Shown here: one piece after another, positions 1-64,000 of the stretch
Numbering within the stretch: the first letter of the stretch is position 1
Layout of the letters: every line of letters starts with the position of its first letter
Assembly: GCA_020846745.1 (NCBI GenBank)
Contig: JADLDI010000007.1
Location: 1-64,000, forward strand
Reading direction: 5' to 3'
Source of the DNA: Bryobacterales bacterium
GTDB lineage: Bacteria > Acidobacteriota > Terriglobia > Bryobacterales > Bryobacteraceae
DNA: 64,000 nucleotides
Position numbers and translations under genes: made by a program
The notes under the pieces: generated by a model
Seen by the model: the letters and a program-made list of their open reading frames with translations, nothing else
Told to the model about the DNA's origin: nothing
Databases searched by the model: none

Positions 1-119
1 GCGACGGCGCGGGTACGGCCCAGACCGTCGTAGGTGTAAGTGGCCGTCTTTGCCGTCAGGGACGGCACTGACGGCAATAGGACGGCGATAGGGGTAGTGG
101 CGCTCGCCGTGGGTTGCTC
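1..119 (-). pseudogene. RHS/YD-repeat protein fragment, runs off left edge
   Basis: On the minus strand this stretch encodes TATYTYDGLGRTRAV, which carries the YDGLGR core of RHS/YD repeats. RHS proteins are large secreted or surface polymorphic-toxin carriers. The frame is closed upstream by a TGA at 120-122, and the reading frame before that stop ends in TDRYGNSVTTG, which also resembles RHS repeat text. I see no convincing start codon. The simplest reading is a decayed or orphan RHS segment whose remainder lies left of the window. GTCAGGG-type short tandem repeats around 40-185 add to the impression of a degenerate region. The assignment rests on one motif only. Confidence 0.35.
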
Positions 120-362
120 TCAGCCGGTTGTGACACTGTTACCATACCTATCTGTCCCTGACGTCCCTGACGGCCCTGACGGCCGCAACGTTTTCGGCTC
201 CAATTTGACTAGCACATCGTCGTAAAGCAGGTCCGCATTCAACCTGAACGCCCCAAATCGATACTCCACGATTTCCTCCCAAATCTTGGTCCCTATTCTA
301 CCCCCAACGTCCGGCAAGTTAAAAAGTCTAGCAAGCTGAATCACAGCGCATGTGTAGTCCAC
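120..362 (-). CDS. hypothetical 80-aa ORF upstream of the RHS fragment
   Basis: This is a GTG-initiated ORF in the same frame as the RHS remnant downstream. The first ~57 residues look protein-like, with mixed charge and motifs such as WEEIVEYRFGAF. The end is low-complexity (PSGPSGTSGT), encoded by a GTCAGGG-type minisatellite. The open frame extends upstream of the GTG to about 432 without a good start. It could be the tail of a broken gene or a small immunity-like protein beside an RHS module. I do not recognise a family. Bases 363-600 hold nothing else I can support. Confidence 0.25.
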   Translation of the reverse strand: MDYTCAVIQLARLFNLPDVGGRIGTKIWEEIVEYRFGAFRLNADLLYDDVLVKLEPKTLRPSGPSGTSGTDRYGNSVTTG

Positions 363-610
363 ATCACCATCTCGGCTAAGTCTGCTGGTGTCCGTGGCTC
401 CGAGATGGTTTTCGGTTGCGCAGGTGAACCATCAGGAATTCTTCAGACTTTCTTCAGGATCGAAAACCGGTTTCCCGCTTACCATGATATTCCGAACCGC
501 GCCAGATTCGACACCTGCTCTTGTTCAAATCCTTCTGTGAGCGATTCTGCGCGGGCTTAGACGATAGTCGCTGGGCTGTCGGAAGGCGTAAGCATACAAG
601 GAGGTTAACT

Positions 611-1441
611 ATGACAAGGCACGTCCAATTAGGCTCGAAAGCACTCAATGCCGTCACAAGTTTCTGCCCAGCGCTAATCGTGCTGGCGCTACTCACGCCC
701 ACAACGCTCGCCAGCCTTATCGTTCCCGATACATATACGGTGGTCCTCGACCACTTCGAGGGATCGACCGCTGGCTCTCCCCACGGAACTCCGGTCTTTC
801 AATCTGGAGTGCCTGGACTCGAGAATAGCGTTGGTCTGGACCTCGGTTCATTCATCCAGTACGGTCTGCCATCCGCACTCGAAACGCAAGGCACAATCGA
901 GATGTGGCTGAAGCCGAGCACGACGGTCGCGAGCATAATAAACTTCAACTGGAACGATACAACCTCCTATCCTCCGGCTGGCCATGTGTTGCACCTCGGC
1001 ATTGATGGTGCGGGCGAAATCTCCGCCGGTGGCTGGGCCTTGGACCCTGCCAACATGTATACCCTCACGTCGGGTGCTCTGATTCCTGTGGGTCAATGGT
1101 CACATGTCGCGCTGAGTTGGGGTTCAGGCGCGCGGCTGTATGTGAATGGAGCCATGAGTGCCTCATCAAGCCAGCCTTGGCATCCATCCAGTCCAAGTTG
1201 GGCGTACCTGAATTACTGGGGCGGCACGAGCCTCGGCTTAGTCGACGAACTCCACATTTCGCGCATTCAACGAACGGACGCCGAGATCGCCGAGCATGCG
1301 CGCATCGTTCCGGAGCCTTCTTCGTGGGCGCTCGTAGGTGTAGCTTTGGTGGCTTTGTTTATCGTTCGTCGCCAGAGGGTCGCCACGTCCCGGTCTGGTC
1401 TTGCCCCGACTGACTGGCCACTGCCGTCCCTAATTGGGTGA
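611..1441 (+). CDS. LamG/concanavalin-A-like PEP-CTERM protein
   Basis: Predicted exported protein of 276 aa. I chose the ATG at 611 rather than an upstream start because AAGGAGG (598-604) sits just before it and the new N-terminus is a signal peptide (hydrophobic FCPALIVLALLTPTTLAS). The middle looks like a LamG-type beta-sandwich, with IEMWLKP, WSHVALSW, ARLYVNG and VDELHISR in the usual order. Near the C-terminus VPEPSSWALVGVALVALF plus RRQR forms a PEP-CTERM sorting signal, normally processed by an exosortase. About 20 residues follow the basic cluster, which is longer than usual. Ligand unknown; likely surface or matrix associated. Confidence 0.8.
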   Translation: MTRHVQLGSKALNAVTSFCPALIVLALLTPTTLASLIVPDTYTVVLDHFEGSTAGSPHGTPVFQSGVPGLENSVGLDLGSFIQYGLPSALETQGTIEMWLKPSTTVASIINFNWNDTTSYPPAGHVLHLGIDGAGEISAGGWALDPANMYTLTSGALIPVGQWSHVALSWGSGARLYVNGAMSASSSQPWHPSSPSWAYLNYWGGTSLGLVDELHISRIQRTDAEIAEHARIVPEPSSWALVGVALVALFIVRRQRVATSRSGLAPTDWPLPSLIG

Positions 1442-1574
1442 ATCGGTTTCGGAGCCTGATATTAACGATAGATTTTAGCCGAATCTTTTGTCGTTGGGTT
1501 CCCGCTTCAAGCACTTTCCGTTCGCCACCGGGAACCGTCATTTCCCGGCACGCATTCAGTAACAAGGAGGACTA

Positions 1575-2738
1575 ATGAGATCGTTCGTATTTCTGCTCGG
1601 GATTCTAGCTGCTTCTGCATCGTCGGTATCTGCGCAGAGCAGCTTAGTACTAGCGCCGGACGCCTTCTCCGCAGCTACGGTAGGAGCCGACTATCGGTTT
1701 TGGCTGAGGGTTGTCGGAAATTATGGACCATATAGTTTCTCGATCACACCCAGTACTGTGGCTCCCGGCCTACTATGGGAGGTTGACCGCACGGCTGGCT
1801 TCTTCATCTTGTACGGCACGCCGACCCAAGCCGGCACTTTCTCGTTCCAGGTTTCTGTAAGTGGAGGAGGCCTTTCAACTTCACGATCGTACAAAGTTCA
1901 GGTCTTACCTGCTCCGACAACCACGGTCGCCGGTGCGCGCCTCTTCGCTCCAGGGAATCTGGGTGTTGGTCTTGCGCCTTCGACACGTTTCGAGGTCTTA
2001 GGTGAGCCAGCCGGTGATTTCGTTGCCCGCTTCCGGAACCGGGAGGTTAATAGTTGGCGTGGCTGGGGTATTGACGTGATCGCCGAAGGCACGACCGAAT
2101 CATCAGGCACCGATCCGATCATCTCCGCACGCGCTAGCGACGGAACGAAGTTCTGGATCCAAAAGAACGGGCGAGCAGGTTTGGGCACATCGTCGCCGCG
2201 AGCTCATTTGGACTTGCTCAAGAATCGCCAGGATACGTCGGACCTAATTCGCGCCGAGAACATGTTAGGCGACGAAGCGTTCCGCGTTGCCTCAAACGGT
2301 GACGTGTATGTGCGCGGGAGCCTAATCAATACGTCGGGAGATTCGGCGGGCGTTTCGAGCTTCAACGGCCTAACAGGGGCTGTCACTGGCGTTAGCAGCT
2401 TCAATGGGAAGTATGGGGCAGTTACAGGTGTAGCGTCGCTTAACAACATCAGTGGCGCCGTATCTTTGGCGGCAGGGAAAAACATAACGATAAGTGGGTC
2501 TGGTGCCACGTTAACCATCGCGTCTTCTGTTGTGGCCACCAAGACGGCGGCTCTGTGCACTAGTGGGGCACCAAGTGTTCCGACCTGCGACTGCCCAAAT
2601 CGGCTGGTAGTCAGTCAAATCGTTAAGGAAGGTGAACATTGCACCGCAGCCTCTGAGAGCGGTTCGTGTGAGGGGCGTTCTAATTTGTCACCGGCTACCT
2701 TCGGCGCCTGTTGCGTGTGTGCGGATGTGGCGAAATAG
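1575..2738 (+). CDS. secreted tail-fibre-like protein with Cys-rich C-terminus
   Basis: A protein of 387 aa with a clear signal peptide (MRSFVFLLGILAASASSVSAQ) and a strong Shine-Dalgarno (AAGGAGG, 1564-1570). Residues ~25-115 resemble an Ig-like putative-domain module (GVPTQAGTFSF-type text). Residues ~120-250 have phage tail-fibre character (LGVGLAPSTRFEV, GTSSPRAHLDL). Residues ~255-300 hold three near-repeats of SSFNGLTGAVTGV type, as seen in trimeric tail-fibre proteins. The last ~60 residues contain eight cysteines (CDC, ACCVC), probably disulphide-bonded outside the cell. No phage genes are nearby, so a domesticated surface adhesin is likelier than a virion part. Confidence 0.65.
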   Translation: MRSFVFLLGILAASASSVSAQSSLVLAPDAFSAATVGADYRFWLRVVGNYGPYSFSITPSTVAPGLLWEVDRTAGFFILYGTPTQAGTFSFQVSVSGGGLSTSRSYKVQVLPAPTTTVAGARLFAPGNLGVGLAPSTRFEVLGEPAGDFVARFRNREVNSWRGWGIDVIAEGTTESSGTDPIISARASDGTKFWIQKNGRAGLGTSSPRAHLDLLKNRQDTSDLIRAENMLGDEAFRVASNGDVYVRGSLINTSGDSAGVSSFNGLTGAVTGVSSFNGKYGAVTGVASLNNISGAVSLAAGKNITISGSGATLTIASSVVATKTAALCTSGAPSVPTCDCPNRLVVSQIVKEGEHCTAASESGSCEGRSNLSPATFGACCVCADVAK

Positions 2739-3027
2739 ATATTTGGCCTTCGTCGTGGCGATAAAGACCTTAGCGCTTCCATCATGGACGAAGTGCTTAT
2801 CCTAATTAGTGGAATTTGGGGAATACACGAAGGGGGGAGTGCTCCCACGTGTTGGCGATCTCACAGGCTCGCGTATTGGAGTCTTTTTTGGGTGACCAGC
2901 CACGCTCATGCTGTTTATGTATGCGCAATTTCTGAACGGAAGAGGCCTCGGTCGGGACGCTTGCGTTGATGTGGGCAGTGAAGCAGGTTCGATCGGTTAT
3001 CTTAAAGGTGAAACTTGGTTTTGAGCG
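2739..3027 (+). other. intergenic region, nothing recognised
   Basis: No gene, repeat or hairpin could be supported here. A 61-codon ORF (2784-2969) lacks a ribosome-binding site and protein-like composition. Confidence 0.5.
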
Positions 3028-3231
3028 ATGATCAAGTACGAAGTCATTAGCTATTGGAGCGACGAGGACGGCGCGTACATTGCAGAAGTCCCCGAAGTGA
3101 CCGGATGCAGCGCGCATGGCGAGATACAGGAAGAGGCCCTCGGAAACGCGCAGGACGCAATTCGCCTTTGGATCGACACTGCTGAAGAGTTTGGCGATTC
3201 GATTCCGGAACCCAAGGGACGCCGACTATGA
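3028..3231 (+). CDS. HicB-family antitoxin-like protein, apparently solitary
   Basis: A 67-aa protein with the compact HicB N-terminal fold: IKYEVISYWSDEDGAYIAEV, then PEVTGCSAHGEIQEEALGNA and a terminal helix with PEPKGRRL. In HicAB modules this partly degraded RNase H-like fold binds the HicA mRNA interferase. No HicA (a ~60-aa double-stranded RNA-binding-like protein) is visible on either side. A 24-codon peptide opens at 3228, overlapping the stop, but does not resemble HicA. It is either an orphan antitoxin or a stand-alone HicB-like regulator without a DNA-binding domain. Confidence 0.75.
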   Translation: MIKYEVISYWSDEDGAYIAEVPEVTGCSAHGEIQEEALGNAQDAIRLWIDTAEEFGDSIPEPKGRRL

Positions 3232-3358
3232 TTTGGTTGATCTGGCGGTCACAGGAGCCAGTGCAACGGAACGGGTGCCGCGCCTTCAGGCGGTGGCAGT
3301 GATCGAGACCCGTCGCTGACGCTCGGGCTCCGTTTCAGGAGCAGTTACTTGCCTACGC

Positions 3359-5824
3359 TCACTCCTCCCCAGGCACCCTTCGAGCCTCCTTGTCATCAAT
3401 GAACCCGAAGTATCGGCCCGGCCAGTAGGCGACCAGGTATTCCATTCCGCCGCGATCCGTGGGGCGGGTGTCCAAGCCATTCAGCACCACGATGGGTTTG
3501 CTCCAGGTGGCGCCGGAGTCGGTACTTAGGTGCAAGCCGGCGGGGGTGGAGAGGTAGAGCTTTCCGGGGGATTCAGCCGGGGCGAACACTTGATAGGCGT
3601 ACGGGATTCGCAGGCCCTTGTTCAGGACTTCCCAGGTCATGCCGCCGTCGGAGGAGCGGCAGAAGCCTTTGTCGGAAGCGCCGTAGATCGTGTCGTCGCG
3701 GCGGGGGTCGATTGCGATCTTATGCATGCGGACATTCTCCAAACCGGAGCCTTTGGATGGCAGATAGGCGCGCGGCAATTTCAGGCCGGTGACGGCGAGC
3801 GTGCCGGCTGCGTCCGAAGAGTGCAGCACGACGGGCCAGCTCTGGCCCCAGACGTCGACGGAGAGGAGGAAGAAGACGTTGTCGGAGTTGGACGGGGACA
3901 CGACGGCGTCGCGGAATTCCGGGATCATGTGGTATTCCTCGGTGTCGCGCGGCGTGAGGGTCCAACTGGATGCGCCGACCTCGTGACGGTAGATCTTGCC
4001 GCGGCTGGTGGCATAGATCATGTTCCTGCGGCCGAGCCCCACGCCGTAGACGGTGTCGCGTTCGCCGGGAAAGGGCCGTGAGGCTTTCTGCCAGACCTTG
4101 CCGACGCCCTCCAGGCCCAGGTCCTCACTCCGGTAAACACCGCTTGGCGCGATCGCCCAGACTACGTTCCGATTCACCGGATCGAGCATTACGCGGCGCG
4201 CGGATTCACCGCCGGCCCCGAGCGAAGCCTTTTGCCAAGTGCCTTCGTAGCCGCCCTGCTGGGTCCAGTAGACGCCGGTATCGGTGGCGATAACAGCAAC
4301 GCGGCTGCGGTTTGAGGCAAAGGTGACGCTGTGGACGCGAGAGCCGGGCGGCTGTGGGTGGACCTGGAAAGTTTTTCCGCCGTCATAGGAGCGATACAGC
4401 GTTCCGCGGGCATCGCATAGGAGCCACACGTAGGGATCCTCAGCGGAGATCGATAGCGAAACGATCTCACGGGCCTGATAACGGTCCAGTTGAAACGGAT
4501 TGGCTTTCCAGGTGTACGCGTTGTCGTAAGGCTGCTGGTTAAAGGGCAGCACCGAAGCGGATTCCCGTCCCGATTCCCGCTGGACGGTCTTTATATCGTT
4601 GCGAATGCTGTTCATGATGGGGAGCATGGTCCAGTCTGAAGGGAACAGCCGTAGGGTTTCGAGCGCTCCGGCCATGTCCGCGCCGGTGGTGTCGCCGGTG
4701 GCGGCCGCGTAGAAGAAATTGAAAGGGGTCCGCTTATGATCGCGTTTGCTTGAGAAAATCTGCGCGATGGCCATCTTGTAGAACGCCCGCAGTTTGGGTT
4801 CCTGTTCGAGCTGTGAGACGAGCCAGAGGCTGGGCAGCGTGTGTTCGGTATCGTCATGGTCTGGCGTGTGGAGCCCAAGCGTTGATCCCTGCCATTGGTC
4901 GGGCGGAATGACGCCGGCACTTCTGTATTTGAAACGCTCCACCAATTCCTCATACCGCTCGCGATACCAGCCATCGGACGTGATCCAATAGGCGAACTTG
5001 AGGCAGTTAGTGGCCATCAGCGCCCGGGTGGAAGGGCGGCCTTCCATGACGCCGGTGAGCAGTTGCTGGGCACTCACACTGCCGTCTTCGCGGATCAGGA
5101 CCATGTTGTTCTTCTTGTAGGCGAACTCCATCAGTTCGTTGACAAGCGTCCGCGTCAACTCGATCTGCGCCTTTTCGCGGGCGGCCGGCGTGGGATTGTC
5201 CTTGGTCAGGAAGTAGTAATAATGGGCAAGGCCGCGCAGCACGTGGTGGTAATTGTGATGGCTCGGATGGCTGCGGTAGCGGAAGTCCTGATATCTTCCC
5301 TTCCCCTGGAACCACCAGTTGCGGGCGTTGTCGAAGGTACGTTCTTCGGGTCCCACGCCGTGCCCACGCACGACATACCGGGCGAGCATGCCCGGTGTGC
5401 CCGATATTCTGGATAGCATCGTAATCCCGTCCAGGATTCTGCCGCCCAACTCCAACGCCGAGTCCACATCTTGCCGGGTACCGGATTTTCTGGCCCAGCC
5501 GAGACGGAAGGCGATGCCCATCAGGTAGCAACCGGTCCAGGAACTGGTGTGCATGTCGCCGTTGCGCCCCGATACAGTATGGTCCGGCGGCAGCGGGACA
5601 GTCGGCACATAGGTTCCCTCGACATCGTGAATTTCCAGGATGTTGCGTTGGATCTTTTCGGCTTTCTCGGCAAGCGGCATGCGCCACTTCTGGATGTCGT
5701 TGGTTGCCTGGCTTTGCGCCGGCAAGGGCGCCGTGGTAGCGGCGAGAAACAGAAGGCACACCGCGCGGCGAGATCTCCGCCCCAAACCAGTCTGATCGAC
5801 GCCGATTGACGACGCTTCGGTCAT
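3359..5824 (-). CDS. exported alpha-helical-barrel protein with BNR/sortilin-type propeller
   Basis: A protein of 821 aa starting at an ATG with GGAG upstream. The N-terminus carries a basic/hydrophobic export signal (RRAVCLLFLAATTAPLPAQS). Residues ~45-440 are helical and rich in aromatic and His residues (WTGCYLMGIAFRLGW, HPSHHNYHHVLRGLAHYYY), resembling an alpha/alpha barrel of the polysaccharide-active type, but I cannot name a family. Residues ~470-800 form a beta-propeller with Asp-box repeats: YRSYDGGKTF, RSSDGGMTW, LSTDSGATW. It is divergent from the DUF433 gene. Likely a periplasmic or secreted glycan-active or binding protein. Confidence 0.6.
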   Translation of the reverse strand: MTEASSIGVDQTGLGRRSRRAVCLLFLAATTAPLPAQSQATNDIQKWRMPLAEKAEKIQRNILEIHDVEGTYVPTVPLPPDHTVSGRNGDMHTSSWTGCYLMGIAFRLGWARKSGTRQDVDSALELGGRILDGITMLSRISGTPGMLARYVVRGHGVGPEERTFDNARNWWFQGKGRYQDFRYRSHPSHHNYHHVLRGLAHYYYFLTKDNPTPAAREKAQIELTRTLVNELMEFAYKKNNMVLIREDGSVSAQQLLTGVMEGRPSTRALMATNCLKFAYWITSDGWYRERYEELVERFKYRSAGVIPPDQWQGSTLGLHTPDHDDTEHTLPSLWLVSQLEQEPKLRAFYKMAIAQIFSSKRDHKRTPFNFFYAAATGDTTGADMAGALETLRLFPSDWTMLPIMNSIRNDIKTVQRESGRESASVLPFNQQPYDNAYTWKANPFQLDRYQAREIVSLSISAEDPYVWLLCDARGTLYRSYDGGKTFQVHPQPPGSRVHSVTFASNRSRVAVIATDTGVYWTQQGGYEGTWQKASLGAGGESARRVMLDPVNRNVVWAIAPSGVYRSEDLGLEGVGKVWQKASRPFPGERDTVYGVGLGRRNMIYATSRGKIYRHEVGASSWTLTPRDTEEYHMIPEFRDAVVSPSNSDNVFFLLSVDVWGQSWPVVLHSSDAAGTLAVTGLKLPRAYLPSKGSGLENVRMHKIAIDPRRDDTIYGASDKGFCRSSDGGMTWEVLNKGLRIPYAYQVFAPAESPGKLYLSTPAGLHLSTDSGATWSKPIVVLNGLDTRPTDRGGMEYLVAYWPGRYFGFIDDKEARRVPGEE

Positions 5825-5950
5825 GATGATTTCTCCTTGCAGCTATTATCAGCTTTAGGACGCAAAGGGCCAGCGGCGAATCGGTCGCAGTTCGCACCCG
5901 AAGGTCAAGCTTTGATAGAGACATGTTTGGGGAGCGGCTACACTGAAGAA

Positions 5951-6265
5951 ATGGCGGTAGAGATTTCCAGCTTGCTGGAGGCGAGTTCGGATGTTCGAGA
6001 TGGCCGCATGTGTATCGCGGGCACCGGAATCACCGTTCATCGGATTGCGTCCTGGTGGAACTTAGGCTGGACATTGGAAGAGATTGCGGCGAACTACGGC
6101 TACATCAGCCTCGCTTCGGTTCTCGCAGCGCTAGCGTATTATGAGGCGAATAAGAGCGACATCGATGCCCAGTTGCAGGGGGACGAAGAGGAATCGGCCG
6201 CTTTGGCGAACGCCGCATTGAACGGAAGAAGACCTGGTGCCCAGGCCGTTCCGCCTGTACTTTGA
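5951..6265 (+). CDS. DUF433 antitoxin-like protein
   Basis: A protein of 104 aa. I preferred the ATG at 5951 to an upstream start at 5837 because the DUF433 homology begins just after it. The core, GRMCIAGTGITVHRIASWW followed by LEEIAANYGYISLASVLAAL, is the DUF433 winged-helix-like signature (GKPxIxGTRIxV, LxxEEI, AALAY). DUF433 proteins commonly act as the labile DNA-binding partner of a PIN-like DUF5615 protein, and such a gene follows with a 29-bp overlap. Autoregulation would be expected but no operator is obvious. Confidence 0.8.
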   Translation: MAVEISSLLEASSDVRDGRMCIAGTGITVHRIASWWNLGWTLEEIAANYGYISLASVLAALAYYEANKSDIDAQLQGDEEESAALANAALNGRRPGAQAVPPVL

Positions 6266-6602
6266 CGAAGATGCGACGTGGAACGCACTATTAGCTGCGT
6301 TACGCGAGCGCGGTTTCGATGTGCTGGCCGTTCGGGACGCCAAACGGCAGCGCAGCAGCGATGAGGCTCAACTCGAATTTGCAGCGTCGGAAGATCGGGT
6401 GCTGATCACTTTCAACGCCGGACATTTCAGCGTGCTTCACCGTAACTGGATTCAGCAAGGCAAGGACCACGGCGGCATTGTCGTGATGCACCAGAGCTTA
6501 CGTTCTGTAGGTGAAGTGCAACGCCGGCTAATACGAATACGGGCGGCGCTCTCACACGAGCAGATGAGGAATCAGTTGATCTTCTTGAGCAACTGGGCGT
6601 GA
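6237..6602 (+). CDS. DUF5615 PIN-like toxin candidate
   Basis: A 121-aa protein starting at GTG inside the end of the DUF433 gene, so the two are translationally coupled. It opens with RLYFDEDATWNALLAALRERG, giving the Asp10/Asp12 acidic pair typical of PIN-like DUF5615 proteins. It then has FDVLAVRDAKRQRSSDEAQL and EDRVLITFNAGHF, where the usual TxDxDF is read as TFNAGHF. The family is presumed to be RNase-like from its PIN-domain relationship. Direct nuclease activity here is inference, and the acidic residue normally found in the third motif is missing. Confidence 0.78.
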   Translation: MPRPFRLYFDEDATWNALLAALRERGFDVLAVRDAKRQRSSDEAQLEFAASEDRVLITFNAGHFSVLHRNWIQQGKDHGGIVVMHQSLRSVGEVQRRLIRIRAALSHEQMRNQLIFLSNWA

Positions 6603-6632
6603 GATTTGAGGTTGTCCTCTCAGTTCTCTCAC
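6599..6632. terminator. possible bidirectional hairpin between convergent genes
   Basis: GTGAGA (6599-6604) pairs with TCTCAC (6627-6632), and inside it GAGG (6608-6611) pairs with CCTC (6616-6619). The hairpin spans the stop codons of the DUF5615 and TonB-receptor genes. There is no T-tract on either side, so intrinsic termination is uncertain. Confidence 0.3.
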
Positions 6633-9600
6633 CACATCAGGCGCATGGCTAGCGTGAAGCGGCGGGCGGAGTTAGCCTGCGACAGGTTGAGCGCGCCGAA
6701 GGTGGCGGCGGTGACGTTAGCGCCGTTGCCGTCGAGTGAGCTGAACCACGGTGTATTGGAGATGTTGTAGCACTCGGCGCGGAAGTTCAGCTTCATCGCT
6801 TCGCGGATCTGGAAGTCCTTAAACAGGGACAGGTCGAGGTTTTTGAGACCGGGGAAGCGGACGTCGGGGAACATGGTCGGGAAGTCGCGCAAGGTGAAGG
6901 GCGCCTGGACGGGGATGGGACGCCCGGTGGCGGGGTCGCGCCACAGCGAGGTGTCGAACCATCGCAGCAGGGTGCGCTCGCCGGCGGGGAGTTTGGCGCT
7001 GCGGGCCGCCACGGGAGCGGCGTTCGGGAACGCGATCGGGAAGCCGCTCTGGAGCGTGAAATCGCCGTTCACCTGCCAGCCGCCAACCACCGCGTTCAGC
7101 ACCGGATGAAGCGCGTTGCCGTACGGCTTGCCGCGTCCGATGGGGAATTCGTAGGTGGCGAGAAGGGCGAGTTTCTGGGGCACGTCGAATTGCATCAGAC
7201 GGCGCTCGAGAGGGGAATCGAGGGGTCGGGCGAGGTTGAAGTACTCGGCATTCAGGAAGCTGACACTTTCCAGAGTTTTTGAGACGGTGTAGGCGGCCTG
7301 GAGGGTCATGCCGTGGGAGAAGCGGCGCGCGATGCGATTCTGCCAGCCGTGATAATCCTGGCTGCCGATGGGGAGGCTGGAGAGGCCGACGCTGGTGAAA
7401 TGCGGGAACGGGCGGAGCAGGTCCTGGCGGGGAATGGTGCTGCCGTTTTTGGCGGCGTTGTTGGGGAGCAGGCCGGCGAGCGGGTTCGGCACGGCCTCGG
7501 TGTAGTAGCCCGACGGGCGGCCCAACTGGTTGATCGGGAGGTTGTTGGCCTGCGCGGAAACCGGCAGGCGGCGGGTGAGGTTGGCGGAGTAGGCGGAATC
7601 CCAGGTCCAGCCGCCGGGCAGTTCCACCTGAAAGCCGAGTGAGAACTGCTGGGAATAGGGAAGCTTGCGGTCGAGATACTGAGCGCCGACGCCCAGGCCA
7701 ATGTCGGTGGCAAGGCCGAGGGAGTTGCCGACCGGGCGAAGCAGGCCATCGGGGAAAGGATCGGCCAGCGTGCGCGCCGGAGTGACGCCGCCGTCGAAGC
7801 TCGCGATCAGCGGCGTGGTGCGGCTGAAGCCGGTCGATGCGCCTTCCTCATACTGCCCGAGGAAGAACAGGCCCCAGCCGCCGCGGATCACCAGATTGTT
7901 GCGCGCCTTCCAGGCGAAGCCGGCGCGGGGCTGCGGGCGGAGGAAGTCGCGGTAGTAGGCCTGGCGGGCGGTCCCGCTTGTGCCTGCGTAGAGAAGACCG
8001 CCCTTCAGCGAAAGGCCGGGGGCTTGAATGGCGGCCGGCTGGTCGAAGGCAAAGCCGCGCACCATGCGGTTGTAGCGTTCGGCGAAGGGCTGTTCATAGT
8101 CGTAGCGGAAGCCGAGGTTGAGCGTCAGCTTCGGCGTAACTTTCCAATCGTCGTTGATGTAGCCCGCATAGAAGTAGTTGCGATGGGCGGGGTGCATCAA
8201 ATCTTCGACGGCGCCCCCGACGGGATAGCCGAGCAGGAAGCTGGCGAATTCGTTGCCTGATACAGCGTCGCCGCGCAGCGGGTTGGCCTGTGTGTAGCTG
8301 CGGTCGAAATTGTACGATCCGCTGATCAGGCCAAGCGGAACGCGGTTCTTGTCAAAACGCTTGCCTTCGGCTCCGATTTTGAGCACGTGGCTGCCGCGGA
8401 CGAGGTTGACGTTGGGTTGAAAGCTGTAGGCGTAGTCGGCTTCCAGATTGCCGGGGCGCCCGCTGCCGATGGCCGTGTAGTTGCCTCCGCCGGCGAAATT
8501 GAAACGCGGAAACTGCAGGATGTTGAACTGGCGGACGAGCGAATCGGGAAAGCCGAGCTGGCGCGGGTCGTAGCCGCGTCCGATGAGGTTGCCGGCGAAG
8601 TCTTCCCATCGCGTAAGGCCGAACTTCACGTTCCAGACAGTGGTGGGGCCGGCGGCCCAGGTCCAGTCGAAGCTCCAGTTGACGCCGTTGCGGGTGAGCG
8701 GAGCGTTGCCGCTGGTTTCAGCGACGTTCGTGCCCCAGCCAATGGCGCGAACCTCTTTGAACGGGGTGTTGGAGTAGCGGAAATGGACGCGATGCTTGTC
8801 GCTGATGTTGTAATCGATTCGAGAGGCCACCATGTTGATGCCCCAGATGTTCGGCGTGGGAAGCACGTAGTTGTTGAGGCGTCCGGGACCCTGACCGGCA
8901 AAGATCGGCTTAGGCAGGAAGGAAGTGGCGTTGACGGCGATGGGGCTCAGGCGATTGGAAGGCAGGCGGTTACCGGCAAAGGGCGTGCGCCGGAAGCCGC
9001 CCTGGCCGTCGGCGACGGTAGTGAGCGGGTCGTAGATGACAACCTGTTGACCGGCGCCGTTCAGGAGTCCGGAAAAGTCGCCGGTGCGCTGTTCGTCGAG
9101 CGGGATGGTGAAGTTCTGCAGGTCGGTGCCGCGGCCGCGCCAGCCCTCATAGGAGAACATGAAGAATAGCTTGTTGCGGCCGTCGACCAGTTTGGGAATG
9201 TAAATAGGTCCGTCTGCCTCGAACCCGAAGACGTTGGTGTTCGCCTGCGGCCGGGGGTTGCCGGCGCGGTTATTGGCGAAACTGTTCGCGTTGAGTATCT
9301 TGTTCGAAACGTGCTCCCATAACTGGCCGTGGAAGCGGTTCGTGCCGCTCTTGGTGGTGAAGCTGATGACGCCGCCGCCCGTACGGCCATACTGGGCGTC
9401 GTAGGGATTGGTGATCACCTTAAACTCGTCGAGGATCAGGATGGACGGAACGTTCTTCACCTGTCGACCGCCGTGGACATCGCTGACGCCATCGAGCAGC
9501 ACTTCGTTTTCCCCAGGGCGCCCACCGTTCAAAGAGAAGTTGGTGGCGTTCGCAACGCCTTGCGGACTCATGCTGCCCCATCCGGCTGTCGTGCGTGTAA

Positions 9601-10069
9601 CACCGGCGATTGCCCATACAAGCTGGAACGGATTCAGACCGTTGTTGGGAACGTCGTGCAGTTCGCGGCGCGTGATCAACTGGCCGCGGGAGGCGGATTC
9701 GGTCTCAAGTTGCGTTACTTCGCCCGTAACGGTGACGCTATCGGAGAGGGCGCCGATCTCCATCTGAACGTCGAGCCCGAGTTTCTGGGCGACACCCAGT
9801 TCGATGTTCTCGCGGATGTACTTCTTAAAGCCCTGCGCCTCAACATTAAGTGTGTAGCGGCCCGAGAGCAGAAAGCCAACCTGAAAGCGCCCGGCGTCGC
9901 TCGAGACGGCCTGAGAGACGGTGTTGCGCTCGACGCTGCGGACGGAGATGACTGCGCCGGGCACCGCAGATCCCGAAGGATCGGTAACCAATCCGGCGAT
10001 GGAAGCGCGTTCTTCTTGCGCGTAGAGCGCGCCGAGCAGGGAACATCCAAGCGCGAACCTCTTGAACAT
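6629..10069 (-). CDS. TonB-dependent receptor, Oar-like, carboxypeptidase-regulatory N-terminus
   Basis: Outer-membrane receptor of 1,146 aa. After a signal peptide (FALGCSLLGALYAQ), residues ~22-105 form a carboxypeptidase-regulatory-like beta-sandwich (GLVTDPSGSAVPGAVISV, GFLLSGRYTLNVEAQGF). A plug domain follows (FSLNGGRPGENEVLLDGV, EFKVITNPYDAQYGRTGGGV, KSGTNRFHGQLWE), then a large beta-barrel ending in FTLAMRLMW, the aromatic end expected for BAM substrates. Such receptors are greatly expanded in Solibacter-type acidobacteria and probably import oligosaccharide or peptide ligands with TonB energy. The substrate is not evident. AGGAGG lies eight bases before the start. Confidence 0.9.
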   Translation of the reverse strand: MFKRFALGCSLLGALYAQEERASIAGLVTDPSGSAVPGAVISVRSVERNTVSQAVSSDAGRFQVGFLLSGRYTLNVEAQGFKKYIRENIELGVAQKLGLDVQMEIGALSDSVTVTGEVTQLETESASRGQLITRRELHDVPNNGLNPFQLVWAIAGVTRTTAGWGSMSPQGVANATNFSLNGGRPGENEVLLDGVSDVHGGRQVKNVPSILILDEFKVITNPYDAQYGRTGGGVISFTTKSGTNRFHGQLWEHVSNKILNANSFANNRAGNPRPQANTNVFGFEADGPIYIPKLVDGRNKLFFMFSYEGWRGRGTDLQNFTIPLDEQRTGDFSGLLNGAGQQVVIYDPLTTVADGQGGFRRTPFAGNRLPSNRLSPIAVNATSFLPKPIFAGQGPGRLNNYVLPTPNIWGINMVASRIDYNISDKHRVHFRYSNTPFKEVRAIGWGTNVAETSGNAPLTRNGVNWSFDWTWAAGPTTVWNVKFGLTRWEDFAGNLIGRGYDPRQLGFPDSLVRQFNILQFPRFNFAGGGNYTAIGSGRPGNLEADYAYSFQPNVNLVRGSHVLKIGAEGKRFDKNRVPLGLISGSYNFDRSYTQANPLRGDAVSGNEFASFLLGYPVGGAVEDLMHPAHRNYFYAGYINDDWKVTPKLTLNLGFRYDYEQPFAERYNRMVRGFAFDQPAAIQAPGLSLKGGLLYAGTSGTARQAYYRDFLRPQPRAGFAWKARNNLVIRGGWGLFFLGQYEEGASTGFSRTTPLIASFDGGVTPARTLADPFPDGLLRPVGNSLGLATDIGLGVGAQYLDRKLPYSQQFSLGFQVELPGGWTWDSAYSANLTRRLPVSAQANNLPINQLGRPSGYYTEAVPNPLAGLLPNNAAKNGSTIPRQDLLRPFPHFTSVGLSSLPIGSQDYHGWQNRIARRFSHGMTLQAAYTVSKTLESVSFLNAEYFNLARPLDSPLERRLMQFDVPQKLALLATYEFPIGRGKPYGNALHPVLNAVVGGWQVNGDFTLQSGFPIAFPNAAPVAARSAKLPAGERTLLRWFDTSLWRDPATGRPIPVQAPFTLRDFPTMFPDVRFPGLKNLDLSLFKDFQIREAMKLNFRAECYNISNTPWFSSLDGNGANVTAATFGALNLSQANSARRFTLAMRLMW

Positions 10070-10098
10070 TAAGATTCCCCTCCTGTTTCGCTTGGGAG

Positions 10099-10127
10099 AG
10101 TCTATACCTGGGAGGAGGGGGAGTCAA
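10099..10127 (-). promoter_or_regulatory. sigma-70-like promoter of the TonB receptor
   Basis: On the minus strand TTGACT (10122-10127) and TAGACT (10099-10104) are spaced by 17 bp, placing the start of transcription near 10092 and leaving a ~22-nt leader with the Shine-Dalgarno AGGAGG. The match is good at -35 and moderate at -10. Confidence 0.5.
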
Positions 10128-10258
10128 TGCCTGTTGTCTCAGGTCGTCTCGGGTCTGCTCTTTTGCTCTATTCCAAAGGCGTGAAGCGCCGAAGAGGGGC
10201 AGGCATTGGGTGCGCAGCCTTGCTGATTCGTTCGAGTGAACCTTCTGAGTTAGTGGGG

Positions 10259-10711
10259 CTAACACCTACTCTGGCGGCCGATGTGAGTTAGCCGAGCGGG
10301 CGTCGGCAAACGAAGTCCGAGTGCCTCGACTACTTTGCGAATCCGGGCAAAGCTGGCGCTTTCATAGTCTGTCGCTTCATACCGCTGCACCTGCTGCGTC
10401 TTCACGCCGAGGCGATGCGCGAGACCTTCTTGCGTCATACCGGCGGCGATGCGGGCGCGAATCAGGGTCTTCGGCAGATCCTCCACAGCTTCCAGGAGGA
10501 GTTCATCATCCTTCCCCATGTGCAGTTGTTCATAGGCGTCGATTTGGTCCCGCAAGTCGCGCAGTTGACTCTCCGCTGCGTCTCGTTGAGCTTGCCACAG
10601 GCGGGGTGCGATGTTCGTCGGGCGGTCCTGTTTTTCGAGTTCGGCAAGCGATTCCTCGAAACGCCGGGCTTGCGCCTTCGTGATGCGGTATTGCTTCTCG
10701 TTTTTGATCAT
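10259..10711 (-). CDS. XRE-type helix-turn-helix antitoxin-like regulator
   Basis: A 150-aa protein. Residues 1-70 are a charged helical region (KAQARRFEESLAELEKQ, QLRDLRDQIDAYEQL) of coiled-coil type. Residues ~78-135 are a Cro/C1 helix-turn-helix (LIRARIAAGMTQEGLAHRLG, VKTQQVQRYEATDYESAS) that continues into VVEALGLRL. This arrangement is common in HigA-like antitoxins. Its ATG overlaps the stop of the upstream nucleotidyltransferase-like gene by 4 bp, so they form a coupled pair with the presumptive effector first. It probably binds the palindrome upstream of the pair. Confidence 0.75.
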   Translation of the reverse strand: MIKNEKQYRITKAQARRFEESLAELEKQDRPTNIAPRLWQAQRDAAESQLRDLRDQIDAYEQLHMGKDDELLLEAVEDLPKTLIRARIAAGMTQEGLAHRLGVKTQQVQRYEATDYESASFARIRKVVEALGLRLPTPARLTHIGRQSRC

Positions 10712-11154
10712 CTTTGCCTGCCCCCTCTTAACCGAATCGCTACGATTCCCTTGAGCGCGCCAGTCACCTTATTCACCTGAAAGAACTCCACAAACGCTCG
10801 ACCAGTCGCGCCCTCCGGCAACTGCGCCGGAAAGAACTCGCCACCGAAGCGCTCCTTTTGCGCGGCGCGACCGTTTGAGAAATCCCAAAACACCGGATCG
10901 AGCGCCTCTTCGTCCACACCTTGAATGTCCCAACACGCGTCGAAATCGCCCGGATACTGCTTGGCAGTAACGAAACTGCCATCCAGGTAGACCAACCGGC
11001 ATCCAGCCCGGCGAAGCAGGTCGCACGCCTCACGGAAACCAAGAAACTGTCGCTTTCGCGTGGAGTTGAACGCGAGCCGGGTTTGGACCTCTGCCCAACG
11101 AGCGAAGTGAACACCAGGAGGCAGGTCGCCGCTCGCCAACCATGCTTGAATCAT
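10708..11154 (-). CDS. nucleotidyltransferase-fold protein (DUF6932-like), toxin candidate
   Basis: A 148-aa protein. The segment LVYLDGSFVTAKQYPGDFDA contains G59-S60 followed nine residues later by D70-F-D72. That matches the GS-x(9-10)-DxD signature of polymerase-beta-type nucleotidyltransferases such as MNT/MenT toxins. A C-terminal part (AFVEFFQVNKVTGALKGIVA) completes a small alpha/beta fold. It is coupled by a 4-bp overlap to the XRE gene. I infer an effector that nucleotidylates RNA or protein and is held by the XRE partner. I recall similar proteins under DUF6932, and activity is untested here. There is almost no leader before the ATG. Confidence 0.6.
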   Translation of the reverse strand: MIQAWLASGDLPPGVHFARWAEVQTRLAFNSTRKRQFLGFREACDLLRRAGCRLVYLDGSFVTAKQYPGDFDACWDIQGVDEEALDPVFWDFSNGRAAQKERFGGEFFPAQLPEGATGRAFVEFFQVNKVTGALKGIVAIRLRGGRQR

Positions 11155-11180
11155 TGTATCAATACTACAATTCTATTGTA
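11154..11180 (-). promoter_or_regulatory. palindromic operator/promoter of the XRE-NTase pair
   Basis: TACAATTCTATTGTA (11166-11180) is a perfect 6-bp inverted repeat around TCT. A further TTGTA (11154-11158) makes a second inverted pair with the TACAA at 11166-11170. Read leftward, TACAAT at 11175-11180 fits a -10 box, leaving a leader of roughly 13 nt. Half-sites overlapping the promoter of a toxin-antitoxin-like pair suggest autoregulation by the XRE protein. Confidence 0.5.
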
Positions 11181-11248
11181 TTTTCGAATGGTCGAATCCT
11201 AGTCGGCGGAACGTCCCAACGCCACCACGCATCCATAATGGAGGAAGC

Positions 11249-12586
11249 ATGTACCGCGTTTTGCTGGCGTTGGCGTTGACGATCACTGCGTTTGGGCAGG
11301 TGGGGCGGGCCCCGGCGGGGAAGAAGGCTGCGCCGAAGAAGGCTCCGGCTGGTGCGGAACAGGCGGCGGCGTCGCAGGTGTTCCCGATCGTCAGCATCAA
11401 CATTACGGGTAGCCAGCTTTATAAGGAAGCGGATATTATCCGGATGCTGGGCATCAAGGTGGGAGACCCCGGTGGCGAGAAGGTTTTTGAGAAAGCCCAG
11501 CAGGTGTTGACGTCGCATGGGGCATTCTCATCCGTTGCGTATCGTTATCAACCCTCCGGGAATGGCTATGCGGTCACGTTTGAGGTGACCGACGCCGAAC
11601 AGATGCTTCCGATGAAGTTTGACGAGCGGTTGAAGGTCGACGAGAAGGCGGTGCGCGCCAAGCTCGCGACGTTGGACCCGCTGTTTCGCAACAAGATTCC
11701 TGGCACCAACGAGGTGATGGAGCGGTATCGGAAAGTGGTGCAGGAGGTGGCGAAACAGGACGTGCAGGTAAAGGTCGGGTCCGAGGACAACAACGATCTG
11801 TTCGTCCTCTTCTACCCGAAGAATACTCCTCCTGTGGTAGCCGGGACGTTCTTCCAAGGCAACAAGCTTCTTGGCAACGCCGAACTGCAGAATACCCTCA
11901 ACGGCGTCGCGGTGGGCGTGGAGTATACAGAGAAGCGGCTGCGCGAATTGATAGACAACAACATTCGTCCGATGTACGAAGCGCGCGGACGGGTGGGTGT
12001 GAAGTTCCCGAAAATCGAGGCGACGCCGGATGCGAACGTAAGAGGTTTGAAGATCCTAGTCACGGTGGAAGAAGGTCCCACCTACAGCTTCGGCGACGTC
12101 GCTGTGACGGGCGTACCGGGTGGCGAACAGGAGTTGGCGAAACTTACCGGCATAAAACCCGAAGAAGTCGCTAACATGCAGTTGGCCAAAGAGGCGCAGG
12201 AGAAGATCCACGCCGCCGTCCGCCGTAACGGTCACATGAACGTGAAATCGACGATTTCGCGCCAAGTGGATGACAACAAGAAGGTTGTCAATGTGACCTA
12301 TCGCGTGGTTCCTGGTCCGATATATACATATGGAAACCTTTACATGAAGGGGCTCGACCTTCATGGAGAGCATGAGATCAAGCGTTTGTGGAATATGAAA
12401 CCGGGCCAGCCGTTTAACGCCGATTACCCCGATTACTTCCTGACGCGCATCAAAGAGGAGCAAATCTTCGAGAATCTCCGCAGCACGCGCGTCGTCCTCA
12501 CGCCCAACCACGAAGGCCTCACAGTGGATGTCACGCTGGTGTTCAACGAGAAGAAACCGGAGCTGCTCAAACCCACCTTCCGGTAG
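11249..12586 (+). CDS. exported POTRA-repeat protein without beta-barrel
   Basis: A protein of 445 aa with GGAGGA before the ATG and a signal peptide (YRVLLALALTITAFGQ), followed by a basic Pro/Ala/Lys linker. About five POTRA-like units follow, each starting with a strand such as FPIVSINITGSQLY, VVAGTFFQGNKLL, YSFGDVAVTGVPGG or YTYGNLYMKGLDL, and each having the two-helix/three-strand pattern. In BamA/Omp85 proteins POTRA domains receive unfolded outer-membrane proteins and a 16-strand barrel follows. Here the protein stops right after the fifth unit. It may be a periplasmic accessory to BamA or to a TamA-like system. It lies just upstream of scpA. Confidence 0.75.
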   Translation: MYRVLLALALTITAFGQVGRAPAGKKAAPKKAPAGAEQAAASQVFPIVSINITGSQLYKEADIIRMLGIKVGDPGGEKVFEKAQQVLTSHGAFSSVAYRYQPSGNGYAVTFEVTDAEQMLPMKFDERLKVDEKAVRAKLATLDPLFRNKIPGTNEVMERYRKVVQEVAKQDVQVKVGSEDNNDLFVLFYPKNTPPVVAGTFFQGNKLLGNAELQNTLNGVAVGVEYTEKRLRELIDNNIRPMYEARGRVGVKFPKIEATPDANVRGLKILVTVEEGPTYSFGDVAVTGVPGGEQELAKLTGIKPEEVANMQLAKEAQEKIHAAVRRNGHMNVKSTISRQVDDNKKVVNVTYRVVPGPIYTYGNLYMKGLDLHGEHEIKRLWNMKPGQPFNADYPDYFLTRIKEEQIFENLRSTRVVLTPNHEGLTVDVTLVFNEKKPELLKPTFR

Positions 12587-12623
12587 GCTATTCCTGCCCC
12601 CTGGCATGGTATGTTGAGAGTCA

Positions 12624-13514
12624 GTGTCAAACGTTCCGACGGACGCCGACAGCAACGCTCCCCAGCCGGAGGGGCTGGGGGAACAGGCGACGGCTCAGGA
12701 GGCCAATCCGAGCGCGGCCGCGGTGCCTTCTCCACTTAATGTACAACTTGAAGTATATGAAGGTCCGCTGGACTTGCTGTTGGATTTAATCCGCAAGCAA
12801 CAGATCGATATTTACGACATTCCGATTGCCAAGATCACGTCGCAATATCTGGAGTACATGCAGAAGGCGATGGAGCTGAGCATCGAACTCAGTTCCGAGT
12901 TCGTTTACATGGCGGCGACGCTCATCCAGATCAAATCGAAGATGCTGCTGCCGCGCGATCCGGAACTCGAGAAGATTTCGCCTGAAGAAGACCCGCGCAA
13001 GGAACTGGTAGACCGGCTTTTAGAACACGAACGCTTCAAGAATGCCGCCGAGATGCTGCATCAAAAGCGGCTGATCGAAGAGGCCATCTGGTCGAATCCG
13101 CAGATCAAGGAGTTCGTCAGCGAAGAAGACGAGCAGGGCGAACTCGCGGTCACCCTCTACGACCTGGTGCGGACCCTGCAGACGATCATGAGCCGTGCCA
13201 AACAACGGCCTACGTACGAGATCGGCAAGGAAGACGTGACCGTACCTGACATGATCCGGTACTTGCGAACAGTCCTCAAGGAAGAGATCAGCGCCAAGTC
13301 GAGCATCCGAGCCGCCGAGTTGTTTGAACGCCAGCGCAGCCGCCGCGGGATGATCTGCCTGTTCCTGGCGATCCTCGAAATGGTCCGGATGCAGGCAGTG
13401 CAACTTGTCCAACAAGAAGCATTTGGAGATATTTCTTTAAAGCGCCACCAGAACTTCGAGCAGGTCTTCGGATCGGAGCAGGCGCTCGCCGCTCTCGAAC
13501 AAGAGTACGTATAG
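12624..13514 (+). CDS. scpA: segregation and condensation protein ScpA
   Basis: Kleisin subunit of the SMC-ScpAB condensin, 296 aa from a GTG. A ~35-residue acidic leader precedes the conserved LEVYEGPLDLLLDLIRKQQI and DIYDIPIAKITSQYLEYM. The region KSKMLLPRD marks the end of the SMC-neck-binding N-domain. The C-terminal winged helix (RGMICLFLAILEMVRMQAVQ) contacts the other SMC head. It is followed after 5 bp by scpB, the usual order. Together they organise the origin region during chromosome segregation. Confidence 0.95.
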   Translation: MSNVPTDADSNAPQPEGLGEQATAQEANPSAAAVPSPLNVQLEVYEGPLDLLLDLIRKQQIDIYDIPIAKITSQYLEYMQKAMELSIELSSEFVYMAATLIQIKSKMLLPRDPELEKISPEEDPRKELVDRLLEHERFKNAAEMLHQKRLIEEAIWSNPQIKEFVSEEDEQGELAVTLYDLVRTLQTIMSRAKQRPTYEIGKEDVTVPDMIRYLRTVLKEEISAKSSIRAAELFERQRSRRGMICLFLAILEMVRMQAVQLVQQEAFGDISLKRHQNFEQVFGSEQALAALEQEYV

Positions 13515-13519
13515 AAAAC

Positions 13520-14461
13520 ATGGAAGAACAGGATATTCAAACACCGGAGACGGAAACTCCGGTCGCGGAGGAAGCTGCGCAGGAGACCCCGACTGCCGAA
13601 CAGGTCGAATCCGTTGTCGAGCAACTCGGCATCGAAACGGAAGCGCCCAAAGCCGATGCCGAAGAGGCACGCCTCAGAGGACTGCTCGAAGCCGTCATCT
13701 ACATCGCCGAAGAGCCCATGCCGCTCGCGCAAATCGCACAGGCGATTGGCCAGCCGAAGGAGCGCGTCGAGAAGATCCTGGCCGAGTTGATGGCCGATTA
13801 CGAGCAGCCCACACGAGGTCTCCTGATCCGCGAAGTGGCGGGTGGCTTCAAGATGGGAACGAAGCCAGAGTTTCATGAAGAATTAAGAAGTTACATAAAA
13901 AAGTTAAAGCCTTCGTTGAAATTGTCGCTGGCGGCGCTCGAGACCCTGGCAGTCATCGCATACAAGCAGCCCATTACGGCGCCGGAAATCATGGAGATCC
14001 GCGGCGTCCAGGGCGGCGGCGTCTTAAAGACGCTGCTCGAACGAAAGCTGATCACCGCCGCCGGCCGTAAACAGGTCGTCGGACGTCCGGTGCTGTACAA
14101 GACGACGAAGGACTTCCTAGTGCAGTTTGGCTTGAAGGATTTGGGCGAATTGCCTTCATTGAAAGAGTTTGAAGAGTGGAGCCGCCTGGCTGTGGGCGAC
14201 CCCGAAGAGGGCGAAAAGCAGACCGCTGCGCCAGCCGCCGAACCTGAAGATCAGCCGGAATTGCGAAACGAACCCCCTCCAAACGAAGCCCAACCGAAGC
14301 CCGCGCCCCCGGATTTGCGAAACGAACCCAATCCGGAGCCGGACACGGAGCCGGAACCAGAGCCGGAAGCAGCGGCGGAAGAGCCGTCCGGCGAACCCGT
14401 TATTCGAAACGAACCCAATTCCGGGTTCGAAGAAGAGAAAGCGGGCGAGTCAGATGGCTGA
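13520..14461 (+). CDS. scpB: segregation and condensation protein ScpB with repeat-derived tail
   Basis: ScpB, 313 aa, dimerises and wraps ScpA in the SMC complex. Two winged-helix domains occupy ~50-215 (LLEAVIYIAEEPMPLAQIAQ; LSLAALETLAVIAYKQPITA; EIRGVQGGGVLKTLLERKL). The first ~48 residues are acidic and probably disordered. From ~225 the tail is Pro/Glu-rich and contains three RNEP motifs, encoded by a DNA repeat of core CGAAACGAACCC at about 14264, 14317 and 14405. Other ScpB proteins usually lack this tail. The 3' end overlaps the next gene by 8 bp. Confidence 0.93.
   Translation: MEEQDIQTPETETPVAEEAAQETPTAEQVESVVEQLGIETEAPKADAEEARLRGLLEAVIYIAEEPMPLAQIAQAIGQPKERVEKILAELMADYEQPTRGLLIREVAGGFKMGTKPEFHEELRSYIKKLKPSLKLSLAALETLAVIAYKQPITAPEIMEIRGVQGGGVLKTLLERKLITAAGRKQVVGRPVLYKTTKDFLVQFGLKDLGELPSLKEFEEWSRLAVGDPEEGEKQTAAPAAEPEDQPELRNEPPPNEAQPKPAPPDLRNEPNPEPDTEPEPEPEAAAEEPSGEPVIRNEPNSGFEEEKAGESDG
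14261..14432 (+). repeat. three dispersed copies of a CGAAACGAACCC-type repeat inside scpB
   Basis: The core CGAAACGAACCC occurs three times (14264, 14317, 14405) with diverged spacers. The third copy continues into GAACCCAATTCCGGGTTC, an inverted repeat able to form a hairpin. In the scpB frame it reads RNEP, and in another frame it reads ETNP. I recall similar text in spurious ORFs of acidobacteria and planctomycetes, which would suggest a mobile short repeat. That link is recollection, not a search. Confidence 0.55.
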
Positions 14462-15185
14462 AGAACGCTTACAGAAGATCCTGTCCCGCTTGGGAGTAGC
14501 CAGCCGCCGCAAGGCGGAAGAGCTGATCGTGGCTGGCAAGGTCCAGGTCAACGGCAAGACCATCGTCGAACTCGGCTCCAAAGCCGACCCCGAGGTGGAC
14601 GACATCCGGGTGGTCGGCATGAACATCCGGCCACCGCGGCAGCAGTTCTACATCCTGCTGCACAAGCCCAAGAACTGTGTGACCACCACCCACGATCCGC
14701 AAGGCCGCGAGACCGTAATGGACTTCCTGAAAGGCTTTAAGGAACGTGTGTATCCCATTGGCAGATTGGATTATGGTAGCGAGGGCGCACTGCTTCTGAC
14801 GAACGACGGCGACTTCGCCAACGCCATCCTGTCCGCCAAGAGCCATGTCACAAAAATCTACGAAGCCAAGGTGACCGGCTACCTGACCGCCGAGCAGGAA
14901 GAGCAGTTCCGCACCGGGGTCCCCTTACACGGCCGACGCACCGCGCCAGCCGGCTTGAAACTAATCCGGCGCGCCGAAAATCCATGGTATGAGGTGACGC
15001 TGATCGAAGGACGCACCAACCAGATCCGCATCATGTTCAAGTACTTCGGCGTGATGGTGGAGAAGTTGCGGCGCACCCAGATAGGGTTCCTGAAGCTGGG
15101 CACCCTGGAACCAACCGACTGGCGTTTTCTAACGCCCCAAGAGGTTCACCGCTTCAAGAAGACGCTGAAACTGCCAACCACATGA
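14454..15185 (+). CDS. RluB/RsuA-family pseudouridine synthase
   Basis: A protein of 243 aa. A much longer upstream start (14169) is an artefact of the repeat tail of scpB. The ATG at 14454 starts exactly at the S4 RNA-binding domain (RLQKILSRLGVASRRKAEEL, AGKVQVNGK). The catalytic domain has GRLDYGSEGALLLTNDG with catalytic Asp106, then KIYEAKVTGYLT and VTLIEGRTNQIRIMF. It isomerises a uridine in ribosomal RNA, probably 23S as in RluB. It overlaps scpB by 8 bp and the next gene by 4 bp, so the four genes from scpA are one transcription unit. Confidence 0.92.
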   Translation: MAEERLQKILSRLGVASRRKAEELIVAGKVQVNGKTIVELGSKADPEVDDIRVVGMNIRPPRQQFYILLHKPKNCVTTTHDPQGRETVMDFLKGFKERVYPIGRLDYGSEGALLLTNDGDFANAILSAKSHVTKIYEAKVTGYLTAEQEEQFRTGVPLHGRRTAPAGLKLIRRAENPWYEVTLIEGRTNQIRIMFKYFGVMVEKLRRTQIGFLKLGTLEPTDWRFLTPQEVHRFKKTLKLPTT

Positions 15186-15574
15186 ACGACGAAATCCGGA
15201 CTCTCCTTGAAAACTCGAAGACGATCGCTGTCGTAGGGCTGTCGTCCGACCCCTTCCGCCCATCTTACGGCGTTTCTCGCTACATGCAGTCGCAGGGCTA
15301 CCGGATTATTCCCGTAAACCCCCAAGAGGTAGAGGTTTTGGGCGAGAAAGCTTATGCGAAACTTGATGAGGTTCCGGACCAGGTTGACATCGTAAACATC
15401 TTTCGCCGTCCGGCTGCGGCGCTGGACGTGGTGGAGTCTGCTATTGCGAAAGGTGCGAAAGCCGTGTGGATGCAGGAAGGCGTCATCAACCAGGCCGCCT
15501 TCGACCGGGCGAAGCAGGCAGGTTTGGTGACCGTCATGGACCAGTGCATCCTGAAGGAGCACCGGCGTCTGTGA
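15182..15574 (+). CDS. CoA-binding protein, YccU type
   Basis: A 130-aa single Rossmann-like CoA-binding domain. KTIAVVGLSSDPFRPSYGVS is the nucleotide-binding loop, followed by YRIIPVNPQEVEVLGEKAY, VDIVNIFRRP and AVWMQEGVIN, and ending in VTVMDQCILKEH. The family is related to the CoA-binding part of succinyl-CoA synthetase but stands alone; its cellular role is poorly defined. It is coupled to the pseudouridine synthase by an ATGA overlap. A conserved Cys near the C-terminus (DQCILKEH) is typical. Confidence 0.88.
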   Translation: MNDEIRTLLENSKTIAVVGLSSDPFRPSYGVSRYMQSQGYRIIPVNPQEVEVLGEKAYAKLDEVPDQVDIVNIFRRPAAALDVVESAIAKGAKAVWMQEGVINQAAFDRAKQAGLVTVMDQCILKEHRRL

Positions 15575-15635
15575 CCGCGTTTTTCGCATCCAGTACTGCA
15601 CATCCGTTGTCAGTTCGATAGACTAGCTTTCCACA

Positions 15636-16724
15636 ATGAAAGCTTGGCGATTCTATGGCTTCGGCGATATGCGCCTGGATGAGGTCCCGGTCCCTACCCT
15701 CCGCCCGAAGCACGTACTGGCGCAGATCCTCTGCGTGCAACCGAGCGTGACCGAGGCGCAGCTTGCCTTCGGCGTTCGGACATTGGCATTTGAAAAGATT
15801 AAGAAACGGCTCGAGACAGAAGCCCCGGTGCAGCTATTCGGACATGAATACTGCGCCAGGATCGTCGAAGTCGGCGAAGGCGTAACGCGATTCCGCCCGG
15901 GCGACCGTATCGCCGCGCGCGCCAAACTGCCGTGCCAGGAATGTCCGCTGTGCACGGACGGCCGCGCCCATAGGTGCCGCAAAGGCCCGATTATCGGGTT
16001 CCAACTGCCGGGGTGCTTTGCTGAATATGCGGTGCTGCCGGAGATCGCACTCACCCAGGTGGGCGACTCGATCAGTGACAGTGAAGCCGCTTGTTTACAG
16101 TCGCTTAGCGATAGTGTGGCGTCGGTTGAGACAGCTCAGATCAAGGTGGGCGACACGGTGGCGATCTTCGGCCAGGGCAGTATGGGCATGGAGTGCATGC
16201 AGATCGCCCGAGTGAGCGGCGCGGGCAAGATTATCGCCGTCGACATCCGCGAAGAGGCATGCGCGATGGCCAAGGAACTGGGCGCGGACCATGTGCTGAA
16301 TGGCCGCCGCGACAACGTGGTGGAGGCGATTCGCGACCTCACCGGCGGCAATGGCGCCGATGTAATCTTCGAATGCGCGGGCGGCAGCCCGAAACAAGGC
16401 TTGGCCGGAATCAGCACACTGATGCAGGCGATCGACTCGGTGCGCTCCGGCGGAACGCTGGTTGGCGTTTCGTGGTTCGGGGATTCGATTGAGTTCCCGG
16501 TGGACACGCTGCGCGAGCGCAGCCTGCGCTACGTCTTTCCAGACATCAGCACACTGCAGCACCTGGAGCATACGGTTGGTTTGGTCGCGAGCGGCCGGGT
16601 CCGCCTGAAGCCGGCGATCACGCATACCCTCGACGGCATCGACCAAGTACCCCTTGCGTTTGAGATTACCGCAAACAAAGGTAAGTACAAAGCCATCAAT
16701 CCGGCCCAGGTGGTGATGGCGTAA
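15636..16724 (+). CDS. zinc-dependent medium-chain dehydrogenase
   Basis: A 362-aa MDR-family dehydrogenase. GHEYCARIVEVGEGVTRFRP carries the catalytic-zinc His-Glu, and CQECPLCTDGRAHRC supplies the four structural-zinc cysteines. The Rossmann motif is VAIFGQGSMGMECMQIARVS with the acidic VDIREEA, indicating NAD(H). It acts on an alcohol or polyol, and threonine/sorbitol dehydrogenase-like substrates are possible. Its stop overlaps the ATG of the RraA-like gene by one base, and an Nramp-like transporter follows, suggesting a shared catabolic unit. Confidence 0.88.
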   Translation: MKAWRFYGFGDMRLDEVPVPTLRPKHVLAQILCVQPSVTEAQLAFGVRTLAFEKIKKRLETEAPVQLFGHEYCARIVEVGEGVTRFRPGDRIAARAKLPCQECPLCTDGRAHRCRKGPIIGFQLPGCFAEYAVLPEIALTQVGDSISDSEAACLQSLSDSVASVETAQIKVGDTVAIFGQGSMGMECMQIARVSGAGKIIAVDIREEACAMAKELGADHVLNGRRDNVVEAIRDLTGGNGADVIFECAGGSPKQGLAGISTLMQAIDSVRSGGTLVGVSWFGDSIEFPVDTLRERSLRYVFPDISTLQHLEHTVGLVASGRVRLKPAITHTLDGIDQVPLAFEITANKGKYKAINPAQVVMA

Positions 16725-17392
16725 TGAAACTGCCGAAACGGCTGTTGAAACTCGGGACCGGCGCGCTGTCGGATGCGATGGGCAAGCGCGGCGCCATGGT
16801 GCACGACATCCGCTGCTGGTCGGGCAACCCCGCAATGGCGGGCCCGGCGTTCACCCTCGAAATTCACGCGGCAGACATCCTGATGGTGGCGAAAGCGGTT
16901 TCCGCAGCGCCAGAGGGAAGCGTGCTGGTGATCGACGGGCGCGCGCACTGCGACACTGCCCTTTGGGGAGACCTGACCAGCCTCGCCGCAAAGTCGAAGG
17001 GGCTCGCCGGAGTCGTGATCGACGGGGCGGTGCGCGACGTCCGTGGGATGACTAAAGTCGGTTTTCCCGTGTACGCCCGTGCCGCCGTCCCCAGCGCCGG
17101 CGGTGCACAGTACCTGGGACATCTCAACACAGCCGTTACATGCGGTGGTCAAACCGTTCGCCCCGGCGATTGGATCGTCGGCGATCAGGACGGTGTTGTC
17201 GTGATCGCGGCGGAAAGCCTGGATGACGTGGTGGCCGCAGCCACAACAATCGCCGCTGCCGAGCGGCAGATCGAGCGCCGCATTCGAGCCGGCGAAGATA
17301 TCTGCGGCATCCTCGCGATCGATAACGTAATTGAAGCCAAAAAGGCGCAGGTGTTCATTCCGCAGTTGGCAGCAACTCAGAAGGAGAGCTAG
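16724..17392 (+). CDS. RraA-family protein (aldolase/decarboxylase-like)
   Basis: A 222-aa protein. LLKLGTGALSDAMGKRGAM, IDGRAHCDTALWGDL, GVVIDGAVRDVRGM and DWIVGDQDGVVVIAAE are hallmark segments of the RraA / 4-hydroxy-4-methyl-2-oxoglutarate aldolase fold. The Arg-Asp in VRD binds substrate and divalent metal. Most stand-alone RraA homologues beside dehydrogenases are oxaloacetate decarboxylases or HMG-type aldolases rather than RNase E inhibitors. It is coupled to the upstream dehydrogenase and 3 bp before the transporter. Confidence 0.85.
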   Translation: MKLPKRLLKLGTGALSDAMGKRGAMVHDIRCWSGNPAMAGPAFTLEIHAADILMVAKAVSAAPEGSVLVIDGRAHCDTALWGDLTSLAAKSKGLAGVVIDGAVRDVRGMTKVGFPVYARAAVPSAGGAQYLGHLNTAVTCGGQTVRPGDWIVGDQDGVVVIAAESLDDVVAAATTIAAAERQIERRIRAGEDICGILAIDNVIEAKKAQVFIPQLAATQKES

Positions 17393-17395
17393 CCG

Positions 17396-18805
17396 ATGTC
17401 ACTCCCGAAGTGGGACTTGGCGGACCTGCCGGAGCCGCCTCCGTTTACCGTGCGCAACGCGCTCCGCGTCATCGGACCGGGCGCGATCCTGCTGGCGGCT
17501 TCGATCGGCGGCGGCGAATGGCTGATCGGACCCGCCCTGGCCGTGCGTTTTGGCCCCGGCCTGTTCTGGATCGCCACGCTCGCGATCGCGCTGCAGTGGG
17601 TGTTCAACCTGGAGGCGATCCGATACACGCTTTATACCGGTGAGCCTGTCACGGCCGGATTCATGCGTCTGCGGCCGGGGTCGAAGTTCTGGGCCGGCGT
17701 GTACACTTTGGCAGCCTTGGCACAGCTCGGCATGCCGGCGTTGGGTGCAGCGTGCGCAACGGTCGTGTTCTCGATGGTCGCGGGGCGACTCCCTGGCGGG
17801 CCCGATACGGCGACGCTCGCATGGATCACCTACGCCATAGTGGGCTGCACGTTTTTCATCCTGCTGCTGGGCGGCACCATTGAGCGCATGCTCGAGTTGG
17901 CGTCGTGGGCGATGGTGACGTACATTTTCGGGTTTCTGGTGATCGCGAACGTGCTATTCGTTCCCGCCGCACATTGGATCAAGACGGGCGCCGGATTTTT
18001 TGAGTTCGGCTATCTGCCGGCAAATACCGATATGGTTCTGCTGGCCACGCTGGCCGCCACGGCGGGGTCGGGCGGTATAGGCAATGTTGTGATCTCAAAC
18101 TGGGTGCGCGACAAGGGGTTCGGCATGGGTTCCGTTGTCGGCGCGATCCCGAGCGCCCTGGGCGGGCGCGAGGTCCAGTTGTCGCACTCCGGGACCGTTT
18201 TCCCGATCACCCCCGACAATCAACGCCGGTGGAAGCTCTGGTGGAAGTATGTTTCGGCTGACCAGACTCTGCTTTGGGCCGGCGGCTGCTTTATCGGCAT
18301 GTTCCTGAACATCAACCTTGCCACTTCGATCGCGCCACCCGGCGCCGACTTGAGCGACGTGGGCGCGGGCGCATTCCAGGCCAAATACATGGCAGAGCAT
18401 CTGTGGCACGGCTTCTGGTTCCTGGCGCTGCTCAACGGCTTCTGGATTCTGTTCTCGACGCACTTGGGGAATACGGATACGCTCATCCGCACGGTCACGG
18501 ACATTCTCTGGATCGCGGGGTTCCATCGGAGCAAGGGGGCGCACGTCGGGCGTCTCTACTACACCGTGCTCGCGGCGTTCACGCTGTGGGCGGTCTGGGC
18601 CGTCAACTGGGGTTCGGCGATGACGCTGTTTAAAGCGCTGGGCGTGGTGGCCGGGCCGATCCTCGCGTTCGCCGCGGTTCAGGTGCTGATCGTCAACACG
18701 ACACTGCTGCCGCCGGAGCTACGGCCATCGTTGTGGCGGCGGGCCGGTTTGGTCGGGTGTACGCTCTTCTACGTGGTGATGTTCGTGGCGGTGCTTCTGC
18801 GTTAG
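17396..18805 (+). CDS. Nramp-related transporter lacking the DPGN metal site
   Basis: A 469-aa polytopic membrane protein with ~11 hydrophobic segments and a LeuT-like layout. The N-terminal GPGAILLAASIGGGEWLIGP aligns with the first Nramp helix, where canonical transporters read GPGxxxxxxxxDPGN. Here the Asp and Asn that bind Mn/Fe are replaced by GGGEW. The TM6 region (GNVVISNWVRDKGFGMG) also lacks the MPH-type motif. This points to a divergent Nramp subfamily whose substrate may not be a transition metal. It follows the dehydrogenase and RraA genes closely, so an organic or Mg-type substrate tied to their pathway is possible. Confidence 0.8.
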   Translation: MSLPKWDLADLPEPPPFTVRNALRVIGPGAILLAASIGGGEWLIGPALAVRFGPGLFWIATLAIALQWVFNLEAIRYTLYTGEPVTAGFMRLRPGSKFWAGVYTLAALAQLGMPALGAACATVVFSMVAGRLPGGPDTATLAWITYAIVGCTFFILLLGGTIERMLELASWAMVTYIFGFLVIANVLFVPAAHWIKTGAGFFEFGYLPANTDMVLLATLAATAGSGGIGNVVISNWVRDKGFGMGSVVGAIPSALGGREVQLSHSGTVFPITPDNQRRWKLWWKYVSADQTLLWAGGCFIGMFLNINLATSIAPPGADLSDVGAGAFQAKYMAEHLWHGFWFLALLNGFWILFSTHLGNTDTLIRTVTDILWIAGFHRSKGAHVGRLYYTVLAAFTLWAVWAVNWGSAMTLFKALGVVAGPILAFAAVQVLIVNTTLLPPELRPSLWRRAGLVGCTLFYVVMFVAVLLR

Positions 18806-18918
18806 AGCCCCGTCCTCCGTTTCTGTATCGCACACCTGACAGCGGGCGGACATGTAGTGGGCGGGCAGTCGCGAACGGTGAAGGGATTTGATAGCCTAAT
18901 GCCCCAGAGGAGAAGTGC

Positions 18919-20118
18919 GTGCGCATACTTGAGTTGATTGCGGTTGGTGTGGCGGTTTGCGGCCTGGCGGCCGCACAGACGCATAAGGTAGCGCGGAAGT
19001 TTATTTATCCGAGCGAGTTTAAGGCGGGGCGGCCTTACAGTCCGGGCGTGCTGGCGGGCGAGACGTTGTATATCGCGGGGCAGATCGATAAAGATCCGCA
19101 GACGGGGGCACAGCCGGCCGGCATCAAAGAGCAGACGCGGCTGGCGATGAACAACATGGGCCATGTGCTGCGGGCGGCGGGCATGGATTTCGGCAACGTG
19201 GTGAGCTGCCACGTGCAGTTGAAGGACATGGGCCAGTACAAGGACATGAACGAGGTGTACGGCAGCTTTTTCGGGCCGGCGCATTATCCGGCGCGGACGA
19301 CGCTCGAGTTTCCAGGGTTGCCGGGCGGGGCGAACCTCGAGGTGAGTTGCATAGCGTATGCCGACAAGTCGAAGATTTCGCTTGTAGTGCCGCCCGCGGG
19401 GACAATTCCGAAAGCCATGGGTCCGTACCGGCCTGGCGTTTGGGCGGGGGACACGCTGTATGTGTCGGGCAGCGGCGGCCGGAAGCCGGTAACCGATGAA
19501 CTGGACCCGGCGATTGAGGCGCAGACGAAGCAGACGATGGAGAACATCGGGCAGATCCTGAAAGCCGGCGGGGTCGGCTTCAAAGACACGGTGTTCACGA
19601 ACGTCTATTTCATGGACCCGAGCAACTATCAGGGCACGACGTACGGGAAGTTGAATTCAATCTACAAGGAGTATTGGAAGCTGGGAACGGCGCCGAGCCG
19701 GGCGAGTTTTCCGGTGTCGAAACTGCCGGGGACGATCAGCGTGGAGTTTACGTTTATCGCGTCGAAGGATAAGACGAAGGGGCGGGTGGTGCCGGATTCG
19801 GCTGGTCCGAGTCCAACGTCGTCGAATGGCGGGGTGATCGCCAGCGACACGCTGTACACCTCGGGAAAATCAGGTAGCGGCGCGACAGTTGAGGAGCAGA
19901 TGCGCGACTCGATCAAGAGCATTCAAGGGATTCTGGGACTGGCCGGCATGAACCTGTCGAACATCGTCGATGCCCATGTGTACTTGAAGGACGTGGGCCA
20001 GATGTCGACGATGGACGCGATCTTTAGGGAGTACTTCCCGAAGAATCCGCCGGCGCGGACGACGCTGCAAGTGAATATGCAGCAGTTGGTGCAGGTGCAG
20101 GTGACGGCGGTGCGGTAG
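18919..20118 (+). CDS. exported protein with three tandem RidA domains
   Basis: A 399-aa protein from a GTG preceded by GAGGAGA, with a signal peptide (LIAVGVAVCGLAAAQ). Three YjgF/RidA domains follow at ~25-148, ~155-275 and ~285-399. Each repeats the family pattern: LYIAGQIDKDP / LYVSGSGGRKP / LYTSGKSGSG; then VVSCHVQLKDM / VFTNVYFMDP / IVDAHVYLKDV. Each keeps the substrate-binding Arg in PARTT, PSRAS and PARTT. The third domain lacks the Glu seen near the end of the first two. RidA normally hydrolyses reactive enamines/imines in the cytosol as a single-domain trimer, so a pseudo-trimer in one exported chain is unusual. Confidence 0.85.
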   Translation: MRILELIAVGVAVCGLAAAQTHKVARKFIYPSEFKAGRPYSPGVLAGETLYIAGQIDKDPQTGAQPAGIKEQTRLAMNNMGHVLRAAGMDFGNVVSCHVQLKDMGQYKDMNEVYGSFFGPAHYPARTTLEFPGLPGGANLEVSCIAYADKSKISLVVPPAGTIPKAMGPYRPGVWAGDTLYVSGSGGRKPVTDELDPAIEAQTKQTMENIGQILKAGGVGFKDTVFTNVYFMDPSNYQGTTYGKLNSIYKEYWKLGTAPSRASFPVSKLPGTISVEFTFIASKDKTKGRVVPDSAGPSPTSSNGGVIASDTLYTSGKSGSGATVEEQMRDSIKSIQGILGLAGMNLSNIVDAHVYLKDVGQMSTMDAIFREYFPKNPPARTTLQVNMQQLVQVQVTAVR

Positions 20119-20224
20119 GGATTGTCTCTCGCCAGGGCGCAAAGACGCCAAACACACTAAGAAGGATGATAACCGGGTGCGGCGGTGTACTCTGACAGGT
20201 GAGGAAATTCTCGGTTTGCCCACG
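20119..20224 (+). other. short intergenic gap with repeat-like GGCGCAAAGACGC text
   Basis: The segment around 20132-20150 reads CTCGCCAGGGCGCAAAGACG, resembling a short dispersed repeat often found between bacterial genes. Only one copy is evident in this window, so repeat status is recollection, not observation. Confidence 0.25.
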
Positions 20225-20998
20225 ATGAAATACGTTCGATTCCAAACACCTGACGCTGCCGCCCCGCAATGGGGAATTCTCGAAGGCGACTCCGTTCAGC
20301 CACTGTCGGCGGCTCCTTATGAAGGGGGAACTGCGACCGGTGGCGTGGTCGCGCCCGGGTCGGTACAACTGCTTGCGCCGGTGGCGCCGCCCAAGATCTT
20401 TGCGATTGGGATGAATTACCGCTCGCATTTGGGAACACGGCCGGAGCCCAAGACGCCTGAAGTCTTCTATAAGCCGATCACTTGCCTGGTAAACCCGGGC
20501 GATGCGATTGTGATCCCGCATAACGCCCACGATGTGCACTATGAGGGCGAACTGGTGCTGGTGATCGGGCGCACGGCGACGCGCGTGACTGTTGAGGACG
20601 CGCCGGATTACATCTTCGGCGTGACTTGCGGCAACGACGTATCGGAGCGGGACTGGCAGCGCGGCCCGAATAAGGATTTGCAATGGTGGCGGGCGAAGGG
20701 GTCGGACACGTTTGGACCGGCGGGTCCGGTTTTGGTGACCGGGTTGAATTACAACGACCTGTTGTTGACCACGCGGCTGAACGGCGCGGTCGTGCAGCAG
20801 CAGCGGACGTCGGATTTGATCTTCACGGCGGCGACGATTGTCAGTGTGATTTCGCAGAACGTGACGCTGCAGCCGGGAGACCTGATTTATACCGGGACGC
20901 CCGGATCTACAAAGGCGTTGTCGGCAGGCGATATCGTAGAAGTGGAGGTTGAGGGCATCGGCGTATTGCGCAACCCGGTGCAGTCTGCCACATTGTGA
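20225..20998 (+). CDS. fumarylacetoacetate hydrolase-family protein
   Basis: A 257-aa protein. I chose the ATG at 20225 because the family N-terminus (MKYVRFQTPDAAAPQWGILE) begins there. The catalytic core has FAIGMNYRSHLG, YEGELVLVIGRTA with metal-binding Glu residues, CGNDVSERDWQ, and the closing GDLIYTGTPGSTKALSAGD. These enzymes hydrolyse or decarboxylate 2-keto-diketo acids using Mg or Mn; the substrate here is unknown. The stop overlaps the GTG of the next gene by 4 bp. Confidence 0.9.
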   Translation: MKYVRFQTPDAAAPQWGILEGDSVQPLSAAPYEGGTATGGVVAPGSVQLLAPVAPPKIFAIGMNYRSHLGTRPEPKTPEVFYKPITCLVNPGDAIVIPHNAHDVHYEGELVLVIGRTATRVTVEDAPDYIFGVTCGNDVSERDWQRGPNKDLQWWRAKGSDTFGPAGPVLVTGLNYNDLLLTTRLNGAVVQQQRTSDLIFTAATIVSVISQNVTLQPGDLIYTGTPGSTKALSAGDIVEVEVEGIGVLRNPVQSATL

Positions 20999-23280
20999 CG
21001 CCGGACCGAACGAGGACAGACACGCAGGTCGTCTGGGCCGCCATGATGGCGTGCCTGTTCATGATCGCCTACCATACCGGGTCGAAGGCGTTCCGGGACG
21101 CGTTCTTCCTTACTAAGTTCGACATTAAATCGCTGCCCGCGATGGTAATCGTGGCGTCGCTGTTTTCGATCGTCGCGGTGCTGGCCAGTTCGCGGGCAAT
21201 CATGAAAATCGGGCCGGCGCGGCTGATGCCGGTCTCGTTCGGGATATCGGCTGCGATGCAGATTGTAATCTGGTTCGCGATCGATGAATTTCCGCGGGCG
21301 TGTGCGGTGATCTTATACCTGCAGTCGGTCGCGCTGGGGTCGTTGCTGACATCGGGTTTCTGGTCGATGATCAACGAGCGGTTCGACCCGCGGACCGTCA
21401 AGCAACTGGTGGGGCGCATCGCGGGCGCGGGAACGCTGGGGGGAATGATGAGCGGCATCATCACGGAGCGGGTCGGCGCCAAGTTCCATTCCGAGACGAT
21501 GCTGCCGGTGTTGGGGGCGTTTCATATTGCCTGCGCACTGTTACTGCTGGTGGTGAAGCGGGGGATGGCCGCGCCGCCGGCCGCTAATCAGCGGACAGAC
21601 GACGAGCCGCGGGGACCGTCGGGCTTGGAGATTCTGAACCAGGCGCCCTATTTGAAAACGCTCGCCGCGCTGGTGATTTTGGGTACGATCAGCGCCGCGA
21701 TGATCGATTATGTATTCAAGTCGTCGGCGCGCGCGTTCTACGGTCCTGGGGATAACCTGCTGCGGTTCTTTGCGCTGGTAAACGCGGTGACCGGAGTACT
21801 GACGTTTGCCGTGCAGACGGCGCTGAGCAGCGTGTCGCTGCGGCGCCTGGGTATTGCGCGAACGGTTGGCACGCTGCCGTTTGCCGTGTCGTTTGGCGGA
21901 TTTGGCGCGCTGGTGCTCGGTGGATTGCCTGCGGCGACGATCGCACGGGGGCTGGAAGCGGTGTTTCGCGGGTCGTTGTTCCGGTCGGGATTCGAACTCT
22001 TCTATACGTCGATGCCGACGCAGGAGAAGCGCGCGGCGAAATCGATTGTCGATGTGGGGTTTGACCGGATGGGCGATGCGGTGGGGTTCGGGCTGGTGTC
22101 GCTGCTGCTGATGCTCGGTCCGGCGATCGCAGCGCCGGCAATTCTGACGGTTTCGATTCTGGTGGCGCTCGCGGGAATATTTGTAGCGTCGCGGCTGCAG
22201 GGGGCGTATATCGATGCGCTGGAGCATGGGTTACGCGAGCGCGGCGGCGAGTATGCGGCGCTGGAGGATATCAACAAGACAGGCGCGATGACCGCGTTTA
22301 TGGACTCGCTGACGATTCTGGATGCGGGGCGGATTGGGCGTCCCGAAGAGCCGTCGCGCAACTATACGGCGATTGGTTCGACACGGCCGCCGCGGAGGGA
22401 GGAAGAGGAGAGCCCGCCGACGGTGGTTGGCGCGACGGCGCTGAACGATCCGGTGGTGCAGCAGGTGGCGGTGTTGCGGTCTGGTAACGCCGACAAGATT
22501 TTACGATTCTTGGAGGCAAATCCGAAGATCAAGCCGCACCTGGTGCCGCACGTGATGACGCTGCTGGGGTGGGACCGCGTATCGAATGAAGTGACCGCGG
22601 CGTTGCGGCGGGTGGCGGAGTCGCACACCGGGCAGTTGACGGACGCGCTGTTGGACCAAAACACCGAGTTTGCGATCAGGCGGCGGATCCCGCGTGTGCT
22701 GAGCGTGGTGTCGACCCCGCGCGTGGCCGCAGGCGTGATCCACGGGCTGAACGACCGGCGGTTTGAAGTGCGGTTTCAGTGCGGGCGGGCGCTGGCGGCG
22801 ATGATGGCGAACAATCAGTATCTGAAGTTCAACCCGGAGGAGATCTACGGGGCGATCCGGCGGGAAGTGGCGGTGTCGCGGCCGGTGTGGGAGAGCCAGA
22901 GGTTGCTGGACCGGTCGGAGGACACCGAAAACTCGCCGTTTGTGGACGAGTTTCTCAGGGATCGCACGAACCGGTCGTTACAGCACCTGTTCACGCTGCT
23001 CGCGTTGATTCACCCGCCGGAACCGTTGAATATCGCGTATCACGGGTTGCATGCCGACGATGAGCAACTGCGGGGCACGGCACTGGAGTATCTGGAATCG
23101 ATTCTGCCGGCGGACATACGGTCGAAGTTATGGCCGCTGCTGGACCGTCCGGAACCGGAAAACGAGCCGGTGGACAAACGGTCGCGGGAAGACATTCTGG
23201 CGGAGTTGATTAAATCGAGCCACTCGGTGATGGTGCGGCTGGAGGAGTTGCAGAAAAAGCCCGAGGAACCCGCGTCGTAG
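20995..23280 (+). CDS. MFS-like membrane protein fused to a C-terminal HEAT-like region
   Basis: A 761-aa protein from GTG, coupled to the FAH-family gene. Residues ~12-410 contain ~12 hydrophobic segments (WAAMMACLFMIAYHTGS, MVIVASLFSIVAVLASS) with loops like GRIAGAGTLGGMMSGIIT, resembling ATP/ADP-exchanger-type or other MFS carriers. From ~480 the protein is soluble and helical (LVPHVMTLLGWDRVSNEVTA, VRFQCGRALAAMM) with HEAT-like pairs. Such HEAT-fused translocases are found in several bacterial groups and their substrates are unknown. The last 71 bp overlap the convergent CPBP gene. Confidence 0.7.
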   Translation: MTPDRTRTDTQVVWAAMMACLFMIAYHTGSKAFRDAFFLTKFDIKSLPAMVIVASLFSIVAVLASSRAIMKIGPARLMPVSFGISAAMQIVIWFAIDEFPRACAVILYLQSVALGSLLTSGFWSMINERFDPRTVKQLVGRIAGAGTLGGMMSGIITERVGAKFHSETMLPVLGAFHIACALLLLVVKRGMAAPPAANQRTDDEPRGPSGLEILNQAPYLKTLAALVILGTISAAMIDYVFKSSARAFYGPGDNLLRFFALVNAVTGVLTFAVQTALSSVSLRRLGIARTVGTLPFAVSFGGFGALVLGGLPAATIARGLEAVFRGSLFRSGFELFYTSMPTQEKRAAKSIVDVGFDRMGDAVGFGLVSLLLMLGPAIAAPAILTVSILVALAGIFVASRLQGAYIDALEHGLRERGGEYAALEDINKTGAMTAFMDSLTILDAGRIGRPEEPSRNYTAIGSTRPPRREEEESPPTVVGATALNDPVVQQVAVLRSGNADKILRFLEANPKIKPHLVPHVMTLLGWDRVSNEVTAALRRVAESHTGQLTDALLDQNTEFAIRRRIPRVLSVVSTPRVAAGVIHGLNDRRFEVRFQCGRALAAMMANNQYLKFNPEEIYGAIRREVAVSRPVWESQRLLDRSEDTENSPFVDEFLRDRTNRSLQHLFTLLALIHPPEPLNIAYHGLHADDEQLRGTALEYLESILPADIRSKLWPLLDRPEPENEPVDKRSREDILAELIKSSHSVMVRLEELQKKPEEPAS

Positions 23281-26200
23281 CAAGCCAGATTGCGGTGGCG
23301 GCCAGCCCGGCGACGAGGGCGAGGTAGCCCTGAGTTTGGAGTTCCTGGTTGGGCTGTGTGAACAGCTTGTAGGCGCCGAGGATCACCTGTCCGCCGAAAA
23401 CGGCGGCGGCCCACTGTGCGACGGCGCCGCCGCTGGTGCGGACGATGAGCGATGCGAGGGCGAGCAAGAGGACGATTGCGGCGAAGTTGTAGGCAACCAG
23501 GGCGGGAGAATCGGAGCGGCTGAGCGCGAGGGCTAGCGCGATGGTGAGGGCGTAGGCAAGGCGTTTGCGGGGTGCGAAGAGGCCGGCGGCGGCCGTAGCG
23601 AGGATCGACCCGAGTAGGCCGGCTAAAGCAGCACTGACCGTAGCGGAGAGCAGCACGGCCACGGCTGGCGACCATTGATCGACAGGGGGCGGGGACCAGA
23701 GCGGTAGCGAGAAGCGGTTGCCGGCAACGAACTGTTCGCCCCAACTGATGAGACGCATGGCGCCGCCGAAGGCGACGGCGATGGCCGGGGCGAGGGTCCA
23801 GGGGGAGTTCGAGAAGCGGCGGGGTCCGGCAAAGACTTCAAGGGCGAGCATGGCGAGAGCAACACCGAAGCCGGCGAGCAGGGCGCGGACGATCAGGCTG
23901 ATGGTCACGTCGGCCAGGAACTCCTGCGGGGACTGGGCGGTGTTGTAGTTGGACCAACGGCCCGGCCAGTCGTTGAGGAACTGGGCGAGGATCAGCAGGC
24001 AGAAGGGGACACCGACGGCGGCGTAGCGCTTCCAGCGGAACGGATGACTGCGCAGGTTCTGGATGAAAACGACGAGCAGCATCAGACCGATGCCGCCGCC
24101 GACGGCGGGTAGGAGATAGCGCTGCAGGCGCAGGCGGCGGAAGTCGCGCTCCCATGCTTCGGGTAATTTGAGGTAGCGGCGGAAGCCGGAGGGTTGGTCG
24201 CCGCGGATGGCCAGGAACAGGCGGGCGCGGGCGTCGCCGATCCGCCAGTCTTTCTCTTCCCAGGTGAAGGTGTGGTCGGTGCGGTGTTTCAGTTTCTCGG
24301 CGGCGGCGTCGACCAGCCGGTAGCGGGCAGGGTCGATTTGCTGGTCCTTGAGGTAGCGCTCGGCGAGTTCGCGGGCGGCGGGCTGTTCGAGGTTCGCGCC
24401 GGGGGCGTCTTCGTCCAGGATGAGGTCGGTACGGAGCAACCGGCCTTCAGGCGAGATGAAGATCCAGCGTTCCTGCTTGTTGAGCGGCTGGAAGTGGCGG
24501 ATGCGCCAGACGGCGGGGGTGAGTTTGGTGCGGGCGACTTCGTTGGGGTCGCCACCGTTGCGGCGGACGTATTCGAGTTCGGCGACCGGCAGGTTGGTGA
24601 CGAATTCGATGGAGGTTTGCCAGCCTTTGGGAGGCGGTCCGGCGAGACGCAGGGCTTCGTCGCGGTTGATTCTGAGGCGGATGAAATCGCCGTAGGGCTT
24701 GGGGTGGACGAACAGGGCGGCGAGGCCGAGTAGGGCGGCGACGGCGAACAGGATTCGGGGACTGAGGGTCGCCGGGATGGGCGGCAGCAGGCCGGAGGGG
24801 TGCTCTTCTTCCGCCGTGGCCGGTTGGTGCGGATCGGCGGCGTTGGTCATCGCAGGGTCGACCAGAAATCCGGCATGGCGTCGGTAGCGGTAGAGCGATA
24901 CGGCCAGGGGCAGCAGGACAACGCCGCCGACGAGAAGCCCGGTGCCGCGCAGGTACCAATCGCTCGACTGAAAGAGGAACGATCCCATGAGCACAGCGTC
25001 TACCGTGTAGTGCCAAACGAGCGTCGCAAGGATGCCGAAGCGCAGCATGACCATGCCGGCAACCACCCCGATCGCGCCGACTTCGACTCCGCGGATCCAC
25101 GCCGGTTGCTGTGGATAGTTGGCGTGCAGGAATCCCCAAACGAACGCCGGGACGATGACGGCGATCGAGCGCCGAAGGCCGATGCGGGCGAGCAGCGGAA
25201 TGGCGAGCAGGCGGAACCAGGCTTCCTCACTGGTGGCGGCCATCAGGGCGATGGTTAGTGGATAGAGCCACGGCAGGGCGGTCGACAGCAGGTCTGAGTA
25301 TTCGACGTCCTGCGGGCTCCAGACGCCGAAGCGCTGTCCAATCAAATAGAACGCGGTGATGAAGGCGATGTGGCCGGCGGCCATGGCGTATCCGGTGACA
25401 CTGGCGCGGAAGAACTCGCGAGTGTCGAGGGCACGGCGGGAGAAAGCGGCGGACACGGACAAGCGATTGGGGAGCAGGCGGCGGTAGAGCGTTTCGCCAG
25501 GGGCGGCGGCGAGAATCACGTAAAAGAACACCGCGACGCCGGCGCCGACACCTTGCAGCAGGAGCAGCGGGATGGCGGTGTCGAGCCGGGTGCTGGTGGG
25601 CAGAGAGTCCAGCGAGAACGGCAGGGTATTCCACTGGTTCAAGGCCATGAGGACGGCGAGTACACCGCAGGCTTTGACGAGGCGCGCCCAGCGGACCTGG
25701 CCGGCGCGCACCGCTTGGATAAGCACCACCAGTCCGGCCAGGATGAGCGGAACGTAGAAGCCTTGCGCGATTTGCGAATAGAGTTCGTTGCGCGAGCGCA
25801 TGGCGCTGAAGTCGCGCTGCCATTGCTCCGGAACCTTGAGGTACTCGCGGAACGCGCCTATCTCGCCGCCGCGGACAGTGACCGCGCGGCGGTAAGTTGC
25901 GCCTTTGAGGGAGAAGCCTTCGCGCTCCCATTCGAAGAAGTGGTCCACCCGATTGGGTTTGTTTTCGGAGCGTTCCTCGACAAGGCGGTAGCCTGCGGGG
26001 ACCACGGTTTGGGCAACCGTGCGGGCATCGTCGCGGGAAAGCGAGGCGCCTTTGGCGTCCTCGGCGATGATATGGTCCATCGCAACAGTGCGGCCGTCCG
26101 GGGTGAGCCAGACGCGGAACTCTTCCTTTTCCGGCGGTCGATACCAGCGGGCGCGCCATTGCCAAACCACCACCTCGCCGGACATGAGCTTGTTCGCCTG

Positions 26201-26458
26201 TTCGAGGCCTGCTTCGCGTTCGAGGAAGAGGCGGGCGTCGTCGTCGGGCGAGAACAGGGTGAGGTTGCGGTAGCCCTGGACATTCAGCTTGCGGGATTTA
26301 AGAAAGGCCTCGGCGCGGGCGGTGATTTCGTTCTTGCTGAGTTTTAAATCGAGGGAAGCCTGGGGGAAGGCTGCTCGGTAGTTGTGAAAGACGTACAGGC
26401 AGGAAAGGAGAATGACGGCGGCCGCAATAACGGCCAGGCGGCGATCGGCCGCCGTCAT
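23210..26458 (-). CDS. CPBP (CAAX-protease-like) membrane protein with internal duplication
   Basis: About 1,082 aa from the ATG at 26458; a GTG at 26500 would overlap the upstream gene by 25 bp and is less likely. The first half has a periplasmic-type domain (EEFRVWLTPDGRTVAMDHII), the phrase EYLKVPEQWQRDF, then membrane helices with the CPBP motifs EEAWFRLL, FLHANYP and WHYTVDAVL of intramembrane glutamic-type proteases. The second half repeats the soluble domain (ERWIFISPEGRLLRTDLIL, RYLKLPEAWERDF) and more helices, but the EExxxR motif is not seen there. So one active and one degenerate half are fused. Confidence 0.75.
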   Translation of the reverse strand: MTAADRRLAVIAAAVILLSCLYVFHNYRAAFPQASLDLKLSKNEITARAEAFLKSRKLNVQGYRNLTLFSPDDDARLFLEREAGLEQANKLMSGEVVVWQWRARWYRPPEKEEFRVWLTPDGRTVAMDHIIAEDAKGASLSRDDARTVAQTVVPAGYRLVEERSENKPNRVDHFFEWEREGFSLKGATYRRAVTVRGGEIGAFREYLKVPEQWQRDFSAMRSRNELYSQIAQGFYVPLILAGLVVLIQAVRAGQVRWARLVKACGVLAVLMALNQWNTLPFSLDSLPTSTRLDTAIPLLLLQGVGAGVAVFFYVILAAAPGETLYRRLLPNRLSVSAAFSRRALDTREFFRASVTGYAMAAGHIAFITAFYLIGQRFGVWSPQDVEYSDLLSTALPWLYPLTIALMAATSEEAWFRLLAIPLLARIGLRRSIAVIVPAFVWGFLHANYPQQPAWIRGVEVGAIGVVAGMVMLRFGILATLVWHYTVDAVLMGSFLFQSSDWYLRGTGLLVGGVVLLPLAVSLYRYRRHAGFLVDPAMTNAADPHQPATAEEEHPSGLLPPIPATLSPRILFAVAALLGLAALFVHPKPYGDFIRLRINRDEALRLAGPPPKGWQTSIEFVTNLPVAELEYVRRNGGDPNEVARTKLTPAVWRIRHFQPLNKQERWIFISPEGRLLRTDLILDEDAPGANLEQPAARELAERYLKDQQIDPARYRLVDAAAEKLKHRTDHTFTWEEKDWRIGDARARLFLAIRGDQPSGFRRYLKLPEAWERDFRRLRLQRYLLPAVGGGIGLMLLVVFIQNLRSHPFRWKRYAAVGVPFCLLILAQFLNDWPGRWSNYNTAQSPQEFLADVTISLIVRALLAGFGVALAMLALEVFAGPRRFSNSPWTLAPAIAVAFGGAMRLISWGEQFVAGNRFSLPLWSPPPVDQWSPAVAVLLSATVSAALAGLLGSILATAAAGLFAPRKRLAYALTIALALALSRSDSPALVAYNFAAIVLLLALASLIVRTSGGAVAQWAAAVFGGQVILGAYKLFTQPNQELQTQGYLALVAGLAATAIWLATTRVPRAFSATPPAAPSPSGSI

Positions 26459-26475
26459 CGGTTGGCGATTTGCGT

Positions 26476-27000
26476 TTAGTGTTTCTTCAACCGGCTGCAC
26501 GCGGTGGCTGCGCCTGTGGGATCGATTGCTGCCGAGCCTTCTTCAATATGCTGGATCTTGCCGTCGGCGTCGATGACGAAGGTGGTACGGTTCGCGATGC
26601 CGCGATCCGCGATCAGCACACCGTAGTCTTTCGAGGCCTTCCGCATAAAATCGCTCAGGATCGGTTGCTGGACTTTTAGAACTTCATCCGCCCAGTATTT
26701 CTGGCTGGGCAGGTTATCGGTTGAGACGCCAAACACTTTAGCGCCCGATTCTTCAAACTTGGCGAGACCATCCTGGTACGCCTTCATTTCCTTGGTTCAA
26801 CCACCGGTGAATGCGGCCGGGAAGAATGCCAGAACCACGGTGTTCTTCCCGTGGAAATCCGACAGCTTTACCCGGCCGCCCTTGGTGGAGGGCAAATCGA
26901 ATTCAGGAGCCGTGTCGCCGACCTTCAGGGTGGTTTTCCCAGACTGTGCCTGAAGGGCGAGCGCGGCTGCGGGTGCAAGTAACAGGCTGCGCCTTTTCAT
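26476..27000 (-). CDS. selenocysteine-containing peroxiredoxin (BCP/AhpC-TSA type), exported
   Basis: One 174-aa protein read through an in-frame TGA at 26797-26799 (residue 68). It starts with a signal peptide ([20 protein letters not shown]). Then come [32 protein letters not shown], the TGA, and [16 protein letters not shown]. In peroxiredoxins the FxPxAFTGxC-TxE motif has the peroxidatic cysteine exactly at this TGA. Downstream the fold continues in frame: [47 protein letters not shown] hairpin follows the TGA. There is no BCP-type second Cys five residues later. The only Cys is Cys168 near the C-terminus, a candidate resolving residue. It would reduce peroxides in the periplasm. Confidence 0.85.
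26761..26782 (-). promoter_or_regulatory. bacterial SECIS-like hairpin of the peroxiredoxin gene
   Basis: Starting 15 nt after the UGA, GGCG pairs with CGCC. Within it, ACC pairs with GGU around the 5-nt loop AGGAU, whose second base is G. The apical loop lies 23-27 nt after the UGA, within the spacing used by bacterial SelB. The stem is short and has an internal loop, so it is weaker than the other SECIS in this window. Confidence 0.6.
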
Positions 27001-27099
27001 GCGTTTGAGCGTACCACAAGCACATGAATCGCCAACATCTCACGAGCGAGCGGGAAACCGGACCTCACGGTCGACTTTCAGCAGTGGCACACTCTACAT

Positions 27100-28353
27100 A
27101 TGCGCCTTCTTCTTTTCCTAATGGCCGGGGCCGCCGTCTTGGCCCAGCCGCAGTATGACCTTCTTCTAAAGGGCGGTCACGTGATCGATGGCAAGAATGG
27201 CATCAACGCGGTGCGCGATGTGGCGATCGCCAAAGGCGTCATCGCGCAAGTGGCGGCCAACATCCCGGCTTCGAGCGCGCGCCGTACCGTTAACGTCACT
27301 GGGCTGTACGTCACACCGGGGCTGGTCGACATCCACACCCACGTGTTTGCGGATTCGATGGGACGCGAATACACGGGCGCCAATTGCGTACGGCCGGACG
27401 GTTTCACGTTCCGCAGCGGCGTGACCACGATCAGCGACGCGGGCAGTTCCGGCTGGCGGAATTTTGAGCAGTTCAAGACCAACGTGATCGACACATCCAA
27501 AACCCGCGTGTTCGCCATGCTCAACATCGTGGGCAAGGGCATGGCGGGCCGTATGGATATCGAACAGGACACTTCAGACATGGACGCCGCGCAGACCGCG
27601 GCCATGGCGAAGCGGTTCCCGAAAGAGGTGGTGGGCGTGAAAATCGCGCACTATGCCGGGCCCGAGTGGATCGCGGTGGAGCGCGCGGTGGAAGCGGGCA
27701 AGCTCGCGAATATCCCGGTAATGGTGGACTTCGCGACGTTCCGCGACGAGCGCCCGTTCCCGCAGTTGGTGGGCGAGAAGCTACGGCCGGGCGATATTTA
27801 CACGCACGCTTATTTGAGCGCGGTGCCGATGCTCGATGCGAATGGAAAGGTGCTGCCATATCTCTTTGCGGCGCAGAAGCGCGGAGTGATCTTCGACGTC
27901 GGCCACGGTGGCGGCAGTTTCTCGTTCCGGCAGGCGATTCCGGCGGTCAAGCAGGGGTTCTATCCCAACTCGATTTCGACGGACTTACACGTCGACAGCA
28001 TGAACGCCGGTATGAAGGACATGCTGAACGTGGCCTCGAAGTTCCTCAACATGGGCATGTCGCTTGAGGATGTCCTGGTGCGGTGCACGTGGACACCCGC
28101 GCAGGAGATCCACCGGACCGATTACGGTCACCTGACCGTCGGCGCCGTTGCCGATGTCGCGGTGCTACGCGTCGAGGAAGGCAAGTTCGGCTTCATCGAT
28201 TCGCGCCGGCTAAAGATGGAGGGCAACAAGAAGTTAGTGGCTGAGCTGACGCTGAAGTCGGGCCAGGTGATGTGGGATCTGAACGGAATTGCGTCGCCGA
28301 TGTGGGATAGCCCCGAAGCAACCCGGATGATCGAGCAGCGGCGGAAGCGGTAG
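27100..28353 (+). CDS. exported amidohydrolase-superfamily enzyme
   Basis: A 417-aa protein with a short signal peptide (MRLLLFLMAGAAVLAQ). The metal-binding residues of a dihydroorotase/deacetylase-type amidohydrolase are present: GLVDIHTHVF (His79, His81), VVGVKIAHYAG (likely carboxylated Lys), YTHAYL, FDVGHGGGSF and STDLHVDS with the final Asp. The C-terminus returns to the small beta-sandwich (GAVADVAVLRVEEGKFGFID). A periplasmic site is unusual for pyrimidine enzymes, so a D-aminoacyl or cyclic-amide substrate is more likely. It is divergent from the selenoprotein peroxiredoxin gene. Confidence 0.85.
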   Translation: MRLLLFLMAGAAVLAQPQYDLLLKGGHVIDGKNGINAVRDVAIAKGVIAQVAANIPASSARRTVNVTGLYVTPGLVDIHTHVFADSMGREYTGANCVRPDGFTFRSGVTTISDAGSSGWRNFEQFKTNVIDTSKTRVFAMLNIVGKGMAGRMDIEQDTSDMDAAQTAAMAKRFPKEVVGVKIAHYAGPEWIAVERAVEAGKLANIPVMVDFATFRDERPFPQLVGEKLRPGDIYTHAYLSAVPMLDANGKVLPYLFAAQKRGVIFDVGHGGGSFSFRQAIPAVKQGFYPNSISTDLHVDSMNAGMKDMLNVASKFLNMGMSLEDVLVRCTWTPAQEIHRTDYGHLTVGAVADVAVLRVEEGKFGFIDSRRLKMEGNKKLVAELTLKSGQVMWDLNGIASPMWDSPEATRMIEQRRKR

Positions 28354-28366
28354 CCCGGCGCTGGGT

Positions 28367-28398
28367 GGGCCGGGACAGGCTGCGCGCCCGCCCGGCCC
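28367..28398 (+). terminator. possible terminator between convergent genes
   Basis: GGGCCGGG (28367-28374) pairs perfectly with CCCGGCCC (28391-28398), followed by GTTTTCT about ten bases later. It would end the amidohydrolase transcript. The large loop and distant T-run make it uncertain. Confidence 0.4.
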
Positions 28399-28412
28399 TG
28401 CACCGGCGTTTT

Positions 28413-31400
28413 CTAGAAGAGGTACCGAAGCGCGAACTGGATCTGCCGCGGCGGCCGGACCGCGTTGATGCGGCCATAAGTTACGCTGCGCAGGTTCTTG
28501 TCCGACGCGAGCCACTGCGTATGGTTGAAGGCGTTCAGGAAGTCTGCCCGGAACTCCACGGCGTGGCTTTCCGAGAACGGCATGCGGATGCGCTTGGCTG
28601 TGGCGATGTTCCAGTTGTTGATTCCAGGGTCGGTGATCACACCCAGATTGGCGTTGCCCCAGGCGCCGACGGCCGGATCTTTGAAGCACTGCGTGTTGAA
28701 CCACTGCAGCCGGGTTTTGATACCGGCGCCCTGGTTGGCGTCGCAGACGCGGTCGGGCAGAAACTGGCTTGATGCGCCGGAGTAACCGGTCAGGCTGAGG
28801 TCCTGGGTGGTGGGGAACTGCGGGCTTCCGGTGGCCGCGGTGAAGGTTCCGCTCAGTACCCAATCGTTCACCACATAGTTCAAACCCTTGCCGACGCTCA
28901 GCTTGGGAGTTTGATAATTGACGGCAGTGATGAACCAGAACTTCGGTGTGATGTTCGAGGGTCCGGCCCAGATGTACGGGTAACGGAAGTTGATGTTGCC
29001 GTGATCGGAATTCATGATATTCGAAGTGGCGATGTTCTTGGCCCAGGTGAAGTTCCCTTGCAGCGTCAAACCATGCCACTGATTGTTTTTGATGCTGACC
29101 GTACCGGCGTGGTATTTGGCCCAGCCGAGGGGCGCCCAGGTGCCGAGGACACCCCATTGAGGATACGGGCGGCGCTGCTGCAGCGGCACGTTGGCGAGCG
29201 AGCCGATGGGTAGTTCCGCGGCGTTCTGGTCGATGAACTGGAACTGGTGGATGGTGTGCGAACCGACGTAATCGGCTTCCGCGACCCACGACGCACCGAG
29301 GCGCCGCTGGACGCTGAACGACCATTGGTAGACGGCCGGAATCGGGTAATAGGGCTGCGCGAAGCGGAAACTGGCGGGCGGGTTGGCGTTCGGCTGCGGG
29401 GGAACGCCCAACAATCCCGCCGGATACTCGTTGCTGACGAGACGCTGTGGCAGGTTGCGCGCCGGATCGTTTACGACTTCATAGCGAAGCGAAAAAGGCG
29501 CCGCACCGCTCTGAATGTCGTTGAACTGGTTCATGTTGATGTTGCCGTCGAAGTAGATGCCGGCGCCGGTACGGATGACCGTGGTGGGCGTGAGCGCGTA
29601 TGTGATGCCAAGCCGTGGCGCAAAGTTCTTGGTGCCGATCTTATACGCTTGGCGCGACACGCCGGACGTTAACGGAGCGCATCCACCGAAGCACTTCGAA
29701 GGGTCGAGAAAGTCGTTGGGGTTCGCCAAGGCAAAGGCGGGCTGGCCGGTTTTGTCGTTGAAGCTGAGAGTCGCGTTCCTCGGGACGGTCCAGGGGCTCC
29801 AGTATTCGTAACGGAGACCGTAGTTGAGGGTCAGCTTGTTGGTGACGCGCCACGAGTCCTGGGCATAAAAGCCGAGATATTGCTGGTGGCCGACATAAGG
29901 AATCTGGCGAACGATCAGCAGGGTGCTGGAATACGCGCCCAGCAGGTAGTCGGCGAGTTCCAGTCCGCCGGTGGGCAATCCTTGCGCAACGCGTGCCTGT
30001 TCGCAAGTGCTGTTGCCCGGTGGGCACGCCTGCGAGTAGAGCTTGCCGAACGAGAACTGGCCCTTATCGCCCGAGGGGTTGTAGTAGATGAAGCGCTTGT
30101 TGATGCCGTCGAATCCGAACTTGAGGCTATGGCGCCCGCGCACCCAGCCGAAATCGTCTTTGAGCTGGATGTTATTCGAATAGGCGTTGAAGATGTAATT
30201 GGTGCCGACGCCGAGGTTGAATCCCGGCACAGACCACTGCACCGCGCCGGTGTAGCCGGACGTATTCGGCAGTCCGATTTCACGGGCCGAATCCGGCAGG
30301 TCGAGCGGGCGTGTGTATTGCCAGTTGGGGCGAGTATAGGAGACACCGAGGTCGTTCACCTTGGAGGCGCTGAGCACCTGGGTCCAATGCACCACGGCGT
30401 TCGTGGATGCGGAGTTGTTACCCGTGCCCTGCAACGGCTGCAAACCGCCTTGGAGCGAGTCCTGTTTGTTGAAGGTAAAGCGGCCGAAGATGGTCGAATT
30501 CTGGGTGCGCAGCCAGTCCATACGGCCGGTCACCTGGTTTTGTCCCATCGTGGTGCGAACCGCATTGGTGTACTGGGCAACGCCGTTGACGACGATGTTG
30601 GGCGTGAGGACGTACTTATCGAGGTAAGCCTTGGTGACCGGGTCGACGCAGGTGGGCCGCGGCGCGCAAAGTGTCGTCTGGCCCATGGGAATACGATTGC
30701 CGGGGAACGGCCGGCGCAGACCGGTTTGCGGATCGACGTCATAGGGGTTGTAAATAATCGGCGTCGGCAGGAAAGTCCCGCTGGGACCGGGGGGGCGATA
30801 GCCGGAGAAGTCGCCGTTGCGCAGGGCTTCTTCGGGGACGACGGCAAAGTCCTGCTGGCGCTGCACGACACGGAAGCCTTCATAATTACCGAAGAACATT
30901 AACTTGTTCTTGACGACCGGTCCGCCGATCGCGCCGCCAAACTGATTTTGCGTGTAGGGCTGCAGGCGCCGGTTGGCTTCGTTGTTGAGATACGAGTTGG
31001 CGTCGAGGTGGTTGTTGCGGAAGTATTCGAACAGCTCGCCATGGTAGGCGTTCGATCCACTCTTGGTAAGGAAGTTGACCGCGGCGACGCCGTTGCCGAA
31101 CTCAGCGCTCATGTTCGCGGCTTCTACGCGCACTTCATTCACGCTGGCGCGCGACTGCAACTGAGTGGCCTGGCCGTAGACCGGGATCTGGATATTTGAC
31201 CCGTCTACAGAGATGTTCGACCCCGAGTCGCGGTTGCCGGCGATGAATGCGCCGGTCGACTGAAATGTGTTGCCAGCGTCGACGAAGTTCAACGAGCGGG
31301 AGGCGAACGACAGGTTTTGCCCTGCATTCTGCGGCACCACGCCCGGCGTGAGTTGCAGCAAGTCAAAAACGTTGCCGCGGCCCAGTGGGATGTTCTGAAC

Positions 31401-31814
31401 CAGTTCCGGCGTGACGCTGCCGGTCACCTCAGCCGAGGCCGTATTGATAAGTTCGGCGCCGGCGGCGGAAACGGTCACCTGGTCGGACGTAGAGCCCAGT
31501 TCCAGTTTGATATCGACGTGCGCGGGTTGCGCGGTCTCGACAGTACGGTCGCGAATCGTCGTCGTCTTGAAGCCCTGGGCTGACACGACGATGGTGTACT
31601 TACCGGCTGGAAGCGATTGGAACGAGTAGACGCCTTCACTGTTGGTAGTGGATTCGCGGGTGGCGCCTGTGTTCTGGTTGGTTAGTTTGACGGTCGCGCC
31701 CGGAAACACAGCACCTAATTGATCGGCGACGGTACCGGTGATAGAGGTGGTTGTCTCGACCTGTGCCCAGAGAAAGGGCAGGCTAAGGAGCATGTACAGT
31801 AATAGTCTCGTCAT
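28413..31814 (-). CDS. TonB-dependent receptor, Oar-like, second copy
   Basis: An outer-membrane receptor of 1,133 aa. Signal peptide LLLYMLLSLPFLWAQ. Residues ~22-100 are a carboxypeptidase-regulatory-like domain (GTVADQLGAVFPGATVKLTN, SLPAGKYTIVVSAQGFKT). The plug has GNVFDLLQLTPGVVPQNAG, FIAGNRDSGSNISVDGSNIQ and EFGNGVAAVNFLTKSGSNAY. The barrel ends in FALRYLF, a typical C-terminal aromatic signal. It is similar in plan to the receptor at 6.6-10.1 kb but clearly not a recent duplicate. It has its own promoter candidate (TATAAT) and GGGGAGAG before the start. The ligand is unknown. Confidence 0.9.
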   Translation of the reverse strand: MTRLLLYMLLSLPFLWAQVETTTSITGTVADQLGAVFPGATVKLTNQNTGATRESTTNSEGVYSFQSLPAGKYTIVVSAQGFKTTTIRDRTVETAQPAHVDIKLELGSTSDQVTVSAAGAELINTASAEVTGSVTPELVQNIPLGRGNVFDLLQLTPGVVPQNAGQNLSFASRSLNFVDAGNTFQSTGAFIAGNRDSGSNISVDGSNIQIPVYGQATQLQSRASVNEVRVEAANMSAEFGNGVAAVNFLTKSGSNAYHGELFEYFRNNHLDANSYLNNEANRRLQPYTQNQFGGAIGGPVVKNKLMFFGNYEGFRVVQRQQDFAVVPEEALRNGDFSGYRPPGPSGTFLPTPIIYNPYDVDPQTGLRRPFPGNRIPMGQTTLCAPRPTCVDPVTKAYLDKYVLTPNIVVNGVAQYTNAVRTTMGQNQVTGRMDWLRTQNSTIFGRFTFNKQDSLQGGLQPLQGTGNNSASTNAVVHWTQVLSASKVNDLGVSYTRPNWQYTRPLDLPDSAREIGLPNTSGYTGAVQWSVPGFNLGVGTNYIFNAYSNNIQLKDDFGWVRGRHSLKFGFDGINKRFIYYNPSGDKGQFSFGKLYSQACPPGNSTCEQARVAQGLPTGGLELADYLLGAYSSTLLIVRQIPYVGHQQYLGFYAQDSWRVTNKLTLNYGLRYEYWSPWTVPRNATLSFNDKTGQPAFALANPNDFLDPSKCFGGCAPLTSGVSRQAYKIGTKNFAPRLGITYALTPTTVIRTGAGIYFDGNINMNQFNDIQSGAAPFSLRYEVVNDPARNLPQRLVSNEYPAGLLGVPPQPNANPPASFRFAQPYYPIPAVYQWSFSVQRRLGASWVAEADYVGSHTIHQFQFIDQNAAELPIGSLANVPLQQRRPYPQWGVLGTWAPLGWAKYHAGTVSIKNNQWHGLTLQGNFTWAKNIATSNIMNSDHGNINFRYPYIWAGPSNITPKFWFITAVNYQTPKLSVGKGLNYVVNDWVLSGTFTAATGSPQFPTTQDLSLTGYSGASSQFLPDRVCDANQGAGIKTRLQWFNTQCFKDPAVGAWGNANLGVITDPGINNWNIATAKRIRMPFSESHAVEFRADFLNAFNHTQWLASDKNLRSVTYGRINAVRPPRQIQFALRYLF

Positions 31815-31867
31815 CGGCTCTCCCCTGACAAAGTGCTCCGCCCGGAAATCGTGGCGGAATGCACGCG

Positions 31868-31873
31868 ATTATA
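31868..31873 (-). promoter_or_regulatory. TATAAT -10 box upstream of the second TonB receptor
   Basis: A perfect TATAAT on the minus strand, about 54 bases before the start codon. No good -35 is visible at 16-18 bp (GCGGAG at 17), so an activator or alternative contacts may be needed. Confidence 0.4.
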
Positions 31874-31930
31874 CCTCATGCATACACAATCTCCGCGGTT
31901 TGGCGCCCTAGACGGCCCAAGACACAAAAA

Positions 31931-31956
31931 GCTCCGAGACCGCGTGGTCTCGGAGC
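31931..31956 (-). terminator. rho-independent terminator of the PEP-CTERM gene
   Basis: GCTCCGAGACC (31931-31941) and GGTCTCGGAGC (31946-31956) form a perfect 11-bp stem with a 4-nt loop. On the minus strand it is followed by TTTTTGTG. This is a textbook intrinsic terminator 24 bp after the stop codon. Confidence 0.9.
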
Positions 31957-31979
31957 CGCAAATCATTTTCCGGTGGCGC

Positions 31980-32600
31980 CTACTTCCGCCGGCGCCGATA
32001 CGCCCAAATACCCAGCAGGGCCATTCCTGAAGATATCGAGACAATGCTCGCCGGCTCCGGTACATCGAATGCGAAGTTGGCGGCGGTGAAGTCGGCCAGG
32101 GCGCTGGTTTGACCGGTTAGATTTGTCAGCCGGGCCAACACCTTAAGATCGGCCGTCGGATCGTTAAGGTCGGTCGAGTAAACCAGGCGAGGAAGGTTTA
32201 GCCCACTATTGAAATAGATGAAAAACCCCGGCCCCGGAGTGGTAACCTGGGCCGCGATCAGATTCGCCGCGGTCCCTGCGTTAAACGCTGTTGCCGGGTT
32301 ATTGTCGTTGTCGGTAGTTTCGAGAACCACCACGTTCACGCCGCTCGCAGGGATGTTTGCGGCGATGTCGTTCAAGAACATAACGGGAGCGGTGATGTTG
32401 AACCGTTCGGGATTGATCGAGAAAACGTCAGTTGCCGTGTTGAAGCTGGTAAAAAGCTCGTTACCGACAACCTGCCGTCCAGGATCGGTTAAAGCAGTTG
32501 ACCCGGCAAACGGGTCGAAGTTAAGGCGAATGGTAGCTGCCATCGCACTGGCGGCGAACAATGCGCCCACCGATGCGAAGCGGCGAACAGAAAACGACAT
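31980..32600 (-). CDS. PEP-CTERM sorting-signal protein
   Basis: A 206-aa exported protein with GGAGG seven bases before the ATG. The signal peptide includes VGALFAASAMAATIRLNFDP. The body is a beta-rich domain (VGNELFTSFNTATDVFSINP, VNVVVLETTDNDNNPATAF) that I cannot assign. The C-terminus VPEPASIVSISSGMALLGIW followed by AYRRRRK is a complete PEP-CTERM signal: motif, membrane helix and basic end. It is presumably cut by an exosortase and released to the surface or matrix. It has its own terminator. Confidence 0.85.
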   Translation of the reverse strand: MSFSVRRFASVGALFAASAMAATIRLNFDPFAGSTALTDPGRQVVGNELFTSFNTATDVFSINPERFNITAPVMFLNDIAANIPASGVNVVVLETTDNDNNPATAFNAGTAANLIAAQVTTPGPGFFIYFNSGLNLPRLVYSTDLNDPTADLKVLARLTNLTGQTSALADFTAANFAFDVPEPASIVSISSGMALLGIWAYRRRRK

Positions 32601-32641
32601 GTAGCCTCCGATCGTAGATGAGCTGAAGATTCAGCCAATCT

Positions 32642-32655
32642 CCTCCAATTGGAGG
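32642..32655. promoter_or_regulatory. 14-bp perfect palindrome upstream of the PEP-CTERM gene
   Basis: CCTCCAATTGGAGG lies 42 bp before the PEP-CTERM start and 34 bp after the end of the PQQ-type gene. With no loop and no T-tract it looks like a dimeric-regulator operator rather than a terminator. Confidence 0.4.
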
Positions 32656-32689
32656 CCATTATGTCATACTTCTGATGTCGTTTCTTTGG

Positions 32690-33772
32690 CTATTGCCCGA
32701 AACAATAAACTTTCCCATCCTGGGCCGCCGCTATCAGCCGCCCTTGCCCAATGGCCACCGATGCGGAAACGGCAGCGCCAATCTCGTATTCCCACACCTT
32801 TTTCCCCGTGGCGATTTCGAGCCCGTAGATCCGTCCATCATTCGATCCGAAATACACGAGATTGCCAACCGCCGCGGGCGATGAATCGATCCGCGCCTGG
32901 GTCAGGAAGGTCCACAGGGCTTTTCCCGTCTTCGCGTTCAGGCAGTGCAGCATCTTGTCGCGGCCGCCCACCAAAACCTTATCGCCGGCGAGCGCGGCTG
33001 AAGCGTAGAACGGAAACTTACGCTGTGGATGCTCGTAAGTCCACGCCACCTTCTTAGTCGTGAGGTTTACGCTTAATACTTGATTCTCATAAGTGCCGAA
33101 AAAGGCGAACTGTTCGGTCAGCGCCGGCGATGCGCCCACGTAGGCTTCAGCATCCACCACATACGCCTCGCTTCCATCGGCGATCTTAATCGCCCGGAAC
33201 TTAGCGTCACAACCGGAGACATAGGTAACTCCGTTGGACACAGCCGGCGTACAGTGTACCGGACCGTTGGTCTTGAACTGCCACAGCACCTTACCGGTCT
33301 TCGCCTGCAGCGCGTACAGGTTCTCATCGTAGGATCCGATCAACACTCGATCGCCGATAACCGCCGGCGACGACTTCACCTCAGAAAACGCCTTATGTTT
33401 CCAAACGGCTTTGCCGGTGGCGGCGTCAACGCCATAGATCATGCCGTTCAAGTCGCCCACGTATACCATTCCCCCGGCCACGGCCGGAGACGATTCGCCC
33501 ACTTCGCCTTCCGTCTTGAACTCCCACCGCGGCTTGCCGGTGGCGATATCGAGCGCCACCAGTTTGGACGAGTGCGACGCCGCGTAAACCGTGTTGCCCA
33601 CAATGGCGGGCGAGCTTTCAATCAGGTCGCCGCTATCCCAGGTCCAGAGGAGTTTCAACGTGGAAGGCAGCGTGGAAGTGGCGACGCCAGTCAGTTTGGG
33701 ATTGCCGCGGAACTGCGGCCAGTCTTGTGCCGCAACGCTAATGGCAATCAGTGCCAACGTTAGTAAGCGCAT
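32690..33772 (-). CDS. exported PQQ-type beta-propeller protein
   Basis: A 360-aa protein. I chose the ATG at 33772 because it gives a proper signal peptide (MRLLTLALIAISVAAQ). The mature protein starts with DWPQFRGNPKLTG and has seven to eight blades of PQQ-enzyme type, with VALDIATGKPRWEFKTEG, GVDAATGKAVWKH, YALQAKTGKVLWQF and GLEIATGKKVWEYEIG. No catalytic Asp or cytochrome motif of a quinoprotein dehydrogenase is evident, so it may be a scaffold or binding protein of BamB-like plan. Its start overlaps the end of the iron-ADH gene by 13 bp. Confidence 0.85.
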   Translation of the reverse strand: MRLLTLALIAISVAAQDWPQFRGNPKLTGVATSTLPSTLKLLWTWDSGDLIESSPAIVGNTVYAASHSSKLVALDIATGKPRWEFKTEGEVGESSPAVAGGMVYVGDLNGMIYGVDAATGKAVWKHKAFSEVKSSPAVIGDRVLIGSYDENLYALQAKTGKVLWQFKTNGPVHCTPAVSNGVTYVSGCDAKFRAIKIADGSEAYVVDAEAYVGASPALTEQFAFFGTYENQVLSVNLTTKKVAWTYEHPQRKFPFYASAALAGDKVLVGGRDKMLHCLNAKTGKALWTFLTQARIDSSPAAVGNLVYFGSNDGRIYGLEIATGKKVWEYEIGAAVSASVAIGQGRLIAAAQDGKVYCFGQ

Positions 33773-34863
33773 CTGTACATCTCCAGCGCTAAAGCGGCGT
33801 CGAAAGGCCGCGGATTGAATTGGCCGGTCCACTGTTTGGCGGCCAGGCCCGACAGCAGCGGCAGGTCGGGTTCGGGCACCTTGGCGTCGCGCAGACGTCT
33901 CGGCAATCCGGCCGCCTCGGCCATTTCATTCAAACGGTCGATGGAGAAGCCGGGCAGTTCGTCCCGATACTTCTCGACGCCGTTGAAGCCGACCACAGTC
34001 GCGAGCATCAGCGCGATCGCCACCCCATGCGTGGTCCCGTACCGGGCAGTCAGCGGATTAGCCGTCGCGTGGGTGGCGCCCAGCATCGATAACTCGACGG
34101 CCGCGCCGGCCAGGTACGCCCCGTACTGCATGGCGGCGGTCGCCTCCATGTCGCCGGGCTTGGCCAATAGCTTCTCGAAGTTATTACTTAGTAACCGCCA
34201 CGCTTCACGGCAACAGGCCAGCGAAGCCATGTTTCTCTTGGTTGTTACAGCGGTTTCCACAGCATGCGAGATGGCGTCGTACCCGGTGGCGGCGAGCAGG
34301 CGCCTGGGTTGCGTAGCCGCAAGTTCCGGGTCGAGAATTACCAGCCGGAAGGCCGCACCGGGCGCGCCGATCGCCATTTTGACGTGCGTGTCCGCGTCGG
34401 AAATGAGTGCGTGCGTCTGCGCTTCTGAGCCCGTGCCGGTGCTGGTAGAAATCCCGATCATCGGCAGCATGGGCCGTGTGGCCTTCCCGTAAGCGCCCCA
34501 ATAATCTTTGATCGTCCCGCCATTGGTCAGGATAAGGTTGATGCCCTTCGCGCAATCGAGCGACGATCCGCCGCCAAGGGCAACAATGGAATCCGGTCCG
34601 AACGCCGCCGCCGCTGCGCGCCCGCGTTGTATCTGCGCGGAATCCGGATTTTCGCCGAACTCCGAGAACACCATCACCGCCACTCCCTCTGCCTGCAGCG
34701 ATTCCATTGCCCGGTCGACATAACCGGCGAGGATCATTCCGGAATCCGCCACCAGCAAACTACGCCGGAAGCTGAGCGCTTTCGCGTGCTTACCTAACTC
34801 CGCAAAGGTCCCCGGACCAAACAACACAGTCGTTCGGGCATGAGAAACAAACCCCTTCACCAT
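33760..34863 (-). CDS. iron-containing alcohol dehydrogenase
   Basis: A 367-aa group III (iron-type) alcohol dehydrogenase. The NAD-binding region has FGENPDSAQIQRG and VALGGGSSLDCAKGI. Metal ligands are visible in TGYDAISHAVET (Asp and His), LGATHATANPL (His) and YGTTHGVAIAL (His). Related enzymes reduce lactaldehyde, maleylacetate or similar carbonyls. It lies 12 bp downstream of an HpaI-type aldolase, whose aldehyde product would be a fitting substrate. A stop-start overlap ties it to the PQQ-type gene. Confidence 0.9.
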   Translation of the reverse strand: MVKGFVSHARTTVLFGPGTFAELGKHAKALSFRRSLLVADSGMILAGYVDRAMESLQAEGVAVMVFSEFGENPDSAQIQRGRAAAAAFGPDSIVALGGGSSLDCAKGINLILTNGGTIKDYWGAYGKATRPMLPMIGISTSTGTGSEAQTHALISDADTHVKMAIGAPGAAFRLVILDPELAATQPRRLLAATGYDAISHAVETAVTTKRNMASLACCREAWRLLSNNFEKLLAKPGDMEATAAMQYGAYLAGAAVELSMLGATHATANPLTARYGTTHGVAIALMLATVVGFNGVEKYRDELPGFSIDRLNEMAEAAGLPRRLRDAKVPEPDLPLLSGLAAKQWTGQFNPRPFDAALALEMYRCAY

Positions 34864-34875
34864 CCGTTACTACCT

Positions 34876-35667
34876 CTAACTTACTTTTGGTGTGAACTGT
34901 ACGCCCAGCACTTCAAATTGTTTCCTGACATTGCGGAAGTAAGCCGTGAGGCCGAGCACATCCGCCCCGGAGGCAAGCAGTTTGCCTCCCTGCTCCATGA
35001 CGTTGACGGCTGCTTCCGCCGATACAGGCATCCCCCACGCTTTCCCGTGCTTGGCGCAAGCCGCCGCGGTGTCTTTCACCGCGTGCGCAATCTCGGGATG
35101 ATCGAACTGCCCCGGAGCGCCCAACGAATGTACCAGGTCCGCGGGACCGACGAACAATCCGTCAATTCCGGCTACGGATGCTATTTCATCGATCTGCGGG
35201 ATGGCTTCGGGATCTTCGATCTGCACCACCACGAATGTGTTGTCGTTCGCATGCTTCACATACTCGGCGGGCGACAGAAGACAGTAGGCGCCATCCGCAT
35301 TGCCGGAATCAAAGGCCCGGCGGCCGATCGGGTGGAAGCGCGTCATCTGCGCGATTTGCCGGGCTTCATCGGCTGAACCGCAATGCGGCACCATCAGCCC
35401 GGCGGCGCCCATCTCGAGCGGCCGAATGAGGTCGGAATAACTGCCCTTCGCCACGCGCACCATCACATCCATGTCGTGCATAGCGGCGGTCCGGATCAGG
35501 TTGCCCAACTGCTCCCAATCGAGCCCGATGTGTTCCTGACAAATCCAGAGGCAATCGAAGCCCATCAGCCCGATGATGTCGCAGATCACCGGGTCGGCTG
35601 TATTCATCTTTGTGATCATGACGGGCTGCCCGTCTGCCAGCTTTCGCCTCACTCGACTCGCGCGCAT
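34876..35667 (-). CDS. HpcH/HpaI-family class II aldolase
   Basis: A 263-aa TIM-barrel aldolase related to 2-keto-3-deoxy-L-rhamnonate and 4-hydroxy-2-oxoheptanedioate aldolases. Conserved segments are GFDCLWICQEHIGLDWEQL, RVAKGSYSDLIRPLEMGAAG, VVVQIEDPEAI (metal Glu) and GLFVGPADLVHSLG (metal Asp). It would cleave a 2-keto-3-deoxy acid into pyruvate and an aldehyde such as lactaldehyde. The co-transcribed iron alcohol dehydrogenase may then reduce that aldehyde. The pair suggests deoxysugar-acid catabolism; the first dehydrogenase and dehydratase of such a route are not nearby. Confidence 0.88.
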   Translation of the reverse strand: MRASRVRRKLADGQPVMITKMNTADPVICDIIGLMGFDCLWICQEHIGLDWEQLGNLIRTAAMHDMDVMVRVAKGSYSDLIRPLEMGAAGLMVPHCGSADEARQIAQMTRFHPIGRRAFDSGNADGAYCLLSPAEYVKHANDNTFVVVQIEDPEAIPQIDEIASVAGIDGLFVGPADLVHSLGAPGQFDHPEIAHAVKDTAAACAKHGKAWGMPVSAEAAVNVMEQGGKLLASGADVLGLTAYFRNVRKQFEVLGVQFTPKVS

Positions 35668-35727
35668 AGGTATCTCTATGAGAATACAGGATAAGCCGTT
35701 TTGCTAAACTGGCCCTGCGAGGACAGC

Positions 35728-36564
35728 GTGCGGGTTCTGGCAATACTAACCGTCTTGTTGCTGGGTCAGCCGGCCAAAGCGCAGATTGCTGTGCTCGGCG
35801 TCACCACGTCGGCGAACTTTGACAACGGTGTCCCGGCGCGGGGTGCGCTGGCTTCGCTGTTTGTGCGCGGGCTCGATATCGCAAAGGTGGTGGAAGCGAC
35901 AACGAAGCCGTTACCCATCGAGTTAGCCGGGGTTCGCTTGACCGTCGGTGGTGTCGCCGCGCCAATATTGGCGGTCATCCCAGGATCAAGTTACCAGCAA
36001 GTCAATTTCCAGGTCCCGGTAGATGCGCGTTTCGGAAGCCTTGATGTGGAGGTGATCCTCGAGGCTGGCGGCCGCCTCCTAACAACCTATCAGGCCACTC
36101 GCCCCTGGAGTCCCGGCGAGTTCTTCGCAGACCAGAATTACTACGCTATCCTGCAGCACGCCGCCGATTATTCCTTAGTAACTCGAGATGCTCCGGCACA
36201 CGCGGGTGAAACCGTGGTGGCATATTTAACGGGACTGCCGATGCCCGATCCGCCGGTTCCGTCGGGCTTCGCCGCGCCATTCGATCCGCTGGCCGTGCTG
36301 CCGTCTTACCGGCGTGCGGACAGTGCCGAAGAGTATTCGGTACTGCTTGACGGGCAGGCCGTGGCGCCGTTATTTATAGGCCTTGTCCCGGGGTTGGTGG
36401 GTGTATTCCAGATCAACTTCGCCATCCCGGCTCAGCAGGCGGGTGGCGACCGGCGCCTGGCGCTGCTGCGATCATCCTGCCGCGCGCTGTCGGGCAGTTG
36501 TGCGAACGGTGGCGGGTCGTGGGTAAGATACAATTCAACCGCGGTTCTGGTTCCTATTCGCTGA
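35728..36564 (+). CDS. secreted TIGR03437-like (Solibacter-type) protein
   Basis: About 278 aa from the GTG at 35728, which has GAGGA upstream and yields a clean signal peptide (VLAILTVLLLGQPAKAQ). The order FDNGVPARGALASLFVRGLD, LPIELAGVRLTVGGVAAPIL, YQQVNFQVPVD, GETVVAYLTGLP and VGVFQINFAIP matches the duplicated beta-sandwich I know as TIGR03437, which is heavily expanded in Solibacter. In that family the module usually ends long secreted proteins; here it stands almost alone. Function unknown. It is followed 4 bp later by a GH13 gene. Confidence 0.75.
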   Translation: MRVLAILTVLLLGQPAKAQIAVLGVTTSANFDNGVPARGALASLFVRGLDIAKVVEATTKPLPIELAGVRLTVGGVAAPILAVIPGSSYQQVNFQVPVDARFGSLDVEVILEAGGRLLTTYQATRPWSPGEFFADQNYYAILQHAADYSLVTRDAPAHAGETVVAYLTGLPMPDPPVPSGFAAPFDPLAVLPSYRRADSAEEYSVLLDGQAVAPLFIGLVPGLVGVFQINFAIPAQQAGGDRRLALLRSSCRALSGSCANGGGSWVRYNSTAVLVPIR

Positions 36565-36568
36565 ACAC

Positions 36569-37918
36569 ATGCTTATCTACGAATTCCATATGCTTCCGTG
36601 GCTGGCTGAGTTATCCACTCGTTATCAACAAACCATTTCCCTGGCGAACGTTCCACCGATCGAGTGGGACCAGTTACAACAGTTAGGAATCGACACCGTC
36701 TGGCTGATGGGTGTTTGGAAGCGATCGGAGGAGGGAATCCGGATCGCGCGGACGCTGCCAGAGTTACAACCTGAGTACAAGCGCGCACTGCCCGATTTCG
36801 AACCATCGGATGTCGCGGGCTCGCCCTACTGCATTGCGGATTACACAGTAGACCCCCAGTTAGGCGGCGAGGCGGGCCTCGCGAAAGCTCGAGCCGATCT
36901 GTCGTCGCGAGGCATCAAACTGTTGCTCGACTTTGTGCCGAACCACACGGCGCCCGATCATCGCTGGACCACCGAGCACCCCGAATATTACTTGCAGCCG
37001 CTGCGCCCCGGCCGCGACCCGCACTTTCCGCCGTGGACCGACACCGTGCAGTTGAACGCGTTTGCGGACGAGTATCGCTCGGCGGCGGTGGCCTCGTTAC
37101 GTCGCATGGCGGCCATGTGCGACGGCGTCCGTTGCGACATGGCAATGCTGCTGATTAGTAACGTGTTCTCACGGACATGGAACCTGCCGGCCCCGGCAGC
37201 GGAATTCTGGGAGACGGTTATTCCGGCCGTGAAGCAGACGCGCGCGGACTTCCTCTTCATTGCAGAGGCGTATTGGGACCTGGAGCCGGCACTGCTGGGC
37301 GAAGGTTTCGACTACTGCTACGACAAGCGCCTGTACGATCGTCTGGTGCATGAAAACGCGGCTTCGGTGCGTGCCCACTTGGGCGCGGATCTGAAGTATC
37401 AATCACGGCTCATAAGGTTCTTGGAGAATCACGACGAGCCCCGCGCGGCCGCAACGTTCGCGCCGGACCGGCACCGGGCGGCGGCCGTGGCAACCTACTC
37501 ACTACCGGGCGCGACGCTGATACACCACGGCCAGTTGCACGGGGCCAAGCGGAAATTGCCGGTCCAATTGCGTCGCTATCCACCCGACCGCACGGACCCG
37601 CGCGATCCGGACTTATACCGCTTTTACAAAGCCGTGTTGACCACGCGTCCAACCGCGACTAACTGGACACTGCTGACTACGTCTAATCCGTCGCTGCTCG
37701 CGTGGCTGTGGGAGGGCGGACCGCTGGTGATCGTTAACTTCTCCGATGCTATGGCAGAGGGTCGCGTACACATACCGAACCTGCCGGATTGCATACTGCA
37801 CGATCCGCACGAGGGCGTCACTTTCGAGCGTCGCGGGGCGGAGATGGCCGAACCGGGGTTGTGGGTGCGGCTGGCGCCGTATGCCTCGCATTACTTCGAA
37901 CTGGTCGTCGGTGGTTGA
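36569..37918 (+). CDS. GH13 alpha-amylase-family enzyme, cytoplasmic
   Basis: A 449-aa protein with no signal peptide. The four GH13 conserved regions are present: KLLLDFVPNHTAPDH, GVRCDMAMLL with the Asp nucleophile, FLFIAEAYWD with the acid/base Glu, and FLENHDEPR with the third Asp. The opening IYEFHMLPWLAEL is typical of small bacterial GH13 proteins acting on maltodextrin, trehalose or glucosyl transfer. A C-terminal beta domain ends in LAPYASHYFELVV. The specificity cannot be read from sequence. The 3' end overlaps the convergent selenoprotein gene by 28 bp. Confidence 0.85.
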   Translation: MLIYEFHMLPWLAELSTRYQQTISLANVPPIEWDQLQQLGIDTVWLMGVWKRSEEGIRIARTLPELQPEYKRALPDFEPSDVAGSPYCIADYTVDPQLGGEAGLAKARADLSSRGIKLLLDFVPNHTAPDHRWTTEHPEYYLQPLRPGRDPHFPPWTDTVQLNAFADEYRSAAVASLRRMAAMCDGVRCDMAMLLISNVFSRTWNLPAPAAEFWETVIPAVKQTRADFLFIAEAYWDLEPALLGEGFDYCYDKRLYDRLVHENAASVRAHLGADLKYQSRLIRFLENHDEPRAAATFAPDRHRAAAVATYSLPGATLIHHGQLHGAKRKLPVQLRRYPPDRTDPRDPDLYRFYKAVLTTRPTATNWTLLTTSNPSLLAWLWEGGPLVIVNFSDAMAEGRVHIPNLPDCILHDPHEGVTFERRGAEMAEPGLWVRLAPYASHYFELVVGG

Positions 37919-38973
37919 GACTTACGCGCCCGCGTGCGGTCCTGCTCGGCGATATAGAGCCGGTAATCGAGCGGGACGGTGACCGGAGCGTAGCAGATCT
38001 TGTCGTCGCAAGCCTGATAGTAGAACCACGCCTGAACCTTTAGCTCACGATCGGGAGTTAGCGCCGCTGCGATCTCTTTTGGCTGGCCGACAACAACTTC
38101 GCGTGTCAGCCGAAACTTGCCTTGGTAGACAGGAACTGTTTCATTGATGGCGCGCAGACGTAGCAGACGGCCCTTGGGATAACTGCCGGCCAGCGTCACC
38201 CAGGCGGGCGACTCCTGAATCTTCCAGTCGATGGGCTTATATGAATCCTGGACACCCGGCGCATAAACGTGCATGCCGGGCAATAACTCCACGTCAAGCC
38301 CAACGGTTACGCGGCTGCCGACGTAGGCTTTCGTATTACTCGCCCACGTGCGCAGTTTCAGGTGTTTGGTCGTAAGTTCACGCCCTTCTTCGCCCAGCAG
38401 TCCAAAGTCCTTGACAAGGATCGAACCGGCGGTGAAGCGCTCGCGATAGTCGTCTTCAAAATACTTTGATTTCACCGTTCCCTGCGCGTCGACAATGTAA
38501 GTACCCGGGAATGGAACCCCGAAGAACTGGTTATCTTCGGGGATGTTGGTGTTCAGGATGCCGAACGCGCGGATCACCTTCGAACCTTCGTCTGCAAGCA
38601 GTGGATATGCGAGCGATACACGGTCGCTGAACTGCTTCAACACCGCCGGCGAATCGTAAGTCACGGCGGCTACTTTCAAACCTTGCCTTTCGAACTCTTT
38701 GGCTTTCTCCCCTAACTCGACCAGTTGGGCTTTGCAGTAAGGTCACCAATCGGCGGACCGGACGAAAGCCAGTACCAGCCCGTTCGGCCCGCGTAGCGAC
38801 TCGAAGGTCTGCTCGCGTCCGCTCTGGTCTTTCAGCGTGAATGCCGGAATCCGCTCGCCTATCCGTGGACCCGTCTGCATGTTGCGGCCGGCGTCCGGCA
38901 CGGGGCGAACGCGCGGACGGTCCTGCGCGGTTAGCGCAACGGCGGTGAGCAAACTCAGTAAGACTAAGTTCAT
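37891..38973 (-). CDS. selenocysteine redoxin fused to a DsbD-alpha-like domain
   Basis: One 360-aa protein read through an in-frame TGA at 38743-38745 (residue 77). The signal peptide is LVLLSLLTAVALTAQ. The AhpC/TSA-type redoxin has GERIPAFTLKDQSGREQTF, LVLAFVRSADW, the TGA, then PYCKAQLVELGEKA. The active site is therefore UPYC instead of CPYC. The fold continues through LKVAAVTYDSPAVL and GVPFPGTYIVDAQGTVKS. Residues ~220-345 resemble the DsbD N-terminal domain (LLPGMHVYAPG, YYQACDDKICYAPVTVPL) with Cys322 and Cys327. The fusion suggests a periplasmic Sec-redoxin with its own thiol relay. It starts directly at the stop of the DUF4175-like gene, the last of nine co-directional genes. Confidence 0.85.
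38710..38729 (-). promoter_or_regulatory. bacterial SECIS hairpin of the redoxin-DsbD fusion gene
   Basis: Fourteen bases after the UGA, CCCAACU pairs with AGUU-A-GGG, a 7-bp stem with one bulged A, closing the 5-nt loop GGUCG at 21-25 nt. A loop beginning GGUC resembles the SelB-binding loop of E. coli fdhF. This is strong support for selenocysteine insertion. Confidence 0.75.
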
Positions 38974-41900
38974 CTACCGCGACTTACTCAGACGCCGGAA
39001 GTATTCGGCCACCGAATCGCGATAGCCGTTCGGAACCGTTGCCGGTGTTGCGCTACGCACATGGTTGCCGGACTGATCTTCCAACTTGCGGCGCAATTGC
39101 AACTCAAGCTGTTCGACGCCCGAGCGCATTTCGCTGATCACCTTATCGACCAGCGCCGGGTTTCCGGGGAAACGGCTGGGGTCCAGCCGCTGCATGTCAC
39201 GGATAAATTGCTGCACCTCTTTGCTCGCCTCGGCGTCACCGGCGAGTTCCTGACGAATAGTGGATAACTCGCGCATGCCCTGCTGCCAGGCTTCCTGCGC
39301 CCCGCGAACGCCGTTCGGGTCGGGCATGCGGCCCAACTCCGGCCGGTACCCGCCGCTGTTCATAGCGGAGAAATCGCCCTCCGCGCGGCCGCCACCCTGC
39401 CGTGCTTCGCGCATTCCTCCCTGCATTCCGCTTTGGCCGCCACGCTGACCGTCCTGGCCGCCGGGGTTCTGGTTTCCCATCTGCCCTTGGCCCTGCCCTT
39501 GTCCACGCTGGCCTTGCTGCCCCTGTTGGCCCGCCTGTTGACCTTGGCCTTGCTGCCCCTGTTGGCCTTGTTGCTGACCTTGTTGCTGCCCCTGCTGCCC
39601 TTGCTGGCCTTGGCCCTGCTGGCCGCCGCGCTGGCCGTTCTGCTCACCTGGCCGTCGGGTCAGCATCTCCATCCGATGGCGCATCTGCTCCAGGCGATTC
39701 AAAGCAGACTCGATACCTTCTTTGCCGCCCTGCTGCTGTTGCTTGTTGCCGCCGGCATTGCCGCTCATCCGCTGCTGCGCTTCTTTCACCTGTTCGCGTA
39801 ACCGCTCGAGCGAGTTATTAATGGTGGGTTCGCGCATCACGGCATACTGGCCGAGACCGCGCCGTATCCAATCCGCACTGTACTTCATGCGCAGGCCGAG
39901 TTCGTTCTGCTGCAAGTTACCCAAAGCTTCGCGAAGCTTCGAGGCAGCCGCACGCTCCGACCCGGCCAAGTCGCGCGCCGCTTCCTGTAACTGCTTTTCG
40001 AGCCGCTGCAAATCTTCCATCATCTTCTGGCGCTCGTTGGCGAGTTCTTCGTTCTGCTTCTTATCCCCCATCGCGCGGCCGATGCCCTGCTGCTGTTGCT
40101 GTTGAGCCGCCGCACCGTAAGCCTTGTTCAATTTCTGCGTCAGGTTCTGCTGTTGATTAGCGAGTTGCTCGGCTTTGTTGGCTAACTCGGCCATCTCATC
40201 GCCGGCCTGCTGTTGCCGCATGCTGCCCAACGCGTCTCGCGCTTCCTGTAGTCGTTCCGCCGCCCGCCGCGCTTCGGCATCGCTCTGCTGTCCGTTCTGG
40301 CCGGTCGCCTTGCGCATGTCCTCGGTTGCTTGCCGCAACCGCTCCAGCGCTTTCTGCACGCGCGGATCGATACCTGAGTTCCGCGCCATCTGCTGCTGCT
40401 GCCGTTGTTGCTGTTGCTGTCCGGATTGCTGGCTTGACTGCTGACCGGACTGTTGGGCCGATTGCTGCTGGCCCGATTGCGATTGCTGCCCTTGCGACTG
40501 GCTATTGCCCCCTTGCGACGGCTGCCCCTGACCCTGCTGCTGTTGCTGGCGGCTCATCTGCTCCATCTTGCGCTGTAACTGCTCCGCTTCGCGGCGCAAC
40601 ATCTCCTGCTGCCAGCGCTGCTGGAAGCTCTGTTGATTCTGCCGCTGTTGCTGCGCGAGTTCCTGCTGGCGGCGGGCGAGTTGCTCTAACCGCTGCAGGG
40701 CTTCGTCCACTTCTTTATTGCGCTGGTCCTGCTTGGCCGATTGCTGGCCGGTCTCGTACTGGTTCTTTTCCGTGTCGAGTTCAAGGTCGAATAAGTTCTC
40801 AAGGTCGCGCGCGGCGCCGCCACCTCCACCGCCGCCTCCGCGGCGTCCAAAAGCCACCTGTATCTTCCGGAACGTCGATTCGGCACGGAGCAGGTGCTGC
40901 AAAGCCTTCTGTTCGTCGGGCAGCGCAGCGCTCCAATTCTGAGACTTCAGCTTTTCAGAGGCTGCGCCCATGGCGTCTGCCGCCGCCGTCATATCTTTGG
41001 CGAAATTCCCGAACTCCTGGTTTTCCATCGAGAGTTCGCGGCTCTGCATGCGCTTGGCGAGCGACTTAGCCTGGTCGCGCAACTTAGTTTGCGTATCCGA
41101 GAGGAACTTCCCTGCCTCGGCCTTGTCCGCCGCGCTCTTGGCGTGGCTGTCGCGCTGCTGGTTGAAGGTCGCGGAAATGATTTCCTTTTGACGAGCCGAA
41201 ATACCGCGGCCATCGTTTTCTTCTCCGCCGCCCCCGCCACCTCCGCCCTGCTGCTGCGATTGCGAGTATTCGCGTTCAAACGGCTGGGCTTCGATAAACA
41301 GGATGTCGCTACGGGTAGTGGACCGTGCATCCTTAGCGGTAGCGTAGAGACTTACTAAGTCGCCGGGAACCAGCTTGAAATCTTCGAGCGCGATCAGCGC
41401 CTGGCCGGCCGACTGCTTCGAACCACGCTGCTTTAACAAACTGAGCTTCTTCTCTTCCCCCCCGTTGACTGAATAATGAACGGTGACTTCCTGCAAACCG
41501 AAATCGTCGTCGGCCTCAACGGCCACGGCGACTTCTTCAATGGGGCTGGCCTTATAGTCACGGCCCGGACGGCTGATGCGAATGGTCGGCGGGTTCTCTT
41601 TCTTTGCCTCAATAAAGAAGTCCTCGCTGATGCGGACCATCTGGTCTCGATCGCGCGTCGAGATGTGATACAGCCCGTCCTTTTCGATCTTGATTTTGCC
41701 GCGGGCAGTATTGCCTGTTACCGTGAGTTCGTTATTCTTCTCGTTGTCGACAACGATCGCGCTCTGGCCCAGCGGCTTATCGGTTTCGATTTCGAGCAGC
41801 GCTTCCGTTCCTTCCACGGCGCGCAAGTCGCCGCCTTGTTCTTCCACTACGTTCTGGAGGCCGGTCCAGGAGGGGAACTGGTAAGTAACTTTGATCTTCT

Positions 41901-42732
41901 TGATTGCCGGTAAGTCGATCGCGTTCAGGTTGAACCGCTCCGAGCGGACCGCGCCGGCTTCGACATAGTATTCGACGCTCTCCGGCAGGCCGGCAAACAT
42001 GAACTCGAACCCCGGACCACCGGGTTGCGGAGCCATCGGCACCTGTTCCCACTTTGAGGTCGAGTGATAGCGGGCGTACAACCGGACTTTGTCTGTTGAA
42101 ACTCCAACTAACTCAGCGGTAATTAGCTGATCGGCCTTTCGGCGAACGGTAGCGTTGCCGGGTTTCACATTCACGGCATAGAACGCTTTCACGTCACCCT
42201 TGGGCGTTCCGGCCCAAAGCAGCGATGCGCCATGCCCCATATAGCCGGGTCCCGCAAGAATCAGCCACAACAAAACACCCAGGGCCGCAAGCCCGGCAAG
42301 TGCGGCGCCTGCAAGCTTCGCGCCGGGAACCATCATGCTGGGTTCGGATTGGCGAGCCACTTCCATGGTGTCCATCGCCAACAGGTCGACAAACGGGTCG
42401 GCCGCGGGCGCACGGTCAACATACGTAATAAGTCGCTCCTCGAATGCGGGAAACACCTTTTCCGCGCGCGCAGCGGCCCGGCGGCGATTCAGCCGGATGA
42501 GGGGTTGTGCAAGGCCATAACCAACGGCAAGCGCGAGCACGATGAAAAGCGCAAGGCGCGCGCCCGTCAGGCTTTCCGCCGAGAATGCGTAGCGGTTGAC
42601 GATCCATACCAGCAGGACGGTGGCAACCAGCGCCGCCGCAACGACAAATGCCGCTCCGCCCAGCAGCGTGATCATTCGCAGGCGCCGCTCCAGACGCCGC
42701 AAATACTCGTTTAGCAGTTCGCGCGTATTCAT
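38974..42732 (-). CDS. DUF4175-like giant membrane protein with Gln/Gly-rich region
   Basis: About 1,252 aa from the ATG at 42732, which overlaps the upstream stop by 4 bp; a longer start is not needed. Residues ~20-75 hold two transmembrane helices (MITLLGGAAFVVAAALVATV; LALFIVLALAVGYGL), with a third near 155. A large periplasmic beta-rich part follows (IKKIKVTYQFPSWTG, VEADDDFGLQEVTVHY). Then come coiled-coil stretches and extreme low complexity: Gly-runs near 497 and 634 and Gln-rich blocks near 725-785 and 1025-1125. It sits next to BatA/DUF58/MoxR genes as in other acidobacteria. Possibly a periplasmic tether or scaffold. Confidence 0.75.
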   Translation of the reverse strand: MNTRELLNEYLRRLERRLRMITLLGGAAFVVAAALVATVLLVWIVNRYAFSAESLTGARLALFIVLALAVGYGLAQPLIRLNRRRAAARAEKVFPAFEERLITYVDRAPAADPFVDLLAMDTMEVARQSEPSMMVPGAKLAGAALAGLAALGVLLWLILAGPGYMGHGASLLWAGTPKGDVKAFYAVNVKPGNATVRRKADQLITAELVGVSTDKVRLYARYHSTSKWEQVPMAPQPGGPGFEFMFAGLPESVEYYVEAGAVRSERFNLNAIDLPAIKKIKVTYQFPSWTGLQNVVEEQGGDLRAVEGTEALLEIETDKPLGQSAIVVDNEKNNELTVTGNTARGKIKIEKDGLYHISTRDRDQMVRISEDFFIEAKKENPPTIRISRPGRDYKASPIEEVAVAVEADDDFGLQEVTVHYSVNGGEEKKLSLLKQRGSKQSAGQALIALEDFKLVPGDLVSLYATAKDARSTTRSDILFIEAQPFEREYSQSQQQGGGGGGGGEENDGRGISARQKEIISATFNQQRDSHAKSAADKAEAGKFLSDTQTKLRDQAKSLAKRMQSRELSMENQEFGNFAKDMTAAADAMGAASEKLKSQNWSAALPDEQKALQHLLRAESTFRKIQVAFGRRGGGGGGGGAARDLENLFDLELDTEKNQYETGQQSAKQDQRNKEVDEALQRLEQLARRQQELAQQQRQNQQSFQQRWQQEMLRREAEQLQRKMEQMSRQQQQQGQGQPSQGGNSQSQGQQSQSGQQQSAQQSGQQSSQQSGQQQQQRQQQQMARNSGIDPRVQKALERLRQATEDMRKATGQNGQQSDAEARRAAERLQEARDALGSMRQQQAGDEMAELANKAEQLANQQQNLTQKLNKAYGAAAQQQQQQGIGRAMGDKKQNEELANERQKMMEDLQRLEKQLQEAARDLAGSERAAASKLREALGNLQQNELGLRMKYSADWIRRGLGQYAVMREPTINNSLERLREQVKEAQQRMSGNAGGNKQQQQGGKEGIESALNRLEQMRHRMEMLTRRPGEQNGQRGGQQGQGQQGQQGQQQGQQQGQQGQQGQGQQAGQQGQQGQRGQGQGQGQMGNQNPGGQDGQRGGQSGMQGGMREARQGGGRAEGDFSAMNSGGYRPELGRMPDPNGVRGAQEAWQQGMRELSTIRQELAGDAEASKEVQQFIRDMQRLDPSRFPGNPALVDKVISEMRSGVEQLELQLRRKLEDQSGNHVRSATPATVPNGYRDSVAEYFRRLSKSR

Positions 42733-44741
42733 GTTTGTTCCCTCTGCACTCCCAGGTAGCGGCTGGCCAGGAAAGATTCGGCCATCGCCGCAGCCAGTAC
42801 CAGCAGCATGACATACCACCACAACCTTCGCTGCTGTTGCTGTTGCTCCAGATCGAACGAAGCGGAGCCTGCCGCATTTTGTGGACCACCCTCGCCGGTC
42901 CACAGCGCGATGGTCTCCGCGGGAATTACGGTTAGTTCTGACTCGCGGCGGTCGGGATTAACCGCCACCATCTCATTGCGCCCGTTGGCGCGGCGAATTT
43001 CGTAGAAGCCGGCTTTCGGCGCTTGGAACGTCTCAGCCGTCGTGGCCTCACGCAGCGACAACGGACGTGTGCCGCCAGGGTCGATTACTTCCACCGAAAG
43101 CGACTGTTCTTTCGCCGACCGAAGTTCCAGAAAAGCGTTCACTACTTTCGAGTTACTGCGCTCTTCTATCCCGGCAAGATATCGTGCGGTCTGCTCAACA
43201 AACGGCACAAAGGCCGGCAGCAGCGGCAGATCGTTCGAGACGTTATCGAACGTAGACCCAAAGTACAGCACGCGGCCTTCGCCGATCTTCTTATCGAGTA
43301 TTAGTGGCGTCTGGTCGGAAAGCTTGGTAACTACGCGAGCGCCGGCCGGATCCACCTTCACTATATAATAGAACTTCACGCCATCCCATTTACCCGTGCG
43401 GCGCATCGATGCATGCGTATTATCCGTATCTCCTACCGTGGCGAACCGTTCGCCCGCGCGCGAGAATTGCTTCGCCTCCGTCACAGCCGCATCGAGAACC
43501 GGAATGCGCGAGTGGCTGGCCGTTGACGGTCCTGCGGCAATCCACAAGCTGCCACCCGCGCGCACCCACTTCTGTAACCTCTCTTCAAACTGCGGGGGCA
43601 AAGAAAGTACGTTCGATAAGACCACAAAGGCAAAGCGCGTGGGTTCGAGATTTCCAGTCTGCTCGCTCGCCACGCTTTCCATGGCGAATGCCGTATCCGC
43701 GGCCGAGCCGAGCGCCGACTGAAAATACAGGGGAGACTTGCTGTCGCGCCCTTCGTGCACAAATAGCACTTTCCGCGGATCCGACCGTTCTACCGAAAAC
43801 AGCGCCGCGTCATCGGCCGCGAGCGCATCCGCGGAATCGATCCGGATTTCACATTTTGAAAAGCCGTACGGCACATCCAGGCCTTGAAACTCAACCGTCG
43901 CGCGGCCGTTCGCGGGCACATTAACCGGCTTACTCGTGACACTCTTGCCGTTAATAACCAGGCTCGCGCTACGCGTCGTGTCGTTGGTTGCATAACCCGC
44001 GATGGTCGCCTGAACACGCGCTTTCTTCGTGTCTGAAACGGATGCGGGCGCACTAACCGACTCAACGGTCCAGTTAGGTTGATCTTTCGCTTCCACCGGA
44101 TGACTGACTAGCTTCACTTTGCCGGGTAACTGCAGATCCGCAAACCCGCCCGGCATAGCCGACTTCTGCATGTCGCTGATCAGGTGCACTTCCAGATTCT
44201 GCGGCGATGCGGCGGCCAGTCCGCGCAACGCGCGCGCAAACTCGCCGTAACTGCCGAAACTGTCGCTTGGTTTGATCGATTCGACGGCGGCGCGCAATTC
44301 TCCTGCATTGTCGATCGGCTCTGTCAGCATGCGTAATTGAAATGCAAGCGCGGCCACCTGTGCCTTCTCGCCCGATTTCCGCCCGGCCAGCACTTCGCTC
44401 GCGATGCGCTTGGCTTCCGACAGCCGGTTGCCCGCGCGCATACTGAACGATTCATCCACAACCACCAGTAGCCGCCGTGTCCCGTCTCCCGCGCCGGCGC
44501 GTTCGGAGACGAACGGATTCGCGAACGCCAACACCAACAGTGCCAGCAACCCGATACGAAGCGCCAGCAGCGCCAGGTACTTTAGCCGCCGGTGCTTGAT
44601 TGAGCTTTGTGTCCGCTGTTCGAAAAACATCAGCGAACTCCACATCACCGGGGTATTCCGGTGTTGACGCAGTAAGTGCAGGTAAACCGGCAGGCCGAGT
44701 GCGAACAGTCCCGCAAAAAACCAGGGCGACAGAAAACCCAC
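42729..44741 (-). CDS. BatA-type membrane protein with VWA domain
   Basis: A 670-aa protein. MGFLSPWFFAGLFALGLPVY followed by HLLRQHRNTPVMWSSLMFFE is the BatA N-terminal signature, with a second helix in LALLALRIGLLALLVLAFAN. A von Willebrand A domain follows with MIDAS residues in LLVVVDESFSMRAG. A glutamine-amidotransferase-like segment (FAFVVLSNVLSLPPQFEERL, GRVLYFGSTFDNVSND) and a final helix (LWWYVMLLVLAAAMAESFL) complete it. In Bat operons such proteins act with MoxR and DUF58 in envelope stress or protein maturation. It is coupled to its neighbours on both sides. Confidence 0.85.
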   Translation of the reverse strand: MGFLSPWFFAGLFALGLPVYLHLLRQHRNTPVMWSSLMFFEQRTQSSIKHRRLKYLALLALRIGLLALLVLAFANPFVSERAGAGDGTRRLLVVVDESFSMRAGNRLSEAKRIASEVLAGRKSGEKAQVAALAFQLRMLTEPIDNAGELRAAVESIKPSDSFGSYGEFARALRGLAAASPQNLEVHLISDMQKSAMPGGFADLQLPGKVKLVSHPVEAKDQPNWTVESVSAPASVSDTKKARVQATIAGYATNDTTRSASLVINGKSVTSKPVNVPANGRATVEFQGLDVPYGFSKCEIRIDSADALAADDAALFSVERSDPRKVLFVHEGRDSKSPLYFQSALGSAADTAFAMESVASEQTGNLEPTRFAFVVLSNVLSLPPQFEERLQKWVRAGGSLWIAAGPSTASHSRIPVLDAAVTEAKQFSRAGERFATVGDTDNTHASMRRTGKWDGVKFYYIVKVDPAGARVVTKLSDQTPLILDKKIGEGRVLYFGSTFDNVSNDLPLLPAFVPFVEQTARYLAGIEERSNSKVVNAFLELRSAKEQSLSVEVIDPGGTRPLSLREATTAETFQAPKAGFYEIRRANGRNEMVAVNPDRRESELTVIPAETIALWTGEGGPQNAAGSASFDLEQQQQQRRLWWYVMLLVLAAAMAESFLASRYLGVQREQT

Positions 44742-44744
44742 GCG

Positions 44745-45632
44745 CTATAACCTCCCCTGGCGAATGCTCAGATACTCGCGTAGCACGCCATCAAGCGGCC
44801 GGTCAGTTACCGCCAGGTAATAGTCCATGCCCGCGCCGTGCGCCTTGCTCCTCAGTTCCTGGATATGGTTATCGATCTTCGCCGGATACTCATGGAGCGC
44901 GTACTCCGGAGTTACCTCCATACTGTCGTTCGTTTCAACGTCAACGAGAATCACGGGGCCGTCGAACGTCGGCCGCACCTCCATCGGATGCAGAATATGG
45001 AACAAAACAACATCGTTACCGCGGTAACGGATCGGTTCGATCGTTTTCACGATCGTTTCCGGATCGGCAAAGAAATCCGATATCACCACAACGATTCCAC
45101 GGCGCTTGATGGCTTCCTGAAAGTGGTGAAACGGCTTGCCGTAATCGGTTCGAGCGTTCGGTTCTGCGTGCTCGATACCGTGCAGCAGGCGGTGTAACTG
45201 CCCCTGCCGCGTTGACGGAGGAACATAGTGCCGCACTTCGTCATCAAATATGATCAACCCGGCGGCATCGCGCTGCTGATTCGCCAGGTAACTCAGCGAC
45301 GCCGCCAGATAGCGTGTGTAATCGATCTTCGGCACGCCGCCTTTTGGCGCGCCCATCGTGGCGCTCGCGTCAACTAATAGCGTCAACTGGCAGTTCGTCT
45401 CGCCACGGTATTTCTTCAGATACGCACGTTCGGTACGCGCATAAACGTTCCAGTCCACATGGCGTAGATCGTCCCCGGGAGTGTATGGGCGGTACTCGGC
45501 AAATTCCTGGCTGAAGCCGTAGTCGGGCGAGCGATGCAATCCGGACACAAATCCATCCACCACGGTTTTGGCGATGAGGTCCAGGCTGGCAACGCTCGCG
45601 AGAACTTCCGGCTTGAGGAATCGCTGCAGCAT
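44745..45632 (-). CDS. DUF58 domain protein
   Basis: A 295-aa cytoplasmic VWA-like protein. The DUF58 core is plain: YRPYTPGDDLRHVDWNVYAR, then RAYLKKYRGETNCQLTLLVD, ASATMG and YLANQQRDAAGLIIFDD. DUF58 proteins are the constant partners of MoxR ATPases and are thought to present clients or sense metal ions through the MIDAS-like site. It lies 5 bp after moxR and 3 bp before the BatA-type gene. Confidence 0.92.
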   Translation of the reverse strand: MLQRFLKPEVLASVASLDLIAKTVVDGFVSGLHRSPDYGFSQEFAEYRPYTPGDDLRHVDWNVYARTERAYLKKYRGETNCQLTLLVDASATMGAPKGGVPKIDYTRYLAASLSYLANQQRDAAGLIIFDDEVRHYVPPSTRQGQLHRLLHGIEHAEPNARTDYGKPFHHFQEAIKRRGIVVVISDFFADPETIVKTIEPIRYRGNDVVLFHILHPMEVRPTFDGPVILVDVETNDSMEVTPEYALHEYPAKIDNHIQELRSKAHGAGMDYYLAVTDRPLDGVLREYLSIRQGRL

Positions 45633-45637
45633 GTCGG

Positions 45638-46663
45638 TTAGTCTTTCGGCGGCGGCATGTGGTCGAGCAGCCGGCGCAAGATCTGATCCTGGCTCAGCTT
45701 TTCCGACTCTGCCTGGAAGTTCAGCAGAATGCGGTGACGCAGCACTGGGATCGCCAGCGCGGTGACGTCTTCGTAGGAAACGTGGTACCGCCGGCGGGCC
45801 AGCGCACGGGCTTTGGCCGCAAGCACGATGAACTGCGATGCCCGGACGCTCGCGCCATAATTGACGTACTTCCGAATAAAATCAGGAGCCTCTGCCGTGC
45901 TGTTGCGCGTGGCCCGCACAAGGTTCACGGCGTAGCGGGCCACCGGCTCGGCGATCGGCACCATGCGGACCAGTTGTTGAAACCCCAAAATTTCCTCGGC
46001 GTTCGTGACGGCGTCCACCTTCGCGCTCTGCGTCGTTGTAGTGAGGCTAATAACTTTCACTTCGTCGGCGGCATCGAGATAGTCGAGAACCGTATTGAAC
46101 AGGAACCGGTCTAACTGCGCTTCCGGCAGCGGGTAAGTGCCTTCCAACTCGATAGGGTTCTGCGTCGCAAGCACAAAAAACGGAGCCGGTAGCTTGTAAA
46201 CGTTACCGCGGACCGTACAGGACACCTCCTGCATGGCCTCGAGCAGCGCGGACTGTGTCTTCGGTGGCGTGCGGTTGATTTCATCCGCCAGCAGCACGTT
46301 ACCGAATATCGGGCCCTGGACGAAAGTCCAGCGGCGGTGACCTGTGGTGGGGTCCTCTTCAATAATGTCGGTGCCGGTAATATCCGACGGCATCAGGTCG
46401 GGCGTGAACTGGATGCGCTTGAAGATCAGTCCGAGCGTCTGGGCGATGGTGCGCACCATCAATGTTTTTGCCGTGCCGGGCAATCCGGTAATGAGGCAAT
46501 GGCCGCCGACAAACAGCGCGATCAGAATCTGTTCGAGCACTTCTTCCTGCCCGACGATCACTTTCCTTACCTGCTGTAGAATCTGGTCGCGTGCTTCCTG
46601 GAACCGCTCTATACGAGCTTTCAGTTCCGTCGAATCGAGTGTCACTTGAGCAACGGTGGACAT
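45638..46663 (-). CDS. MoxR-family AAA+ ATPase
   Basis: A 341-aa ATPase. The Walker A motif is GLPGTAKT (60-67), Walker B is VLLADEINRTPPKTQSALLE, and sensor/Arg-finger text appears in ATQNPIELEGTYPLPEAQLD followed by RFLF. These are MoxR hallmarks. The C-terminal lid has YVNYGASVRASQFIVLAAKA and VTALAIPVLRHRI. MoxR hexamers act as chaperones that mature or load metal into partner enzymes, usually with VWA proteins encoded beside them, as here. It overlaps nothing but is packed 3-5 bp from both neighbours. Confidence 0.95.
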   Translation of the reverse strand: MSTVAQVTLDSTELKARIERFQEARDQILQQVRKVIVGQEEVLEQILIALFVGGHCLITGLPGTAKTLMVRTIAQTLGLIFKRIQFTPDLMPSDITGTDIIEEDPTTGHRRWTFVQGPIFGNVLLADEINRTPPKTQSALLEAMQEVSCTVRGNVYKLPAPFFVLATQNPIELEGTYPLPEAQLDRFLFNTVLDYLDAADEVKVISLTTTTQSAKVDAVTNAEEILGFQQLVRMVPIAEPVARYAVNLVRATRNSTAEAPDFIRKYVNYGASVRASQFIVLAAKARALARRRYHVSYEDVTALAIPVLRHRILLNFQAESEKLSQDQILRRLLDHMPPPKD

Positions 46664-46666
46664 GAA

Positions 46667-48898
46667 TCAGGGCTTCTCTTTCCGATTGTTGATCTCCAGC
46701 AGCATCTTCTGTGCGGGGCGAAATCCCGGTGCGGATTCCAATGCCTGGAGTAAATGATCTTCCGCTTTGTCTGATTGCCGTGCGGCCTGGTAAGCGCGGG
46801 CGATATTAAAGTGAGCGGTGGCCTTATCCTGCGCGCCGCTGGCCAGCGCCGCCTGAAATTCGCGCACGGCGCCCGCATTATTTTGCAGGCCAAGCAGTAA
46901 CTCGCCTAATCGCTTGTGCAACTCTTCGTCGTTGACCGGGTAGATATAATTCACCTTCTCGAGCGTAGCGGCGGCGCTCTTCTTGTCTCCGGCCTCTTCC
47001 TGCAGGGCGGCTAACTGCTTCAGCGTGTCGGGCGAACGCCCGCCGTTACGCAGATAGGTCGTAAGTACCGCGATGGCCTGCTTCTTCTGGCCTTTCGCGA
47101 TGTGCGCCTTGGCCAGGAACTCGTAGGCATTCGCGGCCTCCACATAGTCGGGATAGAGCTTTACAACCTCGTCGCCCTTGTTGATCACCTCGTCGTACTT
47201 CTCCGCTTTCGTCGCTTCGGCCAGTGCGCGGATGCTCTTGCGCCACTGTTCGAAGTTGTTGACGGTCGGGTTAACAGACTTATCGAGCCAGGCAAGAAAA
47301 TCTTTGTCAAAGGCTTCGGGCTTTACGGCCAACACCTGCTCGATCACCTCGGGCGTGCTCTTGCGGGCGGCGAACGCGTGCATCATCGCCAGCACCTTGT
47401 CCCATCCCCACTTCTGCACGATGTAATCGATGATCCGTCCACCCTGAAAGTAAGAGACGATAACCTGGTTCGGGTAATTCGGGCGGATGAAGCCGCGATC
47501 AAGTTCAGAAATCGGCAGTAGCCTCTTATCCTTGACGGCCATCAGGATGTCGGGCGTGAGACGGTCGCCCCAATCCGGATAGATCGCTGTTTCTTCGTGA
47601 ACCGCCACGCCCTCCGTAAACCATCGCGGAACACGGTGCTTGGTAGCAGTTAACACAAACACGTGCGATAACTCATGCCACAGCGTGCTGGCCCAGTGGA
47701 ACGTGCCGGGCTTGCGGCCGGACGGGCTATCCATTGCCACCACGTCGCCGAAAGTAACTCCGAGAGCGCCAAGTCCCGGCATACCCATGGTCCGGACCGC
47801 GAAGTCTTCATGGTCCGGATAGACTTCCAACTGCACCGCGCGCGGTAATTTAACCTTGTACTTGGCTTCGTACGTTTTGATGGACTTCCGCAATTCCTCC
47901 TCGAAGTAGAGCTTGAGCAGGTCCGCTTCTTTCTTGTCCAAGCGGACAATCGTCGTATCGGTCTTAAACGTGACGTAGCGCTTGTAGCTGTCCATCAGGC
48001 GCAGGGAGTTAACCGTCTGCGCATTTCTGCAACCGTTCTCATAGGCCTTTTCCAACTGCCTGCGGGCGTCGTCTTCCAAGCCGACCCGCATCAGGTTGAC
48101 GCCTAACTCGCTGTGCGTAGCCCAGTCTTCCGGATCCAGTTCGATGGCCTTCTTGTAATGCGCGATTCCTTCTTCGTAGCGCCGGTTGATAACCAGGTGA
48201 TGCGCGATCAGCGCATGGCCTGCGCCGTACACGGGGTTGACCGCGTATATCTTCTGCAGCCATTCCTCTGCTGGACGGTCCGCCAGGATCTCAACCGCTG
48301 CACGAATGGCCAGCGCATCGAGCGCTTCGCCGGACATTTTCAACGCTTTGTCCGCCTCTTCAACCGCCTTCTTGGGATTGGAGTCTTCGAGCGCAAGGTT
48401 GGCTAGTAACTCCTGGGCTTCCACTAACTTCGGGTCAAGCTCCAGGGCTTTCTTCGCCAGTTCCGTCGCCTTGCTTTCAAACCCCCCAGAAGCAATCAGC
48501 GCCAGGCCCAGGTGCGCGGCGGCGTTGTTCTTGTCAATCTCTAAGGCTTCCTGAAACAGGTCGGCGCCATCCTGCCGGTTACCGTTAAACGGCTCAATCA
48601 ACAGGCGTCCCCAGCGGACCTTTATGCGCGGATCTTTGGGAAAGCGGTCGGCCGCCACGCGGAAGGCCTCATGCGCCGCCTTATAGTTGCGCAACCCGTA
48701 CAATCCTTCGGCCAGCAGATAGAGATCGCTCGATTGGGCGAGCTTCGCATAACACGCCCGGGCTTCGGCGCGCTTACCACGATGGTCTAACTGCCGGCAC
48801 GGCGCGACACGATCTTCACCCGAGCCCGCCGTTTGCGTTGGCGCGGCGCATGCCACCATCCCGAAACATACTGCCAGTCCCCACACCCGCAACACCAC
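46667..48898 (-). CDS. TPR protein with peptidase MA-like metalloprotease domain
   Basis: A 743-aa protein with an N-terminal export or lipoprotein-like signal (LAVCFGMVACAAPTQT). Residues ~40-300 are TPR repeats (AYGYLAEGLYGLRNYKAAHE-type pairs, HYKKAIELDPEDWATHSELG). The central domain has LWHELSHVF (~405) and RVPRWFTEGVAVHEE. This is the HExxH plus downstream Glu of gluzincin-type peptidase MA proteins. Further TPRs follow to the end. All zinc ligands appear present, so it may be an active protease. It sits between the caspase-like gene and moxR in the operon. Confidence 0.8.
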   Translation of the reverse strand: MVLRVWGLAVCFGMVACAAPTQTAGSGEDRVAPCRQLDHRGKRAEARACYAKLAQSSDLYLLAEGLYGLRNYKAAHEAFRVAADRFPKDPRIKVRWGRLLIEPFNGNRQDGADLFQEALEIDKNNAAAHLGLALIASGGFESKATELAKKALELDPKLVEAQELLANLALEDSNPKKAVEEADKALKMSGEALDALAIRAAVEILADRPAEEWLQKIYAVNPVYGAGHALIAHHLVINRRYEEGIAHYKKAIELDPEDWATHSELGVNLMRVGLEDDARRQLEKAYENGCRNAQTVNSLRLMDSYKRYVTFKTDTTIVRLDKKEADLLKLYFEEELRKSIKTYEAKYKVKLPRAVQLEVYPDHEDFAVRTMGMPGLGALGVTFGDVVAMDSPSGRKPGTFHWASTLWHELSHVFVLTATKHRVPRWFTEGVAVHEETAIYPDWGDRLTPDILMAVKDKRLLPISELDRGFIRPNYPNQVIVSYFQGGRIIDYIVQKWGWDKVLAMMHAFAARKSTPEVIEQVLAVKPEAFDKDFLAWLDKSVNPTVNNFEQWRKSIRALAEATKAEKYDEVINKGDEVVKLYPDYVEAANAYEFLAKAHIAKGQKKQAIAVLTTYLRNGGRSPDTLKQLAALQEEAGDKKSAAATLEKVNYIYPVNDEELHKRLGELLLGLQNNAGAVREFQAALASGAQDKATAHFNIARAYQAARQSDKAEDHLLQALESAPGFRPAQKMLLEINNRKEKP

Positions 48899-48899
48899 G

Positions 48900-49823
48900 C
48901 TATTTGTCTATTGCCTCCTGTATCCGTGCCAACTCAAGCAGCAACCCCTGTAACTGCTTGCGATATTGATCGGCCGGCATGGCCGCTTTCTCGTATTTCA
49001 GTTGATCGATCTTCTGTTCGATCTGTTCCTTTCGAGCTAACAGTTGTTGCTTGGCCGGGTCAGACGCCGCGCGCTGCACCGAGCCGAGCCGCAGCACCGG
49101 AAAGCGCGACGCCACCAGTCCCTGGCCGTTGTCGGGCGACGGAGCGCGAACGCCGCCGCCCTTGCCTGTATCTTCCAGCACCGCATGTTCCGTAGCCAGG
49201 CGCTTCTGCGTTTCGTAGAACGCGGTGGTCTTGCGGTCGGCGTACCGATACGCCTCCAGCGCGCTGACTGTCTCGTTCTTGTCGGTATCGGCGGTCGGGT
49301 CGCGCAGAGCTTCCACCCAGTAGCGCGCGAACACCGTCGCATTCTTCTCCGTACCGGCCTTGGTGGCGGAAATCACCGTACGATTGGCTTTCTGCAACGC
49401 ACTGACAGAGCCGCCGCTGGCGCTCGTTGTATTGACCACTAACTGCCGCTGTGCCGGCACACGATCGCACCATGCCGCTAAGTCGACCGCCGTAACATCC
49501 GGACCTTTCACATTGAACTTATATTCCGCGCCATCGAACGTCCCGTGGCCGATCAGGATCAGCACGAACGCATCGTCCGGTTTAGCGTCACGCGCAACGG
49601 CGTTGATCGTCTCCTGAATCTTGGCCTTAGTTGAACTCTCACCGAACAGCGTGTGTACCTTCACCTCGCCGCCCGAGCCGTTCAGGATCTTGTCCAGTTC
49701 CTTGGCCAAACCGGTGAAGCGCGTCTCGTAATCCTGTTCGCCACCGAGTCCGGCCACCGTCACATAGTGCACAGCAGCTTGTGCGGAAAGCACCGCTGCG
49801 AGCAAGGCTGCAAGAAGCCTCAT
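48900..49823 (-). CDS. exported caspase-like (C13/C14-fold) protein, catalytic Cys replaced
   Basis: A 307-aa protein from the ATG at 49823, giving an ATGA overlap with the upstream VWA gene; a GTG at 49835 is less likely. Signal peptide RLLAALLAAVLSAQA. The caspase-like fold is seen in AVHYVTVAGLGGEQDYETRF, DAFVLILIGHGTFDG (His-Gly of the dyad) and QLVVNTTSASGGSVSAL. Active family members read NxCxSG at that last site; here a Ser replaces Cys. The C-terminus is a coiled coil (ARKEQIEQKIDQLKYEKAAM). It looks like a non-catalytic substrate-binding relative, though a Ser-dependent activity cannot be excluded. Confidence 0.65.
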   Translation of the reverse strand: MRLLAALLAAVLSAQAAVHYVTVAGLGGEQDYETRFTGLAKELDKILNGSGGEVKVHTLFGESSTKAKIQETINAVARDAKPDDAFVLILIGHGTFDGAEYKFNVKGPDVTAVDLAAWCDRVPAQRQLVVNTTSASGGSVSALQKANRTVISATKAGTEKNATVFARYWVEALRDPTADTDKNETVSALEAYRYADRKTTAFYETQKRLATEHAVLEDTGKGGGVRAPSPDNGQGLVASRFPVLRLGSVQRAASDPAKQQLLARKEQIEQKIDQLKYEKAAMPADQYRKQLQGLLLELARIQEAIDK

Positions 49824-52084
49824 ACCACCCCCCACTTACGCCGCAGCAGCCATTCCGCTCCGCGCAGGCCCACTAACAGCAGGAACACCGCGGGCAGGTT
49901 CCACAGGTCGCGCGTTTCGCGAACGCTAATCCCTGCCTCCGAGTAACTGATCTCTTCCGGTAACTTCCGTAGATCGCCCGGCTTCCAGTACCGTCCGCCC
50001 GTTTGCTGGGCCAGCTTTTCCAATAAGTCGCGATTCTGGTTGATATGGAAATTCTCAGCCACGCCATCCTGCCGCTGAAAAGTAAGAACATCACGTCCAA
50101 CCTCTTCATTCGCGCGCCGTGCCGTGATTTCCGTCAGATACTGCCCGGACCGGTCTGCCGTAAATTCAGCCGTATAAAGCCCCGGAGTAACCGGGTCGGG
50201 CAACATCGCGAATGTGCCGCCAGACCCCTGCGGACCCATCACGTGCGCCTCCACGGCGACGTCCGACGCGGGCAAGTAACTCTTGTCCCGAACCTCGACC
50301 GAAATCTTCGTCTTTGCCTCATCGAGCAGCGTCGGTTTCGAAACCGACGAAATAACCTGTCCAGGTGTATCGGTAACCAGCCAACGCATTAATTGCTGCC
50401 AGAAGACTTCGTGCGTCATGTCTTCGAGTGGCTGGCTCATCTGCCACCGCCACGTTCCACCGGTAGCGAGCACAGCGCTCCGGCCCCGTCCGTAATTCTG
50501 CGTCACCAGAAACGGCATCTCGCCGCGCCCGCCGGGATTCAGCTGCGCCAGCACGGCCGCGCCCGGCTTGGGCGTTCCGATTTCCTGGTAATCCGCTAGA
50601 TACGGCAGTTTCTTCCAGCGCTCGATATTCTGCGCGGGGTCTTCGATAAGCCGGCAAATCAGGCTATCGAAACCCGCCGGGGCCAGCGATACCGTGGCCG
50701 GGTCGCGGTGGAACGTACCCTTCCGGTCAGGCAGTGTCACGGGCAGTAAGTCGACCAATGGCGACCTCGCGTATCCGCCGTCAGACAGCGCCGCCCGTCC
50801 TCCCAACATCAGCAGACCACCGCCCCGCCGGTCCACAAACTCCTTGATGAGTTCCTGCTGGGCGACGGTAAACGTGCCCAGTTCCACGCTGCCGATCACC
50901 AGTGCCTGGTACCCGAATAACTCCTCCACCTTACTTGGGAACCCTTCCTCTAATTCCTTGGCCTCGCCGATACCCTGACGGTAGATCTTATTCTGCGTCG
51001 TTCGCAGCATGCTGACCAGTTGAACGGCTTTATCATCCTCCAAAGCGCGGCGGATGAACTTATACTCCCAGCGCGGCTCGCCTTCAAAATAAAGTACACG
51101 CGGCTTGCCCGCCTCGACATTCACCATGCGCGCCGTGGAGTTATTCTTGGTATTCTCTTCGTCGCCCAAACTCTCGGCGCCTATCGTCAGCGCGCGTGCG
51201 CCGGGCTTACCGGCCTGGAACAGCACCGTCTCGGTTTGCAGATTGTCTTCTTTGCCGAGCGTCACCTCGCGCGACGACAGCACCTTCCCCGCATCCTTGA
51301 CGGTAAGGCGAACCCGGCGGCCGGAATAGCCGGTCTGCCGCAGCGTGATCTGGGCCGCGATACGCGAATCCTGCAATGCGCGCGCCGGCACCTGTACATC
51401 CGCGATCTCGAGATCCTTCGCCAGCCGCTCCCGCCCAAACCCGACCGTATGCACCGGAATACTGCGATTCCGCAATTCGCTGATAGCCGAGTAATCGATG
51501 CCGCCGGCGTTGTCGGCCCCGTCGGTCAACAGCACCACCGCACCCAGCGGCAACCCGGCAGACTCAAACACAATCTGCTTCAACCCGTCGCCGATATGCG
51601 TGGAACTCGATTGCGCCGTGAGCGTGTCCACCTTCGGTATCCGTTCGGCGATATCGCCCAGCCGGTACACGCGTGTTTGAAAGCGCTTTTGCAGATCGGT
51701 TAGCACGCCGCCCTGCAACAGCGACTTGGCTTTTTCAAGACGCGGTTGCCCGTCATCCGCCTGGTTCATGCTGAGGGAATTGTCCACCACCACCGCGACC
51801 ACATTCTGTTGCGGCTTGAGCGTCGAAACCAGAATGGCGGGCTGCCACAGCAGAATCAGGATCACCGCCAGTAACGTACTTTGCAGCGCCCATATCACCG
51901 CCGTGCGCCAACCAGCTACGCCTGCTGCGGCGGCACGCCGCAACCGGTCGCGCATCAGCCATCCGAGCACCGCCGCACCCGCCAGAATCAGCAGAATCAG
52001 CACCCATTTCGGCCACGTCCCTAACAGGACAAACTCCCCCTTCGCGAATACGGAACGCGGATATCGAAAGAGGAATTCGAACAT
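49820..52084 (-). CDS. VWA/GATase-like membrane protein
   Basis: A 754-aa protein. N-terminal helices (WVLILLILAGAAVLGWLM; TAVIWALQSTLLAVILILL) precede a VWA domain with MIDAS DNSLSMNQ and LLTDGADNAGG. The middle has beta-sandwich segments, then a glutamine-amidotransferase-like fold (FGYQALVIGSVELGTFTVAQ, GGGLLMLGGRAALSDGGYA) without an obvious catalytic Cys. A final helix (LWNLPAVFLLLVGLRGAEWLL) ends it. Such proteins resemble a larger BatA/BatB-like partner and probably form a membrane complex with the BatA-type protein and MoxR/DUF58. Confidence 0.8.
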   Translation of the reverse strand: MFEFLFRYPRSVFAKGEFVLLGTWPKWVLILLILAGAAVLGWLMRDRLRRAAAAGVAGWRTAVIWALQSTLLAVILILLWQPAILVSTLKPQQNVVAVVVDNSLSMNQADDGQPRLEKAKSLLQGGVLTDLQKRFQTRVYRLGDIAERIPKVDTLTAQSSSTHIGDGLKQIVFESAGLPLGAVVLLTDGADNAGGIDYSAISELRNRSIPVHTVGFGRERLAKDLEIADVQVPARALQDSRIAAQITLRQTGYSGRRVRLTVKDAGKVLSSREVTLGKEDNLQTETVLFQAGKPGARALTIGAESLGDEENTKNNSTARMVNVEAGKPRVLYFEGEPRWEYKFIRRALEDDKAVQLVSMLRTTQNKIYRQGIGEAKELEEGFPSKVEELFGYQALVIGSVELGTFTVAQQELIKEFVDRRGGGLLMLGGRAALSDGGYARSPLVDLLPVTLPDRKGTFHRDPATVSLAPAGFDSLICRLIEDPAQNIERWKKLPYLADYQEIGTPKPGAAVLAQLNPGGRGEMPFLVTQNYGRGRSAVLATGGTWRWQMSQPLEDMTHEVFWQQLMRWLVTDTPGQVISSVSKPTLLDEAKTKISVEVRDKSYLPASDVAVEAHVMGPQGSGGTFAMLPDPVTPGLYTAEFTADRSGQYLTEITARRANEEVGRDVLTFQRQDGVAENFHINQNRDLLEKLAQQTGGRYWKPGDLRKLPEEISYSEAGISVRETRDLWNLPAVFLLLVGLRGAEWLLRRKWGVV

Positions 52085-52132
52085 TCTAAGAAGCTGCTTT
52101 CTCCTGTCGGCAATCCCGGCCGGCTCGGACCG

Positions 52133-52933
52133 CTAATGCGTCATCGCATAGATGATGTAGTTTACGCCGACACGGTAGGCGAGGGAAGCGTAGTGCTCCG
52201 GATACTGCGGATGGTCCGCCCACTCCCATGCATCGCCCAAATCCATGTTATGGCAGATGGCCACCATCACCCGGCCCTTCTCGTCGTGAATCCCTCGCCA
52301 GCGGGCCTCGATACCGTCGTTCTCATATACCCGGCCCGTATAGAACATCTGAATGCCGGGGACCTGGACACGCTGGTCCAGGTCGTACAGCACATGGAAA
52401 ATCTCTTCTTTATTTTCAAGCTCGACGACCGCCCGGTCCGGGAACACTCGCTGCATGCTTTCCATGAAGATGCTCCACTCGAACGTGCCGTGGAAATCGT
52501 CGGTCATCAAGAATCCGCCCTTCTGAAGGTATTCGCGCATCCGCTTGGCTTGGCGCTCGTTGAGGTCCCAGCGGCCGACTTCGGTGGCGTACATCCAGGG
52601 GAAATTGAAGACGTCGTCAGTGTCGAGATTTACTATCTCTTCCACTGAGCGGGAATGAATGCGGGTCAGGCGCCTCACGCCTTGCAGGAACTGCCGGTCG
52701 GCCTTCGGGTAGTCGGTAGCCCAGCTACCGCCCCCGCGGCCCCAGTACCCGTTCCGCTTCGACTGATACCGAAGCCGGGCGAACTGATATTCCGTCTTTT
52801 CGTTTGCGTCTGCCGGTGTCGGCGCGGGGTTGTCCTCTTCATCGAGGAACGATCGCATTCCGCGCTGTGCAAACAGCGCGCTCCAGACGCCGATTCCCAG
52901 TACAAACAGCACAATTGCGGCGCGCTGCCTCAA
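52133..52933 (-). CDS. DUF4159 domain protein, first gene of the operon
   Basis: A 266-aa exported protein starting at TTG (GGAG and AAGG upstream), with hydrophobic N-terminus AAIVLFVLGIGVWSALFAQR. The DUF4159 core is clear: EYQFARLRYQSKRNGYWGRG, NFPWMYATEVGRWDLNERQA, GGFLMTDDFHGTFEWSIF and RVMVAICHNMDLGDAWEWAD. It has an HTH-less Rossmann-like fold related to class I amidotransferases; function unknown. DUF4159 genes usually accompany MoxR/DUF58/BatA clusters, as here. The leader upstream shows no clear sigma-70 promoter. Confidence 0.85.
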   Translation of the reverse strand: MRQRAAIVLFVLGIGVWSALFAQRGMRSFLDEEDNPAPTPADANEKTEYQFARLRYQSKRNGYWGRGGGSWATDYPKADRQFLQGVRRLTRIHSRSVEEIVNLDTDDVFNFPWMYATEVGRWDLNERQAKRMREYLQKGGFLMTDDFHGTFEWSIFMESMQRVFPDRAVVELENKEEIFHVLYDLDQRVQVPGIQMFYTGRVYENDGIEARWRGIHDEKGRVMVAICHNMDLGDAWEWADHPQYPEHYASLAYRVGVNYIIYAMTH

Positions 52934-53037
52934 TACCTTGCTCCCAACTGCCTCTTACAATACCACAGCATATCCCAGTACCCTTTAGACGCCAGGGTCC
53001 ATGGAAAGGTTTTCACAAAAGCCTCGAACTTTACAAT

Positions 53038-53265
53038 ATGGTGGTGACCTGCTGCGACGAATTGGCGACCTTCATCGACCGCGACTTCATCCGTGTCGGA
53101 CCTGTCCACAAACTTCAGGACGGTCGAATCCTCACCGAGATCGATACCGAGTATTTCTTCGTGTTCGGCTCGCCGCGGCCGTCCTATGTGGGGATGAACT
53201 ACTGTCCGTTCTGCGGACGCGCCCTCTCACGCGACCTGTGGAATCGCGAGAAGAAGAAGCAGTAG
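53038..53265 (+). CDS. small zinc-ribbon-like protein
   Basis: A 75-aa protein; I used the ATG at 53038. It has a Cys pair near the start (VVTCCDELATF) and MNYCPFCGRALSRDLWNREK at the end. Together they could bind one zinc through CC and CPxCG. The middle is a short beta-rich segment (YFFVFGSPRPSYVGM). No strong Shine-Dalgarno is seen. I do not recognise a named family. It ends 4 bp from the convergent FkbH-like gene. Confidence 0.6.
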   Translation: MVVTCCDELATFIDRDFIRVGPVHKLQDGRILTEIDTEYFFVFGSPRPSYVGMNYCPFCGRALSRDLWNREKKKQ

Positions 53266-53268
53266 CCC

Positions 53269-55119
53269 TCAAACCGGCGCGACAATCTCCATAAAATCGA
53301 CCGCCAGGTCGCCAGGCTTCACCTCACGCACCAGCAAACCATCCGTCTCCGTATCGAACCCCAGCTTCCGCAGCACCGCCTGCGCCGGAGCGTTGCGGCT
53401 GGTCTTCTTGAAGTTGATCTCCAAACGCTCGGTCGACAGGTCGCGACTGATCAGGTGCTGGAAAAGCGACTGTTCGATGAACTTGCCCTGCACGCGGCAC
53501 GACAGCATGAAATCGAGCACGCGCACGGCCCCCGCCGACCGCCTGGCCACGCAGAACCCCACGATCCCGTACGAACCATATTTGTCCGAGACCTCCAGCA
53601 CGTACTTCTCAAGCGTCGGATCGTTCATGAACCCGACCACTTCCTCGCCCTTGTACTTCGTGCCCGAAAAGTTCAACTGATTGGTCCGTTGCGCCAGTTC
53701 GGAAACACGCCCCAGGTCTTTCTGGGTCAGGTGGCGGATTTCGAGCTTGATTTCGCACGAGCGCAGAAACCCGGTATAGTCCTCCCCAAAATCCTTGGCC
53801 GCTTCCGAACGAACCATAGCTTCCCGGTACATAAGGCGGCGCCCCTTCGCCTCCGCGCTGCTCGACCCTTTCAGCCGCGGATGTTCGAGCAACCGGAATA
53901 CGTTCGTCTCATCCAGCACCTCCACCTCAGGAAGCGACCCCGACACTTCATCCCGGTCGAACGGATTATCGTCCACAAAGATAAAGGTGTCGATGCCGAT
54001 GCTGATCTCGCTCGCGATCGTCTTCAGGCTGTCGGACTTGCGGCCCCAATTAATCTGCGGATACAGGAAGTACTCTTCGATACCCAGCTCCACCAGTTTC
54101 TCGTGCGCATGCTCGCGCGAGTTCTTGCTGGCCAGCGACAGCAGGATGCCGCGCTCGTCCAGTGCCTTCAACACATCGCGCACGCCATCCTTTAATAGGA
54201 CGTCGCCTTCGAGCAGCACACCGGACCATAATGTATGGTCCAGATCGAACACAACGCACTTGGCCGCGGGCCGCTGCTGCACCTGCGCCGGCTTATCTCC
54301 CGGCTTGGCCGCAACCAGGGCTTTTGAGCGGTCCGCGTAAGTCACAAAGTCGAGCGTCAGGAACACCAGATGCGTAGCCGTCTGGCCGGCGGCGTCAGGC
54401 GCCAGCGACAAATTGAACGGTAGCTTCGTCTCGACAATCCGCTCAAAAGCCGTAAGCGGTATCTCTTCGCGAAAGTAACCTGGTCCGATGACTAGCTTGG
54501 AATTGTACGGGGGCGGCAACTGGTCGGGCCGGACCGACTTCGGCAGTTGCGTCCGGTCCACCGCCATATGCAGGTGCATCGTGAAATCGGTCGAGGTCGG
54601 GTTGTAGCACTCGACGACGAAGGCGTCCGGCCGTTCGGCTTTGGGCCGCCTGAGCAGCCAATCGTTGAACCGTTCGAGCAGGGCGAAGGTCAGATAAGAA
54701 TACCGGATGTCGCCAAACAATTTGTCGCACAGGCGGCCGATCCAATTCGTCACCGGACTCACGGCGCCGGCCGTACGTTCCAGGCGTTTGACCGTGTGTT
54801 CGCCAAACATCGTGGCATTGCCGCGCGCCGTCAGCATGCCCCACCGCTTGAACACCATCTCCGCTCCAGGACCGTTCCCGCCCGGAAACGCCGGATTCGC
54901 GTACATCCCGAATTCCAGCCGCCGGCACCGCCGGTCCGGCCGTGGCTGGTACAGGTCGCAGGTGGAGTAACAGTCGGGTGCGGCGCACTCCGTACAGTGC
55001 TCACCCCAAAGCAGGAAGGCCCGCTCGGAGGCGTTCTGAAACGGAACGTAAGGCTTGCCGGGCTCGGTCCGCCGTTTATTTAGATGAGCTTCGTACTTGT
55101 CGAATTCGTACAGCGGCAT
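53269..55119 (-). CDS. FkbH-like HAD-IIIC / GNAT protein with Cys-rich N-terminus
   Basis: A 616-aa protein. The HAD domain starts near 287 with KCVVFDLDHTLWSGVLLEGD (catalytic Asp pair) and has LSLASKNSREHAHEKL and FIFVDDNPFDRDEV. A GNAT-like domain follows (IGFCVARRSAGAVRVLDFM, KTSRNAPAQAVLRKLGF). FkbH enzymes in polyketide or surface-glycan pathways transfer glyceryl from 1,3-bisphosphoglycerate to a carrier protein. Here the N-terminal ~280 residues hold a Cys cluster (CTECAAPDCYSTC and a later Cys) and an unassigned domain. No acyl-carrier or polyketide genes are adjacent. Confidence 0.8.
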   Translation of the reverse strand: MPLYEFDKYEAHLNKRRTEPGKPYVPFQNASERAFLLWGEHCTECAAPDCYSTCDLYQPRPDRRCRRLEFGMYANPAFPGGNGPGAEMVFKRWGMLTARGNATMFGEHTVKRLERTAGAVSPVTNWIGRLCDKLFGDIRYSYLTFALLERFNDWLLRRPKAERPDAFVVECYNPTSTDFTMHLHMAVDRTQLPKSVRPDQLPPPYNSKLVIGPGYFREEIPLTAFERIVETKLPFNLSLAPDAAGQTATHLVFLTLDFVTYADRSKALVAAKPGDKPAQVQQRPAAKCVVFDLDHTLWSGVLLEGDVLLKDGVRDVLKALDERGILLSLASKNSREHAHEKLVELGIEEYFLYPQINWGRKSDSLKTIASEISIGIDTFIFVDDNPFDRDEVSGSLPEVEVLDETNVFRLLEHPRLKGSSSAEAKGRRLMYREAMVRSEAAKDFGEDYTGFLRSCEIKLEIRHLTQKDLGRVSELAQRTNQLNFSGTKYKGEEVVGFMNDPTLEKYVLEVSDKYGSYGIVGFCVARRSAGAVRVLDFMLSCRVQGKFIEQSLFQHLISRDLSTERLEINFKKTSRNAPAQAVLRKLGFDTETDGLLVREVKPGDLAVDFMEIVAPV

Positions 55120-55249
55120 CGTGCAGCAACTGGAGTGCAGTGCCCGTCACAACCAACCGGCAGCCGACGACTCTTGCAAGTCGTTCGCAGGCGCAATAGC
55201 GCGCCTATGACTCTCACCACGAGTATAGCCGAGTAGCGCACCCCCCTCT

Positions 55250-55302
55250 CCGTTGCAACCTATCCGGTGCCCCCCAACCTCAAATGCGATCTGGCCTAGT
55301 CC
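55250..55302 (+). repeat. 53-bp direct repeat, copy 1
   Basis: It begins CCGTTGCAACCTATCC and ends CTGGCCTAGTCC. It matches copy 2 at 48 of 53 positions with no gaps. Confidence 0.8.
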
Positions 55303-55458
55303 ACACCTTCCGCAAACCGTAAGCCGCGACCATGAGAAAAATCCGCTGAATGCGATTCAGCGCCGCCCCACAGGTTCGGCAAATCGCTGCAAACACGCAC
55401 TGCTCCGGAAACAGAACCGCAACCGTCAGGGCGCGGGCCGCGTTTTTTCTCAATCCCT

Positions 55459-55474
55459 AAGGAAGCGGTGTTCG
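55459..55474 (+). repeat. 16-bp repeat AAGGAAGCGGTGTTCG, copy 1
   Basis: An exact 16-base match to positions 55750-55765. Similar GGAAGCGG text is, from memory, common between genes in related genomes. Confidence 0.6.
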
Positions 55475-55652
55475 TTATTTCCTCTAACCCGGCAAACTAT
55501 CGCAAACCAAACACGATCCCGCGTAACCGTGCCGCCGCGCGCAATCCCGCAGTCCCATCACGCCCGATTCGCTTCCAACCGCCGCTTCCCACAAGCGGGA
55601 GCGTCAGCGACCCGGCCGGCGCACCAAACCGCCCGAAGCCCAATCACCCTCA

Positions 55653-55705
55653 CCGTTGCAACCTATCCAGTTCCCCCCAGCCTCAAACGCGATCTGGCCT
55701 CGTCC
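55653..55705 (+). repeat. 53-bp direct repeat, copy 2
   Basis: It begins CCGTTGCAACCTATCC and ends CTGGCCTCGTCC. It has five substitutions relative to copy 1, which lies about 400 bp upstream. Confidence 0.8.
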
Positions 55706-55749
55706 GTTAACAATTACAAACAAGCACCCTACAACGGAGCCGCGACCGC

Positions 55750-55765
55750 AAGGAAGCGGTGTTCG
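55750..55765 (+). repeat. 16-bp repeat AAGGAAGCGGTGTTCG, copy 2
   Basis: Exact second copy, 291 bp after the first. It sits just past the end of the DUF6351-like gene on the opposite strand. Confidence 0.6.
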
Positions 55766-55805
55766 GCTTTCCCCTCCCCACACGGACCCCTCCATTTCAC
55801 ACCCC

Positions 55806-57779
55806 CTACCGCCGGCCGCCGTACCGCTGCCAAACCACCGGATGAAGCTCCTGCCCCTGGCCCGGCCGCGACCAGTCGCAGACGCCTCCCGGAAAGATCG
55901 CCCGCAACTCGCCCAGTTGCGCCTCCGTCACCGGCTGCTTGTAGTCTGCCGCCGACACGCGTTTCAACGCGCACTTCAGGATATCCGCCGTCAGCGGAGC
56001 GCCTGCCGCCAGCCGCGGATCTCCCGATACCGGATACAGTTCACCGCAACGCGCCGCATCTTCGATCTTCTCGCCCGAAGCGGTCCAGCATGCGTCTTTC
56101 AAATCCGGCGGGCGCTGGCCTGCCGTTAGCCACCGGTCCGCCAACTCGATCACGTTCACGCCCGGCCGTGCATTCGTGAACGTCACCCGGTTGTTGGCAT
56201 TTCCGTTCGCCTTCACCAGCCGCGCGTTCATGATCGACGTCCGGATGGTGTCGTGAATGTTGCCGCTCGCATCGACGTGCGGCCGGTGGTCGATGATCGG
56301 CGCCCGGCTCAGCGACCCGAAGCCCGCGTTCACCCGGCCGGTGCGATAAGCCGTTCTCACCGCGCCGACATCAGCAGCCGACCGCGTAGGAACCATCTTG
56401 CCATCGCCATCAAACCCGCCGATCCGCCGGTTCAGCTCAATGAACTGCTCCGCACTGATCTTGCCCGTATTGAAAGCGGTTAAGCCGTACTGGACACCCG
56501 TGTTGTCGTAGTATGAAGGCGCCGCGCCAGACCGTGTGCGCCCGTAAACGTTCACTTCGTTATCCTGCAACGTGCAGCGCGTGCCCTTGGGAACCGAAGA
56601 GTGGCAGAACTCCGGGTCGATCCACCGGGGCGAGTACCCGGATTTTATCCAACTCGCGCACGTACCCCACACCGCGAACCCGCTCACCGCCTTTTTCTGC
56701 TCTTCCGTAAACGGAACAGGCGACCCCTCGAAGGCGCGTGTGAGCAGCGCGCAGTCCGCCACCGGGGCCACCAGCGTAGTGATGTCCGGATAGCTGGACG
56801 CGGGCGTAATCGCGTCGAGCAAACCCGGATAGTTCTGCGCGATCAGGTGCTGTTGCATCGACCCGCCGCTGCCGCCCGACCCAATCGTAAACGCGGGCGG
56901 GCCGAACGTCTTCGTGAAGTGTTCCTTCACCATCATCATCGTCTCCGCCGAGATCACGTCGTCGCAATTGTTCCCAAAAACGTTCAGCGACGAAGCCGCA
57001 TGGGCATAGCCCTTTCCTAGGACCGATTCACTGATCCCCGCCGGCACCGTCGCCTGGCGATAACCGGCCCGGCAACCGCCGCCAAACGAGTACACCAGCC
57101 GCTTATTCCATGCCCCTGCCGCATTCCACGGATCCGGCGACGGCTTCCCCACCTCGTGAATGATGTCGATGACATAAATCGCCCGATTGATCACCCCCAT
57201 CTCGCGGCGCACGATAAAATCGACCGTGCGTCCGTCCGCAAGCGTGGTTTTCGCGACGTCGCCCGGCACCGCACCGCCCGGCTCAAACGCTTTCCAACCT
57301 CGTTCGCGATCCGTCAACGGGCGCGCGGCTTCGCCGGTAACAGCCGGACGTGGTTCTGTCGACTTGTAGAAATACGTCACCTTCGTCGGTGCGCTGCAAT
57401 TCGCGTCCGTAGGTGCGCCCAGGCCTGCCTCCTGCGTCGTACAAACGAACGGAGTCTGATGCGGGCCGGAGAACACCGGTCCTGTAATCGGATGGTTCAC
57501 CAACGTAAGCTTGCGGCTCTCGCCTCCGCTTTTGACCTTCAGCACATTGCGGCCAACCTTCAAACCTTCAATGCGAGCCAGTAACCGGCCGCCGGCCGCA
57601 GCTTTGAACGCACCCGACACATCGCGGTTATCGAGTTCAGCTTTCACTGTCGAAGCCCCGGTTACCGCGATCAGTGCCGATCCGCCGGTAACCATATCGG
57701 GACGGCTGGACACCACCTCCACCGACAACGACGCCATCAGCGCGAACGCCGTGAGCGAACCAACAAAAAGCAGGCGCAT
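55806..57779 (-). CDS. exported DUF6351 alpha/beta-hydrolase-like protein
   Basis: A 657-aa protein with a signal peptide (LLFVGSLTAFALMASLSVE). It matches the DUF6351 plan: an N-terminal beta domain (RNVLKVKSGGESRKLTLVNH, PITGPVFSGPHQTPFVCTT), then a hydrolase core with LVYSFGGGCRAGY and the nucleophile region FTIGSGGSGGSMQQH, and a tannase-like cap rich in Cys (VADCALL, WGTCASW, CTLQDNEV). IIDHRPHVDASGNIH near the end may supply Asp and His of the triad. Likely a periplasmic esterase; substrate unknown. Confidence 0.8.
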   Translation of the reverse strand: MRLLFVGSLTAFALMASLSVEVVSSRPDMVTGGSALIAVTGASTVKAELDNRDVSGAFKAAAGGRLLARIEGLKVGRNVLKVKSGGESRKLTLVNHPITGPVFSGPHQTPFVCTTQEAGLGAPTDANCSAPTKVTYFYKSTEPRPAVTGEAARPLTDRERGWKAFEPGGAVPGDVAKTTLADGRTVDFIVRREMGVINRAIYVIDIIHEVGKPSPDPWNAAGAWNKRLVYSFGGGCRAGYRQATVPAGISESVLGKGYAHAASSLNVFGNNCDDVISAETMMMVKEHFTKTFGPPAFTIGSGGSGGSMQQHLIAQNYPGLLDAITPASSYPDITTLVAPVADCALLTRAFEGSPVPFTEEQKKAVSGFAVWGTCASWIKSGYSPRWIDPEFCHSSVPKGTRCTLQDNEVNVYGRTRSGAAPSYYDNTGVQYGLTAFNTGKISAEQFIELNRRIGGFDGDGKMVPTRSAADVGAVRTAYRTGRVNAGFGSLSRAPIIDHRPHVDASGNIHDTIRTSIMNARLVKANGNANNRVTFTNARPGVNVIELADRWLTAGQRPPDLKDACWTASGEKIEDAARCGELYPVSGDPRLAAGAPLTADILKCALKRVSAADYKQPVTEAQLGELRAIFPGGVCDWSRPGQGQELHPVVWQRYGGRR

Positions 57780-57817
57780 CGACTCGCCAGTGTATCAGCA
57801 CCCCCAAAAACAAAAAA

Positions 57818-57846
57818 GCGCACCGGCCCGTTTAAGACCGGTGCGC
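57818..57846 (-). terminator. rho-independent terminator of the InlB-type repeat gene
   Basis: GCGCACCGG (57818-57826) and CCGGTGCGC (57838-57846) form a perfect 9-bp stem with an 11-nt loop. On the minus strand it is followed by TTTTTTG. It lies about 20 bp after the stop codon. Confidence 0.9.
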
Positions 57847-57867
57847 AACTTAGAGGGAACCCTCAGA

Positions 57868-59316
57868 TTACTTGAAGTTGCCTTGAACGCTGGTGTCCTT
57901 CGACATCGGCACCGTGCAGGTCAGCGATGTACCGCTGCAGGCCCCCGCCCAACCGGACCACACCGCGCCGGCATCGGGCGCCGCCGTGAGCGTCACAGCC
58001 GTACCCTGCGCGTATTTCGTAGAGCAGTTACCGCCCTTCGTCAAGCCGCAGTTGATACCCGCCGGATTGCTGGTGATCAAACCCTTGCCGGAGCGGGAAA
58101 CCGAGAGAGTGTACAGCGGCAGGAAGGTCGCGGTCGTATCGGCGGTCGAGTCGAGTTCGACGGTGCAGGTCGGCGACGTCCCGGCGCAGGCGCCTGTCCA
58201 ACCCGCGAACACCGATCCCGAATTCGCTTTGGCCGTCAAAGTAAACGCCGTGCCGACATTCACCGTCGCGCTGCAGGCGCCGGGGCAGCGGATCGCGCCC
58301 GGCGCGCCGTCCACCTGGCCGTTGCCGGACACCGTCACCGTAAGCGTCTGCTGGGCCGGAACGTTCAGGTTACCGGCGGCATTCTGCGCACCGATGAAGT
58401 CACCCACTTCGCTATCGGCGGGAGCGTTGCAGAGCAGGTCGGCGCAGACAGCTTCGTGCGTCACCGCATCGTAGGTCCCGGTGAACTTGAAGAACTCATA
58501 GCGGCGCACCACGGCCTTTTTGCCATTGCCGAGCGACCCCTGGTTACGCCTCTGGTTCCGCTTGCCGTTGCCTCCCACCTTGGCCTGAACCAGATACCAG
58601 CTGGTTTCCACCTGGGCAGCTTGTTCCGGCACCACCGGGTTGTCCGCCAGCAGTTCGTCCAGCCCTACCTGCCGGTCGTGTTCCGTCTTGTAGACCTTCA
58701 TCCATTGCGCGTCGCCATATGTTTCGGCCGGTTTCGGCGCGATCGGCGCGACAACGTCAGCGGCGACGATCGGCGGATCGGCCGGCTTGGCCGGAGGCAG
58801 CACATTCCACACCGGCGCCGGGATCGCCACCGGCGTCGAGGAACTGACCAGCGAGCCTGGGTTGTTCGGATCCGCGAACATCCACCGGTACACCGTCTTT
58901 GTCGGGTTGGCCATCGTCCAAACACCAAAGTGTTCACAACCGCTGGTGTCGTAATTCAGTGTGCCCAGCACGCACTGGTGGCCGTTGGTCGGTGTCATGT
59001 TCACCGCCGGAGGAGTAGCCGTGGTGAACTTACCCGTCGCCGGGTCCCACTTCGCCATGTAGCGGACATACACACCGCCGTTGAACGGCACCACGTTCGG
59101 AGCCCCATACCGGTTCCAACTGAAACTGCCGCCGATGCTGGTAACTCCTTGGATCTCGATCTCAAATCCGTAGGCGTCGTGGCCGCTGTCGTTCAGCACG
59201 TCGAAGTTCGATAGCGCCCCGTAGAGCGTTACCGTCGTTTGGCCTTGGGCCACGGCTGCCACCGAGCTGACGGCCAGAAGTAGGGAGGAAACTTTCCGGA
59301 GGTTTTTCTTTAGCAT
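57868..59316 (-). CDS. secreted protein with two InlB-type bacterial repeats
   Basis: A 482-aa protein from the ATG at 59316, which places the signal peptide (VSSLLLAVSSVAAVAQGQ) at the terminus. Residues ~30-310 are a beta-rich unassigned domain (YGFEIEIQGVTSIGGSFSWN, HQCVLGTLNYDTSGCEHFGV). Two 75-80-residue repeats end the protein, each with GxG, CxxxCS, VxLTAxxxxGSxFxGWxGAC and CTV elements (FAGWTGACAGTSPTCTVEL; WSGWAGACSGTSLTCTVPM). This is the bacterial repeat found in surface and secreted proteins. Each carries Cys pairs. A strong terminator follows. Confidence 0.8.
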   Translation of the reverse strand: MLKKNLRKVSSLLLAVSSVAAVAQGQTTVTLYGALSNFDVLNDSGHDAYGFEIEIQGVTSIGGSFSWNRYGAPNVVPFNGGVYVRYMAKWDPATGKFTTATPPAVNMTPTNGHQCVLGTLNYDTSGCEHFGVWTMANPTKTVYRWMFADPNNPGSLVSSSTPVAIPAPVWNVLPPAKPADPPIVAADVVAPIAPKPAETYGDAQWMKVYKTEHDRQVGLDELLADNPVVPEQAAQVETSWYLVQAKVGGNGKRNQRRNQGSLGNGKKAVVRRYEFFKFTGTYDAVTHEAVCADLLCNAPADSEVGDFIGAQNAAGNLNVPAQQTLTVTVSGNGQVDGAPGAIRCPGACSATVNVGTAFTLTAKANSGSVFAGWTGACAGTSPTCTVELDSTADTTATFLPLYTLSVSRSGKGLITSNPAGINCGLTKGGNCSTKYAQGTAVTLTAAPDAGAVWSGWAGACSGTSLTCTVPMSKDTSVQGNFK

Positions 59317-59423
59317 GTGTCTGTCCTGCAGTCCCATATTGCGGCAGGCAGACGTGACGGTTGTCAGGGGCTTGTCAACAAGATGTCAACAATTCTCGCA
59401 AACTTGTAAACTGCTCGTCCGCT

Positions 59424-60119
59424 TCATTTGTAGACCGGTTCCGAGCGCGACGGAACTTCGTAGTCCTGCCCGTATTTGTTCTTGTGCGGCAAGATCAAGT
59501 GGCCCGCATCGATCAGTTCGATCTTCGGCAACGCCGTGGCTTCAGGGCTGATGGTCACCTCGCGTATCGTCGCGGGCGCTGCCTTCGCGGTGGCGCGTTC
59601 ATGCCACACCGCCAGCATGTAGCGGCCGGCCGGAACGTCGGCAATGGCAAACTGGCCCGCCTTGTTTGTTACGGCATAGTAAGGCGTGTTGACTGCAACC
59701 ACAACGGCGCTCATCTCCGGGTGGATATTACAAAAGATGTAGCTGATGCCCGCCCGGTCGAACTTCACCCTCGCGGTGGCGCCCGATTCGTAAAGCCCTA
59801 AATCGAAGCGCTTGCCTTCGAACATCGAAAAGACATTGTGAAAGAAGGGGTCGAGGTTCGGGAAGCTCACCGTGGACCCTATCGGCGCCACCAACACGTG
59901 AGGCAGAAAATGCTTCTTCTTCTGCAGAATCTCAAACGTTCCCGGTTTTACCAGGGGCGCGGACGCGGACCCGAAAGGCGTCAACCACACCACTGCGTTC
60001 GCGCTATCGGCTCCGCCGGCGGCGCCCTGCTTGCGCACAATCGCCACCTGGCCCGTGACACTTACCGTTTGCGCTTCGATCCCGAGAGCGATCGCGAATA
60101 GTAACGCAACGGTTCTCAA
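59424..60119 (-). CDS. exported cupredoxin-like protein with carboxypeptidase-regulatory fold
   Basis: 231 aa if it starts at the TTG at 60119, which overlaps the upstream stop as TTGA; a start far upstream inside the porin gene is implausible. Signal peptide TVALLFAIALGIEAQ. GSTVSFPNLDPFFHNVFSMF and ISYIFCNIHPEMSAVV provide His, Cys, His and Met in the order of type 1 copper proteins. The rest (NKAGQFAIADVPAGRYMLAV) is a carboxypeptidase-regulatory-like beta-sandwich. Such proteins are often labelled methylamine-utilisation proteins. Copper binding is likely; partner unknown. Co-transcribed with the porin. Confidence 0.8.
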   Translation of the reverse strand: MRTVALLFAIALGIEAQTVSVTGQVAIVRKQGAAGGADSANAVVWLTPFGSASAPLVKPGTFEILQKKKHFLPHVLVAPIGSTVSFPNLDPFFHNVFSMFEGKRFDLGLYESGATARVKFDRAGISYIFCNIHPEMSAVVVAVNTPYYAVTNKAGQFAIADVPAGRYMLAVWHERATAKAAPATIREVTISPEATALPKIELIDAGHLILPHKNKYGQDYEVPSRSEPVYK

Positions 60120-61597
60120 AACAGTATCCCCGCCCCGATGTTGATGTGGCCCGCGTTCGAAATGCCGTCTACCACGCGGATCGTGCGCAGGCGGCGGTAT
60201 TCGACAGAGAACAAGAGGTTCGACCGTGGCTGGTAAATCACATTCAAAAATCCGCTCAGATTTCGCCGTACCGGGTTCTGCGCCTGGTCCCACTGCAGTT
60301 TGCCCAACCGTAGCGCCTGGTCCTGGCCGATCGCTGCGTTAAACTCGACTGTTGCCAGCGCCTTAAACTTCACCTGCGACCATCCGCCCGCGCTCGCCAC
60401 AGTGTGGATGCCGCTCCGCTCGCCGCGTGAAGGTTCAAGCAACAGCACACTGGGCGCCGCTCCACCGCCTAAGCCGGAAATTGCGTTGCCCCGGTAGAAC
60501 TCGCCTGAGAACGTGAACCGGTCCGACAGCGGAACCGTCCAGTCGAGCGTTCCCGCCCAACCGTTGGCATTCCTGCTGAACCCCCAATTCTGCCGCGAGT
60601 AATACCCGCTCACGCCAATCTCGGTCCGGTCGCTTCCCTCCCCCCGCCGCCATCCAACACGCGACGCGAATGCCGGCATCCGGCTGCGTTCACCAGCGGT
60701 GGCCACACGCTCATACTCGCTAACAGGCGTATCCCCGGTAAGCGCATCAAGAAATCCGCCCTGCACTAACAACGTAGATCTACCCGGTGCGTTGAACCGG
60801 TGCTCCGCGTAAACCTGTGGCGTCCACGTCCAGAGATTGCCGGCGTAAGAAAGCGATGGATAACCTACCGTCGCAAATGACGTTGGCGCCAGCGGCGAAA
60901 AGAACGGCGCCTCCTGTCCCGCAACGACGGTCGTCTTATCCCAATCGAGTGTCAGGCTCGCCGTGCGCATCCGCATCAGTCCGGCCGTAACACCGTCGGG
61001 CGTATCGGGAAATCCGCCAAAGAAGTCGAACCGCACTTCCCCGCTGGTGCGCGCGCCCCACACCGTCGGTCCGGACACTTGTAAGCCGAGTGTGGACTGC
61101 CGCACCGTGGCGCCAAAGCTGCCTTTGTATCCGCCGGCCGGCTTCGTCTCGGCCACAAACGGCACGTCCATGTTGTCCCCCTCGCCGCGCGTGCCCACGA
61201 CGTTCATCAGTGCCATACCCGAAAGCTTCACGCGATAGCGCGATCCGCTCGCGACTTTCGCCTGGTGCTGCTCTTCCACCTTCGCATTTAACACTTGTTG
61301 CTCTTCTCGGATCGCTGCGATTTCCGGCACGATGGCGGCAACGCCCGGCCGCGCCGCCGCCGGTTCCAGCCGCGCGCGTAGTGTCGACACTTCGCGGCGT
61401 AGTTCAGCCGATTCCTCCGCGGAGCGCTTCAATTCGCTTCGCACCTCCGCCACGGCACGCCGTAAATCCTGCAATTCCCGTTTGAGTTCTTCAATACTTC
61501 CGGACGGCTCCACCGCGCTCGTTTGTGCGGCAGCGGCCCCGATTGTGACGAGCAGCAGCCCCGTGACTGCCGCCATGGTCCGCGTTACGCCTGGCAT
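60116..61597 (-). CDS. outer-membrane porin-like protein with N-terminal coiled coil
   Basis: A 493-aa protein. After a signal peptide (AAVTGLLLVTIGAAAAQT) lies a coiled coil (IEELKRELQDLRRAVAEVRS, ESAELRREVSTLRARLE) like those that anchor or trimerise porins. From ~115 the protein alternates beta-strands (YRVKLSGMALMNVVG, WGARTSGEVRFDFFGG, ASLTLDWDKTTVVAGQEAPF) to the end, with a DcaP- or OprP-like plan, and terminates in INIGAGILF. The C-terminal Phe fits BAM recognition. It is coupled to the cupredoxin gene and divergent from a two-component system. Confidence 0.75.
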   Translation of the reverse strand: MPGVTRTMAAVTGLLLVTIGAAAAQTSAVEPSGSIEELKRELQDLRRAVAEVRSELKRSAEESAELRREVSTLRARLEPAAARPGVAAIVPEIAAIREEQQVLNAKVEEQHQAKVASGSRYRVKLSGMALMNVVGTRGEGDNMDVPFVAETKPAGGYKGSFGATVRQSTLGLQVSGPTVWGARTSGEVRFDFFGGFPDTPDGVTAGLMRMRTASLTLDWDKTTVVAGQEAPFFSPLAPTSFATVGYPSLSYAGNLWTWTPQVYAEHRFNAPGRSTLLVQGGFLDALTGDTPVSEYERVATAGERSRMPAFASRVGWRRGEGSDRTEIGVSGYYSRQNWGFSRNANGWAGTLDWTVPLSDRFTFSGEFYRGNAISGLGGGAAPSVLLLEPSRGERSGIHTVASAGGWSQVKFKALATVEFNAAIGQDQALRLGKLQWDQAQNPVRRNLSGFLNVIYQPRSNLLFSVEYRRLRTIRVVDGISNAGHINIGAGILF

Positions 61598-61734
61598 CGT
61601 TCCTCCCCCCGGGCTCAGGTCCGAATCACCAGGCCACCGTCCCTCACCATCGTGTGCGTCAGGATTGTTCGCAAACCTTCCGGGCTATCGAGAAGTTATC
61701 TATGATTGTAACGTTCTGCTCCTTCCGACGCCCT

Positions 61735-62415
61735 ATGGAAAAAATCCTGGTGATTGAGGACGATCGCGCCACCCGCAAAGCGCTCACGCAGTTGTTTGAA
61801 GTGGAAGGCTACTCCGTAGAAACCGCCGCCGACGGAGAAGAGGGGCTGGCTGCATTCCGTGCGTCGCGCCCTGATTTCGTCATGCTCGATCTGCGCATGC
61901 CCAAGCTCCGCGGGCAAGAGGTGTGCAAGCAGATCAGGCGCGAAGACGAACACGTGCCGATCCTCATTTTGAGCGGGTCGGCCGACGAGGTCGACCGTGT
62001 CCTGCTGCTCGAACTCGGCGCCGACGACTACGTCATCAAACCGTTCAGTCCCAAGGAACTGCTCGCCCGCGTCCGCGCCGTCCTGCGCCGTGCCACACGC
62101 CGCCCCCCTCCCGTCGATCAGCTGCAGTTCGGCGACGTAACTGTCGATTTCGTCAAAATGGAAGTCCATCGTGCCGGACGCCCGGTCTCACTAACTCCGC
62201 AGGAATTTAAGCTCCTCAAGTACTTCTCCCATAACATCGACCGTGTCGTCACCCGCGACCAGTTATTGAACGATGTATGGGGTTATAACTCCTACCCGTC
62301 AACGCGGACCGTCGATTCGCACATCCTCACACTACGGCAGAAACTCGAGAAGTCACCCGCTTCGCCGGTCCACTTCATCACCATTCACAACGCCGGCTAT
62401 AAGTTCACCCTCTAG
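61735..62415 (+). CDS. OmpR/PhoB-type response regulator
   Basis: 226 aa from the ATG at 61735; an earlier start would add non-homologous sequence. The receiver has the acidic pair in ILVIEDDRATRKAL, phospho-acceptor Asp52 in FVMLDLRMPKLRG, and the conserved Lys in YVIKPFSPKELLARV. The C-terminal winged helix (VSLTPQEFKLLKYFSHNIDR, SYPSTRTVDSHILTLRQKL) binds DNA. The kinase gene begins 21 bp downstream. The pair is divergent from the porin/cupredoxin unit and may control it. Confidence 0.93.
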   Translation: MEKILVIEDDRATRKALTQLFEVEGYSVETAADGEEGLAAFRASRPDFVMLDLRMPKLRGQEVCKQIRREDEHVPILILSGSADEVDRVLLLELGADDYVIKPFSPKELLARVRAVLRRATRRPPPVDQLQFGDVTVDFVKMEVHRAGRPVSLTPQEFKLLKYFSHNIDRVVTRDQLLNDVWGYNSYPSTRTVDSHILTLRQKLEKSPASPVHFITIHNAGYKFTL

Positions 62416-62436
62416 ACGCACCCGGGAATCATCGAA

Positions 62437-64000
62437 ATGTTTAGAGGTACGCTACGCAACAAATTCCTGTTCGCCTTCGCCGCCATGTCGTCGCTACTCA
62501 CCACCTCCACGCTGCTCATCGTGCGCCAACGGGTGGAACTGCGGGCGCGGGAAGAAATCCAGGCCGGCCTGCGCAATTCCACGCTTGCCTTTTCCCGAAT
62601 GCAAGCGCAACGCGAAGCCACGCTCGAACGCTCCGCCGCCCTGCTGGCCGCCTTGCCCCCTCTCAAGGCTGTCATGACCTCGCAACACAAGGCCACCATT
62701 CAAGACGCGTCCCGTACCTTCTGGCAACTCGCCGGCAGCCAGTTGTTCGTCCTCGCCGATGCCAATGGAGCGGTCATGGCTCTCCACACCGCAAGCCCCG
62801 GCTTCACCGAGCACCAGGCGCAAACGGCAATCACCCGGATGCTCGCCGCGCGGCAGTCGCGGGATTGGTGGTACGGCGGCGGGCACCTGTTCGAGGTCTT
62901 CCTGCAGCCGCTCTATTTCGGACCGGTAGAAGACAACTCGCGCATGGGTATGCTCGCCGTCGGCTACGAAATCGATGCCCGCGTCGCCGCCGATGTCGCG
63001 AGTATCGCGTCGAGCCAGGTCGCCTTCCAGTTCGACAGCCAGATCGTGGTCACTACCGTTTCCGATCGCCAGAAGGCGGAACTGGCCGCACGCGCCCACC
63101 TGATCGGGCAGCCACACAACCACCCCACGCCCGTCGACCTGGCCGGCGAAACCTACCTCGCCACCACCGTCCCGCTTACCTCCGGCAAGTCCCCCCAAGT
63201 CGCCCTGACCGTCCTGAAGTCTTACGACGAAGCCACAGCCTTCCTGCACAATCTCAACCAATGGGTTGTCGGCCTCGGCATCGCCGCCGTCGTCGCCGGG
63301 TGTCTGCTGGTGTACTTCTTTTCCACCACCTTCACCAGACCCTTGGAGCAACTGGTGGCGGGCGTCAAGGCGCTCGAAGCCGGCGACTTCGCCTATCCCC
63401 TCGAAGCCAAAGGGACCGACGAAGTGTCGACGCTCACCGCCGCCTTCCAGCGCATGCGCGTCAGCCTCCAGGAAGCGCAAACCCGGTTGATCGAATCCGA
63501 ACGGCTCGCCACCATCGGCCAGATGGCCAGTACAATCTCACACGACCTGCGCCACCCCCTCACAGCCATCCTGGCCTATGCCGAGTTCCTGTCGGAAAGC
63601 CGTTTGACCAATGCGCAGCGTAAGGACTTCTTCGATGAAATCCGCATCGCCGTCAACCGCATGACCGACGAGATCAACTCCCTGCTCGGCTTCTCCCGCC
63701 ATCGCGAGACCATCCGGCCGCGCTACGCCTCCGTTCCCGAAGTCGTCGATCGCGCCATTCAGAACGTGACGGTCCTGCCCGAGTTCCACCAGATTTCCGT
63801 CAGATCCTACGTTCCGGTGGATTGCCATGGTTGGTTCGACCCCGCCAAACTCGAACGCGTCCTCCTCAACCTGCTCCACAACGCATGCGAAGCGGTGTCA
63901 TCGCCGGCAGGTACGGTGACCGTATCGGCGCAGACCGTCGGCGAAACCATCGAGATTCGCGTCCGCGACAACGGGCCGGGCATCCCCGAAGCCATCCGCG
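62437..64000 (+). CDS. sensor histidine kinase, cut by right edge
   Basis: At least 521 codons, open to the end of the window. The first helix is FLFAFAAMSSLLTTSTLLIV. An extracytoplasmic sensor (~30-270) follows, of double-Cache type in outline but not certain. The second helix (~275-300) is followed by HAMP (PLEQLVAGVKALEAGDFAYP). The phospho-acceptor is His369 in STISHDLRHPLTAI. The ATPase domain shows the N box LLNLLHNACEAV and the G1 box DNGPGIPEA near the edge. It lies 21 bp after the response regulator, its presumed target. The terminal part of the ATPase domain is outside the window. Confidence 0.92.
   Translation, partial: MFRGTLRNKFLFAFAAMSSLLTTSTLLIVRQRVELRAREEIQAGLRNSTLAFSRMQAQREATLERSAALLAALPPLKAVMTSQHKATIQDASRTFWQLAGSQLFVLADANGAVMALHTASPGFTEHQAQTAITRMLAARQSRDWWYGGGHLFEVFLQPLYFGPVEDNSRMGMLAVGYEIDARVAADVASIASSQVAFQFDSQIVVTTVSDRQKAELAARAHLIGQPHNHPTPVDLAGETYLATTVPLTSGKSPQVALTVLKSYDEATAFLHNLNQWVVGLGIAAVVAGCLLVYFFSTTFTRPLEQLVAGVKALEAGDFAYPLEAKGTDEVSTLTAAFQRMRVSLQEAQTRLIESERLATIGQMASTISHDLRHPLTAILAYAEFLSESRLTNAQRKDFFDEIRIAVNRMTDEINSLLGFSRHRETIRPRYASVPEVVDRAIQNVTVLPEFHQISVRSYVPVDCHGWFDPAKLERVLLNLLHNACEAVSSPAGTVTVSAQTVGETIEIRVRDNGPGIPEAIR

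What the first reader, a model, noticed from the sequence alone, without database searches (positions are those of the whole stretch)
37891..38973. A redoxin-DsbD-alpha fusion with selenocysteine in a UPYC active site
Two adjacent ORFs in the same frame are separated by a single TGA at 38743-38745. Read through, the protein continues the AhpC/TSA fold without a gap, and the TGA falls on the first cysteine of a CxxC (SADW-TGA-PYCKAQ). Immediately downstream is a 7-bp hairpin with a GGUCG loop in the position and style of a bacterial SECIS. The C-terminal domain resembles DsbD-alpha with two cysteines, a combination I do not know among named selenoproteins. It implies a self-contained periplasmic selenol/thiol relay.
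Basis: partly seen in the sequence, partly recalled or inferred. Interest (0 to 1): 0.9.

Follow-up and report, generated by a model that had tools for sequence, protein, structure and literature searches.

The report
Acidobacterial selenoprotein with built-in electron donor
A bacterial gene holds a single internal TGA codon that is very likely read as selenocysteine, giving a probably exported redox enzyme whose reactive site is predicted to be recharged by a second, DsbD-like domain in the same chain; the pairing recurs in many relatives recorded as Acidobacteria and is not named in the 2026 selenoprotein catalogue that was read.

Summary
On the minus strand (38973-37891) one frame of 361 codons is broken only by TGA at codon 77. 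Among 99 distinct copies, own included, 74 have TGA there and 25 Cys; Cys80, Cys322 and Cys327 are invariant. A hairpin loop starts 20-21 nt after TGA in 71 of 74 TGA genes; the stem covaries, and not in Cys genes. The host has SelA, SelB, tRNA-Sec and SelD. SelB is over cut-off in 30 of 30 TGA-gene genomes tested, 3 of 12 Cys-only ones. The N-terminal domain is an AhpC/TSA fold with thioredoxin-type UPYC, without the peroxiredoxin signature; the C-terminal domain folds like DsbD-alpha. Most likely an exported thiol-disulfide reductase with Sec as nucleophile, recharged by its own alpha-like domain; chemistry and electron direction are untested. Domains and UxxC are known; the fusion is not named in a 2026 catalogue. 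New variant of a known kind. Weak points: own hairpin weaker than its relatives', no experiment, the catalogue's 'Redoxin family protein' not fetched.

The parts
37891..38973 (-). whole gene, 360 residues plus TAA; predicted exported selenoprotein, redoxin + DsbD-alpha-like
38743..38745 (-). in-frame TGA, codon 77, predicted selenocysteine
   Evidence: TGA in 74 and Cys in 25 of 99 distinct copies
38710..38729 (-). SECIS-like hairpin CCCAACU[GGUCG]AGUUAGGG, loop 20 nt after the TGA, 7 bp with one bulged A
38914..38973 (-). N-terminal hydrophobic signal-like stretch (residues 1-20)
   Evidence: sequence; such a stretch in 86 of 97 copies with a usable start against 4 of 593 internal segments
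38467..38862 (-). AhpC-TSA/redoxin domain (residues 38-169)
   Evidence: Pfam 1e-30; fold
38734..38745 (-). UPYC active site, residues 77-80 (Sec77, Cys80)
37978..38328 (-). DsbD_N (DsbD-alpha-like) domain, residues 216-332
   Evidence: Pfam 25.6 bits, cut-off 25; the first 11 VIA-align rows are DsbD-alpha or ScsB
38008..38010 (-). Cys322 codon, first cysteine of the CxxxxC pair
   Evidence: 99 of 99
37993..37995 (-). Cys327 codon, second cysteine of the CxxxxC pair
   Evidence: 99 of 99
38974..42903 (-). upstream gene (DUF4175), whose TAG touches the ATG of the selenoprotein gene; perhaps co-transcribed, not part of the family

Best explanation
The minus-strand gene at 38973-37891 is one reading frame broken only by a TGA at codon 77, where 99 of 99 distinct copies (this one included) carry either TGA or a cysteine codon, and this TGA is very likely read as selenocysteine in a predicted exported thiol-disulfide reductase whose Sec-Pro-Tyr-Cys site would be recharged by the DsbD-alpha-like domain of the same chain. 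Shown by sequence and calls: the frame, the TGA/Cys alternation, the covarying hairpin just after the TGA, genes for the Sec machinery in the host, homology to AhpC/TSA with a thioredoxin-type UxxC, and an invariant CxxxxC pair in a domain whose predicted fold is that of DsbD-alpha. Inferred: Sec insertion through SelB and the hairpin; export; Sec77 as the attacking nucleophile and Cys80 as resolving residue; transfer of two electrons from Cys322/Cys327 to the Se-S bond; and recharging of that pair by the host's membrane DsbD. The substrate (oxidised protein thiols, or a peroxide) is unknown.
Against: The gene's own hairpin is weaker than its relatives' (bulged A; uninterrupted stem 4 bp; -5.9 kcal/mol alone), and its windows lie at the edge of the published -7.5 kcal/mol limit (-7.4 for 46 nt; -7.8 for 51 nt). 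The energy of the whole window separates TGA from Cys genes poorly (mean z -0.78 against -0.36), and one of five covariation measures, the number of further pair types, does not exceed shuffles (424 of 500). The one same-genus genome among 60 relatives searched (G001, 87% complete) has neither a close match nor SelB over cut-off. Of 120 listed database homologues (of 1489) one has Leu at the position and five tandem-copy proteins Ser or Asp. No conserved gene neighbour supports a pathway. Nothing shows the two domains exchanging electrons; model coordinates and PAE were not available.
Confidence: 0.62

Rival explanations
1. Selenoprotein, but a peroxidase: Sec77 or Cys80 reduces peroxides, the alpha-like domain being the built-in reductant.
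For: AhpC-TSA homology; the best-ranked structures include BcpB, PrxQ and AhpE.
Against: The peroxiredoxin Pro/Thr/Arg positions hold Arg72 or Ser73 (97 and 98 of 99), Sec or Cys77, and Pro156 (98 of 99); only Cys80 matches the peroxidatic Cys. Selenols can reduce peroxides without that motif (recalled), so not excluded.
Confidence: 0.22
2. Selenoprotein whose two domains do not talk to each other: the alpha-like domain docks on other partners (or works as a structural or targeting module) and Sec77 is reduced by a separate thioredoxin-like protein.
For: No direct evidence of exchange; distance between the two redox sites unknown.
Against: Both sites are conserved together in 99 of 99; DsbD-alpha is known in complex with other thiol-redox domains (1vrs, 1z5y, 1jzd; the partner CcmG of 1z5y is recalled, its row is cut off).
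Confidence: 0.12
3. A recent nonsense mutation or an assembly error: the gene is broken in this genome and the downstream half is a separate short ORF.
For: Own hairpin weaker than relatives; single assembly.
Against: TGA, never TAA or TAG, in 74 of 99 distinct copies, at one codon only; covarying hairpin; P0003, a metagenome protein 85% identical, is likewise annotated from a start downstream of the site; rest of frame intact.
Confidence: 0.02
4. TGA is read as Trp or Cys by a reassigned code or suppressor tRNA, not as Sec.
For: Three of 120 listed homologues carry Trp at the position, perhaps TGA translated with another code.
Against: 12 of 35 long ORFs in the window end in TGA; tRNA-Sec, SelA, SelB, SelD are present.
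Confidence: 0.02

Closest known systems
Prx-like thiol:disulfide oxidoreductase selenoproteins (PF00578, UxxC; PMC13188914 Table 1)
   Same: AhpC-TSA domain and UxxC site with Sec at the first position
   Different: listed by one domain; no DsbD-alpha fusion is named in the table; here the second redox domain with its Cys pair is present in the 99 copies compared
Redoxin family protein selenoprotein (PF08534, UxxC, HEU0032618.1; PMC13188914 Table 1)
   Same: redoxin domain, UxxC
   Different: cannot be told: the representative sequence could not be fetched, so it may or may not carry the same second domain
[quoted passage not shown]
   Same: UxxC Prx-like selenoprotein fused to a domain with conserved Cys
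   Different: Unknown_3 is described with three conserved Cys including a CxxC; here the second domain has one invariant CxxxxC pair; the figure itself was not seen
DsbD (thiol:disulfide interchange protein)
   Different: no membrane domain and no thioredoxin domain of DsbD's kind; the partner redoxin is of AhpC/TSA type and carries Sec
TlpA/ResA/CcmG redoxins
   Same: CxxC-type site, Pro at the ResA Pro position, signal-like N-terminus
   Different: Sec in place of the first Cys in 74 of 99 copies; fused alpha-like domain
TsoB (NF045694, rhodanese/DsbD fusion-like selenoprotein)
   Same: a selenoprotein described as DsbD-fusion-like
   Different: rhodanese, UxxxxU, two Sec; not among the 19 NCBIfam matches of this protein at E up to 1

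Membership tests
bacterial selenoprotein gene | in-frame TGA aligned with Cys or Sec in homologues | tested here: met
   74 TGA, 25 Cys of 99
bacterial selenoprotein gene | SECIS hairpin just downstream (loop 3-9 nt with G in first two positions, 16-37 nt from TGA, stem 4-16 bp, MFE -7.5 or lower; PMC13188914 Fig 2 legend, passage seen) | tested here: inconclusive
   family: position and covariation clear; this gene: loop, G, spacing and stem met, energy borderline (-7.4 for 46 nt; -7.8 for 51 nt)
bacterial selenoprotein gene | selA, selB, selC, selD in the host | tested here: met
bacterial selenoprotein gene | selenium found in the protein | not testable with these tools
   needs 75Se or mass spectrometry
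peroxiredoxin | AhpC/TSA fold | tested here: met
peroxiredoxin | PxxxTxxC plus catalytic Arg (Arg recalled) | tested here: not met
   Arg72/Ser73, Sec/Cys77, Pro156 in place of Pro, Thr, Arg
Prx-like UxxC selenoproteins | PF00578 with UxxC | tested here: met
DsbD | alpha domain fold with a Cys pair | tested here: met
   CxxxxC in 99 of 99
DsbD | membrane domain (PF02683) and C-terminal thioredoxin domain (recalled definition) | tested here: not met
   neither in the Pfam scan of the 360 residues at E up to 0.1, apart from a Thioredoxin_8 match below cut-off over the redoxin domain; the host has a separate DsbD with both
TsoB | NF045694 model | tested here: not met
   not among the matches at E up to 1

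The most novel reading that the evidence does not exclude
A phylum-wide, overlooked selenoprotein family of Acidobacteriota: an extracytoplasmic reductase that carries its own DsbD-alpha-type electron feeder, mostly in the Sec form, has switched between Sec and Cys several times in step with gain or loss of the Sec machinery, and is often annotated as a fragment of about 260-270 aa that starts after the TGA.
Probability: 0.6. Interest if true: 0.7.

Novelty: new variant of a known kind. Interest (0 to 1): 0.6.

Why it matters
It joins a selenol site and a DsbD-type thiol pair in one chain, so the passage of electrons between sulfur and selenium outside the cytoplasm could be followed inside one soluble protein. 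With Sec and Cys relatives in one phylum it is also a natural test of what selenium buys: on a quick tree the label needs 9 changes, at least 5 of them forced by starred branches (stars of the quick method are less certain where long rows are present). Gene calls cut Sec forms at the TGA: 19 of 120 listed homologues, this gene's own fragment among them, begin after the site, so part of the family is hidden in annotation.

Tried and rejected
Peroxiredoxin reading: rejected as membership, kept as rival for activity. Broken gene: rejected. Energy of the hairpin as evidence: rejected. Rfam: no match in the window at gathering scores nor around the TGA at E up to 5. Sequence search of the C-terminal domain in the PDB: phmmer gave two weak hits of other kinds, the profile none at E up to 5; only fold comparison showed DsbD-alpha. 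Foldseek alone gave ScsB first at 1.3e-4 and no DsbD among its 50 listed rows; VIA-align on Foldseek's candidates ranked them. Gene neighbourhood: no partner; the largest neighbour cluster (27 ORFs in 25 loci) was antisense ORFs over the gene itself, the next held 15 of 81 loci at mixed distances and orientations. Plasmids: 95 records with partial matches, none covering 80%. Literature: searches; passages seen of PMC13188914, PMC9312934, PMC2398784, PMC12013277, PMC1794560 and PMC5029168; section 9 of PMC2398784 and parts 1-2 of 3 of section 7 of PMC13188914 read. No redoxin/DsbD-alpha selenoprotein was named there; most subscription papers are not held, and no supplementary file was seen.

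Choices that shape counts: 129 loci (L031-L159) reduced to 99 by identical 120-nt context. Of 74 TGA segments 65 were aligned for covariation; nine close relatives were dropped by hand. The shuffles do not keep kinship. The 54 genomes for SelB were picked by hand: 30 with the TGA gene, 12 Cys-only, 12 with neither (9 of these 12 have SelB over cut-off); Cys was confirmed in all 12. Structure alignment A4 used 60 of the 121 proteins held; A6 24 loci and the window. The signal-stretch count takes the best start codon per gene and so leans upward.

Full report
Observation. The gene runs on the minus strand from ATG 38973 to the TAA ending at 37891; TGA at 38745-38743 is codon 77, in SADW-TGA-PYCKAQL. 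Pfam sees AhpC-TSA at residues 38-169 (1e-30), so homology spans the TGA, and DsbD_N at 216-332 (25.6 bits, cut-off 25). The ATG touches the TAG of a DUF4175 gene that follows a BatA/VWA gene in a run of minus-strand ORFs.

Is the TGA a Sec codon? I gathered 129 loci, 99 distinct. Codon 77 is TGA in 74 and a Cys codon in 25; no other stop lies within aligned residues 30-345; Cys80, Cys322 and Cys327 are invariant. In the protein database, where TGA ends an ORF, 92 of 120 listed homologues (of 1489 found) have Cys, 19 begin after the site (one is this gene's own fragment), 3 have Trp, 3 Ser, 2 Asp, 1 Leu (its printed 93 counts the query). The five Ser/Asp rows are 610-617 aa proteins; two of them, P0004 and P0006, were read and hold two copies, the first beginning just after where its site would lie. 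The Trp rows are perhaps TGA translated by another code (inference); the Leu row (P0050) is unexplained.

SECIS. I scanned each gene for a hairpin of 4 bp or more with a G in the first two loop positions and a loop starting 14-37 nt after TGA. In TGA genes the best one starts at 20 (36 genes) or 21 (35) nt; 2 have it at 24 and 1 has none. Against synonymous shuffles it is favoured in TGA genes (mean z -1.29) and not in Cys genes (-0.03); the energy of the whole window separates them less (-0.78 against -0.36). In 65 aligned TGA genes the stem covaries (at one pair GC in 36, AU in 26, GU in 2 of 65), 0 of 500 shuffles reaching the score; in 25 Cys genes 470 of 500 do. Sliding the partners by 1-3 columns lowers pairing from 91.0% to at most 41.5%. 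One of the five measures, further pair types, is not above shuffles. This gene's own hairpin keeps loop and place but has a bulged A, and its energy is unremarkable.

Machinery. The host genome (7.83 Mb, 157 contigs, 97.9% complete, 5.4% contamination) has SelA, tRNA-Sec (ARAGORN: anticodon tca), SelB and SelD; SelD itself has one in-frame TGA. A second tRNA hit over the family cut-off is tRNA-Ser by ARAGORN. Across 54 hand-picked genomes SelB is over its cut-off in 30 of 30 with the TGA gene, 3 of 12 with only the Cys gene and 9 of 12 with neither. A quick tree of 99 rows needs 9 Sec/Cys changes, at least 5 forced by starred branches; direction is not known.

Spread. At E 1e-30 or better 104 of 399 genomes of the class, and with the profile at 1e-50 39 of 297 of the phylum, have a match, some of them over half the length only. 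The phylum is inferred from record titles, mostly Acidobacteria, Terriglobia and Bryobacterales; a few records carry other names (Acidimicrobiia, Chloroflexi, Desulfobacterales, Deltaproteobacteria, Gammaproteobacteria), which may be binning or naming errors. The one same-genus genome among 60 relatives lacks both a close match and SelB over cut-off.

Mechanism. The N-terminus is signal-like in 86 of 97 genes with a usable start, 4 of 593 internal segments as control, so export is likely. In thioredoxin-fold enzymes the first residue of CxxC attacks the substrate (recalled); Sec77 would do so and Cys80 would release it, leaving a Se-S bond. DsbD-alpha passes electrons to redoxin-family partners such as CcmG (recalled; the complex 1z5y is listed, its partner's name cut off). 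The simplest reading is that Cys322/Cys327 re-reduce the Se-S bond and are themselves reduced by the host DsbD. No step of this chain was measured.

Novelty. Table 1 of a 2026 review (119 families by its own count) lists UxxC Prx-like and Redoxin family proteins and a rhodanese/DsbD-like TsoB, but names no redoxin/DsbD-alpha selenoprotein; in NCBIfam 19 models match this protein at E up to 1 and none reaches its cut-off. A GOS fusion (Prx-like 3/Unknown_3) is described with three Cys and a CxxC, which differs. Since the representative sequences could not be fetched, an earlier sighting under a generic name is possible. I file it as a new variant of a known kind.

Noticed in passing
G000:C77:111140-112063 (L026): The host SelD carries one in-frame TGA, so selenophosphate synthetase is itself probably a selenoprotein.
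   Followed up: no
L169:225-1688 (minus strand), genome G005: In this relative the unit has a third, N-terminal 3-keto-disaccharide hydrolase domain (PF06439, 9.9e-28) ahead of the Sec-redoxin and DsbD_N domains.
   Followed up: partly
P0004, P0006 (P0005, P0007, P0008 by length and motif only): Two copies of the unit in one chain; the second copy has Ser or Asp at the Sec position, and the annotated start lies just after where the first copy's site would be.
   Followed up: partly
G049 C330 (L040) and C70 (L168): One genome holds both a TGA and a Cys copy of the gene.
   Followed up: partly
relatives, lower rows: Some other, shorter redoxin-like matches in relatives also show one in-frame TGA, hinting at further redoxin selenoproteins in this group.
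   Followed up: no
window 38974-52084, minus strand: The gene is at the end of a run of minus-strand ORFs including DUF4175 and BatA/VWA proteins; this neighbourhood is not seen among the 30 largest neighbour clusters of relatives.
   Followed up: partly
G001: The one same-genus genome among the 60 relatives searched lacks both a close match and SelB over cut-off (87% complete), as if both were lost or gained together.
   Followed up: no
L081 (VFZE01000008.1): A contig titled Acidimicrobiia has the length (137,909) of contig C8 of G032, a genome placed in the host's family, so the record title is probably wrong.
   Followed up: no
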